The translations under genes were made by a program, and so were the position numbers. Shown piece after piece: positions 1-64,000 of a stretch of 64,000 bases of DNA; the stretch's first letter is position 1, and each line of letters opens with the position of its first letter. Below the pieces are notes generated by a model. It did no database searches. It saw only the letters and a program-made list of their open reading frames with translations, and was not told where the DNA came from. Origin of the DNA: Mucilaginibacter inviolabilis (lineage in GTDB: Bacteria; Bacteroidota; Bacteroidia; Sphingobacteriales; Sphingobacteriaceae); NCBI RefSeq assembly GCF_011089895.1, contig NZ_JAANAT010000004.1, positions 496,001 to 560,000 on the forward strand, read 5' to 3'.

Positions 1-51
1 TATGGTGCAGTGGCTTTGATTAACATGGATTTCAGATTTTCTTCTTTTTAA
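1..51 (+). CDS. C-terminal tail of an upstream protein, probably outer-membrane (partial)
   Basis: Frame 1 is open from the left edge and ends YGAVALINMDFRFSSF followed by TAA at 49-51. Alternating hydrophobic/polar residues and a terminal phenylalanine resemble the last strand of an outer-membrane beta-barrel. Only 16 residues are visible, so both the reading frame and the family are tentative. A 189-base AT-rich gap with a promoter separates it from glpD, so it is probably not in the glp operon. Confidence 0.4.
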   Translation, partial: YGAVALINMDFRFSSF

Positions 52-162
52 TTTCGTTTTGTTTTAAATGTGTTTCGATATGTGCTGTTTTGATATGATT
101 TTTATTCTAAATGGAAGTTTTTGTTCTCTTTTTGTTAAAAATTAATTATTAATTAGTTTTGT

Positions 163-194
163 TTTGTTTCTAATTGTTATTATTTATAAATTTG
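163..194 (+). promoter_or_regulatory. Bacteroidota-type promoter of the glp operon
   Basis: TTTG at 163-166 is followed after 20 bases by TAAATTTG at 187-194. This matches the known Bacteroidota primary sigma consensus (TTTG near -33, TAnnTTTG near -7). It would start transcription near 201, giving a leader of about 40 nt before the glpD ATG at 241. The rest of 52-240 is AT-rich with no other evident signal. Confidence 0.6.
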
Positions 195-240
195 ATTTAA
201 TAATCGAAACTGATTAATAAAATATAACAATATAAAGATC

Positions 241-1836
241 ATGGTTGCAACTAACAGAAGCGATATTGTAAAATCTATAACCGATACTAATAAAATTTGG
301 GATGTGGTGATAGTAGGCGGCGGGGCCACCGGTTTAGGTGCCGCGGTTGATGCCGCCTCCAGGGGCTATAAAACCTTGTTGTTAGAGCAGGCCGATTTTG
401 CCAAAGGTACATCCAGCCGAAGCACTAAGCTGGTGCATGGCGGAGTGCGCTACCTGGCCCAGGGCGATATCGGTCTGGTGCGTGAAGCTTTGTATGAGCG
501 CGGTCTGTTATTGAAAAATGCGCCGCACCTGGTAAAAAACGAATCGTTTGTTATTCCCAACTATGAATGGTGGGGAGGAGCCTTTTATACTATCGGTTTA
601 ACCATGTATGATCTGCTGGCCGGAAAACTTGGTTTTGGCCGCGCAAAACATATCTCTAAAAAAGAAGTGATCGGCAAGCTGCCAACTATCAACCAAAAAG
701 GTTTAAGGGGCGGGGTTGTATATCATGATGGTCAGTTTGATGATTCGCGCCTTGCAGTTAATCTGGCGCAAACCGCATTGGAGCAAGGAGCTACCGTATT
801 GAACTATTTTCGCGTAGTTAGCCTGATCAAAAACGATCAGCAGAAAATATCCGGGGTAATTACTACCGATATGGAAACCGATCAAACCTATACCATTAAA
901 TGTAAAACGGTTATTAACGCTACAGGTGTATTTGTTGATGACTTGTTGCAGATGGATAAACCCGGTAAAAAGCCGATGGTTAGGCCAAGCCAGGGTGTGC
1001 ACCTGGTGCTCGATAGGTCATTCATGCCAGGAGAAGATGCTATCATGATCCCCAAAACAGAAGACGGGCGGGTACTGTTTGCTGTGCCATGGCACGATAA
1101 ACTGGTAGTAGGTACAACAGATACCCCGCTTAATGAACATAGTCTGGAACCACGGGCTCTGGAAGAAGAGATCGACTTTATTATACGGACAGCCGAAAAA
1201 TATCTGACCAAAGCCCCAACCCGCCATGATGTGCTCAGTGTATTTGCCGGTTTGCGTCCATTGGCAGCTCCGGAAGGTGACTCATCAAAAACAAAGGAGA
1301 TTTCGCGTAGTCACAAATTATTGGTTTCCGATTCTGGCCTCATCACCATTACCGGTGGTAAATGGACAACTTACCGCAGGATGGGGCAGGATACTATTGA
1401 TAAAGCCATTGAAGTAGGTAAGCTGGAACCAAAGCCAAGTGTTACCAAGGACTTGTCGATACATGGCAGTAAGCTTAATGTTGACAGGAGCGATCATTTA
1501 TATGTGTATGGCAGCGACGAAGCTGAGCTACTGGCATTGGTAAATGAAAATGCCGAATGGGGTAAAAAAATGCACCCGGATATGCCTTATTTACAAGCCG
1601 AGGTGGTGTGGGGAGTAAGGCATGAAATGGCCCGTAATGTAGAAGATATCCTGGCACGCCGGGTACGGTCATTATTCCTGAATGCCCGTGCTGCCATTGA
1701 TATGGCCCCAACTGTAGCCGGTTTAATAGCCAAAGAACTCAATAAAGATGCCGCCTGGGAGAAGGAGCAGGTAGCGTCTTTTACCGTTTTAGCCAATGGT
1801 TACCTGCTTGAGCCTTATCAATCCAAAAAAGTATAA
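241..1836 (+). CDS. glpD: Glycerol-3-phosphate dehydrogenase/oxidase, FAD-dependent
   Basis: Oxidises sn-glycerol 3-phosphate to dihydroxyacetone phosphate at the inner face of the cytoplasmic membrane and passes electrons to the quinone pool. The Rossmann FAD site VVIVGGGATGLGAA lies near residues 22-35, followed by the family motif GTSSRSTKLVHGG and, near residue 370, ITGGKWTTYR, which are typical GlpD signatures. At 531 aa the length is normal and the C-terminal helical DAO_C domain is present. It is the first gene of glpD-glpK-glpF, so the operon covers uptake, phosphorylation and oxidation of glycerol. The ATG at 241 sits just before the conserved N-terminus and about 45 bases after a good promoter box. 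No GlpR-type repressor is adjacent. Confidence 0.96.
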   Translation: MVATNRSDIVKSITDTNKIWDVVIVGGGATGLGAAVDAASRGYKTLLLEQADFAKGTSSRSTKLVHGGVRYLAQGDIGLVREALYERGLLLKNAPHLVKNESFVIPNYEWWGGAFYTIGLTMYDLLAGKLGFGRAKHISKKEVIGKLPTINQKGLRGGVVYHDGQFDDSRLAVNLAQTALEQGATVLNYFRVVSLIKNDQQKISGVITTDMETDQTYTIKCKTVINATGVFVDDLLQMDKPGKKPMVRPSQGVHLVLDRSFMPGEDAIMIPKTEDGRVLFAVPWHDKLVVGTTDTPLNEHSLEPRALEEEIDFIIRTAEKYLTKAPTRHDVLSVFAGLRPLAAPEGDSSKTKEISRSHKLLVSDSGLITITGGKWTTYRRMGQDTIDKAIEVGKLEPKPSVTKDLSIHGSKLNVDRSDHLYVYGSDEAELLALVNENAEWGKKMHPDMPYLQAEVVWGVRHEMARNVEDILARRVRSLFLNARAAIDMAPTVAGLIAKELNKDAAWEKEQVASFTVLANGYLLEPYQSKKV

Positions 1837-1847
1837 ATAACCAAAGC

Positions 1848-1940
1848 CTCACGAAGCTCTCATATAATAATTCTCTCCAAAGGAGAGGACTTAAAATTGC
1901 TTTTTTGAACCCTCTCCTTTGGAAGGGGCAGGGTGAGGCC
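1848..1940. repeat. Intergenic inverted-repeat element (CTCTCCAAAGGAGAG family)
   Basis: Between glpD and glpK lies CTCTCCAAAGGAGAG (1873-1887), itself a hairpin, followed by CCTCTCCTTTGG at 1911-1922, which is complementary to 1877-1888. A related element with the same core and the same trailing GGACTTTAAG-like sequence occurs at 62183-62246. It is a dispersed repeat, although it could also attenuate readthrough from glpD into glpK. Confidence 0.6.
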
Positions 1941-1978
1941 AACCAATTATATTATAAAACCAAAGAAGAACGTAAATT

Positions 1979-3484
1979 ATGGAAGATTACATTTTAGCAT
2001 TAGACCAGGGAACTACCAGCTCGAGAGCTATAGTATTTGATCACAAGGGGCAAATTAAATCTGTTGCCCAAAAAGAATTTAAACAAATATTTCCTCAATC
2101 AGGTTGGGTTGAGCATGATCCGAATGAGATCTGGTCGACACAAGCCAGTGTAGCGGCAGAAGCCACCGTTAAGATGGGCATAAACGGTACCAATCTGAAA
2201 GCTATAGGTATTACTAATCAGCGTGAGACTACTATCGTATGGGATAGGAATACAGGCGAGCCGGTATATAATGCTATTGTTTGGCAGGATCGCCGTACCG
2301 CTGCTTTTTGCGATCAATTAAAACACGATGGGCATGAAGATATGATCCGTTCCAAAACAGGACTCGTGATCGATGCCTATTTCTCCGGATCAAAGATCAG
2401 GTGGATACTGGACAATGTAGAAGGTGCCCGTGCAAAGGCCGAGAAAGGCGAACTAGCATTTGGTACGGTAGATAGCTGGCTGGTATGGAAATTTACCCGC
2501 GGGCGTGTGCACATTACCGATGTCACCAATGCCTGCCGTACCATGCTTTTCAATATTCAAACTCAACAATGGGATGATGAACTGATTGCTTTATTGGGTG
2601 TGCCCAAAAGTATGTTACCCGAAGTAAAACAATCCAGTGAAATATATGGTGAAACAGCAACAACCATCTTCGCCTCCAAAGTTCCTATCGCAGGTATCGC
2701 GGGCGATCAGCATGCTGCGCTTTTTGGGCAGATGTGTATTGAAAAGGCCATGGTTAAAAACACTTACGGAACCGGATGTTTTATGCTGATGAATATCGGC
2801 GATCAGTTTATCGAATCAAAAAATAATCTTTTAACTACCATTGCCTGGAAAATTAACGGGAAAATACAATATGCTTTTGAGGGCAGTATATTCATTGGCG
2901 GGGCAGTAGTACAATGGCTGCGCGACGGATTGGGCATCATCAAATCATCTGCCGATGTAGAAAAATTGGCCTCTGCAGTTGAGGATACCCAGGGTGTATA
3001 TTTTGTGCCTGCCTTTGCCGGTTTGGGTGCACCTTATTGGAAACCGGATGTTCGCGGGACTATTGTTGGCTTAAGCCGCGGAACTACTGCATCGCACATT
3101 GCCCGTGCAGCGTTAGAATCCATTGCGTACCAAACGATGGATGTACTCAAAGCGATGGAGGCTGATAGCGGGATGGAAATTAAAGAATTAAGGGTTGATG
3201 GTGGCGCTACGGCAAATGACCTGTTGATGCAGTTTCAGTCAAACCTGCTGAATTGTAAAGTGATCAGGCCAAATGTGGTTGAAACAACGGCCCTGGGTGC
3301 TGCATACCTGGCAGGTTTGGCGGTTGGATACTGGAAAAACGTGGAGGAAATACAACAGCTATGGAAATCAGAAAAGGAGTTTACGCCGGAGGCTGATCTT
3401 TCTGAGATTAAAAAAGGTATCAAAGGATGGAAAAAAGCTATTCATGCCGCTCAATCCTGGACCGATGAACTGCCTGAGGCTTAA
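1979..3484 (+). CDS. glpK: Glycerol kinase
   Basis: Phosphorylates glycerol with ATP to sn-glycerol 3-phosphate in the cytoplasm and so traps the glycerol imported by GlpF. The FGGY-kinase phosphate-1 motif [15 protein letters not shown] is at residues 7-21. [11 protein letters not shown] follows near residue 80. [13 protein letters not shown] lies near 240, [11 protein letters not shown] near 262 and the FGGY signature [19 protein letters not shown] near 405-420. The 501-aa length is standard for the family. It lies 142 bases after glpD and 36 bases before glpF on the same strand. No regulatory oddity is visible in the coding sequence. Confidence 0.97.
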
Positions 3485-3520
3485 TTAATTTGATTATTCA
3501 CCATTAATTTTAATTTCAAT

Positions 3521-4252
3521 ATGTCACCATTCATAGCTGAGTTGTTGGGCACCATGTTGCTTATACTTTTAGGCGATGGCGTAGTTGCCAACGTTGTTTT
3601 AAATGATACCAAAGGGAATAATAGCGGTTGGATAGTTATCACCACCGCCTGGGGACTGGCTGTTTTTGTAGGTGTGGTTGTAGCCGGGCCATATAGCGGG
3701 GCGCATTTAAATCCCGCGGTTACCATAGCCTTGGCCATTGCCGGTAAATTTGCCTGGGCCAGTGTGCCAATTTATATAGCTGCACAGCTTTTAGGGGCCT
3801 GTTTGGGCGCTTTTTTAGTGTGGTTGATGTACTACGACCATTTTCAACGCACCAATAATCCAGGCGGGATATTAGCTGTTTTTTGTACCGGGCCTGCAGT
3901 TCGTAATTACAAATCAAACATAGCTAGCGAGATCATCGGTGCATTTGTGCTACTCTTTACCATATTTTATATATCAGGCGCAGAGATCACCCCAAGTAAA
4001 ACACCTGTTGGTTTAGGATCGGTGGGTGCCATTCCTGTGGCTTTACTGGTTTGGGTAATTGGCTTGTCACTCGGTGGTACCACGGGCTATGCCATTAATC
4101 CGGCCCGTGACCTGGGGCCACGCATTATGCATGCTATTTTACCCATCAAGAGCAAGGGTACCAGCGATTGGGCGTATGCCTGGATACCTGTGATAGGCCC
4201 TGTAATTGGTGCTGCGATAGCTGCCTTTTTATATACTAACCTGGGTCATTAA
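3521..4252 (+). CDS. glpF: Glycerol uptake facilitator (MIP family aquaglyceroporin)
   Basis: Inner-membrane channel for glycerol. It has the two pore-lining NPA boxes of the MIP family, HLNPAVTIALA near residue 66 and GYAINPARDLGPR near residue 190. The Asp after the second NPA-Arg (NPARD) is the residue that usually separates glycerol facilitators from strict aquaporins. About six hydrophobic segments are visible and the length of 243 aa is usual. It follows glpK by 36 bases, so the same transcript encodes import and phosphorylation. Confidence 0.94.
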   Translation: MSPFIAELLGTMLLILLGDGVVANVVLNDTKGNNSGWIVITTAWGLAVFVGVVVAGPYSGAHLNPAVTIALAIAGKFAWASVPIYIAAQLLGACLGAFLVWLMYYDHFQRTNNPGGILAVFCTGPAVRNYKSNIASEIIGAFVLLFTIFYISGAEITPSKTPVGLGSVGAIPVALLVWVIGLSLGGTTGYAINPARDLGPRIMHAILPIKSKGTSDWAYAWIPVIGPVIGAAIAAFLYTNLGH

Positions 4253-4293
4253 CATATAAACCAATTATTATTTCTTTTTAAAACCAGAGTTTT

Positions 4294-5076
4294 ATGAAAA
4301 CGATTTATAAAGTTGGCCTTTTGGCCATACTTGGGCTATGCCTTTGTCTTCAAAGTAGGGCCCAGGACACCACAGCAAGGAAAAAAGACTCAATTGTTGT
4401 AAAAAAATATCGCCCGTTTGATGCTAATTTACAGGTAAGATCATTATATATATGGCGCGGATTTAAGGTGTCAAATGCTCCTATAACCGACGTAGATATG
4501 CATTATACCACCCGCGATGGCAGTTTTGCTGTGGGCTTTTGGGGCGGTGCGGGTTTTACGGGTGATTACAAAGAGTTTGACTACTACGTAAGCTATAAAG
4601 ATAAAAAATCAGGCTTCAGCGCCTCGGTATGGGATATTAACAATTTTACCAATTATCCCAATGCCGATCTGTTTAACTATAATAAAGCAAGCACATCACA
4701 CTTTATTGATGTTACTGTAGGCTATCAATTTAAAGATTCATTTCCGCTGAGTATCAATTGGAGCACCATTGTGCAGGGGCGGGATACCTATGTGAAAAGT
4801 AATGGTGATTTAGGCAATGCCTACTCTAATTATGTGATATTGGATTATAGACTGTGGAAAGAGGGAACCTCTGATCTGCACATTTTTGCAGCAGGTGCCT
4901 TCGCTTTTGGTCGTGATCAAAACTTTTACGGATCAAAACCTAATATTGTAAATACAGGTTTAACGTTTGATAAGGATCTGGTGCTTTTCAATTATCACCT
5001 GCCAATTTCCGCGACAGCTATGTTTAGTCCGGAACATAAATATGGCGCATTACAATTGATCATGAATGTTTTTTAA
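4294..5076 (+). CDS. Outer-membrane beta-barrel protein downstream of glpF
   Basis: A signal peptide (MKTIYKVGLLAILGLCLCLQSRAQ) precedes about 235 residues of alternating short beta-strand-like segments. These include LQVRSLYIWRGFKVSN, which resembles the opening strand of the Gcw_chp (TIGR02001) family, and the chain ends ALQLIMNVF with a terminal Phe, a typical barrel-assembly signal. It lies 41 bases after glpF on the same strand, so co-expression with glycerol uptake is likely. An attractive inference is an outer-membrane pore for glycerol or glycerol phosphodiesters, but nothing in the sequence proves the substrate. Confidence 0.75.
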   Translation: MKTIYKVGLLAILGLCLCLQSRAQDTTARKKDSIVVKKYRPFDANLQVRSLYIWRGFKVSNAPITDVDMHYTTRDGSFAVGFWGGAGFTGDYKEFDYYVSYKDKKSGFSASVWDINNFTNYPNADLFNYNKASTSHFIDVTVGYQFKDSFPLSINWSTIVQGRDTYVKSNGDLGNAYSNYVILDYRLWKEGTSDLHIFAAGAFAFGRDQNFYGSKPNIVNTGLTFDKDLVLFNYHLPISATAMFSPEHKYGALQLIMNVF

Positions 5077-5128
5077 ACAATTCCAGGCTTGTTGAGGAGA
5101 ATTTTATGGGGCAGGGAGCGCGTTTATG

Positions 5129-6160
5129 TTAACGCTGTTTCTGAGATGATGCGCGTGCAATCAGTTCAGTTTCTACTTGTTCTGTAGTAAATTCCTCAAC
5201 AGGCCATTTGCTTTCAATGGTCTTGATCAGCATTTCGGTAGCCAGCTGCCCTATTTGAAATGCCGGTTGCCTTACCACGGTTAGCGGCGGGTCAAACAAC
5301 TCAGCCACGTCAGAATTTGTAAAACCGGCAATAGCTATGTCGTCAGGGACTTTAATACCGAGCTTTTTTAAAATATGCATGCAACTGATAGTAAGGCGGT
5401 CGCTGCCAACGAAAATAGCTTCGGGCCTGTCGTCCATATTTAATAATTCTTTAAGGGCAAACTCTACCTCATCCTGAATCATACCTCCGTGATTACAATG
5501 TTTTAGATAACCAGGTTTAAAATCAAGGTTATGTTTATCAAGCGCTGCCTTAAAACCGTTGAACCTTTCCCTTGTGATCGACAGGTTATTCGAACTGGTG
5601 AGGTGGGCTATTTTTTTGAAACGGGTATTGATTAAAAGCTCTGCAGCATCAAATGATCCTTTATAGTTGTTAGCGATTACTTTATGGGTATTAACATCCG
5701 CTGCAACACGGTCGAAGAATACGATAGGAAATCCTTTTTCGTGCAGATATTGATATTGTGAAGTATCGGTTGTTTCGGCAGATAGGGAAACCAGCAAGCC
5801 ATCTACATGTCTTGATAATAGGTGCTTTACATTGGTGCATTCCCGGTCAAATGACTCATGTGTTTGAGTGATGATAACATGATACCCGCGGTTATAGGCA
5901 ATCGATTCGATCCCATTAATAGCCTGCGAAAAATAAGTATTGGCAACCTCGCATACCACAACACCAATGGAGTGGCTCTTTTGTTCTTTAAGACTCAACG
6001 CTATGGGGTTTGGCCTGTAATTTACTTTCTCAGCATACTCCAGTACCAATTTCTTGGTTTCGGCACCTATTTCATAACTCCCATTTAAAGCTCTTGAAAC
6101 TGTTGATGTGGACAGACCCAGAGCCTTTGCTATATCTTTTATGGTATAAGATTCGAACAT
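5129..6160 (-). CDS. LacI-family transcriptional regulator
   Basis: The N-terminal LacI helix-turn-helix (residues 6-30, TIKDIAKALGLSTSTVSRAL) and hinge are followed by a periplasmic-binding-protein-like sensor domain to residue 343. It is divergent from uxaB across a 307-base region that contains a double LacI-type palindrome at 6290-6327. The most economical reading is control of uxaB and probably of itself by a hexuronate or related sugar acid. The gene converges on the glp operon barrel gene, with 52 bases between stops. The effector identity is inference. Confidence 0.92.
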   Translation of the reverse strand: MFESYTIKDIAKALGLSTSTVSRALNGSYEIGAETKKLVLEYAEKVNYRPNPIALSLKEQKSHSIGVVVCEVANTYFSQAINGIESIAYNRGYHVIITQTHESFDRECTNVKHLLSRHVDGLLVSLSAETTDTSQYQYLHEKGFPIVFFDRVAADVNTHKVIANNYKGSFDAAELLINTRFKKIAHLTSSNNLSITRERFNGFKAALDKHNLDFKPGYLKHCNHGGMIQDEVEFALKELLNMDDRPEAIFVGSDRLTISCMHILKKLGIKVPDDIAIAGFTNSDVAELFDPPLTVVRQPAFQIGQLATEMLIKTIESKWPVEEFTTEQVETELIARASSQKQR

Positions 6161-6289
6161 AATTTAGCGTACTGGTGTTTCAAGAGACCAGCATAATCAT
6201 TGGTTTATAATAGGGGTTCACGGTTATTGGGCTAAGTTAACGTAAAATTACACATCTCCTATGCCGATTTGGATACAATTGAATGCGCT

Positions 6290-6327
6290 AAACCGTGCAA
6301 ACGTTTCCGGGAACGTTTGCACGGTTT
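6290..6327. promoter_or_regulatory. Double LacI-type operator between lacI-like gene and uxaB
   Basis: The 38-base block is an inverted repeat with 16 matching bases per arm. Each arm itself contains a LacI-family half-palindrome centred on CG (GCAAACGTTTCC on the left, GGAACGTTTGC on the right). It lies 129 bases from the regulator start and 140 bases from the uxaB start. LacI-family operators typically have this CG-centred form, so binding by the adjacent regulator is likely, possibly by two dimers. The remainder of 6161-6467 holds only the small hairpin at 6384-6411. Confidence 0.75.
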
Positions 6328-6383
6328 TAATGCGGTATATCTTTTTTTTATTAGCTACTTGTACTTAACCTTGTTTAGTAATT

Positions 6384-6411
6384 AAGCTTTACCGTTGATT
6401 TGGTAAGGCTT
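6384..6411 (+). promoter_or_regulatory. Short inverted repeat in the uxaB leader
   Basis: AAGCTTTACC (6384-6393) faces GGTAAGGCTT (6402-6411) with one mismatch over 10 bases and an 8-base spacer, 56 bases before the uxaB ATG. It could be a second operator or a leader hairpin; it has no poly-T tract and is not a terminator for the plus strand. Confidence 0.35.
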
Positions 6412-6467
6412 ATTGTCTAATAACTATCAACCAACAAAACCGATAAATCCATTTTTTTATTGAGTAC

Positions 6468-7931
6468 ATGATCTTATCAAGATATAATTTAAACAAAATC
6501 AATTTGCCGGAGCAGAGCCTTCCTGGCGAGCGAATATTTGAACTTCCTGAAAAAGTGTTACAATTTGGCACCGGAGTGCTTTTACGCGGTTTGCCAGATT
6601 ATTTTATCGATAAAGCCAATCGTAACGGCATTTTTAATGGTAGAATAGTAGTCGTAAAGTCGACCGATACAGGTTCTGCAACTGATTTTGATAAACAGGA
6701 TGGTTTGTATACCGTTTACACAAAAGGTATTGAAAACGGAAAAGAAATAAATGAGCAGGTTATATGCTCGGCCATTAGTCGCGTATTATCGGCTACAAAC
6801 GATTGGAACGCCATTTTAGAAGTTGCTCAAAGTCCTCATTTACAGGTTGTGATCTCCAATACCACAGAAGTGGGTATTAAATTGGTAAAAGAAGATATCA
6901 GCAAGCATCCTCCTGAATCGTACCCAGGGAAATTACTGGCTGTTTTATATAAGCGATACCAGGCTTTTAATGGTAGTGCCGATAGCGGATTGATTATTAT
7001 ACCTACCGAGCTGATAACGGATAACGGTAAAAAATTAGAGTCGATCATATTGGAACTGGCACATCTGAACAAGCTGGAGCCTGCATTTATGGATTGGCTG
7101 GAAAGCCATAACCGATTTTGTAACTCACTGGTTGATCGTATAGTACCCGGGAGGCCAGATAAGGCCCTTAACGATGAACTGGAAACAAAAAGTGGTTATA
7201 CAGACAACTTAAGTATCATCGCAGAACCATATAGTCTGTGGGCAATTGAAGGTGATGATCATATAAAATCGGTATTATCATTTTATGAAGCTGATGAAAG
7301 TGTTGTCATTACGTCTGACATTGAATTATTCAGGGAACTTAAATTACGCTTACTGAACGGGACGCATAGTTTAAGCTGCGCCTGGGCCATCTTACAGGGT
7401 TTTGTCACGGTAAAAGAAGCCATGAGTGATGATGCTTTTTTAAATTTCATCACACCGTTAATATTTAACGAGATATTGCCCGCTATACCCTATAAAATTG
7501 ATGAAAATATAGCAGTCGATTTTGCCGGCAAGGTGCTCGACAGGTTTCGTAACCCATACATCAGGCATGAATGGTTAAGTATTTCGGTACAATACACTAC
7601 CAAGATCAAAATGAGGGTGATTCCATTGTTATTGAATCATTATAAGCTAAATAACAGCATCCCGGAGCATATGGTACTGGGCTTTGCTGCTTTCATCCGG
7701 TTTATGCAAATCAAATTAAATAACGATGGCCATTACACCGGAAAAATAAACGAGCGGGAGTATCGCGTTACCGATAACCTTGCTGAATACTTTGCAACGG
7801 TTTGGACAAATACAGGAGCCGATGAAGCTATACACCACATATTAACTAATACGGAACTTTGGGATACCGATCTTACCACTTTGCCAGGATTTAAAGAAGC
7901 AGTAATTGAACGATTTAATAGTTTTAAATAG
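6468..7931 (+). CDS. uxaB: Tagaturonate reductase (mannitol dehydrogenase superfamily)
   Basis: Interconverts D-tagaturonate and D-altronate with NAD(H) in galacturonate catabolism. The N-terminus has the polyol-dehydrogenase/UxaB pattern KVLQFGTGVLLRG (residues 29-41) for nucleotide binding. The C-terminal half has LRLLNGTHSLSCAWAILQG, which carries the catalytic Asn/His region of the family. At 487 aa the length matches UxaB proteins (about 480). It stands alone here: no uxaA, uxaC or uronate isomerase gene is in the window. Fructuronate reductase (UxuB) is a related alternative, but the opening VLQFGTGVLLRGLPDYF is UxaB-like. Confidence 0.85.
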   Translation: MILSRYNLNKINLPEQSLPGERIFELPEKVLQFGTGVLLRGLPDYFIDKANRNGIFNGRIVVVKSTDTGSATDFDKQDGLYTVYTKGIENGKEINEQVICSAISRVLSATNDWNAILEVAQSPHLQVVISNTTEVGIKLVKEDISKHPPESYPGKLLAVLYKRYQAFNGSADSGLIIIPTELITDNGKKLESIILELAHLNKLEPAFMDWLESHNRFCNSLVDRIVPGRPDKALNDELETKSGYTDNLSIIAEPYSLWAIEGDDHIKSVLSFYEADESVVITSDIELFRELKLRLLNGTHSLSCAWAILQGFVTVKEAMSDDAFLNFITPLIFNEILPAIPYKIDENIAVDFAGKVLDRFRNPYIRHEWLSISVQYTTKIKMRVIPLLLNHYKLNNSIPEHMVLGFAAFIRFMQIKLNNDGHYTGKINEREYRVTDNLAEYFATVWTNTGADEAIHHILTNTELWDTDLTTLPGFKEAVIERFNSFK

Positions 7932-7960
7932 GCCAAGGGTTCGTCAAACTATATAAGCTG

Positions 7961-8845
7961 TCAGGAATTAAAACTGGCATAGGCTCTTACCGGGAACGTA
8001 CCTGCACCTTTAAATTTGGGTGGTACAGCGTTGAATTTGTAGCCACTTTCCGGTAGTTTATCCAGATTGCAAAGGTGCTCAACTATCAATATTTCGGCGC
8101 CCAGTAAAGTGGTATGTACCGGGCGGCTTTTGCCCCGGGTATCATCTATGTTGTGGCTATCGATTCCAACCAATTTTACATTGCATTCTTCCAGATATTC
8201 GGCGGCCTCAGCGGTAAGGTAGGGATGGCCTTCAAAGTATTGAGGTGTGTTCCAGTGTTTTGCCCATCCAGTATAAACCAATACTGCCTTGTTCCGGATC
8301 TCTTTGCCAGTAAAATAGCTCTTGCCGATTTCGGTTGCATTTTCGGCATTAATGGTGATGGCATCAAGATCAGCAAAACGCTCCAGTTCTATTTCGGATA
8401 AATCCTTGCCATGCTCAAAACGGTGGAATGGGCAGTCTATATAAGTGCCTGTATTGGTCACCATTTCTATTTTTCCTATCTGGAACTCCGTTCCCGGTTC
8501 ATAATTGGCTTTGGATTGCTCCCGACTTAGGTAATCGCAAATAATAGGCGAGGGCAGGCCTTTATAAGTAACCAGCCCATCGAAAATGGTATGACTCAGA
8601 TCGATGTATTTATCATCGGGTAAAATATTAACTGGCTGGCGTTTATGTGGTTCGTCGATGTAGTATTTATTCAGGATAGCAACTTTACCAACCATCAGCA
8701 ATTGCATATCGTTTACAATATAGTCGGCCAGTTCCTGGTCGCTGATGGTATCGCCGGCAATATCCAGCCGGAAATCCTGGCCCTGGATACCACCGCCATT
8801 GGTGAAAGAAATATCAAAATCAAAAACTACTCTTTTATCGGGCAT
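7961..8845 (-). CDS. Cyclase-family metal-dependent hydrolase (kynurenine formamidase-like fold)
   Basis: It belongs to the PF04199 cyclase family, whose best-known member hydrolyses N-formylkynurenine. After a 70-residue N-terminal extension come YIDLSHTIFDG (residue 80) and NTGTYIDCPFH (131-141). The usual metal motif is HxGTHxDxPxH. Here the first two histidines are Asn131 and Tyr135, while Asp137 and His141 are kept, so this is a variant subfamily and probably not a kynurenine formamidase. GIDSHNIDD and a late VEHLCNLDKL box are also present. It converges on uxaB with 29 bases between stops. The substrate is unknown. Confidence 0.8.
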   Translation of the reverse strand: MPDKRVVFDFDISFTNGGGIQGQDFRLDIAGDTISDQELADYIVNDMQLLMVGKVAILNKYYIDEPHKRQPVNILPDDKYIDLSHTIFDGLVTYKGLPSPIICDYLSREQSKANYEPGTEFQIGKIEMVTNTGTYIDCPFHRFEHGKDLSEIELERFADLDAITINAENATEIGKSYFTGKEIRNKAVLVYTGWAKHWNTPQYFEGHPYLTAEAAEYLEECNVKLVGIDSHNIDDTRGKSRPVHTTLLGAEILIVEHLCNLDKLPESGYKFNAVPPKFKGAGTFPVRAYASFNS

Positions 8846-9101
8846 GGTTATTTATTCTGTTTTGGTGATGGGATGAATATGGTCAAAAAAACTTTTTAAA
8901 CCTCAAATTTTAACAATTTTTTGATCGAAACAGGGGTGAAAACAGCTTGAAAATTATTCAAAACCATCGATTTTAACACTTTTTAACAAATTTCAAGACC
9001 GTTTAGATGCGTTTTTTTTGGTTTAAAAAGTATTAAATAATTGATTGTCAAATAACTATATGCCAAACGGGCGGTTTTTGGTCTTGTTTCCACCTTAACA
9101 A

Positions 9102-9140
9102 AACAGCCCGGATGCCTTATAAAAAGACATCCGGGCTGTT
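9102..9140. terminator. GC-rich hairpin in the 8846-9333 gap
   Basis: AACAGCCCGGATG (9102-9114) pairs perfectly with CATCCGGGCTGTT (9128-9140) around a 13-base loop. No long poly-T follows on either strand, so a terminator role for the minus-strand MFS gene ending at 9334 is only plausible. The 488-base gap otherwise holds a dispersed repeat (9189-9279) and AT-rich sequence upstream of the cyclase gene, where I find no exact TAnnTTTG box. Confidence 0.45.
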
Positions 9141-9188
9141 GATTGATATAAAGATACGGAAAATTTTAGTAGGATAAAAGTTTCAGAG

Positions 9189-9279
9189 TGTCATTGCGAG
9201 CGTAGCGTGGCAATCGCGAACTATACCTTGGGGCTCTGTATAGCATGCGATTGCTTCGTCGTTCCTTCTCGCAATGACA
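9189..9279. repeat. Dispersed palindromic element, family A, copy 1
   Basis: Bounded by TGTCATTGCGAG and its exact complement CTCGCAATGACA, with internal sequences CAATCGCGA and GCGATTGCTTCGTCGTTCC. A second copy is at 14026-14107 with the same ends. REP-like, non-coding; both copies are followed by TGGTTTTAT. Confidence 0.75.
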
Positions 9280-9333
9280 TGGTTTTATTGTCATTTATTC
9301 TGCTCGTGGTAATATGCCGGGCTGAGGCATTCG

Positions 9334-10716
9334 CTATTTACTTATCTTCAGATACCGGTAAATCAACAAAAGGATACAAACAATAGCAGCTGCCGAAATA
9401 AGGGAGCTTATGGTGATGGCATGTACTATAGCCCCGGGACCTCCATTGGTCATGGCACCAAATACAGCTACCCCCATAGCACCTGCGGCCTGGCGTGTAG
9501 TGTTTAATACGGCTGATGCGGTACCCGAGCGGGTTTTGGCCACGGTGGATAGGATGCCTGTTGTCATGGCTGGTACAGCAAGCCCCATACCCAGGGGAAT
9601 AATAATAAAGGGAAAAAACAGTTGCCAGTAGGGTGTATGGGCGTGAGCGATGAGCAGCCCCGCATAACCGATAGCTCCAATAGTGAGCCCGGTGATGATG
9701 GGTACGCGCGTACCATATTTAGCCATGAGCCTGGCACTGATGAGGTTAGAGATGATAAATCCGGCAGTAAGCGGCAAAAAGGCCATGCCCGCGGTAAGCG
9801 AAGGATAGCCAAGCACATTTTGCAGGTATAGGCTCAGTACAAAAACGGTTCCGTAATAGGTGGCATTCAATACAATGCCTTGCAGTACCAGCACATTAAA
9901 AACCGGCGACTTAAACAGATCAAGCGGCAGGATCGGGGATTTGGCTTTTTGTTCTATCCGCAGAAAAATGATGAACATGACGGCGCTGAATATCAACGCG
10001 CCGTATATGATGGGATTGTTAAACCCGAGGTGGTGCAGTTCAATAATGGCGGCGATAAGCGCTGTAAGGGCCAGCATCCAGGTAAACTGACCGGGAATAT
10101 CGAAGCCTTTATTGGTGTGTTTTTCACTTTCGGTAAGCTTGATACTGAGCAGGATGCCGATCAGGCAAATAGGGACGTTTACAAAGAATATCATCCGCCA
10201 GTTGCTCACATGCATCAGCAGACCACCCAGGATGGGGCCTGCGGCTATGGATACACCGCCGGCGGCTGTCCACCAGGCTACAGCCTTGCTTCGTTGGGTA
10301 GGTTCATGAGCAAAACTTTGGTTTAAGATAGATAGCGAGCTGGGGATCATGGCTGCCGCCCCAACACCCTGCAACACCCGGAAGGCGATCAAACTAAACG
10401 GGTTCCAAGCAAAGCCACAACCTGCCGAGGCGATGCCAAATACCAGTAAGCCAAACTGAAAAAGTCGTTTTGAGCCCAGCAGGTCGCTCATGCCACCTGC
10501 CGAAAGCATCAGCACCGCAAAGGCGATGGTATAGGCGTCAACAATCCACTGCAGCTCGCTGATATCAGCCTTGAATGAGGCAGATATTTGCGGCAGCGCA
10601 ATGTTCACAATGGATACGTCCAGTTGTGATACCACAAAGGCCAGACTGGTAGTGCCTACTATAAAAATAAAGGGTGATTTTGTTTGGTGTCCTTTGCTTA
10701 TCGCCGTCCCTGTCAT
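9334..10716 (-). CDS. MFS drug exporter, DHA2 (EmrB/QacA-like) family
   Basis: Predicted 14-helix proton-coupled exporter in the inner membrane. The first helix contains SLAFVVSQLDVSIVNIALPQI, the DHA2 signature with the membrane-embedded LDxSIVNIALP motif. GMSDLLGSKRLFQFGL is the MFS loop 2-3 motif, and RVLQGVGAAAMIPSSLSIL the antiporter motif of helix 5. At 460 aa it is near the family norm. It is monocistronic, with a -7 box 26 bases upstream of the ATG. No HlyD-type adaptor or TetR regulator is adjacent, so the substrate is unknown. Confidence 0.9.
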   Translation of the reverse strand: MTGTAISKGHQTKSPFIFIVGTTSLAFVVSQLDVSIVNIALPQISASFKADISELQWIVDAYTIAFAVLMLSAGGMSDLLGSKRLFQFGLLVFGIASAGCGFAWNPFSLIAFRVLQGVGAAAMIPSSLSILNQSFAHEPTQRSKAVAWWTAAGGVSIAAGPILGGLLMHVSNWRMIFFVNVPICLIGILLSIKLTESEKHTNKGFDIPGQFTWMLALTALIAAIIELHHLGFNNPIIYGALIFSAVMFIIFLRIEQKAKSPILPLDLFKSPVFNVLVLQGIVLNATYYGTVFVLSLYLQNVLGYPSLTAGMAFLPLTAGFIISNLISARLMAKYGTRVPIITGLTIGAIGYAGLLIAHAHTPYWQLFFPFIIIPLGMGLAVPAMTTGILSTVAKTRSGTASAVLNTTRQAAGAMGVAVFGAMTNGGPGAIVHAITISSLISAAAIVCILLLIYRYLKISK

Positions 10717-10741
10717 AATCTGCAGATGTTGATTTACAACA

Positions 10742-10749
10742 CAAAGATA
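10742..10749 (-). promoter_or_regulatory. -7 promoter box of the MFS exporter
   Basis: On the minus strand this reads TATCTTTG, an exact TAnnTTTG, 26 bases before the start codon. No clear TTTG is seen at the expected -33 distance. Confidence 0.45.
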
Positions 10750-10863
10750 CCTCCTGCTAAACCATTACAGTTCGGTTTTAAATGAAATGTGATATTCATA
10801 TTGAATATGGATAAATGTTTTAATTGCTTTTTTATCAAACACTTTGTATAGTGTATTTTGTCT

Positions 10864-11040
10864 CCTCAGGGTCTCTCGGAGAGGACCCTGAGGCATCCTG
10901 CAATTCACATCATTTTCTGCTATCCTATTTAATTATTTATATTTAGATGTGTCTGTCAAAATCAATCATTAACTTACGGAAGCTGCTTGGTTTATAACAA
11001 TTTAAGAACCACAGGGTACTCTTCGAGAGACCCTGAGAGG
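10864..11040. repeat. Two related hairpins flanking the promoter region of the amine oxidase gene
   Basis: CCTCAGGGTC (10864-10873) pairs with GACCCTGAGG (10884-10893). About 140 bases on, CAGGGT (11012-11017) pairs with ACCCTG (11030-11035), with CTC/GAG steps inside both. The two copies are similar but not identical. They lie in the 366-base gap before the ATG at 11083; the sequence between them is AT-rich and likely carries the promoter, although no exact TAnnTTTG is present. Confidence 0.5.
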
Positions 11041-11082
11041 ACGGGAATCAGACCAATTCATTTACCTTATAAAAACAATACG

Positions 11083-12576
11083 ATGGCTAACATCAAACGA
11101 AGGGTATTTATCAAAAGCACTTTGCTGGCTGGTGCCGGTACTGTTTTAGGTCGGCAGATCATCAAGGCGGCAGAAGTAAGTGGTACAAGCACCGTAGATA
11201 AGCCCATATCAGCAAGCGGTAAAAAAGTTATTGTAGCAGGTGCGGGAATAACCGGCTTGTGCTGTGCTTACGAACTGATGAAGGCCGGGCACGAAGTAGT
11301 TGTACTGGAAGCCAGCGGCCGTTATGGCGGGCACGTATTTACCGGGCGCGATGGTTTGTCTGATGGTCTTTATGCCGACTATGGGGCCGATCATATCACC
11401 AAGCCGGGCTACGAGCGTTTTTTTGAATATGTGGAGGAGTTTAAACTTAAAGCTATCCCATATCCGCATGCCGAAGGCTCAGAGGCCGCGCCGGATAATC
11501 ATACCCTGAAAATGATAGATGGCAAATTTTATACACCCGAAATGATGAAGGATCCTGCGGTGCTGGCCAAATTCGGGTTTAATGAAAAAGAGATCAAATT
11601 TCTTTCGGAAAATCCGATGTATGCGCTGAGCGATTTCTACCTGAAGCCATATTGGAGCAAGTTTACCGATTCCTACCAGCCCTTTGGTGTGGGTTATGAT
11701 GATTATGACCAGATAGCCATAGCCGAGATCTATAAAAAAGAAGGTGCTTCGACAGGAGCGCTTAAGTTTTTAGGCGGAAGTACTACCAATGCCCTGTACG
11801 CGCTTTGGAGATCGGCTATCATGAAATCCCGCGGAATACCGCCATCAGAAGGAGATACTTATCACCTGAAGGATGGTAATGAGCAATTGCCCATCGCTTT
11901 TGCCAAACGCCTGGGTGCAAGGGTAAAACTCAACCATCCGGTTACGGCTATTAAACATGATGCCGCTGGTGTAACGGTATCATACAAAGCCTATGGTACT
12001 GCTCAAATTTTGGAAATGAAAGCCGATTTCCTGGTGAACTGTATCACGCTGCCGATTTTTAAAAATATCCCGGTTAGCCCGCCGTTGTCGCCGGCTAAGC
12101 AGTATGTGGTTAACCGCATGGGTTATTCTTCACATCCTTTTTATGTGTTTGAGGCCAGTTCCAGGTTCTGGCTCGATGACGGGTTTAAAACCATCAATAT
12201 GGAGTTTGAACACCCGGATATTTCATCGATATGGGAAGAAACCAACGAGGTAGATACCCGGCGGGTGATCCTGAAAGCTTTTGGTCCGGGTGGTATTTCG
12301 CCCGAACGTGTACTGGCTGCTTTTCGCTCTGTCTATCCGGGTAAACATGATACGATAGAGCAGGCCCTGACTTTCGACTGGACAAAGGACCGCTTTGCCC
12401 CGGCTTGCGAAATGCAGCCTTTCCCGATAGGTACCATGCGTAAATTTTGGCCGCAGGTGATGCTGCCTGAGGGGCGTATTTATTTCGCGGGTACTTACGC
12501 CGATAATATGAGCCGGGGGATGGAATCATGTATCCGCTCGGCACAGCGGGTAGCGCAGGAGATTGGCAAGGTGTGA
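11083..12576 (+). CDS. Flavin amine oxidase-like FAD-dependent oxidoreductase with Tat signal
   Basis: I take the ATG at 11083 because it gives MANIKRRVFIKSTLLAGAG, a twin-arginine signal with RRxFIK, and places the mature enzyme in the periplasm; an in-frame upstream start lies inside a repeat hairpin. KKVIVAGAGITGLCCAYEL is the Rossmann FAD site and is followed by VVVLEASGRYGGHVFTGRDG, the GG-doublet of monoamine oxidases. The C-terminus has GRIYFAGTYADNMSRGMESCI, the second FAD contact. About 497 aa. The substrate (amine, amino acid or carotenoid-like) cannot be told. The next gene on this strand is also a Tat-type secreted enzyme, 377 bases away. Confidence 0.85.
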   Translation: MANIKRRVFIKSTLLAGAGTVLGRQIIKAAEVSGTSTVDKPISASGKKVIVAGAGITGLCCAYELMKAGHEVVVLEASGRYGGHVFTGRDGLSDGLYADYGADHITKPGYERFFEYVEEFKLKAIPYPHAEGSEAAPDNHTLKMIDGKFYTPEMMKDPAVLAKFGFNEKEIKFLSENPMYALSDFYLKPYWSKFTDSYQPFGVGYDDYDQIAIAEIYKKEGASTGALKFLGGSTTNALYALWRSAIMKSRGIPPSEGDTYHLKDGNEQLPIAFAKRLGARVKLNHPVTAIKHDAAGVTVSYKAYGTAQILEMKADFLVNCITLPIFKNIPVSPPLSPAKQYVVNRMGYSSHPFYVFEASSRFWLDDGFKTINMEFEHPDISSIWEETNEVDTRRVILKAFGPGGISPERVLAAFRSVYPGKHDTIEQALTFDWTKDRFAPACEMQPFPIGTMRKFWPQVMLPEGRIYFAGTYADNMSRGMESCIRSAQRVAQEIGKV

Positions 12577-12610
12577 TGGAACCTTACTATATATTAGCCA
12601 GGCGTATAGC

Positions 12611-12834
12611 CGACTCACCCGGTCTATGCTTCGCTGGACCGCCCTCTCTCCGGCTTTGCCGCAAAGAGGGTACTTTCTTTTATATTTTTGTCGTCCTGAG
12701 GAACGAAGGATCTATTCTACAATTGAAAAGTTCAATAATAGATGCTTCACTCCGTTCAGCATGACAAATCTTTTTCCCCTCTATGCGCAAAGCGGAGAGA
12801 GGGGTGACGAGCGTAGCGATGTCGGGGTGAGTCG
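12611..12834. repeat. Nested repeat: family D inverted repeat with a family B element in its loop
   Basis: The outer arms, from CGACTCACCC at 12611 and ending GGGGTGAGTCG at 12834, are imperfect complements that include CCCTCTCTCCG and CGGAGAGAGGG. Inside, at 12691-12766, sits a complete family B element (CCTGAGGAACGAAGGATC ... GATGCTTCACTCCGTTCAG) whose second copy is at 57162-57238. One mobile palindrome seems to have landed in another. Small open frames across this region are products of the repeats and not genes; this explains the 377-base gap. Confidence 0.7.
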
Positions 12835-12953
12835 ATACCCTATTTCAATGGAGTTTACAATTTATTAAACATTTCTTATCCTTTTGTGCTGCGCTTTCTT
12901 TAATATCTTAGGCTCCTTAAAACCGGTATTTAAGCAACGGTTTTGCCTGACAT

Positions 12954-13928
12954 ATGAAACGCAGAGAATTTGTAAAAAACGCTACGCTTACTGCTCTTGG
13001 AACATCATTAATTGGTCCTTTAGAGGCTTTTGCTGATGAAAAGATTACGCACCTGGGCAGTGATGATGTATCGCCCAGGGCAGCCCTGGCCGATGAATTT
13101 AAGCTGCACTTTTTGGCAGTTGGCGATTGGGGGCGTAACGGTGAATATGATCAGGCCGAAGTTGCTAAACAAATGGGGCAGTGGGCCACCACGCATCCCA
13201 ATGATTTTGTGATATCGGTAGGGGATAATTTTTATCCTAAAGGCATCATCAGCGAAATGGATCCGCAGATACATTACTCTTTTGAAAATATCTATACCGC
13301 GCATTCTTTACAGTGCGACTGGTACCCGGTTTTAGGCAATCATGATTACCTGACCGATCCCGACGCGCAGATTCGTTACAGCAAGGTAAGCCGCCGGTGG
13401 AACATGCCGGCGCGCTATTATTCTAAAGAAGTTTCGCTGGGTAAAGAAAAGGGCAGTGCTCTGTTGGTGATGATTGATACCGACCCCATGCTGCATGAGC
13501 ATTTGAAAGATTACGTAACCACACAAATGGACTGGCTACGTAAAACCTTGAAAGAAGCATCAGCCGATGTGAAATGGAAAATAGTGATTGGGCATCATCC
13601 GTATTATACGGTTGGTCCGCGTATCGCCAACTTTGATACTTTAACTGTACGAAAAATATTACCGCAGATATTTGAAGAGCACAAGGTTGACGTTTATCTC
13701 TCGGGTCACGACCATTCCCTGCAACACCTGAAACCAGAAGGTTTTACACATCAGTTTATTTCGGGCGCAGGTTCGGAGCTGACTCCGGTAACCGCTGGCA
13801 TCCCGTACAGCAAGTTCCAGGCTTCGGAGCATGGTTTTATGGCTTTTTCGGTAAATGCCAATAAGTTTAATGTAAAAGCCATTAACCAGGTAGGTAAGGT
13901 GATCTACGAAACGGAATTGACGAAGTAG
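12954..13928 (+). CDS. Secreted metallophosphoesterase (acid phosphatase-like) with Tat signal
   Basis: MKRREFVKNATLTALG is a twin-arginine type signal, so export as a folded protein is likely. The calcineurin-like metal motifs appear in order: GDWG (57-60), GDNFY (90-94), GNHDY (128-132), GHHPYYT and GHDHSLQH. The GDNFYPKG and YYTVG context resembles tartrate-resistant purple acid phosphatases. The predicted role is hydrolysis of phosphomonoesters in the periplasm. 324 aa. The start at 12954 follows directly on a repeat-rich gap; no Pho box is recognisable. Confidence 0.88.
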   Translation: MKRREFVKNATLTALGTSLIGPLEAFADEKITHLGSDDVSPRAALADEFKLHFLAVGDWGRNGEYDQAEVAKQMGQWATTHPNDFVISVGDNFYPKGIISEMDPQIHYSFENIYTAHSLQCDWYPVLGNHDYLTDPDAQIRYSKVSRRWNMPARYYSKEVSLGKEKGSALLVMIDTDPMLHEHLKDYVTTQMDWLRKTLKEASADVKWKIVIGHHPYYTVGPRIANFDTLTVRKILPQIFEEHKVDVYLSGHDHSLQHLKPEGFTHQFISGAGSELTPVTAGIPYSKFQASEHGFMAFSVNANKFNVKAINQVGKVIYETELTK

Positions 13929-13931
13929 TTT

Positions 13932-14015
13932 TTAGTCCATGGTCCATAGACGATGGTCCATGGCTTATGGATAGTGGTTCATAGTTCATGGACAATAGTT
14001 CATAAACCATGATCA
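13932..14015. repeat. Intergenic short-word array (GTCCATGG/TTCATGG words)
   Basis: Starting right after the phosphatase stop, imperfect repeats of TAGTCCATGGTCCATAG, GATGGTCCATGG, TAGTTCATGG and TAGTTCAT follow one another for about 80 bases. Many of the words are self-complementary (CCATGG). No coding potential. Confidence 0.6.
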
Positions 14016-14025
14016 AAAACCATCA

Positions 14026-14107
14026 TGTCATTGCGAGGAGGAACGACGAAGCAATCTCGTCGTATGTATAAACGCGAGGAGATTGCTTCACTCCGTTCGC
14101 AATGACA
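14026..14107. repeat. Dispersed palindromic element, family A, copy 2
   Basis: TGTCATTGCGAG at the left end and GCAATGACA at the right end match the copy at 9189-9279. The interior carries GAACGACGAAGCAATCTCGTC and its near-complement GATTGCTTCACTCCGTTC. REP-like, non-coding. Confidence 0.75.
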
Positions 14108-14130
14108 TGGTTTTATATTTTGTCCTTGCT

Positions 14131-14192
14131 CTAAAAGTCTTTGTTTCTTACTCTTTCAGTCCTTGCTCCCAAAATCCTTGCTCCAAAATCCT
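14131..14192. repeat. Intergenic short-word array (CCTTGCTCCAAAATCC words)
   Basis: Variants of TTGCTCCAAAATCCTTGCTCC occur several times. The same words recur at 20565-20628 and 22960-22993. Low-complexity spacer lying downstream of the minus-strand SMR gene. Confidence 0.5.
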
Positions 14193-14195
14193 CCC

Positions 14196-14582
14196 TTAAG
14201 GTACCTGATTAATATGCGATACCGAGAATTTTAGCCCCATGATGCCTATCATGATGAGAGAGATGAAGAAAGCTTCGGTCCAGGTGATGGTTTTGTTGAA
14301 GAAGGCCATTTCGGCGATTTTGATGAATACCAGCGTGGCGGCGGTCCAGATGGCATATGCGGTGGCTGTGGAGAGCTCTTTGATGGCCAGGGAGAAGAAA
14401 TATACGTTACACACTCCAAACAGGATATAGCCCAGCAATGGCGCCAATAAAGGGAAGCTTACATCAACCCGGTAAAAGTTGTGCCAGGTAAGCAGTTTAA
14501 GATCGCTTAATTTAAAGTACTTTACCGAAAATGTCCATGCGGTTTCAAATACTGCTGCTATGATGATGTATATCCAGGCCAA
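14196..14582 (-). CDS. Small multidrug resistance (SMR) superfamily transporter
   Basis: A four-helix inner-membrane protein of 128 aa. Helix 1 has the membrane-buried glutamate of the family (AAVFETAW, Glu13), and helix 3 has LSTATAYAIWTAATLVF, matching the AYAIW motif of EmrE-type pumps. It starts 11 bases after the fatty-acid-hydroxylase-like gene, so the two form an operon. SMR relatives include drug pumps and the ArnE/ArnF lipid-sugar flippases. Because of the glycan cluster just upstream, flipping of a lipid-linked sugar is an alternative to drug export. Confidence 0.82.
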   Translation of the reverse strand: MAWIYIIIAAVFETAWTFSVKYFKLSDLKLLTWHNFYRVDVSFPLLAPLLGYILFGVCNVYFFSLAIKELSTATAYAIWTAATLVFIKIAEMAFFNKTITWTEAFFISLIMIGIMGLKFSVSHINQVP

Positions 14583-14592
14583 TTTTATCGGG

Positions 14593-15564
14593 TTATTGCA
14601 AAATTTCCTCTTGCGGGTGAGTGGTTATGGTTGTATCTATGGTTGCAGATGGGGGTAAAGCATCTGCTTTTGAATAATGTTTTTGCCATGGTGATAACAA
14701 CAAAGATAAAATAGCCGGGCGTAAATTATAGTAACGTTCAAACCATTTATATTTCAGTAGCTTTTTTTCGTCGAAACGTTTCACCGAAAAGGCGTGCTGC
14801 ATAAAATAATCTCTGGGGTATTCGTAACCCAGTCCCCAGTTTTCGCGTTCATTGCCAGGCGGATGTCCCGGATCGTAAGCGCTGCCAAACAGGTGATCCC
14901 ATATCGAAAATTTGGTAGCAAAATTGGCATGGAAAACTTCGATGTAGTTGGCATGGTGCCACAAATGCAGCTCGGGTGTGTTGAGGATGTATTTGAGCTT
15001 GCCCAGTTTTACGTTCACATTGGCGTGTATAAACATGCCAAACATGGCATCCAATAGGGCCTTGATGGGTATTACAGCCGGATCAGCACCTAATAAAATA
15101 ATGGGTGCAAACTCAATGGTTTGGTTAATGATAATTTCGATGATATGCGAGCGCGAGCCGGATAAAAAGTCGACCTCTTTGCCTGAGTGGTGTGCCTCAT
15201 GGGTACGCCAAAGAAACTTGCTGCGATGCTGTAAGCGATGAAACAGATAGATATACAAGTCGTGCGTCACCAGGAAAAACAATACCTGCACAGCGATTGG
15301 CCAATGGGCTACAAACTGAAAGGACGACCAATCCAAATGGTGCTGAATAGGGGCGATGATATAATCAAATATCAGGATCTTTAAAAAATAGCTTTGAATG
15401 AGCGTATACCATACCAAATCGATCCAGAAACCTTCTCTGAAAAATTTTAGCCCTTTACGGTATGGCGATACCCGTTCCCAGGTAATAATGAATATTACCC
15501 ACAAAACCAGTATCGTAGTGGTAATGGTAAGTAGTTTTTCCTGTGGCATTTTCTTTATTATCAA
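14593..15564 (-). CDS. Sterol desaturase/fatty acid hydroxylase superfamily membrane protein
   Basis: Integral di-iron enzyme. The histidine boxes are present: HDLYIYLFHRLQH, THEAHH and, later, HLWHH with VFHANF, interspersed with four or so hydrophobic stretches in the first 200 residues. Members hydroxylate or desaturate fatty acyl chains, sterols or alkylglycerols. 323 aa. The start at 15564 gives MIIKKMPQEKLL; a second Met six codons in is also possible. It is followed by the SMR gene at 11 bases, and separated from the upstream sugar cluster by a 110-base perfect-repeat region that may end the upstream transcript. Confidence 0.82.
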   Translation of the reverse strand: MIIKKMPQEKLLTITTTILVLWVIFIITWERVSPYRKGLKFFREGFWIDLVWYTLIQSYFLKILIFDYIIAPIQHHLDWSSFQFVAHWPIAVQVLFFLVTHDLYIYLFHRLQHRSKFLWRTHEAHHSGKEVDFLSGSRSHIIEIIINQTIEFAPIILLGADPAVIPIKALLDAMFGMFIHANVNVKLGKLKYILNTPELHLWHHANYIEVFHANFATKFSIWDHLFGSAYDPGHPPGNERENWGLGYEYPRDYFMQHAFSVKRFDEKKLLKYKWFERYYNLRPAILSLLLSPWQKHYSKADALPPSATIDTTITTHPQEEILQ

Positions 15565-15574
15565 GTAGTTAAGC

Positions 15575-15669
15575 TAGTATCAAGTAGCTAGTATCAAGTA
15601 TCAAGATTTTTTAAATTATGCATATAAGAAAATGAGGTCTTGATACTTGATACTAGCTACTTGATACTA
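15575..15669. repeat. Perfect 32-bp inverted repeat made of repeated words
   Basis: 15575-15606 is the exact reverse complement of 15638-15669, with a 31-base AT-rich loop. Each arm contains the word TAGTATCAAGTA twice plus a partial third. It fills the space between the SDR stop and the hydroxylase-like start, so the transcript would form a very long hairpin. It may stop or modulate transcription from the sugar cluster. Confidence 0.75.
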
Positions 15670-15674
15670 AAAAG

Positions 15675-16478
15675 CTATATCGCTGTCCATCCGCCGTCAA
15701 CTACGAGGTTGGCGCCGGTCATGTAGGCGGAGGCATCGCTGGCTAAAAATATCAGCGCGCCCTGGTAATCGTTAGACTTTGCCATACGGCCCAGTAATGT
15801 TTTGGCCGAATAGTTCTGTACAAAAAAATCGTTCTGGTTATTCTCTACACCACCCGGCGACAGGGTATTTACCCGTACCCCTTTATTACCCCAATAGGCA
15901 GCCAGAAAACGGGTGAAGTTGATGACCGCACCTTTGGTTACCGGGTAAGCTGCCGATTTATAAAAATCCTGTTCGCCCTGTGGGTTTTTGTATATGGATT
16001 GGTCGGGACCTACCATACCATAGGTAGATGCCACATTGATGATACTGCCCGAACCCTGATCGGCCATCACGGTACCAAACACCTGTGAGCACAAGAATAC
16101 GCCGGTCACATTTACATTCAGCGATTGCTGAAATGCCGCGAGCGGATAGTTTTCAAATGCCGAAAGCTCTTTGGCCATAGCCGGGTTTTCGAACATATCA
16201 TTAATGGCAGCGTTATTCACCAGTATATCTATACTGCCGTAGCGGGTTAGTATCTGTTCGCGGGCAATTTCCAGCGAATGTTTGCTGGTTACGTCAATCT
16301 TTAAACCGCCGTGCTGTGCGCCAAGCTTTGCGGCAAAGGCTTCCACCTTTTTTTCGTCCATATCGGCAGCCACCACATTAGCACCGGCCAAAGCCAGCGC
16401 TTCGCAATGCTTTTGCCCGATAAGGCCTAGTGCCCCGGTCACGATAGCCGTTTTTCCCTGTAATGAAAATAGTTCCAT
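15675..16478 (-). CDS. SDR-family oxidoreductase of the glycan cluster
   Basis: Classical short-chain dehydrogenase, 267 aa, with cofactor site [11 protein letters not shown] (15-25), the VNNAA structural motif near 87-91, a catalytic Ser in NVASTYG and YPVTK as the Tyr-x-x-x-Lys pair, and the C-terminal [13 protein letters not shown]. Last gene of a tight minus-strand operon: the aminotransferase start-to-stop gap is 6 bases. A role in oxidising or reducing a sugar carbonyl before or after transamination is inferred from the neighbours. It resembles the SDRs found in surface-glycan loci rather than FabG. Confidence 0.85.
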
Positions 16479-16484
16479 ATATTT

Positions 16485-17828
16485 TTATAACGCGGCGGTT
16501 TTTGGCTTGATGTTATAGTTGTTCACTTTGCGGAAAACAGCCTCCAGTACTTCGCCTTTTAGATAGCTTTTCACATCGCCGCTTAAAATGGCTTCTTTTA
16601 CCAGTTGTAATACGTCGCGGTAGGCTAAAAGCGTATAATCAATATCTTCAGAATTATGGCTGAAACACATATTGTGGAAACCGGCCCAAAGGATACCGCG
16701 TTTAATCATTTCCTGCTGCATCAGGGTTTTTAGTTCCAGTGCATTGCCTGCTTCGGGTGTAAAAGTTACCATACTGCGGCAGTTATAACCTATGCAGCGG
16801 GTATATTTATCCATACCTAATGATATGGCTATCTCGTTATAACCGTCTTTTAGCAAGGCGCCATGCTGATCAAGGTATTGTGGTACTTTTTTATCGCGCA
16901 GCTCATTGATGGTAGCTATACAGGCTGCTAATGATAAAGCTTCACCGCCAAAGGTGGTATAGCTAAATACTTCGGAATTGAAGAGTTCCATCACATCTGC
17001 ACGGCCGGTAAGCAAGGCTATAGGCATACCATTAGCGCAAGCTTTGGAGAATACTGCCAAATCGGCCTTTACGTTAAAATATTCTTGCGCACCGCCCAGG
17101 GCAATACGGAAGCCGGTCCACATTTCATCAAAAATGAGCAGGGTACCATTTTCGCGGCATACTTCGGCCAGTTCCTGTAAAAAGCCTGGTTTGGGGGCTT
17201 CGAAAATAAAAGGCTCCAATATCAGGGCAGCAACGCTTTCGTCTAAGGCTGCTTTTATCGATTCGATGTCGTTGTATTCAAAAGTGTAGGTAAGATCCTG
17301 TATGGCGCCGGGAATACCTGCATTGCGGCTGGTGATACCGATGTACCAATCGTGCCAGCCGTGGTATCCGCAGCAAAATACTTTATCGCGGCCGGTGAAT
17401 GCACGGGCAACACGTATAGCGGCCGAACAAACATCGGCGCCTGTTTTTGAGATTTTAACCGCCTCGGCATTCGGGATCACCTGTTGTACCAGTTCAGAAA
17501 GCTCCACTTCCAGCGGGTGCATCAGCGAAAAGGTGATACCATCATTCAGTTGTTCGCGGATAGCATCATCAACAACCGGGTAAGCGTAACCTAAAGAGAT
17601 AGGGCCAATAGCCGAATTATAGTCGATATATTCATTGCCGTCCGCATCCCAAACGTGTGATCCTTTACCTTTTACCAGGTATTTGGGTGCTACGCCTTTG
17701 CTAAACTGCCCCGGACCTTTAGCCAGGGTTTGGGTTACAGGTTTTTGAACTTTTAACGCGCGGTTGTATATTTTGTCCGACTCAGTGATGTCGGGATAGT
17801 TATTGTTTAACTGTATTTTATTAGCCAT
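16485..17828 (-). CDS. Class III PLP aminotransferase, glutamate-1-semialdehyde aminomutase-like
   Basis: Fold-type I PLP enzyme of 447 aa. Visible are KISKTGADVCSAAIRVARAFTGR and YHGWHDWYIG (PLP-phosphate and ring stacking region), LIFDEMWTGFR with the Asp that contacts the pyridine nitrogen, and VFSKACANGMPIALLTGR with the presumed Schiff-base lysine. It resembles HemL but lacks its usual context; enzymes of this type in polysaccharide loci aminate a sugar aldehyde or ketone. It lies 14 bases after the transketolase C-subunit and 6 bases before the SDR, clearly one operon. True HemL function is unlikely given these partners. Confidence 0.85.
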   Translation of the reverse strand: MANKIQLNNNYPDITESDKIYNRALKVQKPVTQTLAKGPGQFSKGVAPKYLVKGKGSHVWDADGNEYIDYNSAIGPISLGYAYPVVDDAIREQLNDGITFSLMHPLEVELSELVQQVIPNAEAVKISKTGADVCSAAIRVARAFTGRDKVFCCGYHGWHDWYIGITSRNAGIPGAIQDLTYTFEYNDIESIKAALDESVAALILEPFIFEAPKPGFLQELAEVCRENGTLLIFDEMWTGFRIALGGAQEYFNVKADLAVFSKACANGMPIALLTGRADVMELFNSEVFSYTTFGGEALSLAACIATINELRDKKVPQYLDQHGALLKDGYNEIAISLGMDKYTRCIGYNCRSMVTFTPEAGNALELKTLMQQEMIKRGILWAGFHNMCFSHNSEDIDYTLLAYRDVLQLVKEAILSGDVKSYLKGEVLEAVFRKVNNYNIKPKTAAL

Positions 17829-17842
17829 GGTTAATTCTTTTT

Positions 17843-18796
17843 TTATTCTGAAAATTCAGGGGTTAATATAGATGGTTGTGAGTACCCGGTTTGATAGCCT
17901 AATATCCGCTCGGCTATTTGTTTGCCCGAGAAACCTTCATTTTGTAATACATCGGGTAATAATGCCGGTCTGAACCATCTTTCTTTTAAGGCGATAGGCA
18001 TCACTTTGGCGGTGGTTTGGTATTGCAATAATACTTCGGCTACAATGGTGTATAAGCCGCCGGTCAGGAAATGATCTTCGAGGGTAACTACGAGATTGCT
18101 GCTGGCTGCTACTTGCAGAATGATAGCCTCGTCAACCGGTTTAAGGCTGCGCATGTTCACCAGGCCAACTGATAAACCTTCGTTTTTCAATACTTCAACA
18201 GCAATAAGCGCCTGCTCAAACATCAATCCGTAGGTTAAAATGGTTACATCAGTGCCTGAAGAGATTACCTCGGCTTTGCCTAATTCAAAAGGCGCATGCA
18301 CGTGACTGGTTTTACGGGTGTTGATGCGGGTGTACGCTGGGTTAGGCGATTTCCAGATCTCTGGTAACATTTTTACCAGGTCGTCCTCATCAGCGGGGGC
18401 AAATACGGTTACGTTGGGAATGCCCCGCATAATGGAAATGTCTTCAATAGCCTGGTGGGTAGGGCCGTTGGCGTCTGATAAAAAGCCGGGGATAAAACCG
18501 CTTAGTTTACCCGGTAAATTGGCAATACCCAGGTCGGTACGTACAAATTCAAAAGCGCGCATGGTTAAAAACGCCGCTAAAGCATGTATCACAGGCCTGC
18601 GGCCGCGCAGGGCCAAACCCGCTGCTGCACCTATCATAGTTTGCTCGGTAATGCCGGTATCAATAAAACGTTTACCCAAAACGGCAGGCAGGTTACGTAC
18701 CAGCGCACGGTTTTCGGCTGTCATCACTATTACCTGTTCATCGTTCAGGGCCGTTTCGGTTAGTAATTCTTCGTAGGTCATGGGGTTATCTGACAA
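17843..18796 (-). CDS. Transketolase, C-terminal subunit (split transketolase)
   Basis: Carries the pyrimidine-binding domain (residues about 10-170), with GITEQTMIGAAAGLALRG containing the glutamate that activates thiamine pyrophosphate, and the C-terminal transketolase domain (about 190-310, VTLEDHFLTGGLYTIVAEVL). 317 aa. The reading frame overlaps the N-terminal subunit gene by 11 bases, which implies translational coupling and a heteromeric enzyme. Split transketolases occur in archaea and in some bacterial surface-glycan or secondary pathways, beside a separate housekeeping enzyme. Confidence 0.9.
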   Translation of the reverse strand: MSDNPMTYEELLTETALNDEQVIVMTAENRALVRNLPAVLGKRFIDTGITEQTMIGAAAGLALRGRRPVIHALAAFLTMRAFEFVRTDLGIANLPGKLSGFIPGFLSDANGPTHQAIEDISIMRGIPNVTVFAPADEDDLVKMLPEIWKSPNPAYTRINTRKTSHVHAPFELGKAEVISSGTDVTILTYGLMFEQALIAVEVLKNEGLSVGLVNMRSLKPVDEAIILQVAASSNLVVTLEDHFLTGGLYTIVAEVLLQYQTTAKVMPIALKERWFRPALLPDVLQNEGFSGKQIAERILGYQTGYSQPSILTPEFSE

Positions 18797-19649
18797 TTAA
18801 AGTTTCTGATGTTAATGATGTGGTGTGTTCACCATGCAATTCCAGTAAAAGCTGCTCAACTTCGTCGGCCGAGAAATTGCAGAACCAACGGTCGGCGCGT
18901 TCCTGTATGCTGGGTAAACCTTTGCCTCTTATGGTATCAGCAATAACCACGTTGAGCTTACCTTGCTGAAAAGGGTAGGCGCTGAAAGCCTCGTGTAACT
19001 CGGTATAGCTATGTCCGTTGATGCGTTTCACTGCTGCGCCAAATGATTCAAATTTTTGTGCTAAAGGTTCCAATGGTATCAGGTCTTCGGTACGCATATT
19101 AGCTTGGAAATGGTTACGGTCGATCACGAAGATCAGGTTATCCAAAGCATAGGCATTAGCTACCAGAACCGCTTCCCAGCAAGTGCCTTCGTTTAGCTCG
19201 CCATCGCCCATAATGCAGATCACTTTGTTGCTGCTACCGCTGATTTTCAGGTCCAGAGCAACACCTATAGCTACCGAAGGTAAATGTCCCAGGGACCCTG
19301 AATGAAACTCCACTCCGGGAATATGGGTATTGGGGTGCCAGTAAATATGGTCGTTCAAAGAAAGATGATTGTTTAGTCTTTCTTTTTCCATGAAGCCCAA
19401 TTCTACCAGTGTGCCGTATAGGGCAGGTACATCATGGCCTTTTGACAGGAAGAGGTAATCCCTGTCGGCATCTTTTAAGTTTGCGGGGGTAAGGTTCAAA
19501 AATTCGCTGTACAAATAAACGATCATATCAACTGCCGATAATGAGGCGCCTGTAAAGCAGCCGCCGGCGGTTGACATGCGTACAATATGTTCGCGTACTT
19601 TTAATGCTACGGCTTGTAAATCCTGTTCGCTATGTTTTGTGTTTTCCAC
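18786..19649 (-). CDS. Transketolase, N-terminal subunit (split transketolase)
   Basis: The TPP-pyrophosphate/Mg domain is complete: FLSKGHDVPALYG, SGSLGHLPSVAIG, and GDGELNEGTCWEA with the downstream VIDRN that together form the GDG...N TPP motif. 287 aa. It starts after MENTKHSEQDLQAVALKVREH, with no membrane or export signal, so the enzyme is cytoplasmic. It lies 32 bases after the cytidylyltransferase gene and overlaps the C-subunit. It would move a two-carbon ketol unit, so in this operon a chain-extension or ketose-making step is likely. Confidence 0.9.
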   Translation of the reverse strand: MENTKHSEQDLQAVALKVREHIVRMSTAGGCFTGASLSAVDMIVYLYSEFLNLTPANLKDADRDYLFLSKGHDVPALYGTLVELGFMEKERLNNHLSLNDHIYWHPNTHIPGVEFHSGSLGHLPSVAIGVALDLKISGSSNKVICIMGDGELNEGTCWEAVLVANAYALDNLIFVIDRNHFQANMRTEDLIPLEPLAQKFESFGAAVKRINGHSYTELHEAFSAYPFQQGKLNVVIADTIRGKGLPSIQERADRWFCNFSADEVEQLLLELHGEHTTSLTSETLIVR

Positions 19650-19681
19650 GGGGTAATGGTTATATGGGTAAATTTAAATAT

Positions 19682-20488
19682 TTATTGGCTAACCGGGGCC
19701 TGTTTGGTTTGCTCCGGTTGTATGGTTTTTAACTCGTTTAAGTGATTACGGTACCAGTTTACACCGGCATAGCTGGCATTGATCTGGTAGATCTCCGGTT
19801 TGCGATCCAGCAGATCCAGAATATCAGCACATGAAAAGTTTTTGTTTGCAGGATAAAGTTCTTCAAACACCCTTTTGATGAATAGGTAGTCTTCCTGGTA
19901 ATCAATGGTGAAACGGTGCGACATGGAATAATCCAAACCGGTTTCCCAGGTCACATTGTCAATATTGAACAATTGCGGGTTTTCCCAGATATAAGGAGTA
20001 GTATGTTCCAGCTCCAGCTGTTTCTCCGCATTTTCCCAGGCTTGTTTCAGGCATGACATAGTCATGATCTCTACATCATTACCATCGGGCCAGGTAGCCG
20101 GATGCAGGTTACTTACATAATCGGGGATGTTAGCCTGCTCAAAAAAATAAGTAAGCACACGGTCTATAGCTTGCGGATCTATCAGCGGACAATCAGAAGG
20201 GATTTTGAGTACTACATCTGCATGGTGCAGCAGTGCAGCCTGATAGTGCCTGTCGAGCAGGTTATTCTGATCGCCCCGGTAACAAGGTATATTTAGCAAG
20301 CGTGCTTCCTGTTCAATAATATCATCCTCAGAATTAACAGATGTAGCAATAACAAAAACGGCCTTATGCTGTATCATCTGCAGGCGTTCTACCATCATAG
20401 CCAATATGCTTTTACCTAAAACAGGTAACAACACCTTGCCGGGTAAACGGGTTGATGCCATACGGGCCTGTACAATGATAACTACCAT
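19682..20488 (-). CDS. SpsF-like cytidylyltransferase family protein
   Basis: 268 aa. The N-terminus VIIVQARMASTRLPGKVLLP (about residues 3-22) is the signature of the SpsF/CMP-sugar synthetase family, with the nucleotide-binding R-x-x-S-x-R-x-P-x-K arrangement. KIPSDCPLIDPQAID (about 98-112) is the metal/acceptor motif. The predicted role is activation of a sugar acid or sugar phosphate with CTP. Together with the transketolase, aminotransferase and SDR this suggests a nucleotide-activated amino sugar. The final product cannot be named from the sequence. Confidence 0.85.
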   Translation of the reverse strand: MVVIIVQARMASTRLPGKVLLPVLGKSILAMMVERLQMIQHKAVFVIATSVNSEDDIIEQEARLLNIPCYRGDQNNLLDRHYQAALLHHADVVLKIPSDCPLIDPQAIDRVLTYFFEQANIPDYVSNLHPATWPDGNDVEIMTMSCLKQAWENAEKQLELEHTTPYIWENPQLFNIDNVTWETGLDYSMSHRFTIDYQEDYLFIKRVFEELYPANKNFSCADILDLLDRKPEIYQINASYAGVNWYRNHLNELKTIQPEQTKQAPVSQ

Positions 20489-20496
20489 TTTTTAAT

Positions 20497-20630
20497 TATT
20501 GAATTAGTGATTTAGTGAATTATTGATTTTTTACTTGAGTTTAAAATTTGGATTCTGTCTTTACTACCTAGTTCCTTATTCCAAAAATCCTTGTTCTTTG
20601 CTCTCCCAATCCTTGTTCCAAAAATTAATA
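20497..20630. repeat. Intergenic short-word arrays (GAATTAGTGATTTAGT; CCTTGTTCCAAAAAT)
   Basis: The left half repeats ATTATTGAATTAGTGATTTAGTG-like words; the right half has TTCCTTATTCCAAAAATCC, TTGCTCTCCCAATCC and CTTGTTCCAAAAATT, the same words as at 14131-14192 and 22960-22993. It fills the 136 bases between two same-strand genes, so the glycosyltransferase-like gene may be a separate transcription unit. Confidence 0.5.
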
Positions 20631-21677
20631 ATTAGCCACTAGTTTTTTGGCATAAAAAGGAATGCCCTGTGTGTTTAAAGCTTTTTGCACATCAAAATTT
20701 TCGGGTATACCCATGTGATTAATATAGGCCCGGCATACCTGAGCTATTTTATTTGCTGAAATGCCCCCGTTTTGAAGCGGGGCCAGTCTTTTTAGCTCGT
20801 CAACATCAAACCAGGAATGTACCGGTTTACCTAAAGCTATACCTGTATATACTACGGTTGAGTATTGAGTAATGAGCTCGCAGCAATTGGCTATCATTTG
20901 ATTGGTGTTACCCGATTTAAAGATCATAGTATTTGCCGGAGCATATTTCCTGATCTCTTTTTCGGCACGTTCTGCGTCTTCATTTGGGTGCAATTTGAAA
21001 AGCAATGGTCTGCCATTGGCTATTACTACTGCTTTTTTAATAAAGGCCGGACGGTTCTCAAAACGATAGGTTTCGCGCATATCGGTGGTAGCAACCATCA
21101 CATAATCGCGGTGCGGGAAGTCATTATCCCTAAATTGCTCCAGGTTATCATAATTAGGCATACCGGTTACCGCTATCTTGCGCTCCTCGGTGCCGTTTTT
21201 TATAAAGTACTGACGATAGCCAGGTGATGCTGAGCAATAGATATCGCACACGTTTGATGAACCGTTTAATGAAGTGTTGCCGCATAAAAAAGTAGGCAGC
21301 TTCAGCGTCTTTACTATTTTACTCAGCAGCGTATATTTATCAACCATACCCTCCTGTACCCAAACCGTTTTGGTTTTACGCATGCGCCGCGGTACTAATA
21401 TATCTGAGCAAAAAACTACCAGGTCATACTGGTTTAATCTTGCTCCGTAATCAATTTGCAGCCCGTGTTGGTGCAGGTATTTTTCGGAGTTGGTACGATA
21501 GTAGTTGGATAATATTGTACCGTTAAGAAATGAGGTATGATTAATTAATAAGTTTAGTATATAGTTGTCTGTAAATAGCTGACTGAACCAGCAATCAAAC
21601 TCGGGAAGTTCGTTTGCTATCTGGTGCATTTGTGATGTTTGGTTTATAGAACCGGTTATAAACAGTATTTTCTGCAT
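20625..21677 (-). CDS. GT-B-fold transferase, CDP-glycerol glycerophosphotransferase-like
   Basis: 350 aa, no signal peptide. The C-terminal half has RPLLFKLHPNED, a Lys-rich stretch, then ANCCELITQYSTVVYTGIALGKPVHS, the donor-binding pattern seen in CDP-glycerol glycerophosphotransferases and capsule-type GT-B enzymes. The start at 21677 gives MQKILFITGSINQTSQ, a typical GT-B first strand. It is the 5'-most gene of the sugar cluster, so it could transfer the CMP-activated product. I cannot assign donor or acceptor. Its stop lies within the short-word array. Confidence 0.65.
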   Translation of the reverse strand: MQKILFITGSINQTSQMHQIANELPEFDCWFSQLFTDNYILNLLINHTSFLNGTILSNYYRTNSEKYLHQHGLQIDYGARLNQYDLVVFCSDILVPRRMRKTKTVWVQEGMVDKYTLLSKIVKTLKLPTFLCGNTSLNGSSNVCDIYCSASPGYRQYFIKNGTEERKIAVTGMPNYDNLEQFRDNDFPHRDYVMVATTDMRETYRFENRPAFIKKAVVIANGRPLLFKLHPNEDAERAEKEIRKYAPANTMIFKSGNTNQMIANCCELITQYSTVVYTGIALGKPVHSWFDVDELKRLAPLQNGGISANKIAQVCRAYINHMGIPENFDVQKALNTQGIPFYAKKLVANY

Positions 21678-21903
21678 TTATAGTAAGATCACTAATTGTT
21701 AAGGCAAATGTTATCTGTTATGGTGTGCTTAACTTAATGATTATAAAATATTTATAATAAATTATATCTCATGTATCAGTAAAACCATAGCAATGGATTA
21801 AAAGTATGGCTGCTACTTTTATATATTGCTAATTTAAAGTTATAAAATAGTTAATTATATATGGAGATAATTTTAATTTTAACTTTAAGATTACAATTTA
21901 ACC

Positions 21904-22746
21904 TTACTTTGCATTGGCTGAAAACGCGACGCGCTTGGTCAAAAAGTTTTTAAGTTCAGGAAGTTTATCCGTATTGATCAGATCGACACCACAGTCGAGT
22001 AATTCATTCCAAACCACCGGTTTTTCGGGCGATGCCCATAGGCGTACCTTTTTGCCATACCGGTGTGCCATACTTACATATTTACATAAACGTTGCTTTT
22101 GTAAAACGGGGAAGGTTCCGTTGCCATTCCAATTCACCAACCGCGAGTATTTGCAGCTTGCTGTACGGTAAATATTTGTTGATGAAGTGTCCTGCTGAAC
22201 CTTCATTAGGTCCTCATCAATAAATGCCAAACGGTTTTGCTGGTTTTTCAGGATATCAAAGGGCTTATTACCGGTTATCACAATGGTGATCTGGCGCTGA
22301 ACAAATATACCATTTTCGTAACCCGAAAGTATGTTTTTATATTTTTCAAGTACTTCAGACAGCGCTTCGTATGTTTTAGCCGCGTTTGATTTGATATCGA
22401 TCATCAGCGTAATAGGGTAAACAATGCGGGATTCCTGCTCGTTTGAGCCATTGATACAACTAGCCAGCGGATCAAGGTAAAGGCTTTCCAGGGTCCGGTG
22501 CCTTTTTAAAACCGGTAACATATGAGCTACAATAAGCTTTCCGTGCCGTAAATAGATATCAGCTTCTATATGGGTATACCCGTTATCCAAAGCATCGTAC
22601 AAGGGGCGTTTGTGCCAATAATCATTATGGGCAAAAGCGTTGGCGAGCGGGACATTTTGGGAGTAGGAGTTAAAGGCAGTAAATGCGAGTAGAACTAAGA
22701 ACAATAATTTCAGGTGCTTTAGGCAAAAGCTTGCTGCTTGCATCAT
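21904..22746 (-). CDS. Secreted PI-PLC/GDPD-superfamily phosphodiesterase (AIM6-like)
   Basis: I choose the ATG at 22746 (or the adjacent 22743): it gives MMQAASFCLKHLKLLFLVLLAFTAFNSYSQ, a clean signal peptide, and a TAGCTTTG -7 box lies 17 bases upstream, inside the longer open frame that reaches 22857. The mature enzyme begins with AFAHNDYWHKRPLYDALDNG and THIEADIYLRHGKLIVAHML, the His, Glu and Asp residues of the phosphodiesterase TIM barrel, and ends with VRLWASPEKPVVWNELLDCGVDLINTD. Likely hydrolyses glycerophospho- or inositol-phosphodiesters in the periplasm. It follows SusC/SusD on the same strand. Confidence 0.8.
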   Translation of the reverse strand: MMQAASFCLKHLKLLFLVLLAFTAFNSYSQNVPLANAFAHNDYWHKRPLYDALDNGYTHIEADIYLRHGKLIVAHMLPVLKRHRTLESLYLDPLASCINGSNEQESRIVYPITLMIDIKSNAAKTYEALSEVLEKYKNILSGYENGIFVQRQITIVITGNKPFDILKNQQNRLAFIDEDLMKVQQDTSSTNIYRTASCKYSRLVNWNGNGTFPVLQKQRLCKYVSMAHRYGKKVRLWASPEKPVVWNELLDCGVDLINTDKLPELKNFLTKRVAFSANAK

Positions 22747-22763
22747 TAATTGTTTTTGTTGCA

Positions 22764-22771
22764 CAAAGCTA
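22764..22771 (-). promoter_or_regulatory. -7 promoter box of the phosphodiesterase gene
   Basis: Reads TAGCTTTG on the minus strand, an exact TAnnTTTG, 17 bases before the preferred start at 22746. If used, it makes a start at 22857 impossible and gives this gene its own promoter besides any readthrough from SusD. Confidence 0.45.
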
Positions 22772-22918
22772 CCTGTTAAATGTGTTTTAAATATTAGCAC
22801 ATGGTTAACAAATTTTTCATTGATGTTAACTTTATGTAAAGGGGATTTTTGGAACAAGGAGTAATGATTTTTGGAATATGGATAGTGGAAAAAAGATAAA
22901 AAATGCGAGAATAAAAAA

Positions 22919-22977
22919 GGAGCAAAGCGTAAGGATGAAAATTGCTTATCGCTCTTTTTATCCTTACTCTTTGCTCC
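22919..22977. repeat. 18-bp inverted repeat between SusD and the phosphodiesterase gene
   Basis: GGAGCAAAGCGTAAGGAT (22919-22936) pairs with ATCCTTACTCTTTGCTCC (22960-22977) with one mismatch, loop 23 bases. The flanks carry further copies of the words GGAACAAGGA and CCAAAAATCCTTATTC. It may act as a transcript-stabilising hairpin after susD or as a weak terminator. Confidence 0.6.
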
Positions 22978-22997
22978 AAAAATCCTTATTCTAAAGA

Positions 22998-24623
22998 TTA
23001 ATAACCGGGATTCTGAACCAGGTTAGGGTTGGTTTTTAGTTCGGTTGATGGAACCGGGTATAACCTTCTGGTTGGGTCGGTGTTCATTTTTAAATCATCC
23101 GTTTTGCCACCCATTACCGGTAAAGGGTATTCTTTTTCAAACAAGCCAAAACGGATCAGGTCATTACGGCGCCATGCTTCCCATGAAAGCTCACGCGCAC
23201 GCTCATCCAGCAAGCTGGTTAGGTCAATTGACGAGGCAGCTTGTGCATGAGCACGGTTACGTAATTTGTTTACCAGGGTAAGTGGAAGTTGTGTTTCGCC
23301 ATTTATGGTAGTTGGTGTAGCTCCGCGTAATATAGCTTCAGCTTTCATCAGTAATACATCGGCTAAACGGAATACGGGTACGTCGTTACTGTTTAAGCGG
23401 GTTGCCTGAATGATGTTAACGTCAGGATAGTATTTGATGGATCTTACACCTTCTGATTGTGAGGTAAGTACATCGTTACCTAAGTCCATTGGTTTTAAAC
23501 CGGTTAGGGTTAGGGTAGGGATGATATTAATCTGCGTATTAGCCGGAACCCCATTTGCCGCTGGATAGTAAACTGGCTGATTGGTAAAACCGCCATTACC
23601 ATCAGGATAAAATTGAGGGCCTGCCAGCCAGGTTTTGGTACGGTCGTCACCCGGGATGTTAAAGCGGTTATAAAACTCAGGAGTGGTGCTCATTGCGATA
23701 CTCAAACCTACGTTAAATCCATAAGCCTGTGCCAAGTAATAGAAGAAACCAAAACGGGTAAACTGGTTGCCTGGTATTTGCTGGTCATATGGCACGGCAA
23801 AAATAGTTTCATTAATCTGCGGACCGTTAGTTGGTAAAAATATATCCCTGTATCTGGCATCCAGAGAATAATTGGTATTAGCCTGTACGCTATCGCACAT
23901 GGTTACGGTTTCCTGGTAACGGTTAGTTCCAACGTATATACCGGAGTTCAGGTACATTTTTGCCAATAAAGCAAATACCATTCCTTTAGTTGGGCGGCCA
24001 TATTGTAATACGTTTGTTGCCGCGTTGCTGCTTTTGGCAGGCAGTAAAGGTAAAACAGCTTTTAGCTCGCTTTCAATAAAGGCATATACTTTAGCACGTG
24101 GTTGAGTAGCCGGTTGTACGGTTACCGGGAAATCGGTAATGATGGGTACGTTACCATACAAATCCATCATGAAATAAAGGTATAAGGCGCGCATGGCTTT
24201 AACTTCGGCAATAGAGGATGCCTTTTTTGCAGCTGATGATGATGAGCCATTGATAACGCTAATGATACGGTTACAGGTATTAATACCGCCAAAGCCCCAT
24301 TGCCATACACCAATTACGTTTGGATGGTCAAAGGTCCAGGTGTGGTAGTGTAATTGGCGGTACTGACCACCATCGTCAAAGTTACCGTCGCGGGCAGGTA
24401 AAATAGCCTCGTCTGTTGACATATCCTGCATGCGCCAGTAAGGCACCGCATAGCTTGAAGACAGGTTGGAGTAAATAGTACCCAGCAATGCAGTATAATC
24501 GGCATCGGTTACCGGGAAATTTGATTTTACATATTGCGACTCAACAGGTACATCTAATTTTGTACAAGAGAAGGTGCCTATCGTCACAACTATCGCGGCA
24601 CATATGATGAATATCTTTTTCAT
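22998..24623 (-). CDS. SusD/RagB-family nutrient-binding outer-membrane lipoprotein
   Basis: 541 aa with a lipoprotein signal MKKIFIICAAIVVTIGTFSC (Cys20), so it is lipid-anchored at the cell surface as the lid of the SusC channel. The family layout is present: an N-terminal TPR-like half, then LNSNDVPVFRLADVLLMKAEAIL and RNRAHAQAASSIDLTSLLDERARELSWEAWRRNDLIRFG, the near-C-terminal signature of SusD proteins. It starts 19 bases after SusC ends. Substrate is not deducible; the downstream phosphodiesterase and the lack of any glycoside hydrolase suggest it may not be a classical polysaccharide. Confidence 0.93.
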   Translation of the reverse strand: MKKIFIICAAIVVTIGTFSCTKLDVPVESQYVKSNFPVTDADYTALLGTIYSNLSSSYAVPYWRMQDMSTDEAILPARDGNFDDGGQYRQLHYHTWTFDHPNVIGVWQWGFGGINTCNRIISVINGSSSSAAKKASSIAEVKAMRALYLYFMMDLYGNVPIITDFPVTVQPATQPRAKVYAFIESELKAVLPLLPAKSSNAATNVLQYGRPTKGMVFALLAKMYLNSGIYVGTNRYQETVTMCDSVQANTNYSLDARYRDIFLPTNGPQINETIFAVPYDQQIPGNQFTRFGFFYYLAQAYGFNVGLSIAMSTTPEFYNRFNIPGDDRTKTWLAGPQFYPDGNGGFTNQPVYYPAANGVPANTQINIIPTLTLTGLKPMDLGNDVLTSQSEGVRSIKYYPDVNIIQATRLNSNDVPVFRLADVLLMKAEAILRGATPTTINGETQLPLTLVNKLRNRAHAQAASSIDLTSLLDERARELSWEAWRRNDLIRFGLFEKEYPLPVMGGKTDDLKMNTDPTRRLYPVPSTELKTNPNLVQNPGY

Positions 24624-24642
24624 TTTTGTTTGTTTAATGTTC

Positions 24643-27600
24643 TTAAAATGATGCGGTCAGACCTAAGCTGAAAGTGCGTGTTTTAGGATAAAAATTCCTG
24701 TTATCAATACCTGGGGTTAAACCGCCCATATCAACTTCCGGGTCAACACCACGATATTTTGTAATGATGAAAATGTTATTACCGGAGGCATAAAAGCGCA
24801 GGCTTTTGAATGCCTGTATGTGAGGTTTAATGGTATAACCGATGGTTGCATTATCCAAACGCAGGTATGAGCCGCTTTCCAGGAAACGATCCGATATCAG
24901 GTAAGCATTGATGTCTTTAAAGGATTCGCCTAAAGTAAATCTTGGAATGTTCTGAAGTTTAGAGTCGGCTGGATTGTTTAAGGAGGCCAATGTAGCATTC
25001 AGAATTTTGTTGCCATAAACTCCACGAACCAGGAAGTTAAAGTCGAAATTTTTGTAGAAGAAACTGTTGCTCCAACCATATATCAATTTAGGTTGCGCAT
25101 CGTACTTGATGAACTGATCTGTAGTAAGCGGTTGCGCTGCTGTTGTTGATCCGTCGGCTTTTTCATAAGTACTGACACCATTGGCATTTTTGCCCAGATA
25201 ATGCCACAGATCAAAAGTGCCAAGAGCATAGCCTGGCTGAATGATCTGGCTGTAGTTACCCGATTGACCTTTACCTCCTAACTGAGCAGTCTGAATGTAT
25301 GGAAGGGCCAGACCACCTTGTGATAAACTTTGCACCACGTTTTTATTATGTGAGAAGTTTAATGAGGTACGCCATGTAAAAGCACCTGATTTTACTGGTA
25401 CTGCATTTAACACAACTTCAATACCTGTATTTTTCATTGAACCCACATTGGCGGTTAACAGCGGATAAAAATATTGGGTAGTTGATACCTGTAGGGTAGT
25501 GATCAGATCGGAAGTTTTCTTGATATAATAATCAACTGAACCGGTGATGCGGTTGTTGAATATACCAAAGTCCAAACCAATGTTGGTAGTAGCGGTACTT
25601 TCCCATTTCAAATCGGGGTTGTCATTACGTACCGGACCTATAGGGTTAACTATATTACCATTACTTAAAAATTTACCACCACCCGGAGGCACGCCGTAAA
25701 TTAACTGAGCGGTAAAGGCGTCGAAACCGGCACTATTACCGGATACGCCGTAACCAGCCCTTAATTTCAGATCGCTGATGACCGGAACGGATTTCATGAA
25801 ATCTTCGCTGATGATCTTCCATCCAACAGAAGCTGCAGGGAAATAACCATGACGAACGTTTAAACCAAAACCCGAAGAACCATCTTCCCTTAACGAAGCC
25901 TGCAGTAAATATTTATCAGCAAATTGATAATTAGCACGGGCATAAAAAGATATTAATCTTAATGTAGAAATATAGGTAGGCGGTGTAGTTCCGTTGATGT
26001 TATAAGAGGGGTTGAAAATGATCTGCGAAAGCTGGGTTGGATTGGAGAATGCCAAATAATTATAAGTTAAGGCATCATTTGAAAAGCCCTGGGTTTGCAC
26101 GCCGAATCCATCGCCGGTACGATCCTGTTGATAGGAATAACCACCTAATAATTTTATGGAGTGTTTACCAAAAATGCGGTCGTAGTTAAAATAAGCTTCC
26201 ACTACGTTACTGGTATTGGTATAGGCACTGCGAGCGGCTACCCCTCCAGCGTTAACATATATGCCCGACTGACTTGTTGAGTATGTATTAACGTTGTTTT
26301 GTTCCTTTTGAGTTGATCCCGATACGGTGAATTTTAAACCATTTAAGATGTCGACCGATGCAAAACCATTGATCAGGGTTTTGTTATTCTCAGTTTTAGT
26401 AAAGTTATTGTTAATTAACGACAACGGGTTTAACGGGCCGCTACCTGTACGGGTATAATTTTCTTTATAAGTACCGTCAGGATTATAAGGACTAACAGTT
26501 GGCAGATAGAATAAAATACCATTCAATACCTGGCTCTGGAATATATCGTTATTTTTGGTAGCACTGTTGGTAAGCGTGATACCTAATTTTAAACGGTCAT
26601 TAAAAAAACGCTGATTGATATAGCCTTTATAAATAGTGCGTTCCAGACTGGTATTTTTTAATATACCATTGTTTTTTAAATAATTTACACTTGCACCATA
26701 CTCTGAATTGGTACCGGCACCCCCATAAGAAAGGTTATGGTTTTGCGAATAGCCGGTTCTTTCAGCCAGTTTTTGCCAGTTGGTATTTGAGCCATCATCG
26801 TCTGCCGCGCTTAGCTTAGGTACGCCATTATCTGTTAAATATTTACGCAGTTCATCACCGGTAAGCATATCAATATTTTTTGATACATTTTCAACAGCGC
26901 CGTAAGCACTATAAGTTAACCTGGTCTGACCTGCTTTGGCTTTACGGGTTGTAACCATGATTACACCATTTGCAGCACGTGAACCGTATATAGCCGTTGA
27001 CGATGCATCCTTTAATACATCAATGCTTTCAATATCGGCTGGTGCCAATAAATCTATAGAAGCGCCTGGTACACCATCAATTACATAAAATGGCTGCGTA
27101 GCGCCATCGCGTAAAGTTGATGGCCCTCTTAGTATGGTTGAGGGTTGTTTGTTAGGGTCACCACTTTTGGTAATGTTTAAACCAGCTACTTTACCCTGTA
27201 ATAGCTCCGCAGGGGTGGTTAATACACCAGCGTTAAAATCTTCGGCCTTTACCGAGGTAATAGCGCCGGTAACATCCTTACGGCTCGCTGTACCGTAACC
27301 AATTACTACCACATCTTTTAATTGTTTGGTATCGGTTACAAGGGAAACATTGATTGCTCCTTTATCACCTACAGTAACCTCTTTTGGTACTGAACCTAAG
27401 AAGGTGAATTTTAAAACATCGTTTGGTCCGCTAACGGTAACAGAATAGCCACCATTAGTGTTGGTGGTAGTGGCTTTGCCTGTGCTTTTAACAGTTACAA
27501 CAACCCCGGGTAATGGTGCATTGGTTTCGTCTGTTACGGTTCCTTTTACAAGCCTGCCGGTTTGCGAAAAAGCCTGCAACGCGGTAAATAATATGGCACA

Positions 27601-27669
27601 GGCAATGAGCAGGACATGCCTGGATAAATGATGTGTTTTCTGGAAAAAACAGTGGTAAATTTTTTTCAT
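24643..27669 (-). CDS. SusC/RagA-family TonB-linked outer-membrane transporter
   Basis: About 1008 aa. I prefer ATG 27669 because it yields MKKIYHCFFQKTHHLSRHVL and a hydrophobic core ending ALQAFSQ; a start six codons upstream (27687) is also open. After the signal comes the carboxypeptidase-regulatory-like domain (GTVTDETNAPLPGVVVTVK), the DVVVIGYGTASRKDVTGAI TonB-box/plug start, the plug (LRGPSTLRDGATQPFYVIDGVPG, IESIDVLKDASSTAIYGSRAANGVIMVTT) and a barrel ending RTFSLGLTASF with terminal Phe. It forms the import pair with SusD. No ECF sigma/anti-sigma pair is adjacent, so control must come from elsewhere, possibly from the upstream NACHT protein. Confidence 0.95.
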   Translation of the reverse strand: MKKIYHCFFQKTHHLSRHVLLIACAILFTALQAFSQTGRLVKGTVTDETNAPLPGVVVTVKSTGKATTTNTNGGYSVTVSGPNDVLKFTFLGSVPKEVTVGDKGAINVSLVTDTKQLKDVVVIGYGTASRKDVTGAITSVKAEDFNAGVLTTPAELLQGKVAGLNITKSGDPNKQPSTILRGPSTLRDGATQPFYVIDGVPGASIDLLAPADIESIDVLKDASSTAIYGSRAANGVIMVTTRKAKAGQTRLTYSAYGAVENVSKNIDMLTGDELRKYLTDNGVPKLSAADDDGSNTNWQKLAERTGYSQNHNLSYGGAGTNSEYGASVNYLKNNGILKNTSLERTIYKGYINQRFFNDRLKLGITLTNSATKNNDIFQSQVLNGILFYLPTVSPYNPDGTYKENYTRTGSGPLNPLSLINNNFTKTENNKTLINGFASVDILNGLKFTVSGSTQKEQNNVNTYSTSQSGIYVNAGGVAARSAYTNTSNVVEAYFNYDRIFGKHSIKLLGGYSYQQDRTGDGFGVQTQGFSNDALTYNYLAFSNPTQLSQIIFNPSYNINGTTPPTYISTLRLISFYARANYQFADKYLLQASLREDGSSGFGLNVRHGYFPAASVGWKIISEDFMKSVPVISDLKLRAGYGVSGNSAGFDAFTAQLIYGVPPGGGKFLSNGNIVNPIGPVRNDNPDLKWESTATTNIGLDFGIFNNRITGSVDYYIKKTSDLITTLQVSTTQYFYPLLTANVGSMKNTGIEVVLNAVPVKSGAFTWRTSLNFSHNKNVVQSLSQGGLALPYIQTAQLGGKGQSGNYSQIIQPGYALGTFDLWHYLGKNANGVSTYEKADGSTTAAQPLTTDQFIKYDAQPKLIYGWSNSFFYKNFDFNFLVRGVYGNKILNATLASLNNPADSKLQNIPRFTLGESFKDINAYLISDRFLESGSYLRLDNATIGYTIKPHIQAFKSLRFYASGNNIFIITKYRGVDPEVDMGGLTPGIDNRNFYPKTRTFSLGLTASF

Positions 27670-27687
27670 AATGTGTGTTTTGAACAA

Positions 27688-28152
27688 TTAACTTAACTAA
27701 ACTCAGGAATCGCATTTTTCCGGTGCAAAGGAATGATGCGTATGTTAGGAAATTATCAAGTGAACATTAGCTTTTCCGTTAAGGTGAAGTGAATGATTTG
27801 ATTAATTTTCGATGATTTTTTATGGTAATTTATTGATTTACAGTATTTTAATATGTAAAATATATTAGTTTAATCATAAATTAGTTATATGGGGTAAACT
27901 AATTTTAATAATTAGTTTAATATGTATTAAACAACCTTAAAAGCGTAATAAATGGGTTTATTACCTGTGGCCGAGCCTTATTAATTCAATAAGTTTATAT
28001 ATTGGTTTGTAACGTTAATAGTTAAAGAAATAACTGTTACATGGTTTAAAAGTAGGTTTTAATTAATTGATTTGGCAGGCTAGAAAAGTACTTAAACGTT
28101 TTTTGTTTAAAAGTAATTTGAGGATGAGCGTGTTTTGCCCTGCTTATCTTAA
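27688..28152. other. 465-base AT-rich spacer upstream of SusC
   Basis: No convincing gene. It must contain the SusC promoter: TTCCTTTG (minus strand, 27726-27733) is one base off TAnnTTTG, with a CTTG about 23 bases further upstream. The part nearer 28152 is rich in TTAAT steps; I see no terminator hairpin behind the NACHT gene. Confidence 0.4.
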
Positions 28153-30705
28153 TTAATTGGAAAAATCGTGATGAGAAAATATTTCCGGACTTAACCCGCA
28201 TTCGCGCAATGCTCTGGAGTTGTTGTAAGCCAGTTGTTTATAAAAAGTTTCGTCCTGATTTACTATCGCGGGGTTACTGATCAGTAGATTTATCGTAAAT
28301 ATCTTTGAAAACTTGTTACCTGATTTTTCTGTAGCCTGGTTTAAGTATTTAAAATACCCTGGGATAGCATTGTATTCAGTGTTAAGAATGGCTTTTTTAA
28401 TTTTGAGGCTGTAGAACGCCTGTTTCATATAGGGTGTAAATGAACTTTCTTTTGTTTTAAATAGCTCAGAAATATGATCATGAATAGTCTTAAGCTCCTT
28501 TACTTTACCTAATAAAAAATAAGAATCGGCCATTAGTATTTTTAAAAAGAAATTATAGCCGGTTGATTCTGTTGAATCTTTAAAATGTACTTTTTGAAGT
28601 GCCTGGATATACCGGAGCATTTTTCGGGGTTTTTGGCATATTAAAAGAGTGTAGCCTGCTAACAGATAAATGAGATCATTTCCCTGGCTGTAACGCAGAT
28701 TTCCGGTTTGTTTTGGCGGGTTAAAATAAAACCGGGTAATGGTAATAAAGAAGTCCTTTTTGATGATGCCATATTTAAAAAAGTAGTATATGGTATTAAG
28801 GCATTCTAAAGGGCTTATCGTAAACTCCTGGAAATCTTCATGCGAAAAAACGTTGAGTTTTAATAAATAGGCCTCCAATGCAGGCAGATCTAACTGCAGT
28901 ACAGATGTAATAGCCAATGCGCTATAGGTCAGGATTTTTTTGTAATTAGATAATTCGAATTTTAGTAATGATTGCAACGCTTTTTTGTAATCGGGAGTTA
29001 TCAGTTCTAATCCGAAAAAGTAATAAAATAGCCCATCAGTGCAATCTTGTTTAAAATAATTAGTCGCCGCGCCTGTATTGCTTTGAACCAAATGAACTTT
29101 ATAAAGCAGATCGCCCAAAAAAGCAATCACATCCAATCTTTCCCTGGGATTTAGCTCGGCTCTGGAAAGCGCCGCAAAGTTTTCCTGTTGCCCGTTTTTC
29201 ATAGCGTGCATAATGCACCACTTAAGAATGGGTACTTTAAGCTCATTGTTGGAAAACGACAGATTGATAGCTTTTATCAGGTTGCCGTCAAAGGTGTTGT
29301 TATTGTCGTACAGTAATTTATGAGCAATGGCCAGTTCCGAAAAATTATTATTCCCGAACTGAACATAGGTATTAAACTGGGCATCATTGCTTGTATTAAT
29401 TTCTTTTAAAAAGCCAATACTTAACAACTCTTTATAGGCCTGGTTATATTGACTGAACAAATCATTTACTTTTAATTTATCCACATCATATTCGTGCTTT
29501 TTAAAATCCATGTTCTCGATAAGCCCCTTTAACAGGAGGGTTTTATCTGCAGCGTGATGTCCCTGGTAAATTTTATTAAATATAAAATTGGAAATCAGAT
29601 CATAAATGGAAGTGTGATCTATATTATTAAGGGAGAAATTGTCCTTATGTTGTTTATAGTAAAACTGAAAGTAAAGTGGATGATTAAAACTGTGTGCTAC
29701 ATCGGCCGGTATCTGCGTTTGCATTTCCGGATTAATGTTAAGGCATAGCTCTTTTATTTCCTGTAAGTTGAATAAAGGAACATTGCTGTTTAATTGCTGA
29801 TCGGTAATGTTGCCAATAAACCATTTTGGATGATCATAATCCAATATATGCCGGTTATTGATCCAGTTTGCTGACCGCATGGTTAAAACCATTTTAAACC
29901 ATTTGTGCGACTGATAAAATGAAAAAATGTCCATTAACTGGTCGAGCAATAGCTGAAACCAGTTATTTTTAAACATATGTTCGTCCAGGCCATCAATAAT
30001 GAGATAAAAATTACCCTCCTTGCGTTTATTACTATCAAGCAGCGATATAATATCTTCTTCAAGCGTATAGCCCAATAAGGCCAGTAACCAGTCATTAAAA
30101 TCCTTACCGCTTATTAAAACATTCATTAAGGCGTTGCTGCTAAAAAACAGCATGATATCATTGTTGCCAGATGTAATATTTAGCGCCAGCTTTTGATCCA
30201 CCCAATGGCACAGGGCTATGGTTTTTCCGTATGATGGAGGAGCAAGTAAAACCGTAGCGGCATAATCACCTTTTAAAAATTCATCAAAATGTTTATCAAG
30301 AAAGCTTCTTTTGATACTTTGATTAAACGGAATGCCCGATTTGTTTTTTAAGGCCTGCAATGTAAAATTAGTGATCTTGGCCGCTTTTTGACTCAGAGAA
30401 TCCCAGTCAGCATTTTTGTGGTTACTGTTGGTGTGCTGCTTGTCTTGTTTTTTACAAAAATCATCCCATCCATTGTATCCGCAATAGTTTGATAATACAT
30501 CAATGGTAAATAATGATGGTTTAAATTTGCTTAACGCAAAACCGTAAATCCGCTTTAAGGTAGTTTCGCTTACCGTATGGCTGGTTTTATCGCTTATCCG
30601 GGCAGAAAGTATTTTACAATCACTTGCCTGGATACGGGTAAGATGTGAGTTTTCTAAAACATATGATTTTAATAATTCAAATAGCTGTGATGAAAAGGCT
30701 GTCAT
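28153..30705 (-). CDS. NACHT-domain STAND NTPase with HTH-like N-terminal domain
   Basis: 850 aa. Residues 1-85 form a small helical domain with the pattern SETTLKRIYGFA...PSLFTIDVLSNYCGYNGWDDFC. This recurs at the N-terminus of many Bacteroidota regulators and looks like a winged or lambda-type HTH. A linker leads to a NACHT NTPase: Walker A APPSYGKT (155-162) and Walker B LIIDGLDE (235-242), the NACHT hallmark. The remaining 500 residues are helical, repeat-like and lack a nuclease, TIR or protease signature. STAND proteins oligomerise on sensing a ligand; this one could be a transcription activator or an antiphage sensor. The gene is AT-rich and stands alone. Confidence 0.75.
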   Translation of the reverse strand: MTAFSSQLFELLKSYVLENSHLTRIQASDCKILSARISDKTSHTVSETTLKRIYGFALSKFKPSLFTIDVLSNYCGYNGWDDFCKKQDKQHTNSNHKNADWDSLSQKAAKITNFTLQALKNKSGIPFNQSIKRSFLDKHFDEFLKGDYAATVLLAPPSYGKTIALCHWVDQKLALNITSGNNDIMLFFSSNALMNVLISGKDFNDWLLALLGYTLEEDIISLLDSNKRKEGNFYLIIDGLDEHMFKNNWFQLLLDQLMDIFSFYQSHKWFKMVLTMRSANWINNRHILDYDHPKWFIGNITDQQLNSNVPLFNLQEIKELCLNINPEMQTQIPADVAHSFNHPLYFQFYYKQHKDNFSLNNIDHTSIYDLISNFIFNKIYQGHHAADKTLLLKGLIENMDFKKHEYDVDKLKVNDLFSQYNQAYKELLSIGFLKEINTSNDAQFNTYVQFGNNNFSELAIAHKLLYDNNNTFDGNLIKAINLSFSNNELKVPILKWCIMHAMKNGQQENFAALSRAELNPRERLDVIAFLGDLLYKVHLVQSNTGAATNYFKQDCTDGLFYYFFGLELITPDYKKALQSLLKFELSNYKKILTYSALAITSVLQLDLPALEAYLLKLNVFSHEDFQEFTISPLECLNTIYYFFKYGIIKKDFFITITRFYFNPPKQTGNLRYSQGNDLIYLLAGYTLLICQKPRKMLRYIQALQKVHFKDSTESTGYNFFLKILMADSYFLLGKVKELKTIHDHISELFKTKESSFTPYMKQAFYSLKIKKAILNTEYNAIPGYFKYLNQATEKSGNKFSKIFTINLLISNPAIVNQDETFYKQLAYNNSRALRECGLSPEIFSHHDFSN

Positions 30706-30890
30706 ATTATTAAAAATATCAGGTATAAGGCTTTTAATAACCGTTTTATTGTTAATTAAAGCATCATAACCTTACATTATAGGTTTTAGTTGATCAGTAG
30801 GTTAATTATAAGTTTATGAATGTATGTAATTTTATAGGCTAACATTTTATTTTTACCCTTAATGAACGAAATGAATGTTTCCTATGGTTT

Positions 30891-30923
30891 TGTTCATTTT
30901 TGCTATTAAATGAACAATTGTTC
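30891..30923. promoter_or_regulatory. Overlapping inverted repeats upstream of the NACHT gene
   Basis: TGTTCATTT (30891-30899) faces AAATGAACA (30908-30916) over 8 bases, and the right arm overlaps a perfect 12-base palindrome GAACAATTGTTC (30912-30923). They lie about 190 bases upstream of the NACHT start, in a 333-base gap without other genes. They are good operator candidates for the HTH-like domain of that protein. TTTTGTTCA within the left part also recurs in the EPS leaders at 31319 and 42545. Confidence 0.5.
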
Positions 30924-31038
30924 TTGATGTACTTACCAGGTATTAATGTTGGAGAGCAGTGTGATTATATATGAATTAGTAGCATGGTTATCTATTGGTT
31001 AATTTGTTGCTGCCGGGACTGTTTTTTGTATTTGTTTA

Positions 31039-31242
31039 TTATAAGAGTGAAAAAATAGATACTGCGCAAATTAATAAGTGAAAAATACCCATTACTAATA
31101 GATCTGATTGTTCGTCGGTTAGTATGTTTACCGGGGCTTTAATGCTTAGTTTTTTTAATTTCACAAGGCCGTAAATGCCCGTAATGGCAGCCAGTATCAC
31201 GGCAAATACCGCAATCCTGTCGTTTGTAATATTATCTATCAT
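31039..31242 (-). CDS. Small membrane protein, unknown function
   Basis: 67 aa with two hydrophobic segments (residues 11-26, FAVILAAITGIYGLVK, and 49-66, LVMGIFHLLICAVSIFSLL) around a polar loop NILTDEQSD. I do not recognise a family. It is divergent from the exopolysaccharide operon and sits upstream of the NACHT gene. The frame is plausible because of its amphipathic layout and the ATG at 31242, but coding status is uncertain. Confidence 0.45.
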   Translation of the reverse strand: MIDNITNDRIAVFAVILAAITGIYGLVKLKKLSIKAPVNILTDEQSDLLVMGIFHLLICAVSIFSLL

Positions 31243-31284
31243 AAGTCGGTTTTTTGGTTTAAATCCGCTTGGAGCTTATAATGG

Positions 31285-31336
31285 TTATACATAGTTATGT
31301 ATAAAGCTCATACGCTTGCTATGTTTATTTTGTTCA
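31285..31336 (+). promoter_or_regulatory. Leader words shared with the second EPS transcription unit
   Basis: TTATACATAGTT (31285-31296) and CTATGTTTATTTTGTTCA (31319-31336) occur word for word at 42634-42645 and 42545-42562, upstream of the second plus-strand EPS unit. Here they lie about 190-240 bases before wzc. TGTTCA recurs twice more at 31348-31363. The first word is part of a near-palindrome TATACATAGTTATGTATA. Confidence 0.55.
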
Positions 31337-31524
31337 TTATTATATATATGTTCACATTGTTCATTCTGTTAACTCTCCCTTTAAGCTGGCTTTTTGGGCT
31401 TAACTTTCCTATAGCTAAACCCGTATTACTTTACAATTTGGTACATGTGTATGTACCAGTAATTATGAAGAATTGCTAATTAAAAAGAACACCTTAACAC
31501 CTTGTACTTATATTAAAAAAACAG

Positions 31525-33927
31525 ATGGATAACACAGACATTTTGGCCGAAAAACTTGACTTTACCTACAAAAAAGAAGAAGGGCCCAGCGATGTAAGAG
31601 GGTTGATTGCTTTGTGCCTTAACTATTGGTATGTTTTTGCATTAAGTATTATTGCTTGCCTGATAGCCGGATTCATTTATATACAGTACAGTCCGAATCA
31701 GTGGAGCATATTGGGTAAGGTAATTGTGGAAGATGAACAGGGTACCCCGGAGAAAGCGCTGACCAACGGACTGAACTCCGATCTGGCTTCTTTGTTCGAT
31801 GTAAAAAGCAACGCTGATAATGAGGTTAAAATATTAAAATCAACAAGTTTAATAAACCGTATTGTTAGCAAGTTAAACCTGAATATTCATGTATTAAATA
31901 ATAGTGGCTGGAAAAGCGTTGAAATATATGAAAATGCGCCTTTTTCGGTATTTGTTGATTACAAAAAGAAGGATATCCGTTTAAGCCAATTCAAAATAGC
32001 TATTCTTAGCAGCAATACGTTCCGCATTAAAAATAGTAAAGAGGATCTGGATATGACAGGTGAGTTTGGGAAACCAATTCAGCTTAGTCAGTACAACCTT
32101 ACCTTAAACAAGACAGACAAATTCAAGCCTTCCGGATATTACAAGTTAAATATCCAGTCGAAAAAGCAAGCCGCCAAAGATCTGACTGATAATTTAGCTG
32201 CCGGGCTTGATGATAAACAGGCCACAGTAATAAACCTGCAGTTGAGTTATGAGAACCCTGATCATGGCGAACTGATTTTGCAAACGCTGATGGAGATGTA
32301 TCTGCAAAGTAACCTATCCAACAAGATACGTAAGGCTGATAGTACCATGAAATTTATTAATGCCCGATTGCTGGTTGTAGGTGACGAATTGGGCAAAGTT
32401 GAAAAGAACCTGGAACAATATAAGGTTCAAAATAAGATATCGGATATCAATGCACAGTCAAAGGCATTGGTTGAAGGCGCTAATCAATATCAAAGCAAAC
32501 TGAATGACAACTCCGTGCAATTGGCCGTAGTAAATGATCTGTACAAATATGTAAATGATGCCAATAATCCCCAGGTTGTACCAAGTTCATTGATAACTAA
32601 AGATGTTGCCTTTGGTACAGCTATAAACGCCTATAATGAAATGCTTTTACGGAAGGAGCAGCTTAAACTAAACCTTACCGATAACAGTACCATTATACAA
32701 AACCTTAACCAGCAGATTGAACTGGCTCGCAGATCGTTAATGGCCAGTATTAAAAACTATCGTAATAGTCTGGAGGTTTCGCAACAGGCATTCAGAAAAC
32801 AAAATTCATTTATCGAAAATAAAATATCTGATGCCCCGGTAAAAGAGCGGATATACCTGGATTATTCCAGACAGCAAAGTTTAAAACAGGATCTTTACTT
32901 ATTTCTGCTGCAGAAAAAAGAAGAAACAGCCATCTCTCAAAATGCAACTATGTCAAGTGTGCGGATATTGGACAATGCCGAGAGTAGCGAAAAACCTTTT
33001 GCCCCAAAACAATCGCTTATATATCTTATCGCATTGTTTGCCGGTATCTTTTTACCGGCCACCGGTTTAAGTATCAAGGAAATGCTTAATATTCGTATCA
33101 ACAGTAAGGCTGATATTGAGAAACATACCAGTGTGCCTTTGCTGGGCGAAATAAGCCGGAACACTAACCGTAACAAGCTTTTAATATACAATGATTTCCG
33201 TTCCATAGTTTCTGAAGAGATCAGGGCGGTACGTACCAATCTGAAATATGTTACGGAAAAAGGTAAGTCGAACGTAATCCTGTTTACATCGAGCATGAGT
33301 GGCGAGGGCAAATCGTTTATTTCCCTCAACCTGGGTAATTCCATAGCCATGTCTGGTAAAAAAGTGGTGTTGCTTGAACTTGATTTGCGCAAGCCCCGGT
33401 TACTGAAAAATATGGGTGTTGAAAACGATCATGGTTTTACCAATTATGTAATTTCAAACGAAGAGGAAAGCATCGATAATTTGATCAAGCCTTCCACTTT
33501 TAATGAAAATTTCTTTTTCATATCCTCAGGGCCGATCCCCCCGAATCCCACCGAGCTATTAATGCACGATAGGTTAAAAACATTGATAGAAGAACTGCGC
33601 ACCAAATTTGATTATGTGATTATTGATAGCGCTCCGGTAGGCTTGGTTTCTGACGCGTTGATCATTGAAGAGTTTGTGGATATTACCTGTTACGTGGTAC
33701 GACAAAACTATACCTACAAATCACAATTGGGTATCGTGAACGATCTGCACAAATCAAAAAAGGCTAAACATCTTTACCTTATTGTAAATGATATTGAGCT
33801 TAAAAAGAACAGCATTACCGGTTACGGGCATGGTTACGGTAACTATGGTTATGGCTATGAAGGTATCGAGGAAAAAAGCAACGCATTAACCTCCATCTTC
33901 CATAAAACAAAAGAACCTACCACATAA
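31525..33927 (+). CDS. wzc: Wzc-type polysaccharide co-polymerase with tyrosine autokinase domain
   Basis: Inner-membrane protein of 800 aa that controls chain length and export of the exopolysaccharide. The Wzz domain has TM1 near 32-52 (ALSIIACLIAGFIYIQYS). A coiled-coil periplasmic part follows, then TM2 near 490-510 (SLIYLIALFAGIFLPATG) and a cytoplasmic BY-kinase: Walker A TSSMSGEGKSFISLNLG, Walker A' VVLLELDLRKPRL and Walker B YVIIDSAPVG. The C-terminal tail (766-778) carries five tyrosines within 12 residues, the expected autophosphorylation cluster. It is the first gene of the EPS operon. No low-molecular-weight phosphatase partner is present in the window. Confidence 0.93.
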   Translation: MDNTDILAEKLDFTYKKEEGPSDVRGLIALCLNYWYVFALSIIACLIAGFIYIQYSPNQWSILGKVIVEDEQGTPEKALTNGLNSDLASLFDVKSNADNEVKILKSTSLINRIVSKLNLNIHVLNNSGWKSVEIYENAPFSVFVDYKKKDIRLSQFKIAILSSNTFRIKNSKEDLDMTGEFGKPIQLSQYNLTLNKTDKFKPSGYYKLNIQSKKQAAKDLTDNLAAGLDDKQATVINLQLSYENPDHGELILQTLMEMYLQSNLSNKIRKADSTMKFINARLLVVGDELGKVEKNLEQYKVQNKISDINAQSKALVEGANQYQSKLNDNSVQLAVVNDLYKYVNDANNPQVVPSSLITKDVAFGTAINAYNEMLLRKEQLKLNLTDNSTIIQNLNQQIELARRSLMASIKNYRNSLEVSQQAFRKQNSFIENKISDAPVKERIYLDYSRQQSLKQDLYLFLLQKKEETAISQNATMSSVRILDNAESSEKPFAPKQSLIYLIALFAGIFLPATGLSIKEMLNIRINSKADIEKHTSVPLLGEISRNTNRNKLLIYNDFRSIVSEEIRAVRTNLKYVTEKGKSNVILFTSSMSGEGKSFISLNLGNSIAMSGKKVVLLELDLRKPRLLKNMGVENDHGFTNYVISNEEESIDNLIKPSTFNENFFFISSGPIPPNPTELLMHDRLKTLIEELRTKFDYVIIDSAPVGLVSDALIIEEFVDITCYVVRQNYTYKSQLGIVNDLHKSKKAKHLYLIVNDIELKKNSITGYGHGYGNYGYGYEGIEEKSNALTSIFHKTKEPTT

Positions 33928-33944
33928 ATATCAGAATATAATTT

Positions 33945-35306
33945 ATGCTGCAGGCTATACAAACTCATGTTCAGCGCTTTTTTACAAAGGGACACGAGCG
34001 TTCTTTGAAAACCAAAAAGAATATCATTCAGTCGGTTTTGCTAAAGGGCGGGAGTGTGGCTATTTCGTTGTTACTCATTCCGCTTACCATCAAGTATATC
34101 AACTCAACGCAGTATGGCATCTGGCTAACGCTGAGCTCGATTATCACCTGGGCGGGCCTGTTTGATATGGGGCTTGGAAACGGGTTACGGAATAAGTTGG
34201 CCGCTATGATATCGCTGGGCGATGTATCGTCGGCAAAAAGTTATGTAAGCTCAACCTACGCGTTATTGCTGATCATCTCAACTATCATGTTTGTGGTGTT
34301 TTATTTTGTTAATCCCTACATCAAATGGCAACAGATATTAAACGCGCACAATACACCGGCAGGCTATTTGAGCATGATTGTACTGATCGTATTCGCGTTT
34401 TTCTGTTTCCAGTTTGTGATACAGCTGATCAATAACGTTTTAACAGCCAATCAGGCTCCGGCTAAAACAGCTTTTTTAAACCTGATGGGCCAAATACTAT
34501 CGCTTTTGGCGGTATTGTTCTTAATGCGGATAAAACAAGGCGAATTACTCGATGTGGTTATTATCATAGCCGGTTTGCCGCTGGTGGTCTTGATTGCAGG
34601 GAGTATCTGGTATTATAACGGCAGTTATAAAGAATTGGCTCCCAGTTTTAGGTATATCAATTTAAAACACGCCAAAGAATTGCTGGGTGTGGGCGGTGGA
34701 TTTTTTATTATTCAAATAAACGCCCTGGTGCTTTATGAAACAGACAATATTGTGATCACCCAGTTATTCGGCCCAAAGGAGGTAACTACTTTTAACGTGG
34801 CTTATAAGCTGTTTTCGGTTATCCTGATGTTCTTTGTTATTGTGATAACGCCATTTTGGAGCGCTTTTACCGAAGCCTATACCAAAAATGATCTGGAGTG
34901 GATCAAAAATGCGGTGGCCAAAATAAATAAACTATGGGTAGCACTTAGCTTTTGTGCTATATGCCTGCTCCTGGTATCGCCCTGGTTATATCGCCTGTGG
35001 CTGGGTAAAACAATAACGGTGCCTGTTTTACTATCTATAGCCATGTGCCTGTATACCATAACCATTATATGGCAGGCCATACATGTACAGCTTTTAAACG
35101 GAATAGGCAAAATAAAACTGCAGTTATATGTGGGGATTGTAGGCTCGCTGGTCAATGTGCCATTATCAGTTTTTTTAGGTAAAAAAATAGGAGTGGCGGG
35201 GGTAACACTCTCCAATGTTATTTTATTTATCATCATGGGGGTGGTTTTTTCAATACAAACAAAAAAAATAATCAATAAAACGGCTAACGGCATTTTTAAT
35301 GCCTGA
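33945..35306 (+). CDS. Wzx-like oligosaccharide flippase (MATE/MOP superfamily)
   Basis: 453 aa with about 12-14 hydrophobic helices. The N-terminus SVLLKGGSVAISLLLIPLTIKYINSTQYGIWLTLSSIITW is typical of Wzx/RfbX polysaccharide transporters. It would flip undecaprenyl-linked repeat units to the periplasmic face. It lies 17 bases after wzc and is followed by an acyltransferase and the polymerase, the usual Wzx/Wzy order. Individual catalytic residues are not conserved enough to name. Confidence 0.88.
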   Translation: MLQAIQTHVQRFFTKGHERSLKTKKNIIQSVLLKGGSVAISLLLIPLTIKYINSTQYGIWLTLSSIITWAGLFDMGLGNGLRNKLAAMISLGDVSSAKSYVSSTYALLLIISTIMFVVFYFVNPYIKWQQILNAHNTPAGYLSMIVLIVFAFFCFQFVIQLINNVLTANQAPAKTAFLNLMGQILSLLAVLFLMRIKQGELLDVVIIIAGLPLVVLIAGSIWYYNGSYKELAPSFRYINLKHAKELLGVGGGFFIIQINALVLYETDNIVITQLFGPKEVTTFNVAYKLFSVILMFFVIVITPFWSAFTEAYTKNDLEWIKNAVAKINKLWVALSFCAICLLLVSPWLYRLWLGKTITVPVLLSIAMCLYTITIIWQAIHVQLLNGIGKIKLQLYVGIVGSLVNVPLSVFLGKKIGVAGVTLSNVILFIIMGVVFSIQTKKIINKTANGIFNA

Positions 35307-35344
35307 TACAGGCCAGGGGGTGAAATATAATTATCAGGTTGATC

Positions 35345-35983
35345 ATGTATTATATCAGGAAGTTTTACAGGTTGTTACGGGTGCTTTACTATCAAATAGC
35401 ATGTAAATACTCGTGGCTGCTGAGCAGTTTTAAATTTTATTTAAACGATGTAAAATATCACCGCGATTTTGTTGGCTTCGGCATTCCCATATTGGACATT
35501 AGCATGCAGGGCACTTTTTCCATTGGCAAAAGGTTTTGGTTCAACAGTGGTAAATATCATGCCATGGGCGGCCGGCAGCAGCAGTGCTATTTTGTGGTAG
35601 CTAAAGGGGGCGAATTAACCATAGGCGATAATGTAGGGGTTACCTCGGTAGCCTTTATTTGCCATAATAAAATAAGCATCGGCAATAATGTAAAAATAGG
35701 CATCAACACGGTTATCTATGATACTGATTTCCACTCGCTCGACGCCAAAATGAGGAATAGTTACCCGGAACGATTGGATGGCGTAAAAACAAAACCGGTT
35801 ATTATATGCGATGGCGCTTTTATAGGCGGACACAGCACTATTTTAAAGGGAGTAACTATCGGCAAAAATTCAATAGTAGGGGCGGGTTCGGTGGTGTTTG
35901 AAGATGTACCCGACGAACAGGTTTGGGCAGGTAACCCGGCCCGGTACGTACGCGATAATTTTGTTTATGCAACAACGGCCTAA
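35345..35983 (+). CDS. Left-handed beta-helix O-acyltransferase (EPS cluster, 1)
   Basis: About 212 aa; I take ATG 35345 in preference to a TTG two codons earlier. Hexapeptide repeats run from about residue 85 to 190 (ELTIGDNVGVTS, KISIGNNVKIGIN, VIICDGAFIGGHSTILKGVTIGKNSIVGAGSVV). DTDFHSLDA carries the catalytic-type His of WcaB/NodL/maltose acetyltransferases. The product AGNPARYVRDN is the usual C-terminal coil end. Likely O- or N-acetylates a sugar of the repeat unit. Confidence 0.85.
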   Translation: MYYIRKFYRLLRVLYYQIACKYSWLLSSFKFYLNDVKYHRDFVGFGIPILDISMQGTFSIGKRFWFNSGKYHAMGGRQQQCYFVVAKGGELTIGDNVGVTSVAFICHNKISIGNNVKIGINTVIYDTDFHSLDAKMRNSYPERLDGVKTKPVIICDGAFIGGHSTILKGVTIGKNSIVGAGSVVFEDVPDEQVWAGNPARYVRDNFVYATTA

Positions 35984-35996
35984 ATAATTAAAAAAA

Positions 35997-37262
35997 ATGA
36001 TCAATCGTATATATCCGCTTTTATTCCTGATACTCATTGTGGCCTCATTTTTTCACATGCAGGCCATTGTGACTGGTATTGCGTTGCTGATCATTTTTAT
36101 GCCTCTGAAAAATCGCTTAGCTGCGGTAAAGGCTGCCCGTATTTTCGGCATTTTAATGCTGCCTGTGCTATTTGCCCTGGTAGTGGGTTACAGGAATGAC
36201 AATTATCTTATTTTAAAAGATTTCTACTATTTCAGTATACCTGTGTTGTTTGTACTGTCGGGTATTGTATTGGCCTGCAGGCTGGATATCGAAAAGTTTT
36301 TGAAAACGCTGGTTTATGCAGGCCTCATCACATCTATATTGGTAACGGCCATATCGGTATCCTATATGGGAATCAGCGCTTTGTTTGATCCTTACTCAGC
36401 CCACTACGCTATGGGTATTGTAGGTGCACCAGGGCCGCCAATGGGGCTGGCTTGTTTGCTTTTTACCTGGAAGTTTAATATCCGGCTGTTTAAACCGCAC
36501 TGGTTTAAATTATTTATGGCGATAAATGCCTTTGGAATTTATATGTGTGCCTCCCGTACCTATTTTATCATTATGGTATGTTTTGCCCTGCTCATGGTGG
36601 CAGATAAGGTTAAAAGGATCTGGATAATCCCAACCATTTTTTTCCTGGTTATGCTGATTGCACTGATACCAACTGATATTTTTCAGGCTACCTCATCCGA
36701 AACCTTTATGAGTAAGTTGCTGGGTTCATTTAATGAGTTAAAAATGGGCGATTATAATACGGAGCAGGATATCAATATGAAATATCGGGGCTATGAATCG
36801 TTCATGGCGCTCAAGGGTTATATGGAAGGCGATACCAAGGACTGGATATTTGGTGGTTTAGGAAAAACTGTCGATTTGAAAACCTTTGTACGCCTGGGTG
36901 AGGATACCGATTTTCAGTTTATCCCGGTTTTACATAATGGCTGGCTGTATCTGCTGGTAAAAATGGGCATAGCGGGTGTGCTTACCTATATGCTGATATT
37001 TTTTGGATTGATCATCAAAAACTGGCGGAAATATGCCGATGCAAATGCTAAACCGGCTATCAGGTTATTCGCTGCTTTGAGTATTGGTTGCATATTTAGT
37101 CTGCTGCTTACCAATTATATTGTTACTGCTTTGTTTAACGCCGAGATGTGTATTGTGATGATAACACTGGGCTATAGTTATCTCAATTTTAATGCCTTGG
37201 TCTTTAAACAGGAACAGCGCGAGAGAGAAAAAATACAAGCCTATCAGTTTGAAGCGGCTTAA
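35997..37262 (+). CDS. Wzy-like O-antigen/EPS polymerase
   Basis: 421 aa integral membrane protein with about 10-12 hydrophobic segments and a long extracytoplasmic loop near 225-310 that includes MKYRGYESFMALKGYMEG and VLHNGWLYLLVKMGIAG, as in O-antigen ligase/polymerase proteins. Low overall conservation is typical of Wzy. It is placed between flippase and glycosyltransferases, and its stop overlaps the next start by 1 base (TAATG), indicating coupled translation. Confidence 0.8.
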   Translation: MINRIYPLLFLILIVASFFHMQAIVTGIALLIIFMPLKNRLAAVKAARIFGILMLPVLFALVVGYRNDNYLILKDFYYFSIPVLFVLSGIVLACRLDIEKFLKTLVYAGLITSILVTAISVSYMGISALFDPYSAHYAMGIVGAPGPPMGLACLLFTWKFNIRLFKPHWFKLFMAINAFGIYMCASRTYFIIMVCFALLMVADKVKRIWIIPTIFFLVMLIALIPTDIFQATSSETFMSKLLGSFNELKMGDYNTEQDINMKYRGYESFMALKGYMEGDTKDWIFGGLGKTVDLKTFVRLGEDTDFQFIPVLHNGWLYLLVKMGIAGVLTYMLIFFGLIIKNWRKYADANAKPAIRLFAALSIGCIFSLLLTNYIVTALFNAEMCIVMITLGYSYLNFNALVFKQEQREREKIQAYQFEAA

Positions 37263-38035
37263 TGGATATGAAAATGGAAACACAGTTACCTACCCCTAAG
37301 GTTAGCATTATTACGGTTGTATATAACGCTGTGGCTACTATTGAGGATACTATCCTGAGTGTGATCAATCAAACCTACAGCAATATCGAATATATTATTG
37401 TTGATGGTGGCTCAACCGATGGTACTTTAAATGTAATTAATAAGTACCTGGTGCATATAACCCGTTTTATAAGCGAGCCCGACAAAGGTATAGCCGATGG
37501 TTTTAATAAGGGTATTGCCCTGGCTACCGGTGATTGGATAGGAATGATTAATGCTGATGATTGGTATGCCCTACACGCTGTAGAGGTGATGATGAATAAT
37601 GGATCAGCGAAAGACGATGTGCGCTGCGGCAATATTATGCTGATAGGTAAAAATGGGTTTGAGCGTGAAAAAAAGAGTAAGGTGGGCTGGTTGAATTTTG
37701 GTATGTACATTATGCATCCCACCTGCTTTATCCGGAAGGAAGTGTACCGGCAAACCGGTAAGTATGATATCAGCCTGAAAATAGCGATGGACTTTGATAT
37801 GTTTCTGCGAATAAAATATAAAGGTTTTGAAATTGCCCATATTGATGAAACCGTGGCTTATATGCGTATGGATGGTGTAAGTAACGATACCGTGAAGATG
37901 CATCATGAAGAGCTTGCCGTAATGCGCAGGCACTTAAGAGGCCTGAGTTATTTTAACTCCTGGATGTTTAATTACCTGAACCGCCTGCGCTGGAAATATT
38001 TTTATAAAGATCCGCTAAGAACACAATTAAATTGA
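37262..38035 (+). CDS. Family 2 glycosyltransferase
   Basis: GT-A fold, 257 aa. PKVSIITVVYNAVATIEDTI (residues 11-30) begins the nucleotide-binding domain, VDGGSTDGT is the next GT2 motif, and NADDWY (near 100) is the DxD-type metal site. SEPDKGIADGFNKGIALATGDWIGMINADD is the classical GT2 stretch seen in WcaA/SpsA-type enzymes. Cytoplasmic; adds one sugar of the repeat unit. It overlaps wzy by one base. Confidence 0.9.
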   Translation: MDMKMETQLPTPKVSIITVVYNAVATIEDTILSVINQTYSNIEYIIVDGGSTDGTLNVINKYLVHITRFISEPDKGIADGFNKGIALATGDWIGMINADDWYALHAVEVMMNNGSAKDDVRCGNIMLIGKNGFEREKKSKVGWLNFGMYIMHPTCFIRKEVYRQTGKYDISLKIAMDFDMFLRIKYKGFEIAHIDETVAYMRMDGVSNDTVKMHHEELAVMRRHLRGLSYFNSWMFNYLNRLRWKYFYKDPLRTQLN

Positions 38036-38063
38036 GATAAGCGACAAACCTGATACCCCTGCT

Positions 38064-39365
38064 ATGAAAAAAAAGATACTCATTTCGGCTTACGCAATAT
38101 CTCCTTTTAGAGGGTCGGAATATGGTGCGGCCTGGAATACGGTAACCCATCTGGCCAGCCAGCATGAAGTATGGGTGCTTTATGGCATGTCTGATAATTT
38201 CATGGGCGATACACAAACCATGAGAAAATATGTAGAAGAAACTCCTTTAGCCTCAGTTCAATTTATAGAGGTACAGCCAGGACGTTTGGCCAAAGCTATC
38301 ACTCTGTTAGATAAAGCGGGCTTAGGCTGGTTTTTTTATTTGGCTTACTATTTATGGCAAAAAAAGGCTTTGAGGGCTGCCCGTGAAGTTTTAAAAACTG
38401 TTGATATTGACGTGGTGCATCAGTTAGGGCCCATCGGGTATCGCGAACCCGGCTTTTTATGGAAACTCGACAAGCCAACCGTTTGGGGACCGATAGGCGG
38501 TATGAACATCATCAATAAAGAACTGCTGAAAGGGAAACCTTTTTCGACCAGATTGAAATTTAAAGTAAAAAACGCCATCAACTATATCCAGCTTAATTAT
38601 TCAAAGCGTATCAGGGAGGCATTTTTACAAGCCGATGTACTGGTGGCCGCCACATCTGCCGGGCAGCAAACCATTCGCGAAAAATTTGGCGTGGATAGTT
38701 ATTACCTGTCTGAACAAGGTATCATGAGTGCCGCTTTTTTAAACGAATCAAAGTTTGACCACCTTAATCAGCAGGTTCAATTAGTATGGTCGGGCACGCT
38801 CATCGAACGTAAAAACCTAAGTATGTGCCTTGATGTGCTGGCAAAGGTTAAACAAAACAATTGGATATTACACATACTAGGTGATGGCTCATTAAAAGAA
38901 AAATTACAGCGAAAGGCGGTCGAACTAAAACTAAGCAATCGCCTGATATGGTATGGGCACATTCCCAGACCAGAGGCCATCCGGGTGATGTCAGGGGCTC
39001 ATCTGCACATCATTACCAGTATAGCCGAAGATAATCCGGCTGTAATATTTGAGGCATTAACTTACGGCGTACCTACCTTAACCATGGATCATTGCGGCAT
39101 GGGCAACGTGATATGCGATAAATGCGGCATCAAAATAAAACTGGATACCTACGATAGCATTGTTAACAATATGAGTGCCGCACTGGAAAGTGTGTTGGCT
39201 AACCCACATAAATTGGTTGATTTGGCACAAACTACATTAACATGTGCGGCTGAACATAGCTGGGATAACCGCCTTGCCCGGTTAAACAATATGTATGAAG
39301 AGGCTATCCAGATACGTGAAAAACGTTATAATTCATCACTTAAACTAACCACACTAACTGCCTGA
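38064..39365 (+). CDS. Family 4 glycosyltransferase (EPS cluster, 1)
   Basis: 433 aa GT-B enzyme. The N-terminal domain begins ILISAYAISPFRGSEYGAAWNTVTHLA, common in GT4 enzymes of EPS loci. The C-terminal domain has QLVWSGTLIERKNLSMCLDVLAKV, LHILGDGSLKEKLQ and the donor motif ITSIAEDNPAVIFEALTYGVPTLTMDHCGMG. That last motif departs slightly from the usual E-x7-E spacing (E..NPAVIFEAL). It follows the GT2 gene by 28 bases and ends 1 base before the next GT4. Confidence 0.88.
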   Translation: MKKKILISAYAISPFRGSEYGAAWNTVTHLASQHEVWVLYGMSDNFMGDTQTMRKYVEETPLASVQFIEVQPGRLAKAITLLDKAGLGWFFYLAYYLWQKKALRAAREVLKTVDIDVVHQLGPIGYREPGFLWKLDKPTVWGPIGGMNIINKELLKGKPFSTRLKFKVKNAINYIQLNYSKRIREAFLQADVLVAATSAGQQTIREKFGVDSYYLSEQGIMSAAFLNESKFDHLNQQVQLVWSGTLIERKNLSMCLDVLAKVKQNNWILHILGDGSLKEKLQRKAVELKLSNRLIWYGHIPRPEAIRVMSGAHLHIITSIAEDNPAVIFEALTYGVPTLTMDHCGMGNVICDKCGIKIKLDTYDSIVNNMSAALESVLANPHKLVDLAQTTLTCAAEHSWDNRLARLNNMYEEAIQIREKRYNSSLKLTTLTA

Positions 39366-39366
39366 T

Positions 39367-40509
39367 ATGCTTGCCAACGGTCAACATAAAACAATCAAAT
39401 TGGGTATTGATGCCAAATGGTTCTTCAAAGGACCGCCGAGCGGCAACATGGTGGTAAAAAACCTGGTTAATGAGATGGTGAACAATCCTACTGATCAGTT
39501 TCAGCTTTACTTGCTCATTACCCGCGATTGTAAAAAGCAGGCCTTGGAACATTTTCCTTCATCCGTAAAACTCATTTTTTTACCGGTTATCCCCAATATG
39601 TTATCCAATATGTTGTTGGTGCCTCTAATAGCAAGGGTATATGGTTTACAGGCAGTGCTTTTTCAAAATTTTAGTAGTTTATGGCCCAATAAGTTACGCA
39701 AGATAGTTTACATACATGATGTTTTGTTTTTAGACTATCCACAGTATTACTCTGGTTCGGAGATTGCGTATTTCAGTAAAATGAAGCGTTTAGCTGCCAG
39801 GGCCGATATGATCATTACCATATCCCATTCAGAAAAAGAGCGCCTTGTTAAAAACAATGTTGCTGGCGAAAACAGGATAGCCGTTGTTTATCACGGCATC
39901 AACCATGCATTTAAAACACTGGCGAATTATAGCAATGACAGTATAAGTGGTTTTATGCAGAAATATAATCTGCCCCACAAATATCTGTTGTACGTTGGTC
40001 GCGTTAATATCCGCAAAAATATATTTCACCTGGTCAGTGCCCTGAACCTGCTGGATGACAAGGCTATTAAATTGGTGGTGGCCGGTGAATTAGGAAGTGA
40101 TATTAATTTACTGAAAGACCATATCCAGGCCGAAGGCGTTTCGCACCGGGTGATATTTACCGGGCATATTCCAGAAGAAGATCTGTATTTGATTTATGCC
40201 AATGCCACTGTTTTCTGCTTTCCGTCATATGCCGAAGGGTTTGGCCTGCCTCCACTGGAAGCCATGCAATGCGGAGTGCCAGTGGTGGTATCTCAGCGCA
40301 CGGCTATGCCCGAGGTTTGCGGGAATGCGGCTATATACATTGATCCTGATTATCCCGGGGATATTGCCGAAAAGATCAATTGTTTGTTGAATGATAAGGT
40401 GTTATATCAAAAAAAGGTGTTAGAGGGGATTGATCATGCCAAAAAATTTTCCTGGGAAGTGTCGGCAAACGGAATATTAAAATTAATAGGCGATGCATAC
40501 ATTAATTGA
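39367..40509 (+). CDS. Family 4 glycosyltransferase (EPS cluster, 2)
   Basis: 380 aa. VYIHDVLFLDYPQYYSG and the C-terminal YLLYVGRVNIRKNIFHLVSAL, KLVVAGELGSD and SYAEGFGLPPLEAMQCGVPVVVS contain the E-x7-E donor-sugar motif of GT4. Its start lies 1 base after the previous stop, and its last 17 bases overlap the following acyltransferase gene, so these genes are co-translated. The sugar is unknown; the sequence resembles mannosyltransferases of the GT4 family. Confidence 0.9.
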   Translation: MLANGQHKTIKLGIDAKWFFKGPPSGNMVVKNLVNEMVNNPTDQFQLYLLITRDCKKQALEHFPSSVKLIFLPVIPNMLSNMLLVPLIARVYGLQAVLFQNFSSLWPNKLRKIVYIHDVLFLDYPQYYSGSEIAYFSKMKRLAARADMIITISHSEKERLVKNNVAGENRIAVVYHGINHAFKTLANYSNDSISGFMQKYNLPHKYLLYVGRVNIRKNIFHLVSALNLLDDKAIKLVVAGELGSDINLLKDHIQAEGVSHRVIFTGHIPEEDLYLIYANATVFCFPSYAEGFGLPPLEAMQCGVPVVVSQRTAMPEVCGNAAIYIDPDYPGDIAEKINCLLNDKVLYQKKVLEGIDHAKKFSWEVSANGILKLIGDAYIN

Positions 40510-41218
40510 AAAGATAATACGCAAGCTTAAAAATAATCCCGATTATAAATTCGAAAACGATTATAGTGTGCGGGAGCTGTCTGTTATTTTATGGGGCAGG
40601 GGGCGGCAATTATCGCGTGGTTTATGGAAGCGGATGTTTTTAAAAAAATCAGATGGACTGGTATTCATTGGTTCACACGTAAATATCAAGCACTCTTATC
40701 TGTTTTCGGCTGGTAAAAACCTCATTATTGAAGATCATGTTTACATCAATGCCTTATCGTCCGAAGGTATAACCATCAAAAACAATGTTTCCATTGCCCG
40801 TAATTGTACCCTGATTTGTACAGGTGTAATTGCCCAAAAAGGTAAAGGAATCATTATTGGCAACTGCAGCGGTATTAACGCGGGCACTTATTTGGGCGGC
40901 CAGGGAGGTATAGAAATTGGCGATAATGTAATCATTGGCCCAGGGGTTAAAATATTTTCAGAGAACCATAACTTTGCCGATTTTAACATCAATATTAAAG
41001 ATCAGGGAGTTACCCGGAATGGTGTTTTTATACATGATAATTGCTGGATAGGCGCCGGTGTAACCATATTAGCCGGTGTAACCATAGGCGAAGGTTGTGT
41101 AATAGCTGCCGGCAGTATTGTTACCAAAACGGTAGCGCCACACTCGGTAGTGGCAGGTGTGCCTGCTAAAGTTTTAAAGAAACGTGGTGAATTACTTAGC
41201 CAGGAAGTCCCTGTATAA
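40493..41218 (+). CDS. Left-handed beta-helix O-acyltransferase (EPS cluster, 2)
   Basis: 241 aa. The region from about 55 to 225 is made of hexapeptide turns (LIIEDHVYINALSSEGITIKNNVSIARNC, IEIGDNVIIGPGVKIFSENHNF, CWIGAGVTILAGVTIGEGCVIAAGSIV) with SENHNFAD providing the catalytic-type His. It ends VVAGVPAKVLKKRG. The start overlaps the preceding glycosyltransferase by 17 bases. Predicted sugar acetyltransferase for the EPS repeat. Confidence 0.88.
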   Translation: MHTLIEKIIRKLKNNPDYKFENDYSVRELSVILWGRGRQLSRGLWKRMFLKKSDGLVFIGSHVNIKHSYLFSAGKNLIIEDHVYINALSSEGITIKNNVSIARNCTLICTGVIAQKGKGIIIGNCSGINAGTYLGGQGGIEIGDNVIIGPGVKIFSENHNFADFNINIKDQGVTRNGVFIHDNCWIGAGVTILAGVTIGEGCVIAAGSIVTKTVAPHSVVAGVPAKVLKKRGELLSQEVPV

Positions 41219-41244
41219 AAGATCAGTAAATCCCAATCAAAATT

Positions 41245-41790
41245 ATGTCCGCAAATAATATGGCAAAACTCAAAGGCTCGGTACTTTACATGGTATGCGG
41301 CATTATAAGCTGGTTACCATTCCATACGCTGCGGATATTTTTGCTGCGCATATTAAAAGCAAAAATAAGCTGGAAGGTTGGTTTATACAGAAACTTTGAG
41401 GTAAGGAGTCCGTGGAAGTTAAGCGTTGGAGCGGGTACTATTATCGGGCACAACGCTTTACTGGATGCACGGATGGGTTTAACTATTGGTAATAACGTGA
41501 ATATTAGCAATGAGGTGATGATCTGGACACTGCATCATGATTATAACAGCACCGACTTTGCGCAAATCGGGCAACCGGTAATTATTGAAGATTATGTTTG
41601 GTTGTGTTCGCGCACGGTTATTTTGCCCGGTGTTACCATTGGTAAAGGCGCAGTGGTTGCTGCCGGTGCGGTAGTTACCCGCAATGTACCTCCTTACACA
41701 GTGGTTGGTGGCGTGCCCGCCAAACCGATAGCCAAGCGTAATGAAAACCTTACTTATGATTTAAGTGATGCGGTTTTACCCATTATTTAA
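41245..41790 (+). CDS. WcaF-like O-acyltransferase (EPS cluster, 3)
   Basis: 181 aa. [44 protein letters not shown], with His near residue 95, matches WcaF/colanic-acid acetyltransferases, and [36 protein letters not shown] ends the beta-helix. A hydrophobic stretch near 12-32 could pair with the membrane. Its stop codon overlaps, in TTTAA, the stop codon of the minus-strand acyltransferase that follows. Confidence 0.88.
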
Positions 41791-42455
41791 TACCACCATT
41801 TAATTCCGGTTTTCAACACCCGCATGGGGTTGCCGCCAAAAATAGAATTTTCGCCGCTTAGTGTTTTGGTTACCATGGAGTTGGCAGCTACCACACTGCC
41901 CGATGGTATCACAGCCCCTTTTAAAATGGTGCATTTACAACCCACCCAAACATTATCGCCAATGATGATTTCTTTGGGATGATTAAAAACTTCGCCGGTG
42001 GCTTCGTCGGCAATGTGATGAAAGTCGGTATCCATCACCAACGATTCCCATGATATGCCGCTATGATTGCCAATCGTTATCTTTTTGGCAGCAACAATAG
42101 CGCATTCGGTGCTCATGTTAAAATCATCGCCAAAAATAAGCTCAGCATTTTTAAAAACATTGATTTTGCAGCCGTGCATAATAAATGCCCTCCCGTTAAA
42201 AACAACATCACCGTCTACCTCCCATACAGCCCTTGATCTTTTAAAATCGGTAACTCCAATGGCCCCATAGCCAATTTGTATCAAAGCAGTTCTGATGGGC
42301 GCATTAATGATTACCCTGCCTTTTGTTTTATGCAGAAATACATTGCTTGATATTAATACCGGGAACTTGATGGCCGTTTTGAAAGGGAAATATCTAAAGT
42401 TAAAAATGATGCTCTTTAAATTGATTCTGCTCAGGAACTTGAATGCTTTGATCAT
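41787..42455 (-). CDS. Left-handed beta-helix acyltransferase on the opposite strand (EPS cluster, 4)
   Basis: 222 aa. The hexapeptide region is clear ([78 protein letters not shown]), with DTDFHHI as the catalytic-type His site, ending [19 protein letters not shown]. It is the only minus-strand gene inside the EPS locus and converges on the previous acyltransferase with a 3-4 base stop overlap. Its promoter must lie in 42456-42724, shared with the divergent glycosyltransferase gene. Confidence 0.87.
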
Positions 42456-42544
42456 TGTTTAATTATTATTTAGGAGCGTAATACATATAAGTATAATAAA
42501 AGTTTACCAAAAAATACAATGTTTTTCCATAATCACCTTCACTT

Positions 42545-42645
42545 CTATGTTTATTTTGTTCACTCAATTTTTTAACAACCTGTTTGTTCACATAGGCCTT
42601 TAGCGAAGCTTTTGCCTATGTTTCTACGTATAATTATACATAGTT
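42545..42645. promoter_or_regulatory. Divergent control region with the two shared EPS words
   Basis: CTATGTTTATTTTGTTCA (42545-42562) and TTATACATAGTT (42634-42645) repeat the words found at 31319-31336 and 31285-31296, in the opposite order. TTTGTTCACATAGG adds another TGTTCA. This 269-base intergenic region drives the DUF1972 glycosyltransferase to the right and probably the acyltransferase to the left. Confidence 0.55.
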
Positions 42646-42724
42646 CGATCAGAAGATAATAACTGATGACCAGAGCCCTAAAATATTGATCAATTATTGA
42701 TAAAAATATTAAATATATATTATT

Positions 42725-43885
42725 ATGCGTATAGCTATCATAGGAACCAGGGGTATTCCGAACCATTACGGCGGTTTTGAACAGTGCGCTGAGTACTTAG
42801 CAGCAGGCTTAGTCAAAAAAGGTTATGAGGTAGTTGTTTATAATTCTCATAACCACCCGTACCAGGAAAAAACCTGGAATTCTGTTGAGATATGCCATTG
42901 CTACGATCCGGAGTTCAAACTGGGAACAGCGGGACAGTTTTTATACGATTACAACTGCATAAAAGATTTAAAGAAAAAAAAGTTTGATGTCATTCTTCAA
43001 TTAGGATATACCAGCAGTTCTGTTTGGGGTTGGCTTTTACCCAGAAACACGATAGTTACCACCAATATGGATGGATTAGAGTGGAAGAGGTCAAAATACT
43101 CTAAGCCGGTTCAGGTATTTTTAAGGTTTGCTGAAAAATTGGCCGTACGCTATAGTGATCATTTGATAGCCGATTCGATCGAGATACAAAGGTACCTCGA
43201 ACATAAATACAATAAAAAATCAACCTATATAGCTTACGGAGCCGAGATCTTTGATCAGCCCAATCCCCTGGTGCTTGATGAATTTAAGTTGGAGCCTTAC
43301 CAGTATGATATGTTGATTGCCCGCATGGAACCCGAAAATAGTATTGAAACCATTTTGGATGGCGTAGTTAAGGCAGATACCAACCGGGAGTTTTTAGTTG
43401 TAGGTAGTACCGATAATGATTTTGGTACTTATTTAAGAGCGAAATTTGCTTATTATCATAATATTAAATTCTGTGGTGGCGTTTATAATATGAATAAACT
43501 TAATAATTTGAGATATTATTCTAATTTATATTTTCATGGCCATACTGTCGGAGGTACCAATCCGTCGTTGTTAGAAGCTATGGCATCCAGCGCGCTCATC
43601 TGCTCAAATGATAATAAATTTAACCGGGCTATTCTGGAAAGCGACGCCTTATATTTTACAGATGCCGATGATGTTGTGTTTCACCTGCTCACCGGTAATA
43701 AAAGTGAAAGCCGTTATATCCAGTTAATGGAGAACAACAAACAGAAAATAACAGAGCTTTATACCTGCGATAGGATCATTGATCAATATGCAGACCATTT
43801 TGAAGCAATCATGGCAGAACGTGGAAAAGCTTATCAACCCAAAACGGTTAATCCTGAAGTATCATTCCTTTTAGAAAATTTATAG
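42725..43885 (+). CDS. DUF1972/GT4 glycosyltransferase (rhamnosyltransferase-like)
   Basis: 386 aa. MRIAIIGTRGIPNHYGGFEQCAEYLAAGLVKKGYEVVVYN is the DUF1972 start found in Cps2T/WchF-type rhamnosyltransferases that add the second sugar of capsule repeat units. TTNMDGLEWKRSKYSKP and HGHTVGGTNPSLLEAMASSALICSNDN supply the GT4 donor site. It begins the second plus-strand EPS unit and ends 4 bases before wza, so the two are coupled. The specific sugar is inference. Confidence 0.85.
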   Translation: MRIAIIGTRGIPNHYGGFEQCAEYLAAGLVKKGYEVVVYNSHNHPYQEKTWNSVEICHCYDPEFKLGTAGQFLYDYNCIKDLKKKKFDVILQLGYTSSSVWGWLLPRNTIVTTNMDGLEWKRSKYSKPVQVFLRFAEKLAVRYSDHLIADSIEIQRYLEHKYNKKSTYIAYGAEIFDQPNPLVLDEFKLEPYQYDMLIARMEPENSIETILDGVVKADTNREFLVVGSTDNDFGTYLRAKFAYYHNIKFCGGVYNMNKLNNLRYYSNLYFHGHTVGGTNPSLLEAMASSALICSNDNKFNRAILESDALYFTDADDVVFHLLTGNKSESRYIQLMENNKQKITELYTCDRIIDQYADHFEAIMAERGKAYQPKTVNPEVSFLLENL

Positions 43886-43889
43886 ATCA

Positions 43890-44696
43890 ATGCGAATTAA
43901 TAGATTAATAAGCTATTTACCGTTACTTTTTGCGGTAAGCGCCCTTACTGTGCTTTTAGGTTCATGTTCTTACAAACAAAACCAGGCCTATTTTGAACAA
44001 AACTCCAAAGCTCAGGCTCCCCCTGTAAAGATGGACGATTATAAAATAGCCGACTATAAAATTAAGACGGGTGATATTTTGAAGATTAGGAATTTACAGA
44101 GTATTAAGCTTATTACCGATGAGGCCAGCGCTGCCAGTGGGGTAGATCAGGCATCATCAGGAGGAGGCTCGCAGGCATTGGATTACCAGGTTGAAAGTGA
44201 TGGCACTATTGCCTTGCCCGTAATTGGAAGAGTAGAGGTAGCGGGCTTATCAAGGTTGGAAACATCAAAAAAGTTGGATGACCTGTACCGGAAAAATGTA
44301 CTTAAAAACCCGATTATAGAAGTAAAGGTGATCAACTTGAAGGCCACCATAGTGGGGGAGGTGAAAAAGCCCGGTAATTATCCGTTGCTCAAAGATGAAA
44401 CCACCCTGATGGAAATATTGGGCGAAGCAGGCGGCATTACAGAAAAAGGTAACGAAAAAAAGGTAAGAATAGTGAGGGGTGGTGGGCTGCAAACTAAGCA
44501 GGTTATTGAAGTTGATCTTGATGATGTAGCCTCATTAACAAACCCCGAAACCATTATTCAGAACCAGGATATTATTTATGTGGAACAAAACAGGCGCACA
44601 ATACGTAATGAGAAGTTACAGAACATTACCACCATTGCCCAACCGGCATTGCTTTTATTGAATACGGCTTTAATTATTCTTACACTTAGAAAATAA
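43890..44696 (+). CDS. wza: Wza-like polysaccharide export lipoprotein
   Basis: 268 aa outer-membrane lipoprotein with signal LPLLFAVSALTVLLGSC (lipobox LGSC, Cys26). The Poly_export domain (DYKIKTGDILKIRNL, residue 55 onward) and a SLBB domain (EVKKPGNYPLLKDETTLMEILGEAGGIT) are followed by a hydrophobic C-terminal helix ALLLLNTALIILTLR. In Bacteroidota such short Wza proteins pair with Wzc. A clear terminator lies 51 bases downstream, so this is the end of the EPS locus. Confidence 0.9.
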   Translation: MRINRLISYLPLLFAVSALTVLLGSCSYKQNQAYFEQNSKAQAPPVKMDDYKIADYKIKTGDILKIRNLQSIKLITDEASAASGVDQASSGGGSQALDYQVESDGTIALPVIGRVEVAGLSRLETSKKLDDLYRKNVLKNPIIEVKVINLKATIVGEVKKPGNYPLLKDETTLMEILGEAGGITEKGNEKKVRIVRGGGLQTKQVIEVDLDDVASLTNPETIIQNQDIIYVEQNRRTIRNEKLQNITTIAQPALLLLNTALIILTLRK

Positions 44697-44747
44697 GTTA
44701 GCCCTACATCTTAAACCTGATTACTGTTTGCACTACTTACAAAACAT

Positions 44748-44783
44748 GATCCCCGGACATTAATTTGTCCGGGGATCTTTTTT
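44748..44783 (+). terminator. Rho-independent terminator of the EPS locus
   Basis: GATCCCCGGACA (44748-44759) pairs perfectly with TGTCCGGGGATC (44766-44777) and is followed by TTTTTTG. A 12-bp GC-rich stem with a 6-base loop. Confidence 0.88.
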
Positions 44784-44813
44784 GAATAATTGTCGGCAGA
44801 TTGAATCTATGGT

Positions 44814-46043
44814 TTAGGCTGTTTTTTTCTTTTTTACTTCCAGGTTAGGTAAAAAGGCGGTAAGTATACCGATGAGAGGCAGATAAGCACATACATGAAA
44901 TACGTAGCTAATGCTGGTGCTATCAGCCAGTTTGCCCAATATAGCCGATCCTAAGCCTCCCATTCCAAAGGCAAAGCCAAAAAATAAACCGGCTATCATG
45001 CCTACTTTCCCTGGCATCAGCTCCTGGGCATATACCAGGATAGCTGAAAAAGCGGAAGAGATAATAACCCCGATGAGTATCGAAAGAACGCTTGTCCAGA
45101 ATAAATTGGCATAGGGTAGCATCATAGTAAATGGTGCCACACCAAGTATCGAGATCCAGATGATGTATTTACGGCCGAAACGATCGCCCAAGGGGCCGCC
45201 CAAAAGTGTGCCTGCTGCAACCGCTGCCAGAAATATGAATAAATAAAGCTGTGAGCTTTGTACGCTTAAGTGGAATTTATCAATCAGGAAAAATGTGTAA
45301 TAGCTGGTGATGCTGGCCAGGTAAAAGTATTTCGAAAAAATAAGCACAATAAGGATAGCCAGTGAAAAGCCTACCCGTTTTGAAGATAACTTATGGTGAG
45401 CCACAGCTGTATGCGCTGTTTTAGTTTTAGGCAGGGCAAAAGCTTTATACCAGTTGCCTATATAGATTAAAATAATGATAGCCAGTAGGGCAGCTAAAGA
45501 AAACCACATTACACTGCTTTGGCCAAAAGGAACCACAATTAGAGCTGCCAGTAATGGCCCAAGCGCGCTACCGGCATTACCACCTAATTGAAATATGGAT
45601 TGAGCCAATCCCCGTTTACCGCCCGATGCCATATGTGCCACCCTTGATGATTCCGGATGAAATATGGATGAGCCAACACCGATGAGGGCCACTGCCAGCA
45701 ATATGGAGTAAAAGCCCGGGGCATAAGCCAAGCACGCTAAGCCTATTAAGGTGAAACCCATGCCTACCGGTAACGAATATGGCTTGGGTTTTTTGTCGGT
45801 ATACATCCCCACAAAAGGTTGTAGTAACGAGGCTGATAACTGGTAAGTTAGGGTAACCAGACCAATATCGCTAAAACTCAGATGATAGCTGGTTTTAATG
45901 AGGGGATAAATAGAAGGGATAACCGACTGTAGCATATCATTCAACAGGTGCGACAGGCTAATAGTAAAAAGGATGGAGTAAACCGTTTTCTCGGCTATGG
46001 TTTTCGTTTGTTCCAATGGCTCTGCTAATGTTTCATTCGTCAT
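44814..46043 (-). CDS. MFS transporter, fosmidomycin-resistance (Fsr)-like
   Basis: 409 aa, about 12 transmembrane helices. LSHLLNDMLQSVIPSIYPLIKTSYHLSFSDIGLVTLTYQL is typical of Fsr-type exporters, and GPLGDRFGRKYIIW is the MFS loop motif. It is transcribed from just below a palindrome that is also present at the regulator gene 28 bases upstream, so it is very likely controlled by that FadR-type protein. A natural substrate is not evident; metabolite export is as likely as antibiotic resistance. Confidence 0.88.
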   Translation of the reverse strand: MTNETLAEPLEQTKTIAEKTVYSILFTISLSHLLNDMLQSVIPSIYPLIKTSYHLSFSDIGLVTLTYQLSASLLQPFVGMYTDKKPKPYSLPVGMGFTLIGLACLAYAPGFYSILLAVALIGVGSSIFHPESSRVAHMASGGKRGLAQSIFQLGGNAGSALGPLLAALIVVPFGQSSVMWFSLAALLAIIILIYIGNWYKAFALPKTKTAHTAVAHHKLSSKRVGFSLAILIVLIFSKYFYLASITSYYTFFLIDKFHLSVQSSQLYLFIFLAAVAAGTLLGGPLGDRFGRKYIIWISILGVAPFTMMLPYANLFWTSVLSILIGVIISSAFSAILVYAQELMPGKVGMIAGLFFGFAFGMGGLGSAILGKLADSTSISYVFHVCAYLPLIGILTAFLPNLEVKKKKTA

Positions 46044-46055
46044 ATCATCTGATGT
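46041..46055. promoter_or_regulatory. Operator-like palindrome at the MFS start codon
   Basis: On the coding strand CATCAGATGATATG runs into the ATG of the MFS gene. The same 14 bases run into the ATG of the regulator at 46722-46736. The core GATGA/TCATC is an inverted repeat around one base; here one outer base differs (TCATC-T-GATGT on the plus strand). Confidence 0.6.
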
Positions 46056-46070
46056 TTAGTGGTAAAAAAA

Positions 46071-46724
46071 TTATCTCATAATTATTTGTGTAATGCAGTT
46101 CCACGCTTTTTTCTCATCGCGGTTTTTTATGCTTTCATAAAGCTCTTCGTGAAGCGTATCCTGGAATATGGTAGTATCTGGATATAGTTTCAAAAACCAG
46201 CCTTTTAATTGTATACAAAATGATTGATACAGATCGGCAAGGATAGGGTTGCCCGCCGCTTCGGCAATGCTCATGTGAAACTCGATGTCGGCCTCTATAC
46301 ATTCTTCCATTGTGCCTCCAAACGCCATGGCTGTCCGTTTATCCAGTTTGGTTTTTATTTTTTTGAGGTCCGCCTCTGTACGGTTGACTGCTGCTTTTTC
46401 GGCTATTTTCATTTCGAGCAATTGGCGTACTTCGTCGAGGTCATAGGCTTCAGCACGCTTTAAACGTTGATGGAAAGGCTCATTGATACCAGCGGGCGCT
46501 TCAATAAATGTACCCACACCCTGCTGCACGCGTAATAAGCCTGAATTGGCCAGGATCCGGATAGCCTCACGCACAGACGAACGGCCCACACCAAACTGTT
46601 TCATCAGTTCGGGTTCGGTAGGCAGTTGCTCGCCGGTTTTGTATTTACCATCGGCAATAGCTTTCCGCAGCTGTTCGGCAACCTCTTCAGCTAGTGATTT
46701 TTTATGGATAACGTTCATCATCAT
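46071..46724 (-). CDS. FadR-subfamily GntR transcriptional regulator
   Basis: 217 aa. The winged helix covers residues 10-75 (GEQLPTEPELMKQFGVGRSSVREAIRILANSGLLRVQQGVGTFI), and the C-terminal FCD all-helical domain runs to the end. FCD regulators bind small carboxylates and release DNA. Three Met codons stand at the start (46724, 46721, 46718). It is in an operon with the Fsr-like exporter (28 bases apart). A palindrome touches the start codon of both genes, so direct autoregulation is likely. Confidence 0.9.
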   Translation of the reverse strand: MMMNVIHKKSLAEEVAEQLRKAIADGKYKTGEQLPTEPELMKQFGVGRSSVREAIRILANSGLLRVQQGVGTFIEAPAGINEPFHQRLKRAEAYDLDEVRQLLEMKIAEKAAVNRTEADLKKIKTKLDKRTAMAFGGTMEECIEADIEFHMSIAEAAGNPILADLYQSFCIQLKGWFLKLYPDTTIFQDTLHEELYESIKNRDEKKAWNCITQIIMR

Positions 46725-46736
46725 ATCATCTGATGA
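46722..46736. promoter_or_regulatory. Operator-like palindrome at the GntR start codon
   Basis: Plus strand CAT-A-TCATCTGATGA: perfect 5-base half sites TCATC and GATGA around one T (46726-46736), one base from the start codon. Same element, same spacing, as upstream of the MFS gene. Binding here would block translation start or early elongation of transcription. Confidence 0.65.
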
Positions 46737-46908
46737 CTAAGGTAGGGGCTTTCTTTTGAAAAACAAAATTTAATTAAAAAATGATAAATGCTCTGCTTGA
46801 TCAATACTTTTTTTAATGTACAATATTTATAAATTTATAAGCTGATAAAATCCTATTTTCACGGCTCAAAAGTAAAAACACGTAAAGCATAAGATATTAA
46901 TCAATAAG

Positions 46909-47718
46909 ATGAAGAAAGTAATTTTAGTAACCGGAGCATCATCTGGTTTGGGCCTGGCTACGGCCAGCGCGCTATCGGCCCAGGGGCATACGGTTTATGG
47001 CACCAGCCGCGACCTGAAACGCATCAGCAATGTATCGTTTACCCCCCTGGAGATGGATGTTACTAACGATGCCTCGGTGAATACAGCCGTTGCTACTATC
47101 ATCAAAGCCGAAGGCCGTATTGATGTGGTAGTAAATAATGCGGGTAACGGTATTGCCGCCCCATTGTACGCAGTGCAGGTTGATGATGCCAAAAAACAGT
47201 TCGAGGTGAACTTTTTTGGTGTAGTACGTGTAAACAGCGCCGTACTGCCGGGGATGATAGAAAGAAAACAGGGGTTAGTGATCAACATCAGTTCATTGGC
47301 CGGTTTGTTTGGCTTGCCCTACCAGGGTTTATACGCAGCCTCTAAATTTGCTGTTGAAGGTTATTCACAGAGCTTGCGCATGGAGCTGCAAAACACAGGC
47401 GTTAAAGTTGCCGTAGTAAATCCTGGCGATTTTAAAACCGACTTTACCGGCAGCCGTGAAAAAGTAACCTTCACTCTATCCAATGAGCAGTTGAAAAAAG
47501 AATTTGAAGCCGCTGTTGCCAGCATGGAAAAAGACGAAAGCATTGGTGGCGAAGCCAGTAAAGTAGCCGAGCAGGTTTGCAAAATTGTGGCTAAATCAAA
47601 ACCAGCACATAACTACCTGGTAGGAGCGTTAGGGCAAACCATTGTGCCTACACTTAAAGCCATACTGCCTGGCTCTATATTTGTAAAACTGATGAATGAT
47701 CATTACGGGATAAAATAA
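46909..47718 (+). CDS. SDR-family oxidoreductase
   Basis: 269 aa classical SDR: TGASSGLGLATA (8-19), NNAGNG near 84-89, catalytic INISSLAG and YAASK with FAVEGYSQSLRMEL downstream. The long C-terminal part (VAEQVCKIVAKSKPAHNYLVGALGQ) is as in the 17beta-HSD/retinol-dehydrogenase-like group of bacterial SDRs. It is divergent from the GntR regulator across 184 bases. Substrate unknown. Confidence 0.9.
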   Translation: MKKVILVTGASSGLGLATASALSAQGHTVYGTSRDLKRISNVSFTPLEMDVTNDASVNTAVATIIKAEGRIDVVVNNAGNGIAAPLYAVQVDDAKKQFEVNFFGVVRVNSAVLPGMIERKQGLVINISSLAGLFGLPYQGLYAASKFAVEGYSQSLRMELQNTGVKVAVVNPGDFKTDFTGSREKVTFTLSNEQLKKEFEAAVASMEKDESIGGEASKVAEQVCKIVAKSKPAHNYLVGALGQTIVPTLKAILPGSIFVKLMNDHYGIK

Positions 47719-47730
47719 TTTGGTGAGTGG

Positions 47731-47797
47731 TGAATAGAGAGTGGTGTATGGTTAGAACAGCCCCACTCACTACTTACCACTCATTGTTCGCCACTCC
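47731..47797. repeat. Intergenic short-word array (GGTGAGTGGTGAATAG words)
   Basis: TGGTGAGTGGTGAATAGAGAGTGGTG on the left faces CCACTCACTACTTACCACTC with ATTGTTCGCCACTCC on the right, forming an imperfect hairpin of repeated GAGTGG words just before the UMF1 gene. Confidence 0.55.
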
Positions 47798-49117
47798 ATG
47801 GAAGCAGTTAAAAATAACAAGAAAACCATTTGGGCCTGGGCCATGTTTGATTGGGCCAACCAGGCTTATAATATGGTGATTTTATCTACCATATTCCCGG
47901 CTTATTATGTAGCCATTACCCAGGATAAAAATCCGGGGGCTATGGTTACCTTTTTTGGTCACCGGTATATCAACACGGTATTGTCTACCTATGTATTAGG
48001 CTTATCGTATCTTATTATAGTAGTGATTTTGCCGATACTGACCTCAATTGCTGATTATAAGGGCCATAAAAAGCTATACATGCAATTGTTTACCTGGATG
48101 GGTAGCTTATCATGCGCGGCCATGTTCTTTTTCACCATGAATACTTTTACCTTCAGCATGGTTTGCTATGGCTTGGCATCAATAGGATATTGTGGTGGCT
48201 TTGTATTCTATAACTCCTATCTGCCGCAAATAGCCACATTGGATCAGCAAGATGCCGTGAGTGCAAAAGGCTTTATTTATGGCTTTGCCGGTAGTATTGT
48301 GGTGCAGGTGCTTTGCTTTGTGTTTGTATTATCGCCTAAAACGTTTGGTATTACTGACGATGTTGCGGCGCGTTTATCATTCCTCATTGTAGGTATCTGG
48401 TGGATAGGCTTTTCGTTCATCGCTTTTTATATGCTGCCTAAAGGCCAGCCCAACGCAGGCTCGCATGAGTATAATGTATTTACCGGTGGGTTTAGGGAAC
48501 TGGCCAAGGTTTGGAAAAAAGTAAAACAATTACCTTTGTTAAAACGCTTTTTACCTGCCTTTTTCTTTTACTCGGTAGGCGTGCAAACCATTCTGCTGGT
48601 AGCTGCCAATTTCGGAGCCAAAGAACTCAAAATGCCCGAAGAAGACCTGATCATTATTATTTTATTGATACAGATAGTGGCTATTATTGGCGCGGCTATA
48701 ACCGCAAAAATGTCGGCTAAGTATGGCAATACCAAGGTGCTGGCAGGTATAGTAGGCATCTGGTGTTTGATATGCGGCAGTGTTTATTTTGTGGCTAACG
48801 CGCACCAGTTTTATGCCGCCGCCGTTGTTGTAGGACTGGTTATGGGCGGCGTACAGTCGTTATCGCGCTCAACGTTCTCTAAATACATCCCCGCTAATAT
48901 TCCTGATACTGCTTCTTATTTTAGTTTTTATGATGTTACCGAAAAACTATCCATTGTAGTAGGCCTGTTTTCATTTGGCTTTGTGGAATCTCTCACTCAT
49001 GAAATGCGAGACTCGGCGTTAATGCTCGATGGTTTTTTTGCCATGGGACTCATCTTGTTGTTATCGCTCATTGTAATGGAGGCAAGGGTGAGATCGGCAG
49101 AATCTGTAGCAGTTTGA
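47798..49117 (+). CDS. UMF1-family MFS transporter (Atg22-like)
   Basis: 439 aa, about 12 helices. WAWAMFDWANQAYNMVILSTIFPAYYVAIT is the UMF1/Atg22 N-terminal signature, and GLVMGGVQSLSRSTFSKYIPANIPDTASYFSFYDVTEKLSIVVGL the conserved second-half motif. In yeast Atg22 exports vacuolar amino acids; bacterial function is unproven. The ATG at 47798 immediately follows a repeat array. Confidence 0.9.
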   Translation: MEAVKNNKKTIWAWAMFDWANQAYNMVILSTIFPAYYVAITQDKNPGAMVTFFGHRYINTVLSTYVLGLSYLIIVVILPILTSIADYKGHKKLYMQLFTWMGSLSCAAMFFFTMNTFTFSMVCYGLASIGYCGGFVFYNSYLPQIATLDQQDAVSAKGFIYGFAGSIVVQVLCFVFVLSPKTFGITDDVAARLSFLIVGIWWIGFSFIAFYMLPKGQPNAGSHEYNVFTGGFRELAKVWKKVKQLPLLKRFLPAFFFYSVGVQTILLVAANFGAKELKMPEEDLIIIILLIQIVAIIGAAITAKMSAKYGNTKVLAGIVGIWCLICGSVYFVANAHQFYAAAVVVGLVMGGVQSLSRSTFSKYIPANIPDTASYFSFYDVTEKLSIVVGLFSFGFVESLTHEMRDSALMLDGFFAMGLILLLSLIVMEARVRSAESVAV

Positions 49118-49171
49118 TTCTGATTCAGACAAATTACACATTCAAAAGACACATCATCGGCCAAAACTAAG

Positions 49172-49179
49172 TACATTTG
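49172..49179 (+). promoter_or_regulatory. -7 promoter box of hscA
   Basis: TACATTTG is an exact TAnnTTTG located 20 bases before the ATG at 49200. No TTG is seen at the matching upstream distance, so it is only half a promoter. Confidence 0.45.
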
Positions 49180-49199
49180 CGGCTTGTTAATTGACTACC

Positions 49200-51056
49200 A
49201 TGGCTAAAGTTTCTATCAACCTGGCAACGGGTTCCATACAAAAAGAGGATATTATTGTAGGTATCGACCTGGGCACCACCAATTCCTTAGTGGCATTCAT
49301 CAACCCCGATAAAAATCCGTTGGTTATCAATGATACCGGTAAAGGTGTGTTGGTGCCATCAGTGGTGCACTTCGGGCCAACCGGGGATGTTTTGGTTGGT
49401 AATGAAGCCAAAGAATTTCTAATCACCGACCCGCAGAATACTGTTTTTTCGGTAAAACGCCTGCTGGGCCGCAGTTACCATGATATTGAAAATTATAAGG
49501 ATTTTTTCTCATACAAGGTTATCGATGACGATACCGAAAGCCTGGTAAAGATTAAGGTTGGAGATAAGTTTTATACACCGATTGAATTATCGGCACTGAT
49601 ATTAAAGGAATTAAAGGCCCGTGCCGAGCATGCGCTGAAAACTCCTGTAAACCGCGCCGTGATCACCGTGCCTGCCTATTTTAACGATTCGCAGCGCCAG
49701 GCTACACGGGATGCCGGTAAACTGGCCGGACTGGACGTTTTACGTATTGTGAACGAACCAACTGCTGCCAGTTTAGCTTACGGCATCGGTCTTGACCCCG
49801 AGGAAACCAAAACCATTGCGGTGTATGATTTGGGTGGTGGTACTTTTGATGTATCTGTACTGCAAATACAGAACGGTATTTTTGAGGTGCTGGCCACCAA
49901 TGGCGATACCTTTTTGGGTGGTGATGATTTTGATCGCATCATTGTTGATTATTGGATTGATAAAAACCAGCTAAACAAAGCCGACGTAGTTGCTAATACC
50001 GAATTGGCACAACAACTTCGCCTTAAAGCTGAAGAAGCCAAAAAAGCATTCGCGCACCAAAGCCTGTTTAATGAAAAAATAGGGGAGATCTGGTGCACGC
50101 TTGACCGTACCACGTTCGAGGAGCTGATCATGCCTAAAGTACAGCAAACCATTACAGCTTGTCAGAATGCATTGAAAGACGCAAAACTAACCATTAAAGA
50201 AATTGATGAAGTGGTGATGGTTGGCGGATCGACCCGTACAGCATTGGTTAAAAAAATGGTGGCCGAATTTTTCGGTCGCGAAGTGCATGCCGAATTAAAT
50301 CCTGATGAAGTGGTAGCCCTTGGTGCCGCCATACAGGCCGATATTTTAGCTGGTAACCGTAAAGATATTTTACTGCTGGATGTTACCCCACTGTCGCTTG
50401 GTATCGAAACCATGGGTGGTTTGATGGATGTGATCATCCCCCGTAACTCTAAAGTACCAACCAAGGGCGGCAGGCAGTATACCACCTCCATCGACGGACA
50501 GGTGAATATGAAAATTGCCGTTTACCAGGGCGAGCGCGACCTGATCAAAGAAAACCGTAAACTGGCCGAGTTTAACCTCAAAGGCATTCCATCTATGCCT
50601 GCCGGTTTCCCTAAGGTGGATATCAACTTTTTACTGAACGCCGATGGGATACTCACCATACAAGCCATTGAACTGCGTTCGGGTGTGAAACAGGAGGTGG
50701 AAGTAAAACCTACCTATGGCATCACCGATGAGCAGGTAGAACAAATGCTCATGGACAGTATTACTCATGCCAAGGACGATGTAAACCAGCGTATGCTGAT
50801 AGAAGCCCGTACCGAAGGTGAACAGATGGTGTATACTGTGGAACGCTTTTTGCAAAAGAACGGCAGTTACGTTACCGTAGCAGAATCTGCCGAAACACAC
50901 AAACACCTGGTGGCCCTGAAAGAGTCGCTGACGTCTGGTGATAAGGACCTGATCCTGAAACGTATTGACGAAATCAACGAATTTACCCGGCCATTTGCCG
51001 AGCGCCTGATGGATCAGGCTATCAGCACTGCCATGAAGGGTAAGAGTATTGAATAA
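49200..51056 (+). CDS. hscA: HscA-type Hsp70 chaperone for Fe-S cluster assembly
   Basis: 618 aa from ATG 49200, which starts [34 protein letters not shown]; an in-frame TTG three codons earlier is less likely. Hsp70 signatures: [25 protein letters not shown] and [13 protein letters not shown], then a substrate-binding domain. The 20-residue N-terminal tail before the phosphate loop and the shortened C-terminus match HscA rather than DnaK. It should promote transfer of Fe-S clusters from the scaffold, but no iscU, hscB or fdx is nearby. A second general DnaK is the alternative. Confidence 0.8.
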
Positions 51057-51060
51057 TAGA

Positions 51061-51175
51061 CATTTTATTAAAGTCAAGAAACAAGAATCAGAAACTAGGA
51101 AAGAAGCACGGAAAGGTGTTGCTTAATATCATGTCAGCATGTTTTCATGGTTTTCTTAATTCTTGGCTCTACATA
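51061..51175. repeat. Intergenic short-word array (AAGAAACAAGAATCAG words)
   Basis: AGTCAAGAAACAAGAATC with AGAAACTAGGAAAGAA on the left partly mirrors TTTTCTTAATTCTTGGCTC on the right. Similar words (TCTTGATTCTTGAATC) occur at 52336-52351. Non-coding spacer after hscA. Confidence 0.45.
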
Positions 51176-51200
51176 TACACCATAAATAAATTATATCAGT

Positions 51201-52214
51201 TTGAAGATAATTACCAGGGTATTCGTATTGTTAGCCATTGCGGCTGTTTGTTTAATCAGCTCATTTGATAAAGCTCAGGCGATAGGTTCGTTGCGTTTAT
51301 ATAAAGACACCACCTTAAAAAGCGCCGAAACACTGGATACTCTACGGTATGATTCGTTAATGAAACGCCTGGCCAACGGCGATCAAACCGGCAGATGGCC
51401 CGTAAAAAAGGCTCCATATCCTTTGCCTGGTGCTATTTTACCTTTTAATCGTATTGTAGCCTACTATGGCAATATGTACTCCAAAAATATGGGCGTGCTA
51501 GGTGAATATGCGCCTAAAGATATGTTAGCAAAGCTCAAAGCTGAGGTTAAAGTATGGGAAAAAGCCGATACGCTTACGCCGGTTGTACCCGCGCTGCATT
51601 ATATCTGTGTTACTGCCCAGGCCGATGCCGGCAGAAACGGTTTGCATAACCTGCGGATGCCTTTCAGAGAGATAGACAAGGTGCTTGATATGGCCAAACA
51701 GATCAACGCTATTGTATTTTTGGATATCCAGGTAGGTTTCAGCACAGTACAAACCGAATTACCCCTGCTGGAAAAATACATGAAAATGCCCAACGTGCAC
51801 TTGGGTATCGACCCTGAGTTTTCTATGAAAGAGGGGAGTGTACCGGGCAAACGCATAGGTACTTTTGATGCCGATGATATCAACTACGTAACCGGCTATT
51901 TAAGCGGATTGGTAAAAAAGAACAACTTGCCACCCAAAATATTTGTAATCCACCGCTTTACCAAACGCATGGTAACTAATTCAAAAGATATCAAATTGCG
52001 CAATGAGGTACAAGTGGTTATGGATATGGACGGATGGGGTGGTCCAGACCTGAAAAAAGGGACCTACAAGTATTTTATATCACAGGAGCCTGTACAGTTT
52101 ACCGGTTTCAAGTTATTCTATAAAAACGATATCAAAAACGTACCTCACCGCATGCTGACACCCAAAGAGGTTTTGAGTCTGAAACCCGCGCCTATTTATA
52201 TACAATACCAGTAG
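51201..52214 (+). CDS. Secreted protein of unknown function, TIM-barrel-like
   Basis: 337 aa. Starts with TTG at 51201: no in-frame ATG exists upstream before a stop at 51183, and the frame yields a signal peptide KIITRVFVLLAIAAVCLISSFDKAQA. The mature part looks like alternating strands and helices with acidic strand ends (NAIVFLDIQVGFS, VHLGIDPEFSM, VQVVMDMDGWGGPDL), which suggests a TIM-barrel hydrolase-like fold with Asp/Glu in catalytic positions. I do not recognise a named family, and I make no functional claim. Confidence 0.75.
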   Translation: MKIITRVFVLLAIAAVCLISSFDKAQAIGSLRLYKDTTLKSAETLDTLRYDSLMKRLANGDQTGRWPVKKAPYPLPGAILPFNRIVAYYGNMYSKNMGVLGEYAPKDMLAKLKAEVKVWEKADTLTPVVPALHYICVTAQADAGRNGLHNLRMPFREIDKVLDMAKQINAIVFLDIQVGFSTVQTELPLLEKYMKMPNVHLGIDPEFSMKEGSVPGKRIGTFDADDINYVTGYLSGLVKKNNLPPKIFVIHRFTKRMVTNSKDIKLRNEVQVVMDMDGWGGPDLKKGTYKYFISQEPVQFTGFKLFYKNDIKNVPHRMLTPKEVLSLKPAPIYIQYQ

Positions 52215-52234
52215 GTTTGGGTATCCTACGCGGA

Positions 52235-52325
52235 TGTCATTTCGAACGAGGTACGAGGAGAAATCTTTTGCTACTTGCATATCGCTTGTATAAGATCTCT
52301 CCTCGTACTTGGTTCGAGATGATAT
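52235..52325. repeat. Dispersed palindromic element, family C
   Basis: TGTCATTTCGAACGAGGTACGAGGAG at the left, written in parts as TGTCATTTCGAACGAG and GTACGAGGAG, mirrors CTCCTCGTACTTGGTTCGAGATGA at the right (CTCCTCGTAC, GGTTCGAGATGA), with GAAATCTT/AAGATCTC inside. REP-like; no second copy in the window. Confidence 0.6.
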
Positions 52326-52359
52326 TTTTTTATTGTCTTGATTCTTGAATCTTACTTCT

Positions 52360-52887
52360 CTAAAACAGCATTTCCTGCGGTGGTTTCACGCCTTTTAAAC
52401 GCAGATAAACCGTAGCTTGTCCGCGATGGTGGGTTTGGTGTTCAAAGCCTTTATTTAAAATAAGGAATTTGGAAAAATCTTTTCCACCCACTTTTATGGT
52501 TTCCTGTAATTGTGCCGGGGTAAGGCCCGGTATAGTGTTGATCACAAAATCATAGCTATCCATTACCGCTTTAATGGTAGCCGCTTTTGTGGGTTCAACG
52601 GTTTTTTCGAGGGATGTTTTTCCTAGCGGATTGGTTTTTCCGCTTACCCAGCAGGAGAAAAAATAATTGTCATCTGCCAGGTGCAGCATCTGACCTGCAA
52701 AAGATCTCATTTCGGGAGTTGGCTTAAAGCTGTAGCCATCATCGGGCATGGCATCCAGATAGGCCTTGGTATAGTTTTTGGCGCGTTGCCATTCTGCAAC
52801 CATCTGATCATTGGTAATCTGGGCACGCACAGTTGTGCAAGCAAAAACAGTTGCCATTAAAGTAAACAGAAAGGTGAGCTTTTTCAT
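52360..52887 (-). CDS. Secreted DinB-family protein
   Basis: 175 aa with a signal peptide MKKLTFLFTLMATVFACTTVRAQ. The four-helix DinB/YfiT metalloenzyme fold is indicated by three metal-type histidine sites: MLHLADDNYFF in helix 2 and FEHQTHHRGQATVYLRLKGV near the C-terminus. Related proteins include bacillithiol S-transferases and thiol-dependent hydrolases, but exported Bacteroidota members have no assigned role. It converges on the preceding unknown secreted gene. Confidence 0.85.
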   Translation of the reverse strand: MKKLTFLFTLMATVFACTTVRAQITNDQMVAEWQRAKNYTKAYLDAMPDDGYSFKPTPEMRSFAGQMLHLADDNYFFSCWVSGKTNPLGKTSLEKTVEPTKAATIKAVMDSYDFVINTIPGLTPAQLQETIKVGGKDFSKFLILNKGFEHQTHHRGQATVYLRLKGVKPPQEMLF

Positions 52888-52954
52888 AATTGAATAGTTT
52901 TAAGATTGGTTTATAATTGGTTATACTAAGTTATTAAATTCCCTTGTTATGCCG

Positions 52955-53115
52955 AAGGGAAGTATCTAGTTTGTAATTGATCTTTGTTCCGATCCATGAT
53001 GTTTTGCCTGTCAGTATGAGCCTATCGAAGACTCGCGTGCAGAGGCTTGTCGTCATGGTTCGATGGAGCTTATTATTTATCTTCAAGCCCCCCGCGAGAT
53101 CAACCCTCGACAGCA
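52955..53115. repeat. Degenerate REP-like sequence between DinB and ketopantoate reductase-like genes
   Basis: CCTGTCAGTATGAGCCTATCGAAG and CTTGTCGTCATGGTTCGATGG (read in parts CAGTATGAGCCTATCGAAG, GTCATGGTTCGATGG) form an imperfect inverted arrangement. A short open frame on the minus strand here is a by-product. The 246-base gap has no gene. Confidence 0.4.
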
Positions 53116-53133
53116 ATAAAATCTTTCGGTGAT

Positions 53134-54054
53134 TTAGCGATTAATATCAGATTTTAATTTAACCAGTTCACCAAGAAGTCTTGTCTGCTCAACCAAATGT
53201 GTTTTGCCGAATTTTTCTGCGATGCGTACAATCGCGAAATTCAGTGTATCTATTTCTGTTGGTAGTTTGCGGTTAATATCCTGTAGTGTTGATATCAGCT
53301 GACCATCTGAAGCTTTACTAATAGCCACTAAGCTGGCAGTCACGTCGTCCTGTTCCAACATAACTCCGGTTTCATGGGCAATCTGTACACATTCGGCAAT
53401 TATTTCACGGGCAATTGCCAGGGCTTGTTCATTCCGGTGAAATATGCCGTTGTCGATATTCAATAATGGGCATACCGAATTGTAAACACTGTTCATGATG
53501 GCTTTTTTCCAGATCACCTGCTGAATGTTTTCCTCTGCGCGAAACTTGAAATGAGGGGTGCTTAGTTCTTCAACTATATCATTCAGAGAAGTGTCACTGC
53601 CGCTGATGCCACCAATAGGACACTCAAATGCAGGCTTAAAGCTCACCCGGCCATCTGTAGTAACCTGGCTGGTTACAAATAGTACACAACGATAAACCCC
53701 GGGAAACCCGTGATCAGTAAATACCTGCTCTACACCCAGGCCATTTTGTAAAATAATCAATGGAGAAGTATTGATTTTAGGTTTAAGAGCCAGTGCCAAA
53801 TCTTCGTTACCAAAGGATTTATTGGTTAAAACCACCATGCCATCCAGTGTCGCGAACCTGCTTAGGGTGCTGGTTTCAACTTCTGCTTCTAATGTGCTTT
53901 GATCAGCCAATACCACCGTGATCTTTTCTATAACGCTGCTGCCATCATCTACGCTTCCGCGGAGTATTACTGCATTTTTGCCTTGTAATTTCAAAAAAAC
54001 AGCTAAAGCTTTGCCAATAGCACCATTGCCAACAATAAATATGGTCTTATTCAT
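53134..54054 (-). CDS. Ketopantoate reductase (ApbA/PanE)-family protein
   Basis: 306 aa. NADPH site FIVGNGAIGKALA (6-18); ILQNGLGVEQVF has the conserved Asn; QVIWKKAIMNSVYNSVCPL has the catalytic Lys; and KLPTEIDTLN supplies the substrate-binding Glu. These are the hallmarks of 2-dehydropantoate 2-reductase in CoA synthesis. Paralogues are common and many do not act on ketopantoate; no panB/panC neighbour is seen. An exact minus-strand -7 box lies 18 bases upstream. Confidence 0.85.
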   Translation of the reverse strand: MNKTIFIVGNGAIGKALAVFLKLQGKNAVILRGSVDDGSSVIEKITVVLADQSTLEAEVETSTLSRFATLDGMVVLTNKSFGNEDLALALKPKINTSPLIILQNGLGVEQVFTDHGFPGVYRCVLFVTSQVTTDGRVSFKPAFECPIGGISGSDTSLNDIVEELSTPHFKFRAEENIQQVIWKKAIMNSVYNSVCPLLNIDNGIFHRNEQALAIAREIIAECVQIAHETGVMLEQDDVTASLVAISKASDGQLISTLQDINRKLPTEIDTLNFAIVRIAEKFGKTHLVEQTRLLGELVKLKSDINR

Positions 54055-54071
54055 AGGATAGAATTTTTCGT

Positions 54072-54079
54072 CAAAGTTA
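54072..54079 (-). promoter_or_regulatory. -7 promoter box of the ketopantoate reductase-like gene
   Basis: Reads TAACTTTG on the minus strand (exact TAnnTTTG), 18 bases before the start codon; no clear -33 TTTG partner. Confidence 0.45.
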
Positions 54080-54207
54080 ACCGCTTGGCTTTATCTTTTG
54101 TCATAGATCGGTAAAGACGCTTGTTAGCACCAATGCGGGATACTTCCCATAGTCGGATTTGTTTATATGTAATTAAAAATGCAGCTTTGAATAACTAATT
54201 TTATCAC

Positions 54208-54885
54208 ATGAAACCCCTGTTCGCCTGCCTCACGCTTATCTTAGTGCCCCTATTTACTCTGCAAGCGTCTGCACAAAATATGACTGCTGTTAACAATATG
54301 CTTAACAAGCAAAACATGCAGTTTAATATGCGGATGCAAATGCAAATGAACATGCAGATGAATATGATGATGCTAAGCCGAAGCCAAAGTAATTACCAGT
54401 TTAATTACCTGGTAACGATGAAGGATAGCTCGCAGATATTTGTTAAATCCAAAATATATTCAGACACAGCCAAACATAAAGCTTACCTGATATTTGTTGA
54501 TAAAAGTTACAGTAAGAAGGATACTAACCGAAGCAAGAAAATATATGTATCGCAAACGCTTAGTATCGCGCGTAATTTAGGCGGAAGCGGCTCACCCGAT
54601 GACTGGTATAAAGGAATTGCTAAAGATAGCTGTTGGATGTTTAAAGCAATATCGGGTTCTATAAATGCCTATTCTATGTTAAGTCAGACTGATGGTTACG
54701 GTTTCGATCCTTTTGCTATTGTGGCAGTTCAAAAGGGAGAGGGCCCCATCTTAAAATTGACGCCTGAAAATTTAAAGCCAATGGTTGGGCAGGATGCCGA
54801 TGCGCTTGAAAACATCCAAAAGAAAAACTATTATAAAGCTATCAAGAAATATAACCGGAGTGCAGAAAAGGCTGCAAAAAAATAG
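54208..54885 (+). CDS. Secreted protein with a Met/Gln/Asn-rich N-terminal segment
   Basis: 225 aa. Signal peptide MKPLFACLTLILVPLFTLQASAQ. Residues 25-55 then contain 12 methionines in 31 residues (NMRMQMQMNMQMNMMM), encoded by near-repeats of ATGCAAATG/ATGAACATG. The rest is a small globular domain with a basic C-terminus (KKNYYKAIKKYNRSAEKAAKK). I do not recognise a family. Met-rich periplasmic segments bind Cu(I)/Ag(I) in several known proteins, so metal binding is possible but unproven. A bidirectional terminator overlaps the stop codon. Confidence 0.75.
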   Translation: MKPLFACLTLILVPLFTLQASAQNMTAVNNMLNKQNMQFNMRMQMQMNMQMNMMMLSRSQSNYQFNYLVTMKDSSQIFVKSKIYSDTAKHKAYLIFVDKSYSKKDTNRSKKIYVSQTLSIARNLGGSGSPDDWYKGIAKDSCWMFKAISGSINAYSMLSQTDGYGFDPFAIVAVQKGEGPILKLTPENLKPMVGQDADALENIQKKNYYKAIKKYNRSAEKAAKK

Positions 54886-54913
54886 ATCCCCGGAAACGGG
54901 GACCTATTTTTTT
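54876..54913. terminator. Bidirectional terminator between two convergent genes
   Basis: AAAAAAATAG-A-TCCCCG, loop GAAA, CGGGGA-C-CTATTTTTTT. The stem has T-runs on both strands and a single mismatch pair, and contains the TAG stop of the Met-rich protein gene. It serves that gene and the minus-strand coiled-coil gene ending at 54912. Confidence 0.85.
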
Positions 54914-55202
54914 ATAATTTGTTAATGGCGTCTTGCTCTTTGAGCGCCTGGATGTTGTTCTTGTCGCTGAAAGTATCTGTTTGTTTAGCAAAATCCTCCA
55001 GGATGCTGGCGATGTTGTCCAGGTTGTCTGCTACGCGTTGGTGCATGTCCGGAAGGTCCTTTTCCAGTCTTTTATCACCCAGTTCTATATTATCTACTTC
55101 AATTTTAGCCAGCTTGGTGATAATAGCCTGCTGACTATTTTTCAGATCTTCCAATTCATGGACAATTTTCTCCATCAGTCCAAACTTCTTTAACTTATCC
55201 AT
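54912..55202 (-). CDS. Small coiled-coil protein, unknown function
   Basis: 96 aa, no signal or membrane segment. Heptad-like pattern MEKIVHELEDLKNSQQAIITKLAKIEVDNIEL and VADNLDNIASILEDFAKQ suggests a long coiled coil, probably dimeric and cytoplasmic. Convergent with the Met-rich protein gene and sharing its terminator. I do not recognise a family. Confidence 0.7.
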   Translation of the reverse strand: MDKLKKFGLMEKIVHELEDLKNSQQAIITKLAKIEVDNIELGDKRLEKDLPDMHQRVADNLDNIASILEDFAKQTDTFSDKNNIQALKEQDAINKL

Positions 55203-55320
55203 ACAGTTGTGTTTTTTAATTTAAGGTATATCTCATTAACTCTAAAAAATAAAAATTGTTTAGAATTTGGATTATTGATCAATAACTAATACTTTAGTTT
55301 AAAACTAAGATATTAGTTAT

Positions 55321-56469
55321 ATGAAAAACCTGGCTCTGTTAATTTTGCTTATTTTTTATCTGCCGGTATCGGTAAAGGCGCAGCAGCAACCGGCTGTAAA
55401 TGATTCCTTGCTGCTTGATTATTACCAGAACCAGCGTTTTGCCGAGGCTGCCGACTATCTCAAAAAAACATACCCAGAACCGGTAAGCAATATCCGGGTG
55501 CTGGGCAAACTGGCGTACACTTCGCAAATGGCCGGACGGTTACCTGATGCGGAAGGATATTACCAGAGGATGTACAATATCGACTCAACTAATAACGCGG
55601 TGCTGTTTAGCCTTGGAGCAATAAACCTGCGGCGGGGTAATAATTTAAAGGCACAGTTTTACTATAAAATGCTGAGTTTGAAAGATACCACTAATTTTAT
55701 GGTGTTTAAACAATTGGGTAAGGTATGTTTGGAAAGGGGAGATCTGCCGGGAATGTTGGTGAATCTGCAAAAGGCTAACAGAATTAATCCGGCTGAACCC
55801 GAGGTCGCATCTGATCTGAGCGATATGTATGTAATACAAAAACGATATGATGATGCTGAAAAGGTATTGAATGGCTCCATTGCACAGGATCCCGACAATA
55901 TGGTCTTATTGCAAAGTCTGCTCAAGCTTACTTATTCACAAAAAAGATTTGAACAGGTTAAAAATACCTGCTTAAGGCTTGTTCAACTTGGTGATGGTTC
56001 CGCCTTTACCCTAACCAAGCTCGAAATGGCTTATTATTACCTGAAAAACTACACCTGTAGTGTAGAAACTTTTGCCGAAATATCGCCCGCGGAACAAACA
56101 GAAAGCAGTTTTTATATTGCCGCCCTGGCATACAAAGCGCTTAAAGATCAACCTAAAGCGATTGAAAATCTTGCTAAAGCGATTGATGCAGGCATATCAT
56201 CCAATATCAGCGATTATTACGCAGAAATGGCCGATAGCTACGAAGCACGTAAGAAATATCAAAAGGCAGTTTGGGCCTATCAAAAAGCGCTGCAATTTTC
56301 AGAAAAGCCAATCCTGTATTATCTGTTGGCATCGGTTTATGATACCGAGCTGAAAAACAAGTCGCTTGCCTTAAAGTATTATAAAAAATATACAAACAGC
56401 AAACCACCCGAGAAGGAGCAGAAATATGTGGCCTATTCCAAGTCGAGATTGGACGAACTGGCGCGTTAA
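55321..56469 (+). CDS. Exported TPR-repeat protein
   Basis: 382 aa. Signal peptide MKNLALLILLIFYLPVSVKAQ. About eight degenerate tetratricopeptide repeats fill the mature protein, for example NIRVLGKLAYTSQMAGRLPDAEGYYQRMYNIDST, AQFYYKMLSLKDTTNFMVFKQLGKVCLERGD and KYQKAVWAYQKALQFSEKPILYYLLASVY. Likely a periplasmic or outer-membrane-facing scaffold. It overlaps ribE at the stop codon (convergent, 4 bases). Confidence 0.82.
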   Translation: MKNLALLILLIFYLPVSVKAQQQPAVNDSLLLDYYQNQRFAEAADYLKKTYPEPVSNIRVLGKLAYTSQMAGRLPDAEGYYQRMYNIDSTNNAVLFSLGAINLRRGNNLKAQFYYKMLSLKDTTNFMVFKQLGKVCLERGDLPGMLVNLQKANRINPAEPEVASDLSDMYVIQKRYDDAEKVLNGSIAQDPDNMVLLQSLLKLTYSQKRFEQVKNTCLRLVQLGDGSAFTLTKLEMAYYYLKNYTCSVETFAEISPAEQTESSFYIAALAYKALKDQPKAIENLAKAIDAGISSNISDYYAEMADSYEARKKYQKAVWAYQKALQFSEKPILYYLLASVYDTELKNKSLALKYYKKYTNSKPPEKEQKYVAYSKSRLDELAR

Positions 56470-57050
56470 CGCTGCATTAAACGGGCTACATACTTGCCAA
56501 TGATGTCAAACTCCAGGTTTACCATCGAACCTTCACGAACATTGTGCAGGTTGGTATGCTCAAAAGTATAAGGGATAATAGCTACTGAAAAACTGTTGGC
56601 TTTGGAATTAACTACGGTTAAGCTGATGCCATTAACGCAGATCGAGCCTTTTTCAACGGTAACATTACCTGTAGCGGCGTCATACTCAAAAGTATATTCC
56701 CAACTGCCATCAAGTTCTTTAAACTCAGTACAAACTGCGGTCTGGTCAACATGGCCCTGAACAATATGCCCGTCGAGCCGTGCGTTCATCTGCATACAGC
56801 GTTCCAGGTTTACGGGTTCGCCCACTTTCAGATGACCCAGGCTGCTTTTGTTCAGCGTTTCTTCAATGGCGGTAACCACGTGCAGGCCATCGGCCAGCGC
56901 TACCACCGTTAAACAAACCCCGTTGTGTGCTACTGACTGGTCGATCTTTAATTCGTGCGAAATATCCGATTCAATAGTGATATGTAAATTACCCTGCTCT
57001 TGCTGCAGATCGGTCACTTTACCCAAAGTTTCTATAATTCCTGTAAACAT
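56466..57050 (-). CDS. ribE: Riboflavin synthase, alpha chain
   Basis: 194 aa. MFTGIIETLGKV is the invariant start, and the two lumazine-binding repeats follow (residues 1-95 and 97-190), with SVAHNGVCLTVV and SICVNGISLTVV as the paired ligand motifs. It dismutates two 6,7-dimethyl-8-ribityllumazine to riboflavin plus a pyrimidine. It stands alone; the other rib genes are not in the window and I see no FMN riboswitch in the 199-base region upstream. Confidence 0.95.
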   Translation of the reverse strand: MFTGIIETLGKVTDLQQEQGNLHITIESDISHELKIDQSVAHNGVCLTVVALADGLHVVTAIEETLNKSSLGHLKVGEPVNLERCMQMNARLDGHIVQGHVDQTAVCTEFKELDGSWEYTFEYDAATGNVTVEKGSICVNGISLTVVNSKANSFSVAIIPYTFEHTNLHNVREGSMVNLEFDIIGKYVARLMQR

Positions 57051-57055
57051 ATGCC

Positions 57056-57083
57056 CTCCACCCCCCTAAAGGGGGAGTTTTTT
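57056..57083. repeat. C/G-tract hairpin upstream of ribE
   Basis: CCACCCCCCTAAAGGGGGAG followed by TTTTTT. It looks like a terminator on the plus strand, although there is no plus-strand gene to end here; similar CCCCCTAAAGGGGG elements are common intergenic repeats in this phylum. It lies inside the ribE upstream region and might affect its leader. Confidence 0.4.
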
Positions 57084-57161
57084 GATAAGTACCAAAGCTA
57101 AAGAATATCGTTGATGTTTTTTGTCAGCTTAAAATGAAAAAACTGTAAGTATCTCAGTTTA

Positions 57162-57238
57162 TCATCCTAAGGAACGAAGTATCTATTAATGAACTATACA
57201 TATTGAATAATAGATGCTTCACTCCGTTCAGTATGACA
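57162..57238. repeat. Dispersed palindromic element, family B, copy 2
   Basis: TCATCCTAAGGAACGAAG at the left and AATAGATGCTTCACTCCG plus TTCAGTATGACA at the right match the element at 12691-12766. The inner ATCTATT/AATAGAT pair makes the hairpin. Non-coding. Confidence 0.7.
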
Positions 57239-57249
57239 TCGAAGTTGGG

Positions 57250-57747
57250 TTATTTGAAACTGGTAAACAGATCCACTCTTTTGTTCCGCAGATCCTTACC
57301 GCCTTCTATCACCGATTTTAAGTTAGTAAGGTAAAAAGTCCATCCAATCTGGCATTGTACATATAGGTTTTTTGCCGGATCATCTTCCAGGGGGATGTTT
57401 TCCTGGGTAAGCTCAACGAGAGTGAGGCCGTATTTGTTCTGGATATCAATGGTAACAATACTACCTCCGGTAAAGGTAAATTTGAGCAAGTCTGAACCGT
57501 TGTTTTCCAGTACTTGTCCGTTCTCAACCGCATTGTCGTCAAAGCCGTGCCAATACCAGGAATAAGTATCTTCCTTGCTGATAAATTCGTCTTTTTCACG
57601 TTGGCGACCAACTATGGTATAAAAATCAGCCTGGCGTAAAAACCAGCTTTCGAGCCCGGCAGGAGTGGCCCAGGCCTCATAAATATGACGAACATTGGTG
57701 TTAAAATCGGCAGTGAGTTTAAAGCTTGTCCAGCGGTTGTCGGTCAT
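57250..57747 (-). CDS. SRPBCC/AHSA1-like START-fold protein
   Basis: About 165 aa from ATG 57747; an upstream ATG at 57759 adds four residues. RHIYEAWATPAGLESWFLRQADF is the AHSA1/polyketide-cyclase-like opening, DTYSWYWHGFDD and LLKFTFTGGSIVTIDIQNK form the beta-sheet, and the C-terminal helix has WTFYLTNLKSVIEGG. The family binds hydrophobic ligands or assists Hsp90; a precise role cannot be given. It is minus-strand, divergent from the Nudix gene. Confidence 0.82.
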   Translation of the reverse strand: MTDNRWTSFKLTADFNTNVRHIYEAWATPAGLESWFLRQADFYTIVGRQREKDEFISKEDTYSWYWHGFDDNAVENGQVLENNGSDLLKFTFTGGSIVTIDIQNKYGLTLVELTQENIPLEDDPAKNLYVQCQIGWTFYLTNLKSVIEGGKDLRNKRVDLFTSFK

Positions 57748-57822
57748 ATATAGCAGCATTGTTTGATATAAAAATAATCATAATACCTTACCCTTTTATT
57801 AACTTGCTTTTAAATATTAACC

Positions 57823-58281
57823 ATGGGTAAACAAAGCGCAGGAATACTATTATATCGAAAAACTGAAGGTAAACTTCAGGTTTTCCTGGTGCATCCGGGC
57901 GGGCCGTTTTTTAAAAATAAGGACGATGGTAGTTGGTCGATCCCAAAGGGGGAGTTTCTGGATGATGAAGACCCACTCCAAGCTGCCAAACGGGAATTTG
58001 AAGAAGAAACCGGACAAACCGTCACAGGTAAATTCATCAACCTCAACCCAATCACCCAAAAGGGTGGTAAAAAAGTGCATGCCTGGGCTGTAGAGGGTGA
58101 TATAAACCATTTGATGGTTAAAAGCAATCATTTTGAAATGGAATGGCCGCCACGTTCGGGTAAACAGCAATCATTTCCTGAAGTGGATAGGGCGGGATGG
58201 TTTGATATGGATATTGCCAGGGTGAAGATAAACCCTGCGCAAACTGGGTTAATTGAGGAGTTAGTTGAGACGTTAAGATGA
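57823..58281 (+). CDS. Nudix hydrolase
   Basis: 152 aa. MGKQSAGILLYRKTEGKLQVFLVHPGGPFFKNKDDGSWSIPKG leads into the Nudix box (about residues 45-67, G-x5-E-x7-REFEEETG). The arrangement is that of NTP pyrophosphohydrolases including MutT-like and diadenosine-polyphosphate hydrolases. Cytoplasmic; substrate open. Confidence 0.9.
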   Translation: MGKQSAGILLYRKTEGKLQVFLVHPGGPFFKNKDDGSWSIPKGEFLDDEDPLQAAKREFEEETGQTVTGKFINLNPITQKGGKKVHAWAVEGDINHLMVKSNHFEMEWPPRSGKQQSFPEVDRAGWFDMDIARVKINPAQTGLIEELVETLR

Positions 58282-58380
58282 TGAGATAATGAGACTTTGA
58301 GAAAAGCCCGATCGTCAACAATTTTTCATCCAAGGATCACATGGTCTCATTATCTTAAAGTCCTATCATCTCAAAGTCCC
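58279..58380. repeat. Intergenic short-word array (GAGATAATGAGACTTTGAG words)
   Basis: GATGAGATAATGAGACTTTG follows the Nudix stop directly and is mirrored by GGTCTCATTATCTTAAAGTC and CATCTCAAAGTCCC further on, giving 12-base complementary segments around a 40-base centre. Non-coding. Confidence 0.55.
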
Positions 58381-58449
58381 TTTGTAAAACTAATTTCACC
58401 TTTTGTCGTTCTGCTTTTACCTTTATGGGCAATTACATAACTTAGTAAA

Positions 58450-59424
58450 ATGAAGTTTTTTAAATATCTACCTATAACTTTTTTATTGATCGCGATTGTA
58501 TCGTGCAAACCCAAACCTAAATCTGTCACTATTCCGGTAGTAGGTTTTGTGGATGCGTTTGAGGATGCCACTATAGCCCAGGCCCGTACCGGTTTTACCG
58601 ATGCTTTGAAAAAAGAGGGCTTTAGCGAGGCTAAAAAAACAGTGCAGATTGAGTACAGCAACGCTCAGGGGAATATTCCTACACTTACGCAAATAGTTAA
58701 TCATTTTGTTTCTGAAAATGTTGATCTGCTGGCTACCTGTACAACTTTATCTACCGTTACGGCCATACAAAAAACTAAAACTATACCCATTTTTGCCATG
58801 GTAGCACCTGTACCCGAGCGTATGAAAGTGCTTGATGCCAGCGGCAAAGCTCCGGCCAATCTTTTTGGGGCGGTAGAAGATTTAAACTATATAGATACCT
58901 CATTTACCATCATCCCTAAATTGCTGAAGCCCAAAGGAGCAAAGCTGGTGATTGGGATGATCTATAATCAGTCTGAGCCACAGTCAACCGATGCATTAAA
59001 CCGCATCAAATCACTGGCCGAAAAACAGAATGTAACCATTGTTGCCTTGCCTTTAAATTCTTCCGCAGATGCACAACTAGTTACGCAATCATTGCTGAAT
59101 AAAAATATCGACGCCTTTTTTGCCAATCCGGATAATACCGTTTTCGCTGCTTTTGAAACCATTTTAAAAAGCTGCAATCAAAAAAATGTACCCATATTTA
59201 CCAGCGAGGCCGGCCTGGTACAGCGCGGTGCCGTGGCTGCTTTTGGTGCCGATATTTACCAATGGGGTTATCAGGCGGGCGAGCAGGCTGCTTACTTCCT
59301 GAAAAACCATAAAACCGATGGACTGGCACCTCAAATGGTGAAGATCAGGAAACGGGTATATAATCCTGCTGCTGCTAAAAAATATAATATTACTGTGCCT
59401 TCAGATTTTGAGGCTGTAAAATAA
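58450..59424 (+). CDS. ABC transporter substrate-binding lipoprotein (ABC_sub_bind family)
   Basis: 324 aa. MKFFKYLPITFLLIAIVSC is a lipoprotein signal (Cys19). VGFVDAFEDATIAQARTGFTDALKKEGF begins the periplasmic-binding fold of the PF04392 type, followed by NVDLLATCTTLSTVTAIQ, FAMVAPVP and VAAFGADIYQWGYQAGEQAAYFL. The family includes TrpX-like proteins with aromatic amino-acid or related ligands, so this guess is weak. Its stop is immediately followed by the permease start. Confidence 0.88.
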   Translation: MKFFKYLPITFLLIAIVSCKPKPKSVTIPVVGFVDAFEDATIAQARTGFTDALKKEGFSEAKKTVQIEYSNAQGNIPTLTQIVNHFVSENVDLLATCTTLSTVTAIQKTKTIPIFAMVAPVPERMKVLDASGKAPANLFGAVEDLNYIDTSFTIIPKLLKPKGAKLVIGMIYNQSEPQSTDALNRIKSLAEKQNVTIVALPLNSSADAQLVTQSLLNKNIDAFFANPDNTVFAAFETILKSCNQKNVPIFTSEAGLVQRGAVAAFGADIYQWGYQAGEQAAYFLKNHKTDGLAPQMVKIRKRVYNPAAAKKYNITVPSDFEAVK

Positions 59425-60294
59425 ATGGATTTTTACTTAACCACTGTAACATTAGGGCTTTGCTACGCGGCTTTGGCGCTGGGTATTTTTATCTCCATGA
59501 AGATATTTAATATCCCGGACATCACTACCGATGGCAGTTATACACTGGGTGGCGCGGTTACGGCTGTAATGCTTACCCATCATCAATCATCATACGTTAT
59601 TTTACCAGCTGTTATTATAGCTGGTGGTATAGCAGGGGCGTTAACGGGTCTGATCCATACCAAGCTTAAAATAAACGCTTTGCTGGCTGGTATCCTGGTC
59701 ATGACGGCCCTTTATTCGGTAAACCTCACTATTATGGGGCGTTCCAATATACCGTTGAGTAATGTGGCTTCGTTGTTCTCGTCAGTGCAAATAGTGGCGG
59801 ATGCTAACCAGAATACATTTTGGATACTATTGTTATTTGTAGTGCTGATCACTTTTTTGATTGGTTACCTGCTCAAAACGGATTTTGGTATAGCCATGCG
59901 GGCAACAGGTAACAGCGAATCCATGATCAGGGCGCTGGGGGTTAATACCGATAGGATGAAAATCACCGGTTTGGCATTGGCCAATGCACTTACTGCCTTG
60001 AGCGGCTACTTTTTTGTACAATCGCAGGATTTTGCCGATATCAATATGGGTATAGGTATCGTGATTGTAGGTCTTGGCTCTGTTATTATTGCCGAGTCAA
60101 TCATCAATTGGCTACGCATCACCAGTGTTTGGCTCAGTTTAATTTTGGTGCTGGCCGGGGCTGTGGTATTTCAACTGGTGCTGGCGGTTACCCTGGCTAT
60201 TGGTGTCGACCCCAATATGCTTAAAATAGTAACCGCTGTTTTTGTATTGCTCATAGTTAGTTTACCCCGTTTATCATCACTCCGATCATCATGA
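59425..60294 (+). CDS. ABC transporter permease (BPD_transp_2 family)
   Basis: 289 aa with about eight transmembrane helices. LALGIFISMKIFNIPDITTDGSYTLGGAV and DFGIAMRATGNSESMIRALGVNTDRMKITGLALANALTALSGYF are hallmark sequences of the branched-chain/purine-type permeases that pair with PF04392 binding proteins. It begins right after the lipoprotein stop and overlaps the ATPase gene by 4 bases. Confidence 0.92.
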   Translation: MDFYLTTVTLGLCYAALALGIFISMKIFNIPDITTDGSYTLGGAVTAVMLTHHQSSYVILPAVIIAGGIAGALTGLIHTKLKINALLAGILVMTALYSVNLTIMGRSNIPLSNVASLFSSVQIVADANQNTFWILLLFVVLITFLIGYLLKTDFGIAMRATGNSESMIRALGVNTDRMKITGLALANALTALSGYFFVQSQDFADINMGIGIVIVGLGSVIIAESIINWLRITSVWLSLILVLAGAVVFQLVLAVTLAIGVDPNMLKIVTAVFVLLIVSLPRLSSLRSS

Positions 60295-61040
60295 TAACGA
60301 TAAACGACGTACATAAGACGTTTAATAAAGGTAAAGCCAACCAGGTTAACGCGGTTAATGGCATCACTCTGACCATTACCGAAGGGGAGTTCCTGGTGAT
60401 CGTGGGCTCTAATGGTTCGGGTAAAACCACTTTACTCAACTTAGTAGCTGGAAGCGTATTTCCGGATGTTGGGAGTATCAGCATAGACGAAAATAACGTG
60501 AGCAAACTACCCGATTATCGCCGTAGCCAATGGATAGCGCGCGTTTTCCAGAACCCGGTAAGCGGTACTGCATCCGATCTAAGTATTCTGGATAACTTTA
60601 GATTAGCAGCTATCCGCACCAGGGCCAAAGGCCTATCTATTGGTATCAATGATAAATTCAAACAGCAGGTAAAGGAAAAAATAGCCACCCTGGGCATGGG
60701 ACTGGAAAATAAGGTAGAGCAATCCATGGGTACACTATCCGGTGGGCAGCGCCAGGCTTTAACGCTGTTGATGAGTGTGATGGATAGCTGCAAAGTTCTG
60801 TTGCTGGATGAACCTACCGCTGCGCTCGACCCTCGATCGGCAGAGGTGGTGATGCGTACAGCTGATAAACTCATCGCTGATTTTAAACTGACTGCCATAC
60901 TGATCACCCATAATCTCAAAGATGCCTACAATTATGGCACACGGATCATACAGATGAGCGAAGGACTCTTACTGCGCGATCTGAACAACAAACAAAAGTC
61001 AGATTTAAAGCAAAATGACCTTTTTGACTGGTTCAGCTAA
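60291..61040 (+). CDS. ABC transporter ATP-binding protein
   Basis: 249 aa. Walker A GSNGSGKTTLL (about 38-48), signature LSGGQRQALTLL, Walker B VLLLDEPTAALD and the switch His in ILITHNLKDAYNYG are all present. It energises the adjacent permease. ATG at 60291 overlaps the permease stop (ATGATAA), so the three genes are one operon. The 3' end touches a short ORF that encodes the 80-aa companion after 34 bases. Confidence 0.94.
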   Translation: MITINDVHKTFNKGKANQVNAVNGITLTITEGEFLVIVGSNGSGKTTLLNLVAGSVFPDVGSISIDENNVSKLPDYRRSQWIARVFQNPVSGTASDLSILDNFRLAAIRTRAKGLSIGINDKFKQQVKEKIATLGMGLENKVEQSMGTLSGGQRQALTLLMSVMDSCKVLLLDEPTAALDPRSAEVVMRTADKLIADFKLTAILITHNLKDAYNYGTRIIQMSEGLLLRDLNNKQKSDLKQNDLFDWFS

Positions 61041-61074
61041 AAAATGGCAAAGTAATTGTATAGTGTTGTGCACT

Positions 61075-61317
61075 ATGAAGACTAATAATTTTGCACCCAT
61101 ACTCGACGCTTACCAGTTAGTAAGCGGCGCCAAGATAAAAGGAAAAAAACAAGACGAGATATTTGAACTGGGCATATATGATGCTTTAAAAAGAGGATAT
61201 ACCCTGTATCCTTTGGAGCATGGTGTAAAATATGACGATTTCAGTGTGATCATCTCCGAAAAGGAATTAAAGAACAATTTTTTGATCGAAGGGGCTAAGG
61301 CTGCAATAGCTGCTTAA
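61075..61317 (+). CDS. 80-aa protein of unknown function, downstream of the ABC operon
   Basis: 80 aa from ATG 61075; a longer frame from 61015 overlaps the ATPase gene and is less likely. Soluble, with helix-strand alternation (DAYQLVSGAKIKGKKQDEIFELGIYDALKRG, PLEHGVKYDDFSVIISEKEL). I do not recognise a family; KGKKQDEI...LGIYDALKRGYTLYPLEHG looks like a compact conserved core. It lies 34 bases after the ABC ATPase, so it may belong to that operon. Confidence 0.6.
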   Translation: MKTNNFAPILDAYQLVSGAKIKGKKQDEIFELGIYDALKRGYTLYPLEHGVKYDDFSVIISEKELKNNFLIEGAKAAIAA

Positions 61318-61333
61318 GATATTGAACTTGGGG

Positions 61334-61396
61334 GAGACGCATGTGATGCGTCTCTACGTTCTTCCTCTCTATGTAGAGACGCATCACATGCGTCTC
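61334..61396. repeat. 24-bp inverted repeat with GAGACGCAT/ATGCGTCTC words
   Basis: Each arm (61334-61357 and 61373-61396) itself contains a smaller palindrome GAGACGCAT...ATGCGTCTC, so two hairpin registers are possible. The loop is 15 bases. A dispersed Bacteroidota-type intergenic repeat; a terminator role for the preceding gene is possible. Confidence 0.7.
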
Positions 61397-61418
61397 TTAT
61401 ACTGCATTTGTCCGCCAT

Positions 61419-61449
61419 TTTGGAATTTCAATCAATAAGCGTAAATTTG
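61419..61449 (+). promoter_or_regulatory. Strong Bacteroidota-type promoter
   Basis: TTTG at 61419-61422, 19 bases, then TAAATTTG at 61442-61449. Both boxes are exact and the spacing is in the expected range. It lies 12 bases before the small ORF at 61462 and 206 bases before the TPR protein start. Confidence 0.6.
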
Positions 61450-61461
61450 TAAAAAAAATAA

Positions 61462-61566
61462 ATGATGCTGTTTAATAATTCATTCTGCTTAAAAAATATG
61501 ATGTGGCCCATGGTGGCCCGGCAGAAGGGTTGTGCATCAATGATACTCTTCTCCAGCCCGTTCTAG
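61462..61566 (+). CDS. Short ORF of 34 codons behind a strong promoter (leader peptide or small protein)
   Basis: Reads MMLFNNSFCLKNMMWPMV... and ends ...ILFSSPF-stop at 61566. It begins within a dozen bases of a good promoter, and a small hairpin with a short T-run (61620-61640) lies between it and the TPR gene at 61656. It could be a leader peptide, a small membrane-active peptide or a chance ORF in a 5' leader. The composition is rich in Met, Phe and Ser; coding is unproven. Confidence 0.3.
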   Translation: MMLFNNSFCLKNMMWPMVARQKGCASMILFSSPF

Positions 61567-61655
61567 AAAACATCATTACTACGGACAGAATTTATTACAT
61601 CATTATTTATTCAATTTATGCTTACTGCAAGTGAGCTTTTGCAATTTTAAAATTT

Positions 61656-62177
61656 ATGAACACTTACTATACTATCGAAGAGAAGTATCTACAGGCTATC
61701 GATAAGATATCATACGGGAAAACACCCAAAGCTCTTAAACTACTGAACGAGATCATCAGCAACGACCCATTATATGCACGTGCTCATCACCAATTGGGGA
61801 TGATATATTATTATGAGATTAAGGATTACCAAACTGCGGGATATCACTTCAAAACCTGCATGGAATTGGAGCCATCCTTCCCGGATAACTATACGCATTA
61901 CCTTGATCTGTTGGTTTTTCTGAACATGGAGAAGCTGGTGAACACCATATCAACTAAGGCATTAAATACACAGGGGGCCGACACGGCAGGTATTTATGAT
62001 CTGCTGGGCTTGTTCTATGAAAAGAACAAACAATGGACAAAAGCTCAGGAGGCCTATCAGAAAGCCTTTATGGAAGTAACCGATAACAAGGAAAAAGCTG
62101 ATATTGAAATGAGCTTGAATCGGGTACGTTCAAAAATGAAACAAACTTTGGCTTATACTTATCAGATAACAGAGTAA
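61656..62177 (+). CDS. TPR-repeat protein
   Basis: 173 aa, cytoplasmic (no signal). YLQAIDKISYGKTPKALKLLNEIISNDPLYARAHHQLGMIYYYEIKDYQTAGYHFKTCMELEP forms a first TPR pair, and GIYDLLGLFYEKNKQWTKAQEAYQKAFMEV a further one. Probably a protein-protein interaction adaptor. The start at 61656 has no Shine-Dalgarno; transcription likely begins at the promoter at 61419-61449. Confidence 0.82.
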   Translation: MNTYYTIEEKYLQAIDKISYGKTPKALKLLNEIISNDPLYARAHHQLGMIYYYEIKDYQTAGYHFKTCMELEPSFPDNYTHYLDLLVFLNMEKLVNTISTKALNTQGADTAGIYDLLGLFYEKNKQWTKAQEAYQKAFMEVTDNKEKADIEMSLNRVRSKMKQTLAYTYQITE

Positions 62178-62182
62178 AGAGC

Positions 62183-62246
62183 CTCATCTAAACGGCGAAG
62201 CCCACATGTAATAATCCTCTCCAAAGGAGAGGACTTTAAGATAGCT
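62183..62246. repeat. Intergenic inverted-repeat element (CTCTCCAAAGGAGAG family), copy 2
   Basis: CCTCTCCAAAGGAGAGG at 62217-62233, with trailing ACTTTAAG, matches the core of the element at 1848-1940. Confidence 0.5.
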
Positions 62247-62288
62247 AAAACAACAAATGCGGGGCATGCCCCGCATTTGTTGTTTTAG
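62245..62288. terminator. Perfect 44-base palindrome, bidirectional terminator
   Basis: 62245-62266 is the exact reverse complement of 62267-62288, with GC-rich centre ATGCGGGGCATGCCCCGCAT and AAAACA/TGTTTT flanks, so each strand ends in a short T-run. It separates the convergent TPR and cytochrome genes. Confidence 0.8.
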
Positions 62289-62291
62289 TCT

Positions 62292-62753
62292 TTAGCTCTT
62301 TTTATTAGTCGCCCGTACGGCTTTTACTTGAGCGGCGGTAATAGCAGAGGCTTTATTGCCGAAGCTGTTACGCACAAAGGTGAGTACATCGGCAATTTCC
62401 TGATCTTTCAGGAAATCGTGCGAGGCCATACTGTTGGAGTAGGTTTCGCCATTGATTTCTACATCTTCGTTAAAACCGTTCAGAATAATTTTTATCAATT
62501 TAGTTTTGTCGCCTAAAACATAGGTTGTTTTAACCAATGGCGGATTCATGTGTGGTACCCCCAGGGCATCGGCCTGGTGGCATGATACACAGTATTGGGT
62601 AAATACCTTTTGACCGGCTGCAATTGAAGCTTTTAAGCCAACTGCTGGGTGTTTTACCGGTCCTTTAGCCTTATATTTGGTTTGAGCCTGAAGGCCTGTT
62701 ACGGCAAACAACACAGATGCGAATATGATTAGCGGGGCTTTTTTAAAGTCCAT
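62292..62753 (-). CDS. Periplasmic c-type cytochrome
   Basis: 153 aa. Signal peptide MDFKKAPLIIFASVLFAVTGLQAQ. One heme motif CVSCH (about residues 55-59) and SMASHDFLKDQEIADVLTFVRNSFGN, which holds the axial methionine (MASH) of class I cytochromes c. It starts 1 base inside the stop of the sugar dehydrogenase gene (TAATG), so it is translationally coupled and likely the electron acceptor of that dehydrogenase. Confidence 0.92.
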   Translation of the reverse strand: MDFKKAPLIIFASVLFAVTGLQAQTKYKAKGPVKHPAVGLKASIAAGQKVFTQYCVSCHQADALGVPHMNPPLVKTTYVLGDKTKLIKIILNGFNEDVEINGETYSNSMASHDFLKDQEIADVLTFVRNSFGNKASAITAAQVKAVRATNKKS

Positions 62754-64000
62754 TATTTTTTATAAGTTATTTTGTAAATAGTTCCCTGGTTATCGTCGGT
62801 CACATAAAGTGAGCCATCTGGGCCTTGGGCCAGGCCGCATGGGCGATGTTCGGCACGGCCAGAAGCTGTTTGTGCTGCAGTACCTGCAAAACCATCAGCA
62901 AATACTTCCCACTCGCCGCTTGGTTTGCCATCCTTAAATGGTTGAAATACTACGAAATAGCCAGCTTGTGGCTCAGGCGCACGGTTCCAGGAACCGTGGA
63001 AAGCGATGAAAGCGCCGTTCTTATATTTTTCGGGGAATTGATTGCCTGTGTAAAATAACAGGCCGTTAGGAGCAAGGTGACCCGGAAAAGCGACAACGGG
63101 GTCAATAGCGCCCTGACCTCCTTCTTTTTTGCCATCGCCACCATATTCGGGCATTAAAATCTTTTTGTGTTGTTCCTGGTCATAGTACATGTAGGGCCAG
63201 CCGGCATTATCCCCTTTTTTAAGGGCATACATACATTCGGCTGGTAAAATGGCTGATTGTTTGGTGGTAAACATGTCAGGGAAAAGATCATGCAACTGAT
63301 CGCGGCCATGCTGCATTACATATAACTGGTTGTTTTGTTGATTCCAATCGAAGCCAACCACGTTGCGGAGGCCTGTGGCATAACGAATACCATCGCCATA
63401 GTGTTGATTCAGCTTGTCGGCTTTAAACTGCCATATACCTCCTGCTGAGTCCAAAATAGGGCAGCCTTTTTGACCCGGTGAACCTTTTTTGCGGTCTTCT
63501 ACCTGGCAGGAGTTGGAGTAGGCACCGATGTTTACATAAAGGTTACCATCATTATCAAGCGTAATAGCCTTGGCCTCATGTTCACGGCGACTTAGCAAGC
63601 CGGTCACAATTTTCTCAGGTTGATCAGGATTGATCACCTCGTTTTGCGCGTTCAGTTTATAACGGAAAACCTCCTCGTCTGATGACGCATACAGATAACC
63701 GTTTTTAACATATACACCAGTACCGCCAAAGGTGCCAAAGCCTGTTTTTACAGTAGCTTTATCACCTTCCTGGTGCAGGAACAAGATACCTTTACCGTTT
63801 TTGGCGCGGTTAAGTTTAACATAAATATCGCCTTGTGGGGTTACCGCAATTTCACGCGTACCACCCAATTTATCGGCAATAACAGCAGCGTTAAAGCCCT
63901 CGGGAAGCTTTAATCCGGTGCCACCATCGGTAGTTGGTGTGGTTGTGGCCACGGAATCTTTGCCGTTATTGGCGGGTTCACCGCTCTTGCAGGCATTAAA
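62753..64000 (-). CDS. PQQ-type sugar dehydrogenase (GSDH/sorbosone dehydrogenase family) lipoprotein, partial
   Basis: The open frame continues past a GTG at 63952 to the right edge: the last codons read FNACKSGEPANNGKDS, so Cys at the FNAC position is a lipoprotein acylation site and the true start is outside the window. The beta-propeller family marks are LPEGFNAAVIADKLGGTREIAVTPQGDIYV, FHGSWNRAPEPQAGYFVVF and the C-terminal RPCGLAQGPDGSLYVTDDNQGTIYKI. It oxidises a sugar or alcohol in the periplasm with PQQ as the likely cofactor; the downstream cytochrome c would take the electrons. Confidence 0.88.
   Translation of the reverse strand, partial: FNACKSGEPANNGKDSVATTTPTTDGGTGLKLPEGFNAAVIADKLGGTREIAVTPQGDIYVKLNRAKNGKGILFLHQEGDKATVKTGFGTFGGTGVYVKNGYLYASSDEEVFRYKLNAQNEVINPDQPEKIVTGLLSRREHEAKAITLDNDGNLYVNIGAYSNSCQVEDRKKGSPGQKGCPILDSAGGIWQFKADKLNQHYGDGIRYATGLRNVVGFDWNQQNNQLYVMQHGRDQLHDLFPDMFTTKQSAILPAECMYALKKGDNAGWPYMYYDQEQHKKILMPEYGGDGKKEGGQGAIDPVVAFPGHLAPNGLLFYTGNQFPEKYKNGAFIAFHGSWNRAPEPQAGYFVVFQPFKDGKPSGEWEVFADGFAGTAAQTASGRAEHRPCGLAQGPDGSLYVTDDNQGTIYKITYKK

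Follow-up and report, generated by a model that had tools for sequence, protein, structure and literature searches.

A split-transketolase operon in Mucilaginibacter inviolabilis and its likely role in a CMP-ulosonic-acid pathway

We analyzed a 64,000-nucleotide stretch of the genome of Mucilaginibacter inviolabilis (the window) and consider it moderately likely that one of its operons encodes most of a pathway for a CMP-activated ulosonic acid (a sialic-acid-like sugar), with the product probably decorating a membrane lipid. The pathway occurs in roughly a tenth of the 395 Bacteroidota genomes that we sampled (40 with the transketolase and 53 with the aminotransferase). If our reading is correct, environmental bacteria use sialic-acid-like chemistry for their membrane lipids and not for glycans or flagella alone, and they have adapted a transketolase fold to it. 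The locus also illustrates how one relocated gene can make a pathway seem to be without a key enzyme. About ten genes make up this compact set, which is present in named, cultured strains of Mucilaginibacter, Flectobacillus, and Arcicella, so both the sugar and its acceptor are directly testable.

Genes of the operon and their spread

The operon lies on the minus strand and comprises the genes below, in order of transcription (positions are those of the window).

GT, 20625..21677, minus strand: GT-B-fold protein that probably moves the CMP-activated sugar onto its acceptor
CYT, 19682..20488, minus strand: SpsF-type CMP-sugar-acid synthetase (PF02348)
TKN, 18786..19649, minus strand: N-terminal, ThDP-binding subunit of a split transketolase-like enzyme (Transketolase_N)
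TKC, 17843..18796, minus strand: C-terminal subunit of the same split enzyme (Transket_pyr and Transketolase_C)
AT, 16485..17828, minus strand: class III PLP aminotransferase, GSA-aminomutase-like (Aminotran_3)
SDR, 15675..16478, minus strand: sugar/polyol-type short-chain dehydrogenase (adh_short_C2)
FAH, 14593..15564, minus strand: membrane protein of the fatty-acid-hydroxylase superfamily; the nearest curated model is the ornithine lipid hydroxylase OlsE
SMR, 14196..14582, minus strand: SMR-family small transporter (PF00893), the operon's final gene in this genome

The initial annotation described five tightly packed minus-strand genes (CYT to SDR) preceded by GT, and all six ORFs were found where it had placed them. 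It reported gaps of 6–32 bases and one 11-base overlap among the five, which matches what we measured: 32 bases between CYT and TKN, an overlap of 11 bases between TKN and TKC, and then 14 bases to AT and 6 to SDR. GT is separated from CYT by 136 bases, and SMR starts 10 bases after FAH. The spot between SDR and FAH is normally occupied, in relatives, by a gene that fuses a KdsC-like phosphatase (HAD) to a NeuB-type synthase (NEU); this gene is absent from the locus. Gene content, order, co-occurrence, intactness, and motifs were all observed directly.

The annotation's family calls (cytidylyltransferase, both transketolase subunits, class III aminotransferase, and SDR) agree with the profile matches. 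CYT matches PF02348 at 94 bits (cut-off 22.6), and its nearest solved structure is 6oew ("Cytidylyltransferase", 132 bits), followed by CMP-Kdo synthetases; a CMP-activated sugar acid, as originally proposed, remains the best reading. AT belongs with the PRK06209 group and scores below its cut-off (368 of 486), while a relative from a Pse locus (L108) scores 532. Lys262 of AT, in an SKA motif, is present in 109 of 112 aligned rows (the other three have gaps), and we presume its PLP role from the family. Tyr178 and Lys182 of SDR are present in all 104 rows.

GT has just a weak match to Glyphos_transf, under that family's cut-off. Its AF2 model (pLDDT 84.5, pTM 0.84) predicts a GT-B fold, in keeping with the earlier description of the first gene as GT-B-like. 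The best structural matches are UDP-GlcNAc 2-epimerases, which have the GT-B fold (Z up to 18.5), and then come PglA, TagF, TarL, MurG, and a polysialyltransferase (Z 14–15); in this comparison, a weak or missing relative was not taken as evidence of absence. GT resembles UDP-GlcNAc 2-epimerase in predicted fold without a family match to that enzyme. The motifs HPNE and QEG and the residue S273 are invariant in 42 aligned rows, and we take HP/EG/S motifs to mark CMP/CDP-sugar transferases. GT probably transfers the CMP-activated sugar to an acceptor.

Using tblastn, we found the six core genes in most of 80 related loci (GT in 79, CYT in 80, TKN in 80, TKC in 76, AT in 74, and SDR in 69), and some of these loci are on contigs that end early. 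The unit is therefore far beyond chance, and we rejected a chance cluster. FAH was found in 65 and SMR in 56 of the 80. In a second set of 31 loci, which comprises neighborhoods from 30 of the 40 TKN-bearing genomes of the phylum sample plus that of Methylomagnum, FAH was found in 22 and SMR in 4; SDR and NEU were jointly present or jointly absent in every one of the 31. Neither set consists entirely of independent loci. (We took locus gene counts from tblastn; ORF picks miss genes that lie under longer ORFs on the opposite strand.)

Across the 395 genomes, the genes form nested sets: the 40 genomes with TKN (E ≤ 1e-60) lie within the 53 with AT (E ≤ 1e-120), which lie within the 138 with NEU (E ≤ 1e-70). 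The Fisher p values for this co-occurrence take no account of how the genomes are related. Given this nesting, the best reading of the operon is a pathway of the sialic-acid type that leads to a CMP-ulosonic acid. AT is missing from 85 of the 138 NEU genomes, so NEU has other uses. Overall, the genes co-occur widely and in one order, which is what the annotation had proposed to check.

The pathway is also found on a plasmid of the gammaproteobacterial methanotroph Methylomagnum (L155). AT also has archaeal and rhizobial plasmid homologues; besides Methylomagnum, 3 of the 37 records were examined, and these three lie in other contexts. Viral contigs were scanned with TKN as the single query protein, a search that detects only close relatives, and no carrier was confirmed. 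Among the open-access PMC papers listed as literature matches, there was no account of such a gene set.

The relocated synthase and the transketolase

Of the 80 related loci, 69 contain SDR, and in 63 of these the HAD-NEU gene occupies the interval from SDR to FAH. In M. inviolabilis, the fusion gene is intact on another contig (G000:C1:3222538-3223968), and it also sits away from the operon in all four close relatives tested (91–99% identity). The genome of M. inviolabilis has a separate KdsC-like gene as well (36%). Two results count against our reading. In one other genome (G101), the operon is present without a close HAD-NEU, and elsewhere in that genome there is only a 34%/48% pair. HAD was not found by tblastn in the stretch for 7 of 25 neighborhoods with NEU.

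These results bear on the initial annotation's model, in which no NeuB/KdsA-type aldolase takes part and the transketolase builds a ketose skeleton that AT and SDR complete and CYT activates. Five genes do stand without a NeuB at this locus, and the acceptor side of the transketolase is unusual (see below). However, NEU is found in all 40 TKN genomes, the fusion gene has been relocated in the window's clade rather than lost, and AT-SDR-HAD-NEU operons occur without any transketolase. We rejected a NeuB-free pathway. The case for a skeleton built by the transketolase had rested mainly on the missing NeuB-type synthase, and we regard that model as very improbable. The annotation had also raised the prospect that CYT acts on a known acid made by other genes. 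The acid skeleton should indeed come from another gene, but that gene is part of this same pathway, and it is not known to yield any acid already described.

The transketolase is not a housekeeping paralogue, an alternative that the annotation had flagged. TKN and TKC are just 36% and 30% identical to the genome's own split transketolase, and we rejected the paralogue on the basis of these identities, the replaced acceptor-side residues, and a tree (51 rows, part of the aligned set). In E. coli TktA numbering, the ThDP side of TKN is kept (H66, H100, D155, E160, and N185 in 111 of 111 pathway rows), as are E411 and H473 of TKC (107 of 107 rows). On the acceptor side, H26 aligns with F in 111 of 111 rows, and in 107 of 107 rows of TKC, D469 is replaced by N, H461 (presumably a phosphate ligand) by I, V, or F, and R520 by a residue other than R. 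The genome's own split transketolase retains H26, H461, D469, and R520. The columns for R358, S385, and H261 were too poorly aligned to compare. Only the change of H26 to F separates the pathway enzyme from every transketolase that we compared: a Solidesulfovibrio enzyme likewise departs at 461, 469, and 520, and a Streptomyces enzyme departs at 469.

The transketolase genuinely belongs to the pathway but is optional in it: it is missing from 13 of the 53 AT genomes, and of the eight of these whose neighborhoods we examined, seven had no transketolase match in the stretch and CYT directly followed by AT. In the eighth (L224), a full-length transketolase of another subfamily lies between CYT and AT. 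The genomes without this transketolase weaken the annotation's view of it as the core builder. There is also a tension in the sequences: a HAD domain points to a precursor that carries phosphate, yet the transketolase has lost residues that are taken to bind phosphate.

Proposed pathway and its acceptor

We infer each reaction, the structure of the sugar, and the acceptor. SDR would oxidize and AT would aminate a sugar or sugar phosphate. In this lineage, the dedicated split ThDP transketolase would shift a two-carbon unit, thereby producing or remodeling the precursor. The resulting aldose (or its phosphate) would then be condensed with PEP by NEU, one half of the relocated fusion, to give a 3-deoxy-2-ulosonic acid; the other half, HAD, would strip the phosphate. 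CYT would then form the CMP-sugar, and GT would transfer the sugar to an acceptor, most likely an ornithine-type aminolipid. FAH would hydroxylate the lipid, and SMR may carry the product or the acceptor lipid across the membrane.

If variant enzymes made an ordinary nonulosonic acid (Neu5Ac, Leg, Pse, or Kdn), this would account for the NeuB, the CMP-synthetase, and the phosphatase, which are combined as in the Kdn route. NEU matches PF03102 at 257 bits, and HAD scores 154 bits against a KdsC-family model, above that model's cut-off. But both fall under curated cut-offs: NEU scores 257.6 of 399.65 for NeuB_NnaB and 208.1 of 340.25 for PseI, and HAD, although it reaches 154.3 against the Kdn-9-phosphatase model, needs 180 (the Methylomagnum HAD scores 153.7). 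A domain search did not find a SAF domain in NEU of the window genome (L101), while the PseI-type protein of L108 has one. Among the operon's proteins, family searches gave no UDP- or GDP-HexNAc dehydratase, hydrolase, or epimerase and no NDP-sugar-modifying enzymes, and to our knowledge, AT, SDR, and transketolase play no part in the Kdn route. We judge an ordinary acid to be quite improbable. An aminoshikimate-like route is unlikely too, if less so: SDR and AT would give a 3-amino ketose phosphate, the transketolase would remove two carbons, and NEU would join PEP to the short imino- or amino-aldose phosphate that is left, yielding an amino-heptulosonic or octulosonic acid instead of a nine-carbon one. 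The kinds of genes partly match those of the rifamycin pathway, NeuB taking the position of the DAHP-type synthase. This route is at odds with the operon having no kinase or isomerase, with the loss of the putative phosphate-binding residues, and with the operons that have no transketolase.

Within the ulosonic-acid pathway that we favor, the evidence for a lipid acceptor comes from neighboring genes. FAH matches PF04116 (92 bits) and scores 115.5 against the curated OlsE model, far below its cut-off of 475 (two other FAH proteins score 100.1 and 118.1). OlsF directly follows SMR or FAH in five loci with the transketolase (L157, L179, L184, L161, and L167), all from one family (f17); four of these proteins are above the curated cut-off of 620 (718, 737, 725, and 724), and the fifth, a fragment at a contig end, scores 451. 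At L222, which has no transketolase, FAH is followed by an OlsF-like protein that is 50% identical to that of L157 (it has no curated-model score). In L165 and L176, a divergent OlsB-OlsA pair is found upstream of GT, within 4 kb of it; the Methylomagnum locus has the pair downstream of HAD-LplT. Four lineages (f17, f35, f31, and Methylomagnum) thus have ornithine-lipid synthesis genes inside the operon or close to it, which suggests that the sugar decorates a lipid and makes an ornithine-type aminolipid the likeliest acceptor.

CMP-ulosonic acids usually cap glycans or flagellin, and the same pathway could instead serve LPS, capsule, or protein, with FAH, SMR, and the Ols genes as incidental neighbors or as parts of a separate lipid function. 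Near most loci, no OlsF or OlsB-OlsA was seen, and PF13444 is above its cut-off in just 15 of 38 TKN-bearing genomes (G230 and G431 were left out of the 40), so by this test many of them are without such a lipid synthase. Several glycosyltransferase genes adjoin the Methylomagnum operon. The lipid acceptor is also harder to reconcile with the low OlsE score of FAH, with the restriction of the transketolase-bearing OlsF cases to one family, and with the OlsF-like gene of the window's genome, which scores 422, short of the 620 required, and lies apart from the operon. That the nearest fold of GT is an epimerase and not a transferase counts against our reading as a whole. Against LPS, capsule, or protein stand the retention of FAH at the frequencies given above (in loci that are not all independent), the recurrence of the Ols linkage in four lineages, and the nine neighboring window proteins that we scanned, among which there was no further glycosyltransferase. 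We would put this alternative down as somewhat unlikely. Our more specific proposal of a lipid product is itself tentative: a new class of membrane glycolipid, in which an aminated sialic-acid-like sugar, formed via SDR, a GSA-type aminotransferase, a repurposed transketolase, and a SAF-less NeuB-phosphatase, would be transferred to an ornithine-type aminolipid with the CMP-sugar as donor. Among the open-access literature matches listed, "ornithine lipid" was not found together with nonulosonic acid.

Comparison with known systems

The Kdn-9-phosphate pathway of Bacteroides consists of a synthase, a HAD phosphatase, and a CMP-Kdn synthetase. The operon has the same combination of HAD phosphatase, NeuB-type synthase, and CMP-synthetase, which implies a phosphorylated aldose. 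It differs in adding AT, SDR, and usually a transketolase, in a HAD that falls under the Kdn cut-off, in a NEU without SAF, and in a CYT of the SpsF type. A LysW-type amino acid cluster of Streptomyces NBC_01343 (L189), which we take to be vazabitide-like, also has a split transketolase by an aminotransferase, and its N-terminal subunit is 44% identical to TKN over 80%. However, that is a carrier-protein pathway, and its transketolase keeps H26, H461, and R520 and has Y at D469.

The nonulosonic cluster of Leptospira includes a NeuB-phosphatase fusion, and its product was inferred to be Neu5Ac (PMC3438082). As in HAD-NEU, a synthase is joined to a phosphatase-like domain, and by consecutive accessions the fusion adjoins a CMP-synthetase and an aminotransferase whose step is uncertain; in contrast, the order of the domains is reversed, and the C-terminal domain is described as endonuclease-like (PMC3438082). 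The word "transketolase" does not occur in that text. In rifamycin biosynthesis, the enzymes act in the order oxidoreductase, aminotransferase, phosphatase, kinase, isomerase, transketolase (orf15), and PEP-condensing synthase (PMC8788734). The AHBA pathway shares with the operon an oxidoreductase, an aminotransferase, a phosphatase, a transketolase, and a PEP condensation, but it uses a DAHP-type synthase, starts from a nucleotide sugar, has a kinase, lacks CMP activation, and leads to a secondary metabolite. Finally, the operon touches on ornithine lipid synthesis and hydroxylation (OlsF, OlsB/OlsA, and OlsE), in that FAH resembles OlsE and several lineages have OlsF or OlsB-OlsA within the operon or close by.

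The operon and a HAD-NeuB gene at a distance

The initial annotation had described six minus-strand genes; its coordinates match ours, and its domain assignments agree with our domain searches. On the same strand, two more genes continue beyond SDR.

Genes of the operon in the window
20625-21677, minus: GT, GT-B-fold protein
19682-20488, minus: CYT, SpsF-type cytidylyltransferase; 136 bases from GT
18786-19649, minus: TKN, N subunit of a split transketolase; 32 bases from CYT
17843-18796, minus: TKC, its C subunit; 11-base overlap with TKN
16485-17828, minus: AT, class III PLP aminotransferase; 14 bases from TKC
15675-16478, minus: SDR, short-chain dehydrogenase; 6 bases from AT
14593-15564, minus: FAH, fatty acid hydroxylase superfamily, scoring best among curated models against OlsE (ornithine lipid hydroxylase); 110 bases past SDR
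14196-14582, minus: SMR, small transporter; 10 bases past FAH

In AT, the SKA-motif lysine is kept in 109 of 112 aligned rows (the other three are gaps), and Tyr178 and Lys182 of SDR are kept in all 104. Upstream of GT (21904-22857, minus) lies a short glycerophosphodiester-phosphodiesterase-like gene, a gene shared by 20 of 80 related loci.

The window's genome is 7.1 Mb, and the closest loci by TKN are from Mucilaginibacter (96% to M. lappiensis). Among the best 80 of 254 relatives from a genome scan, in which several contigs stop within the operon, we found GT in 79, CYT in 80, TKN in 80, TKC in 76, AT in 74, SDR in 69, FAH in 65, and SMR in 56. A KdsC-like phosphatase (HAD) and a NeuB-type synthase (NEU) were each present in 63. 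These lie between SDR and FAH, as one gene of ~477 residues or as two of ~170 and ~300 residues.

HAD-NEU is not at this position in the window or in four close relatives (L019, L020, L021, and L024); the two other SDR-bearing loci that lack it there are both near a contig end. The initial annotation had proposed a pathway without any NeuB- or KdsA-type aldolase. However, the window's genome has an intact HAD-NEU of 478 residues, standing alone (G000:C1:3222538-3223968), with 84-85% identity to the copy in the related locus L022. The protein begins with a KdsC-family HAD phosphatase that carries a DxD motif and ends with a NeuB-family synthase. All four close relatives also encode HAD-NEU elsewhere, with 91-99% identity to this copy. 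Thus, the gene was moved rather than lost in the window's clade, and the claim of a missing aldolase does not stand. One single-contig genome (G101) has the operon but no close HAD-NEU: elsewhere it carries just a distantly related HAD/NeuB pair (48% and 34%) and a KdsC-like gene. The pair (L186; G101:C1:3462000-3481000) is perhaps a substitute for HAD-NEU, or perhaps a separate Kdn-like pathway.

Co-occurrence of the gene set

The gene set recurs across the 80 related loci and across 31 further neighbourhoods; the co-occurrence search proposed in the initial annotation gave a positive answer. Among 151 sampled genomes of the family, TKN (E<=1e-70) and close CYT (E<=1e-117) are in the same seven, and six of these have HAD-NEU (E<=1e-60); in two more genomes, the HAD-NEU match reaches just 42%. 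Among 395 genomes of the phylum, TKN is in 40 (E<=1e-60), AT in 53 (E<=1e-120), and NEU in 138 (E<=1e-70). These sets are nested: all 40 TKN genomes have AT and all 53 AT genomes have NEU (Fisher tests gave extreme values, with relatedness ignored), while 85 of the 138 NEU genomes lack AT.

The 31 neighbourhoods come from 30 of the 40 TKN genomes and a plasmid of Methylomagnum ishizawai. GT is in 27 of them, CYT in 27, AT in 29, FAH in 22, and HAD in 18. SDR and NEU are jointly present in 25 and jointly absent locally in six; in seven of the 25, HAD had no match within the stretch. All six genomes without a local NEU have it elsewhere (L231-L236), and NEU is thus present in all 40 TKN genomes. 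At these six sites, HAD and FAH accompany NEU in L231, L232, L234, and L236 (with SDR as well in L234 and L236), only FAH does in L235, and NEU is alone in L233.

Three other arrangements were seen. In family f18 (for example, in L218, L219, and L229), NEU is near HSP90 and VIT1-like genes, with HAD beside it in L218, and no AT, SDR, CYT, or GT is alongside. A second CYT copy (67%; L104:9081-9860, G136:C9) has no other pathway gene within its 19-kb stretch. The Methylomagnum plasmid (NZ_AP019784.1; gammaproteobacterial) carries GT through NEU and HAD, followed by LplT, OlsB-like, and OlsA-like genes, with no match for FAH or SMR; this operon was likely transferred between phyla.

The transketolase

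In a tree, the pathway's TKN sequences form one group (fork support 88/47), separate from the split and full-length transketolases that the genome also encodes; some outgroup branches are very long. The ThDP site is kept. The position of H26 in E. coli TktA is F in all 111 pathway N rows, and in all 107 C rows, D469 is replaced by N, H461 by I, V, or F, and R520 by a residue other than R. The genome's housekeeping split transketolase retains all four. A Solidesulfovibrio transketolase also differs at 461, 469, and 520, and an enzyme from a Streptomyces LysW cluster differs at 469, so only the change of H26 to F separates the pathway enzymes from every compared enzyme. At H261, where the alignment is ambiguous, pathway enzymes have RWF versus KWH in two other split transketolases. 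PMC5073344 describes the docking of aldehydes against H26 and H261 of the E. coli enzyme and reports that S385Y/D469T/R520Q moved acceptance from phosphorylated toward non-phosphorylated and aromatic aldehydes. Together with the replacements, this makes a non-canonical acceptor likely. In Streptomyces sp. NBC_01343, a plasmid locus (L189) has a split transketolase (TKN 44% to the window's) and a DegT-type aminotransferase within a LysW/LysX carrier-protein cluster.

The transketolase is a genuine part of the pathway, though not an obligatory one. TKN is absent from 13 of the 53 AT genomes. In seven operons without it, CYT is separated from AT by 9 to 183 bases and the stretch has no transketolase match; an eighth operon (L224) carries a full-length transketolase from a different subfamily between these two genes. 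Because AT operons occur without TKN, a role for the transketolase in supplying or reshaping a precursor is more likely than one in place of the ulosonic acid synthase.

The acceptor and the sugar

The predicted structure of GT is a good model. Its fold most closely matches UDP-GlcNAc 2-epimerases, with Z up to 18.5, and next, at Z 14-15, PglA, TagF, TarL, MurG, and a polysialyltransferase. It has invariant HPNE and QEG motifs and an invariant serine, which we take to resemble the motifs of CMP/CDP-sugar transferases. Together, fold and motifs suggest that GT is likely a transferase.

Retention of the OlsE-like FAH in most loci and linkage to ornithine-lipid synthesis genes make a lipid the leading, though unproven, acceptor. 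In family f17, OlsF directly follows SMR or FAH in L157 (by 10 bases), L179 (8), L184 (24), L161 (126), and L167 (a 4-base overlap; the gene is cut by the contig end). An OlsF-like gene is 68 bases past FAH in L222 (family f35, without transketolase), divergent OlsB and OlsA lie upstream of GT, ~2 and ~3.6 kb away, in L176 and L165 (f31), the Methylomagnum order is HAD, LplT, OlsB-like, OlsA-like, and a second NEU copy is within ~1 kb of OlsF in two genomes (G184 and G476). The lipid-synthase profile PF13444 is over its cut-off in 15 of 38 TKN genomes, seven of which have the gene by the operon (directly after it in five, within 4 kb in two). Over half of the 38, however, have no PF13444 match above the cut-off, the five cases in f17 do not count as independent, the window genome's OlsF-like gene is unlinked and under cut-off, and the three FAH proteins tested against the OlsE model (115, 100, and 118 bits) are all below its cut-off of 475. 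A calcineurin-like metallophosphoesterase also recurs in f17 and f35, by GT in L157 and L161 and by OlsF in L222 (family confirmed by Pfam); the GT neighbours in L221, L226, and L230 were assigned to it by length and position.

As for the sugar, NEU does not reach the curated cut-offs for Neu and Pse, nor does HAD reach that for Kdn. A Pfam scan found no SAF domain in the window genome's NEU, and no operon protein belongs to an NDP-sugar dehydratase, hydrolase, or epimerase family. Because the tested cut-offs were not reached, we place the gene set among CMP-ulosonic-acid pathways but outside the Neu, Leg, Pse, and Kdn pathways. In literature searches, nonulosonic acid with transketolase gave PMC5047448 and PMC12342839, and the matching passages of the latter do not concern this gene set; SpsF or NeuB with transketolase, and ornithine lipid with nonulosonic acid, gave nothing on it among the matches listed. 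The gene content suggests that SDR and AT turn a hydroxyl into an amine. In L077, AT and SDR are separated by the gene of a GNAT acetyltransferase that is weakly similar to PseH (46.6 of 93.1 bits) and equally weakly to RimI (46.8 of 86.4); it would be compatible with an N-acylated amine, without proving one.

Two same-family genomes put the same enzyme families to another use: Pse-type loci L108 and L110 have SpsF-type CYT and PRK06209-like aminotransferases (over cut-off in L108) with a PseG-PseH fusion, a NeuB-type synthase (in L108, a PseI with a SAF domain), a formyltransferase, and, in L110, a PIG-L protein as well. The rifamycin aminoshikimate route, as described in PMC8788734, uses an oxidoreductase, aminotransferase, phosphatase, kinase, isomerase, transketolase, and PEP condensation. 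These kinds of genes are paralleled in part here, but NeuB replaces the DAHP-type synthase, and the kinase and isomerase are absent from the operon.
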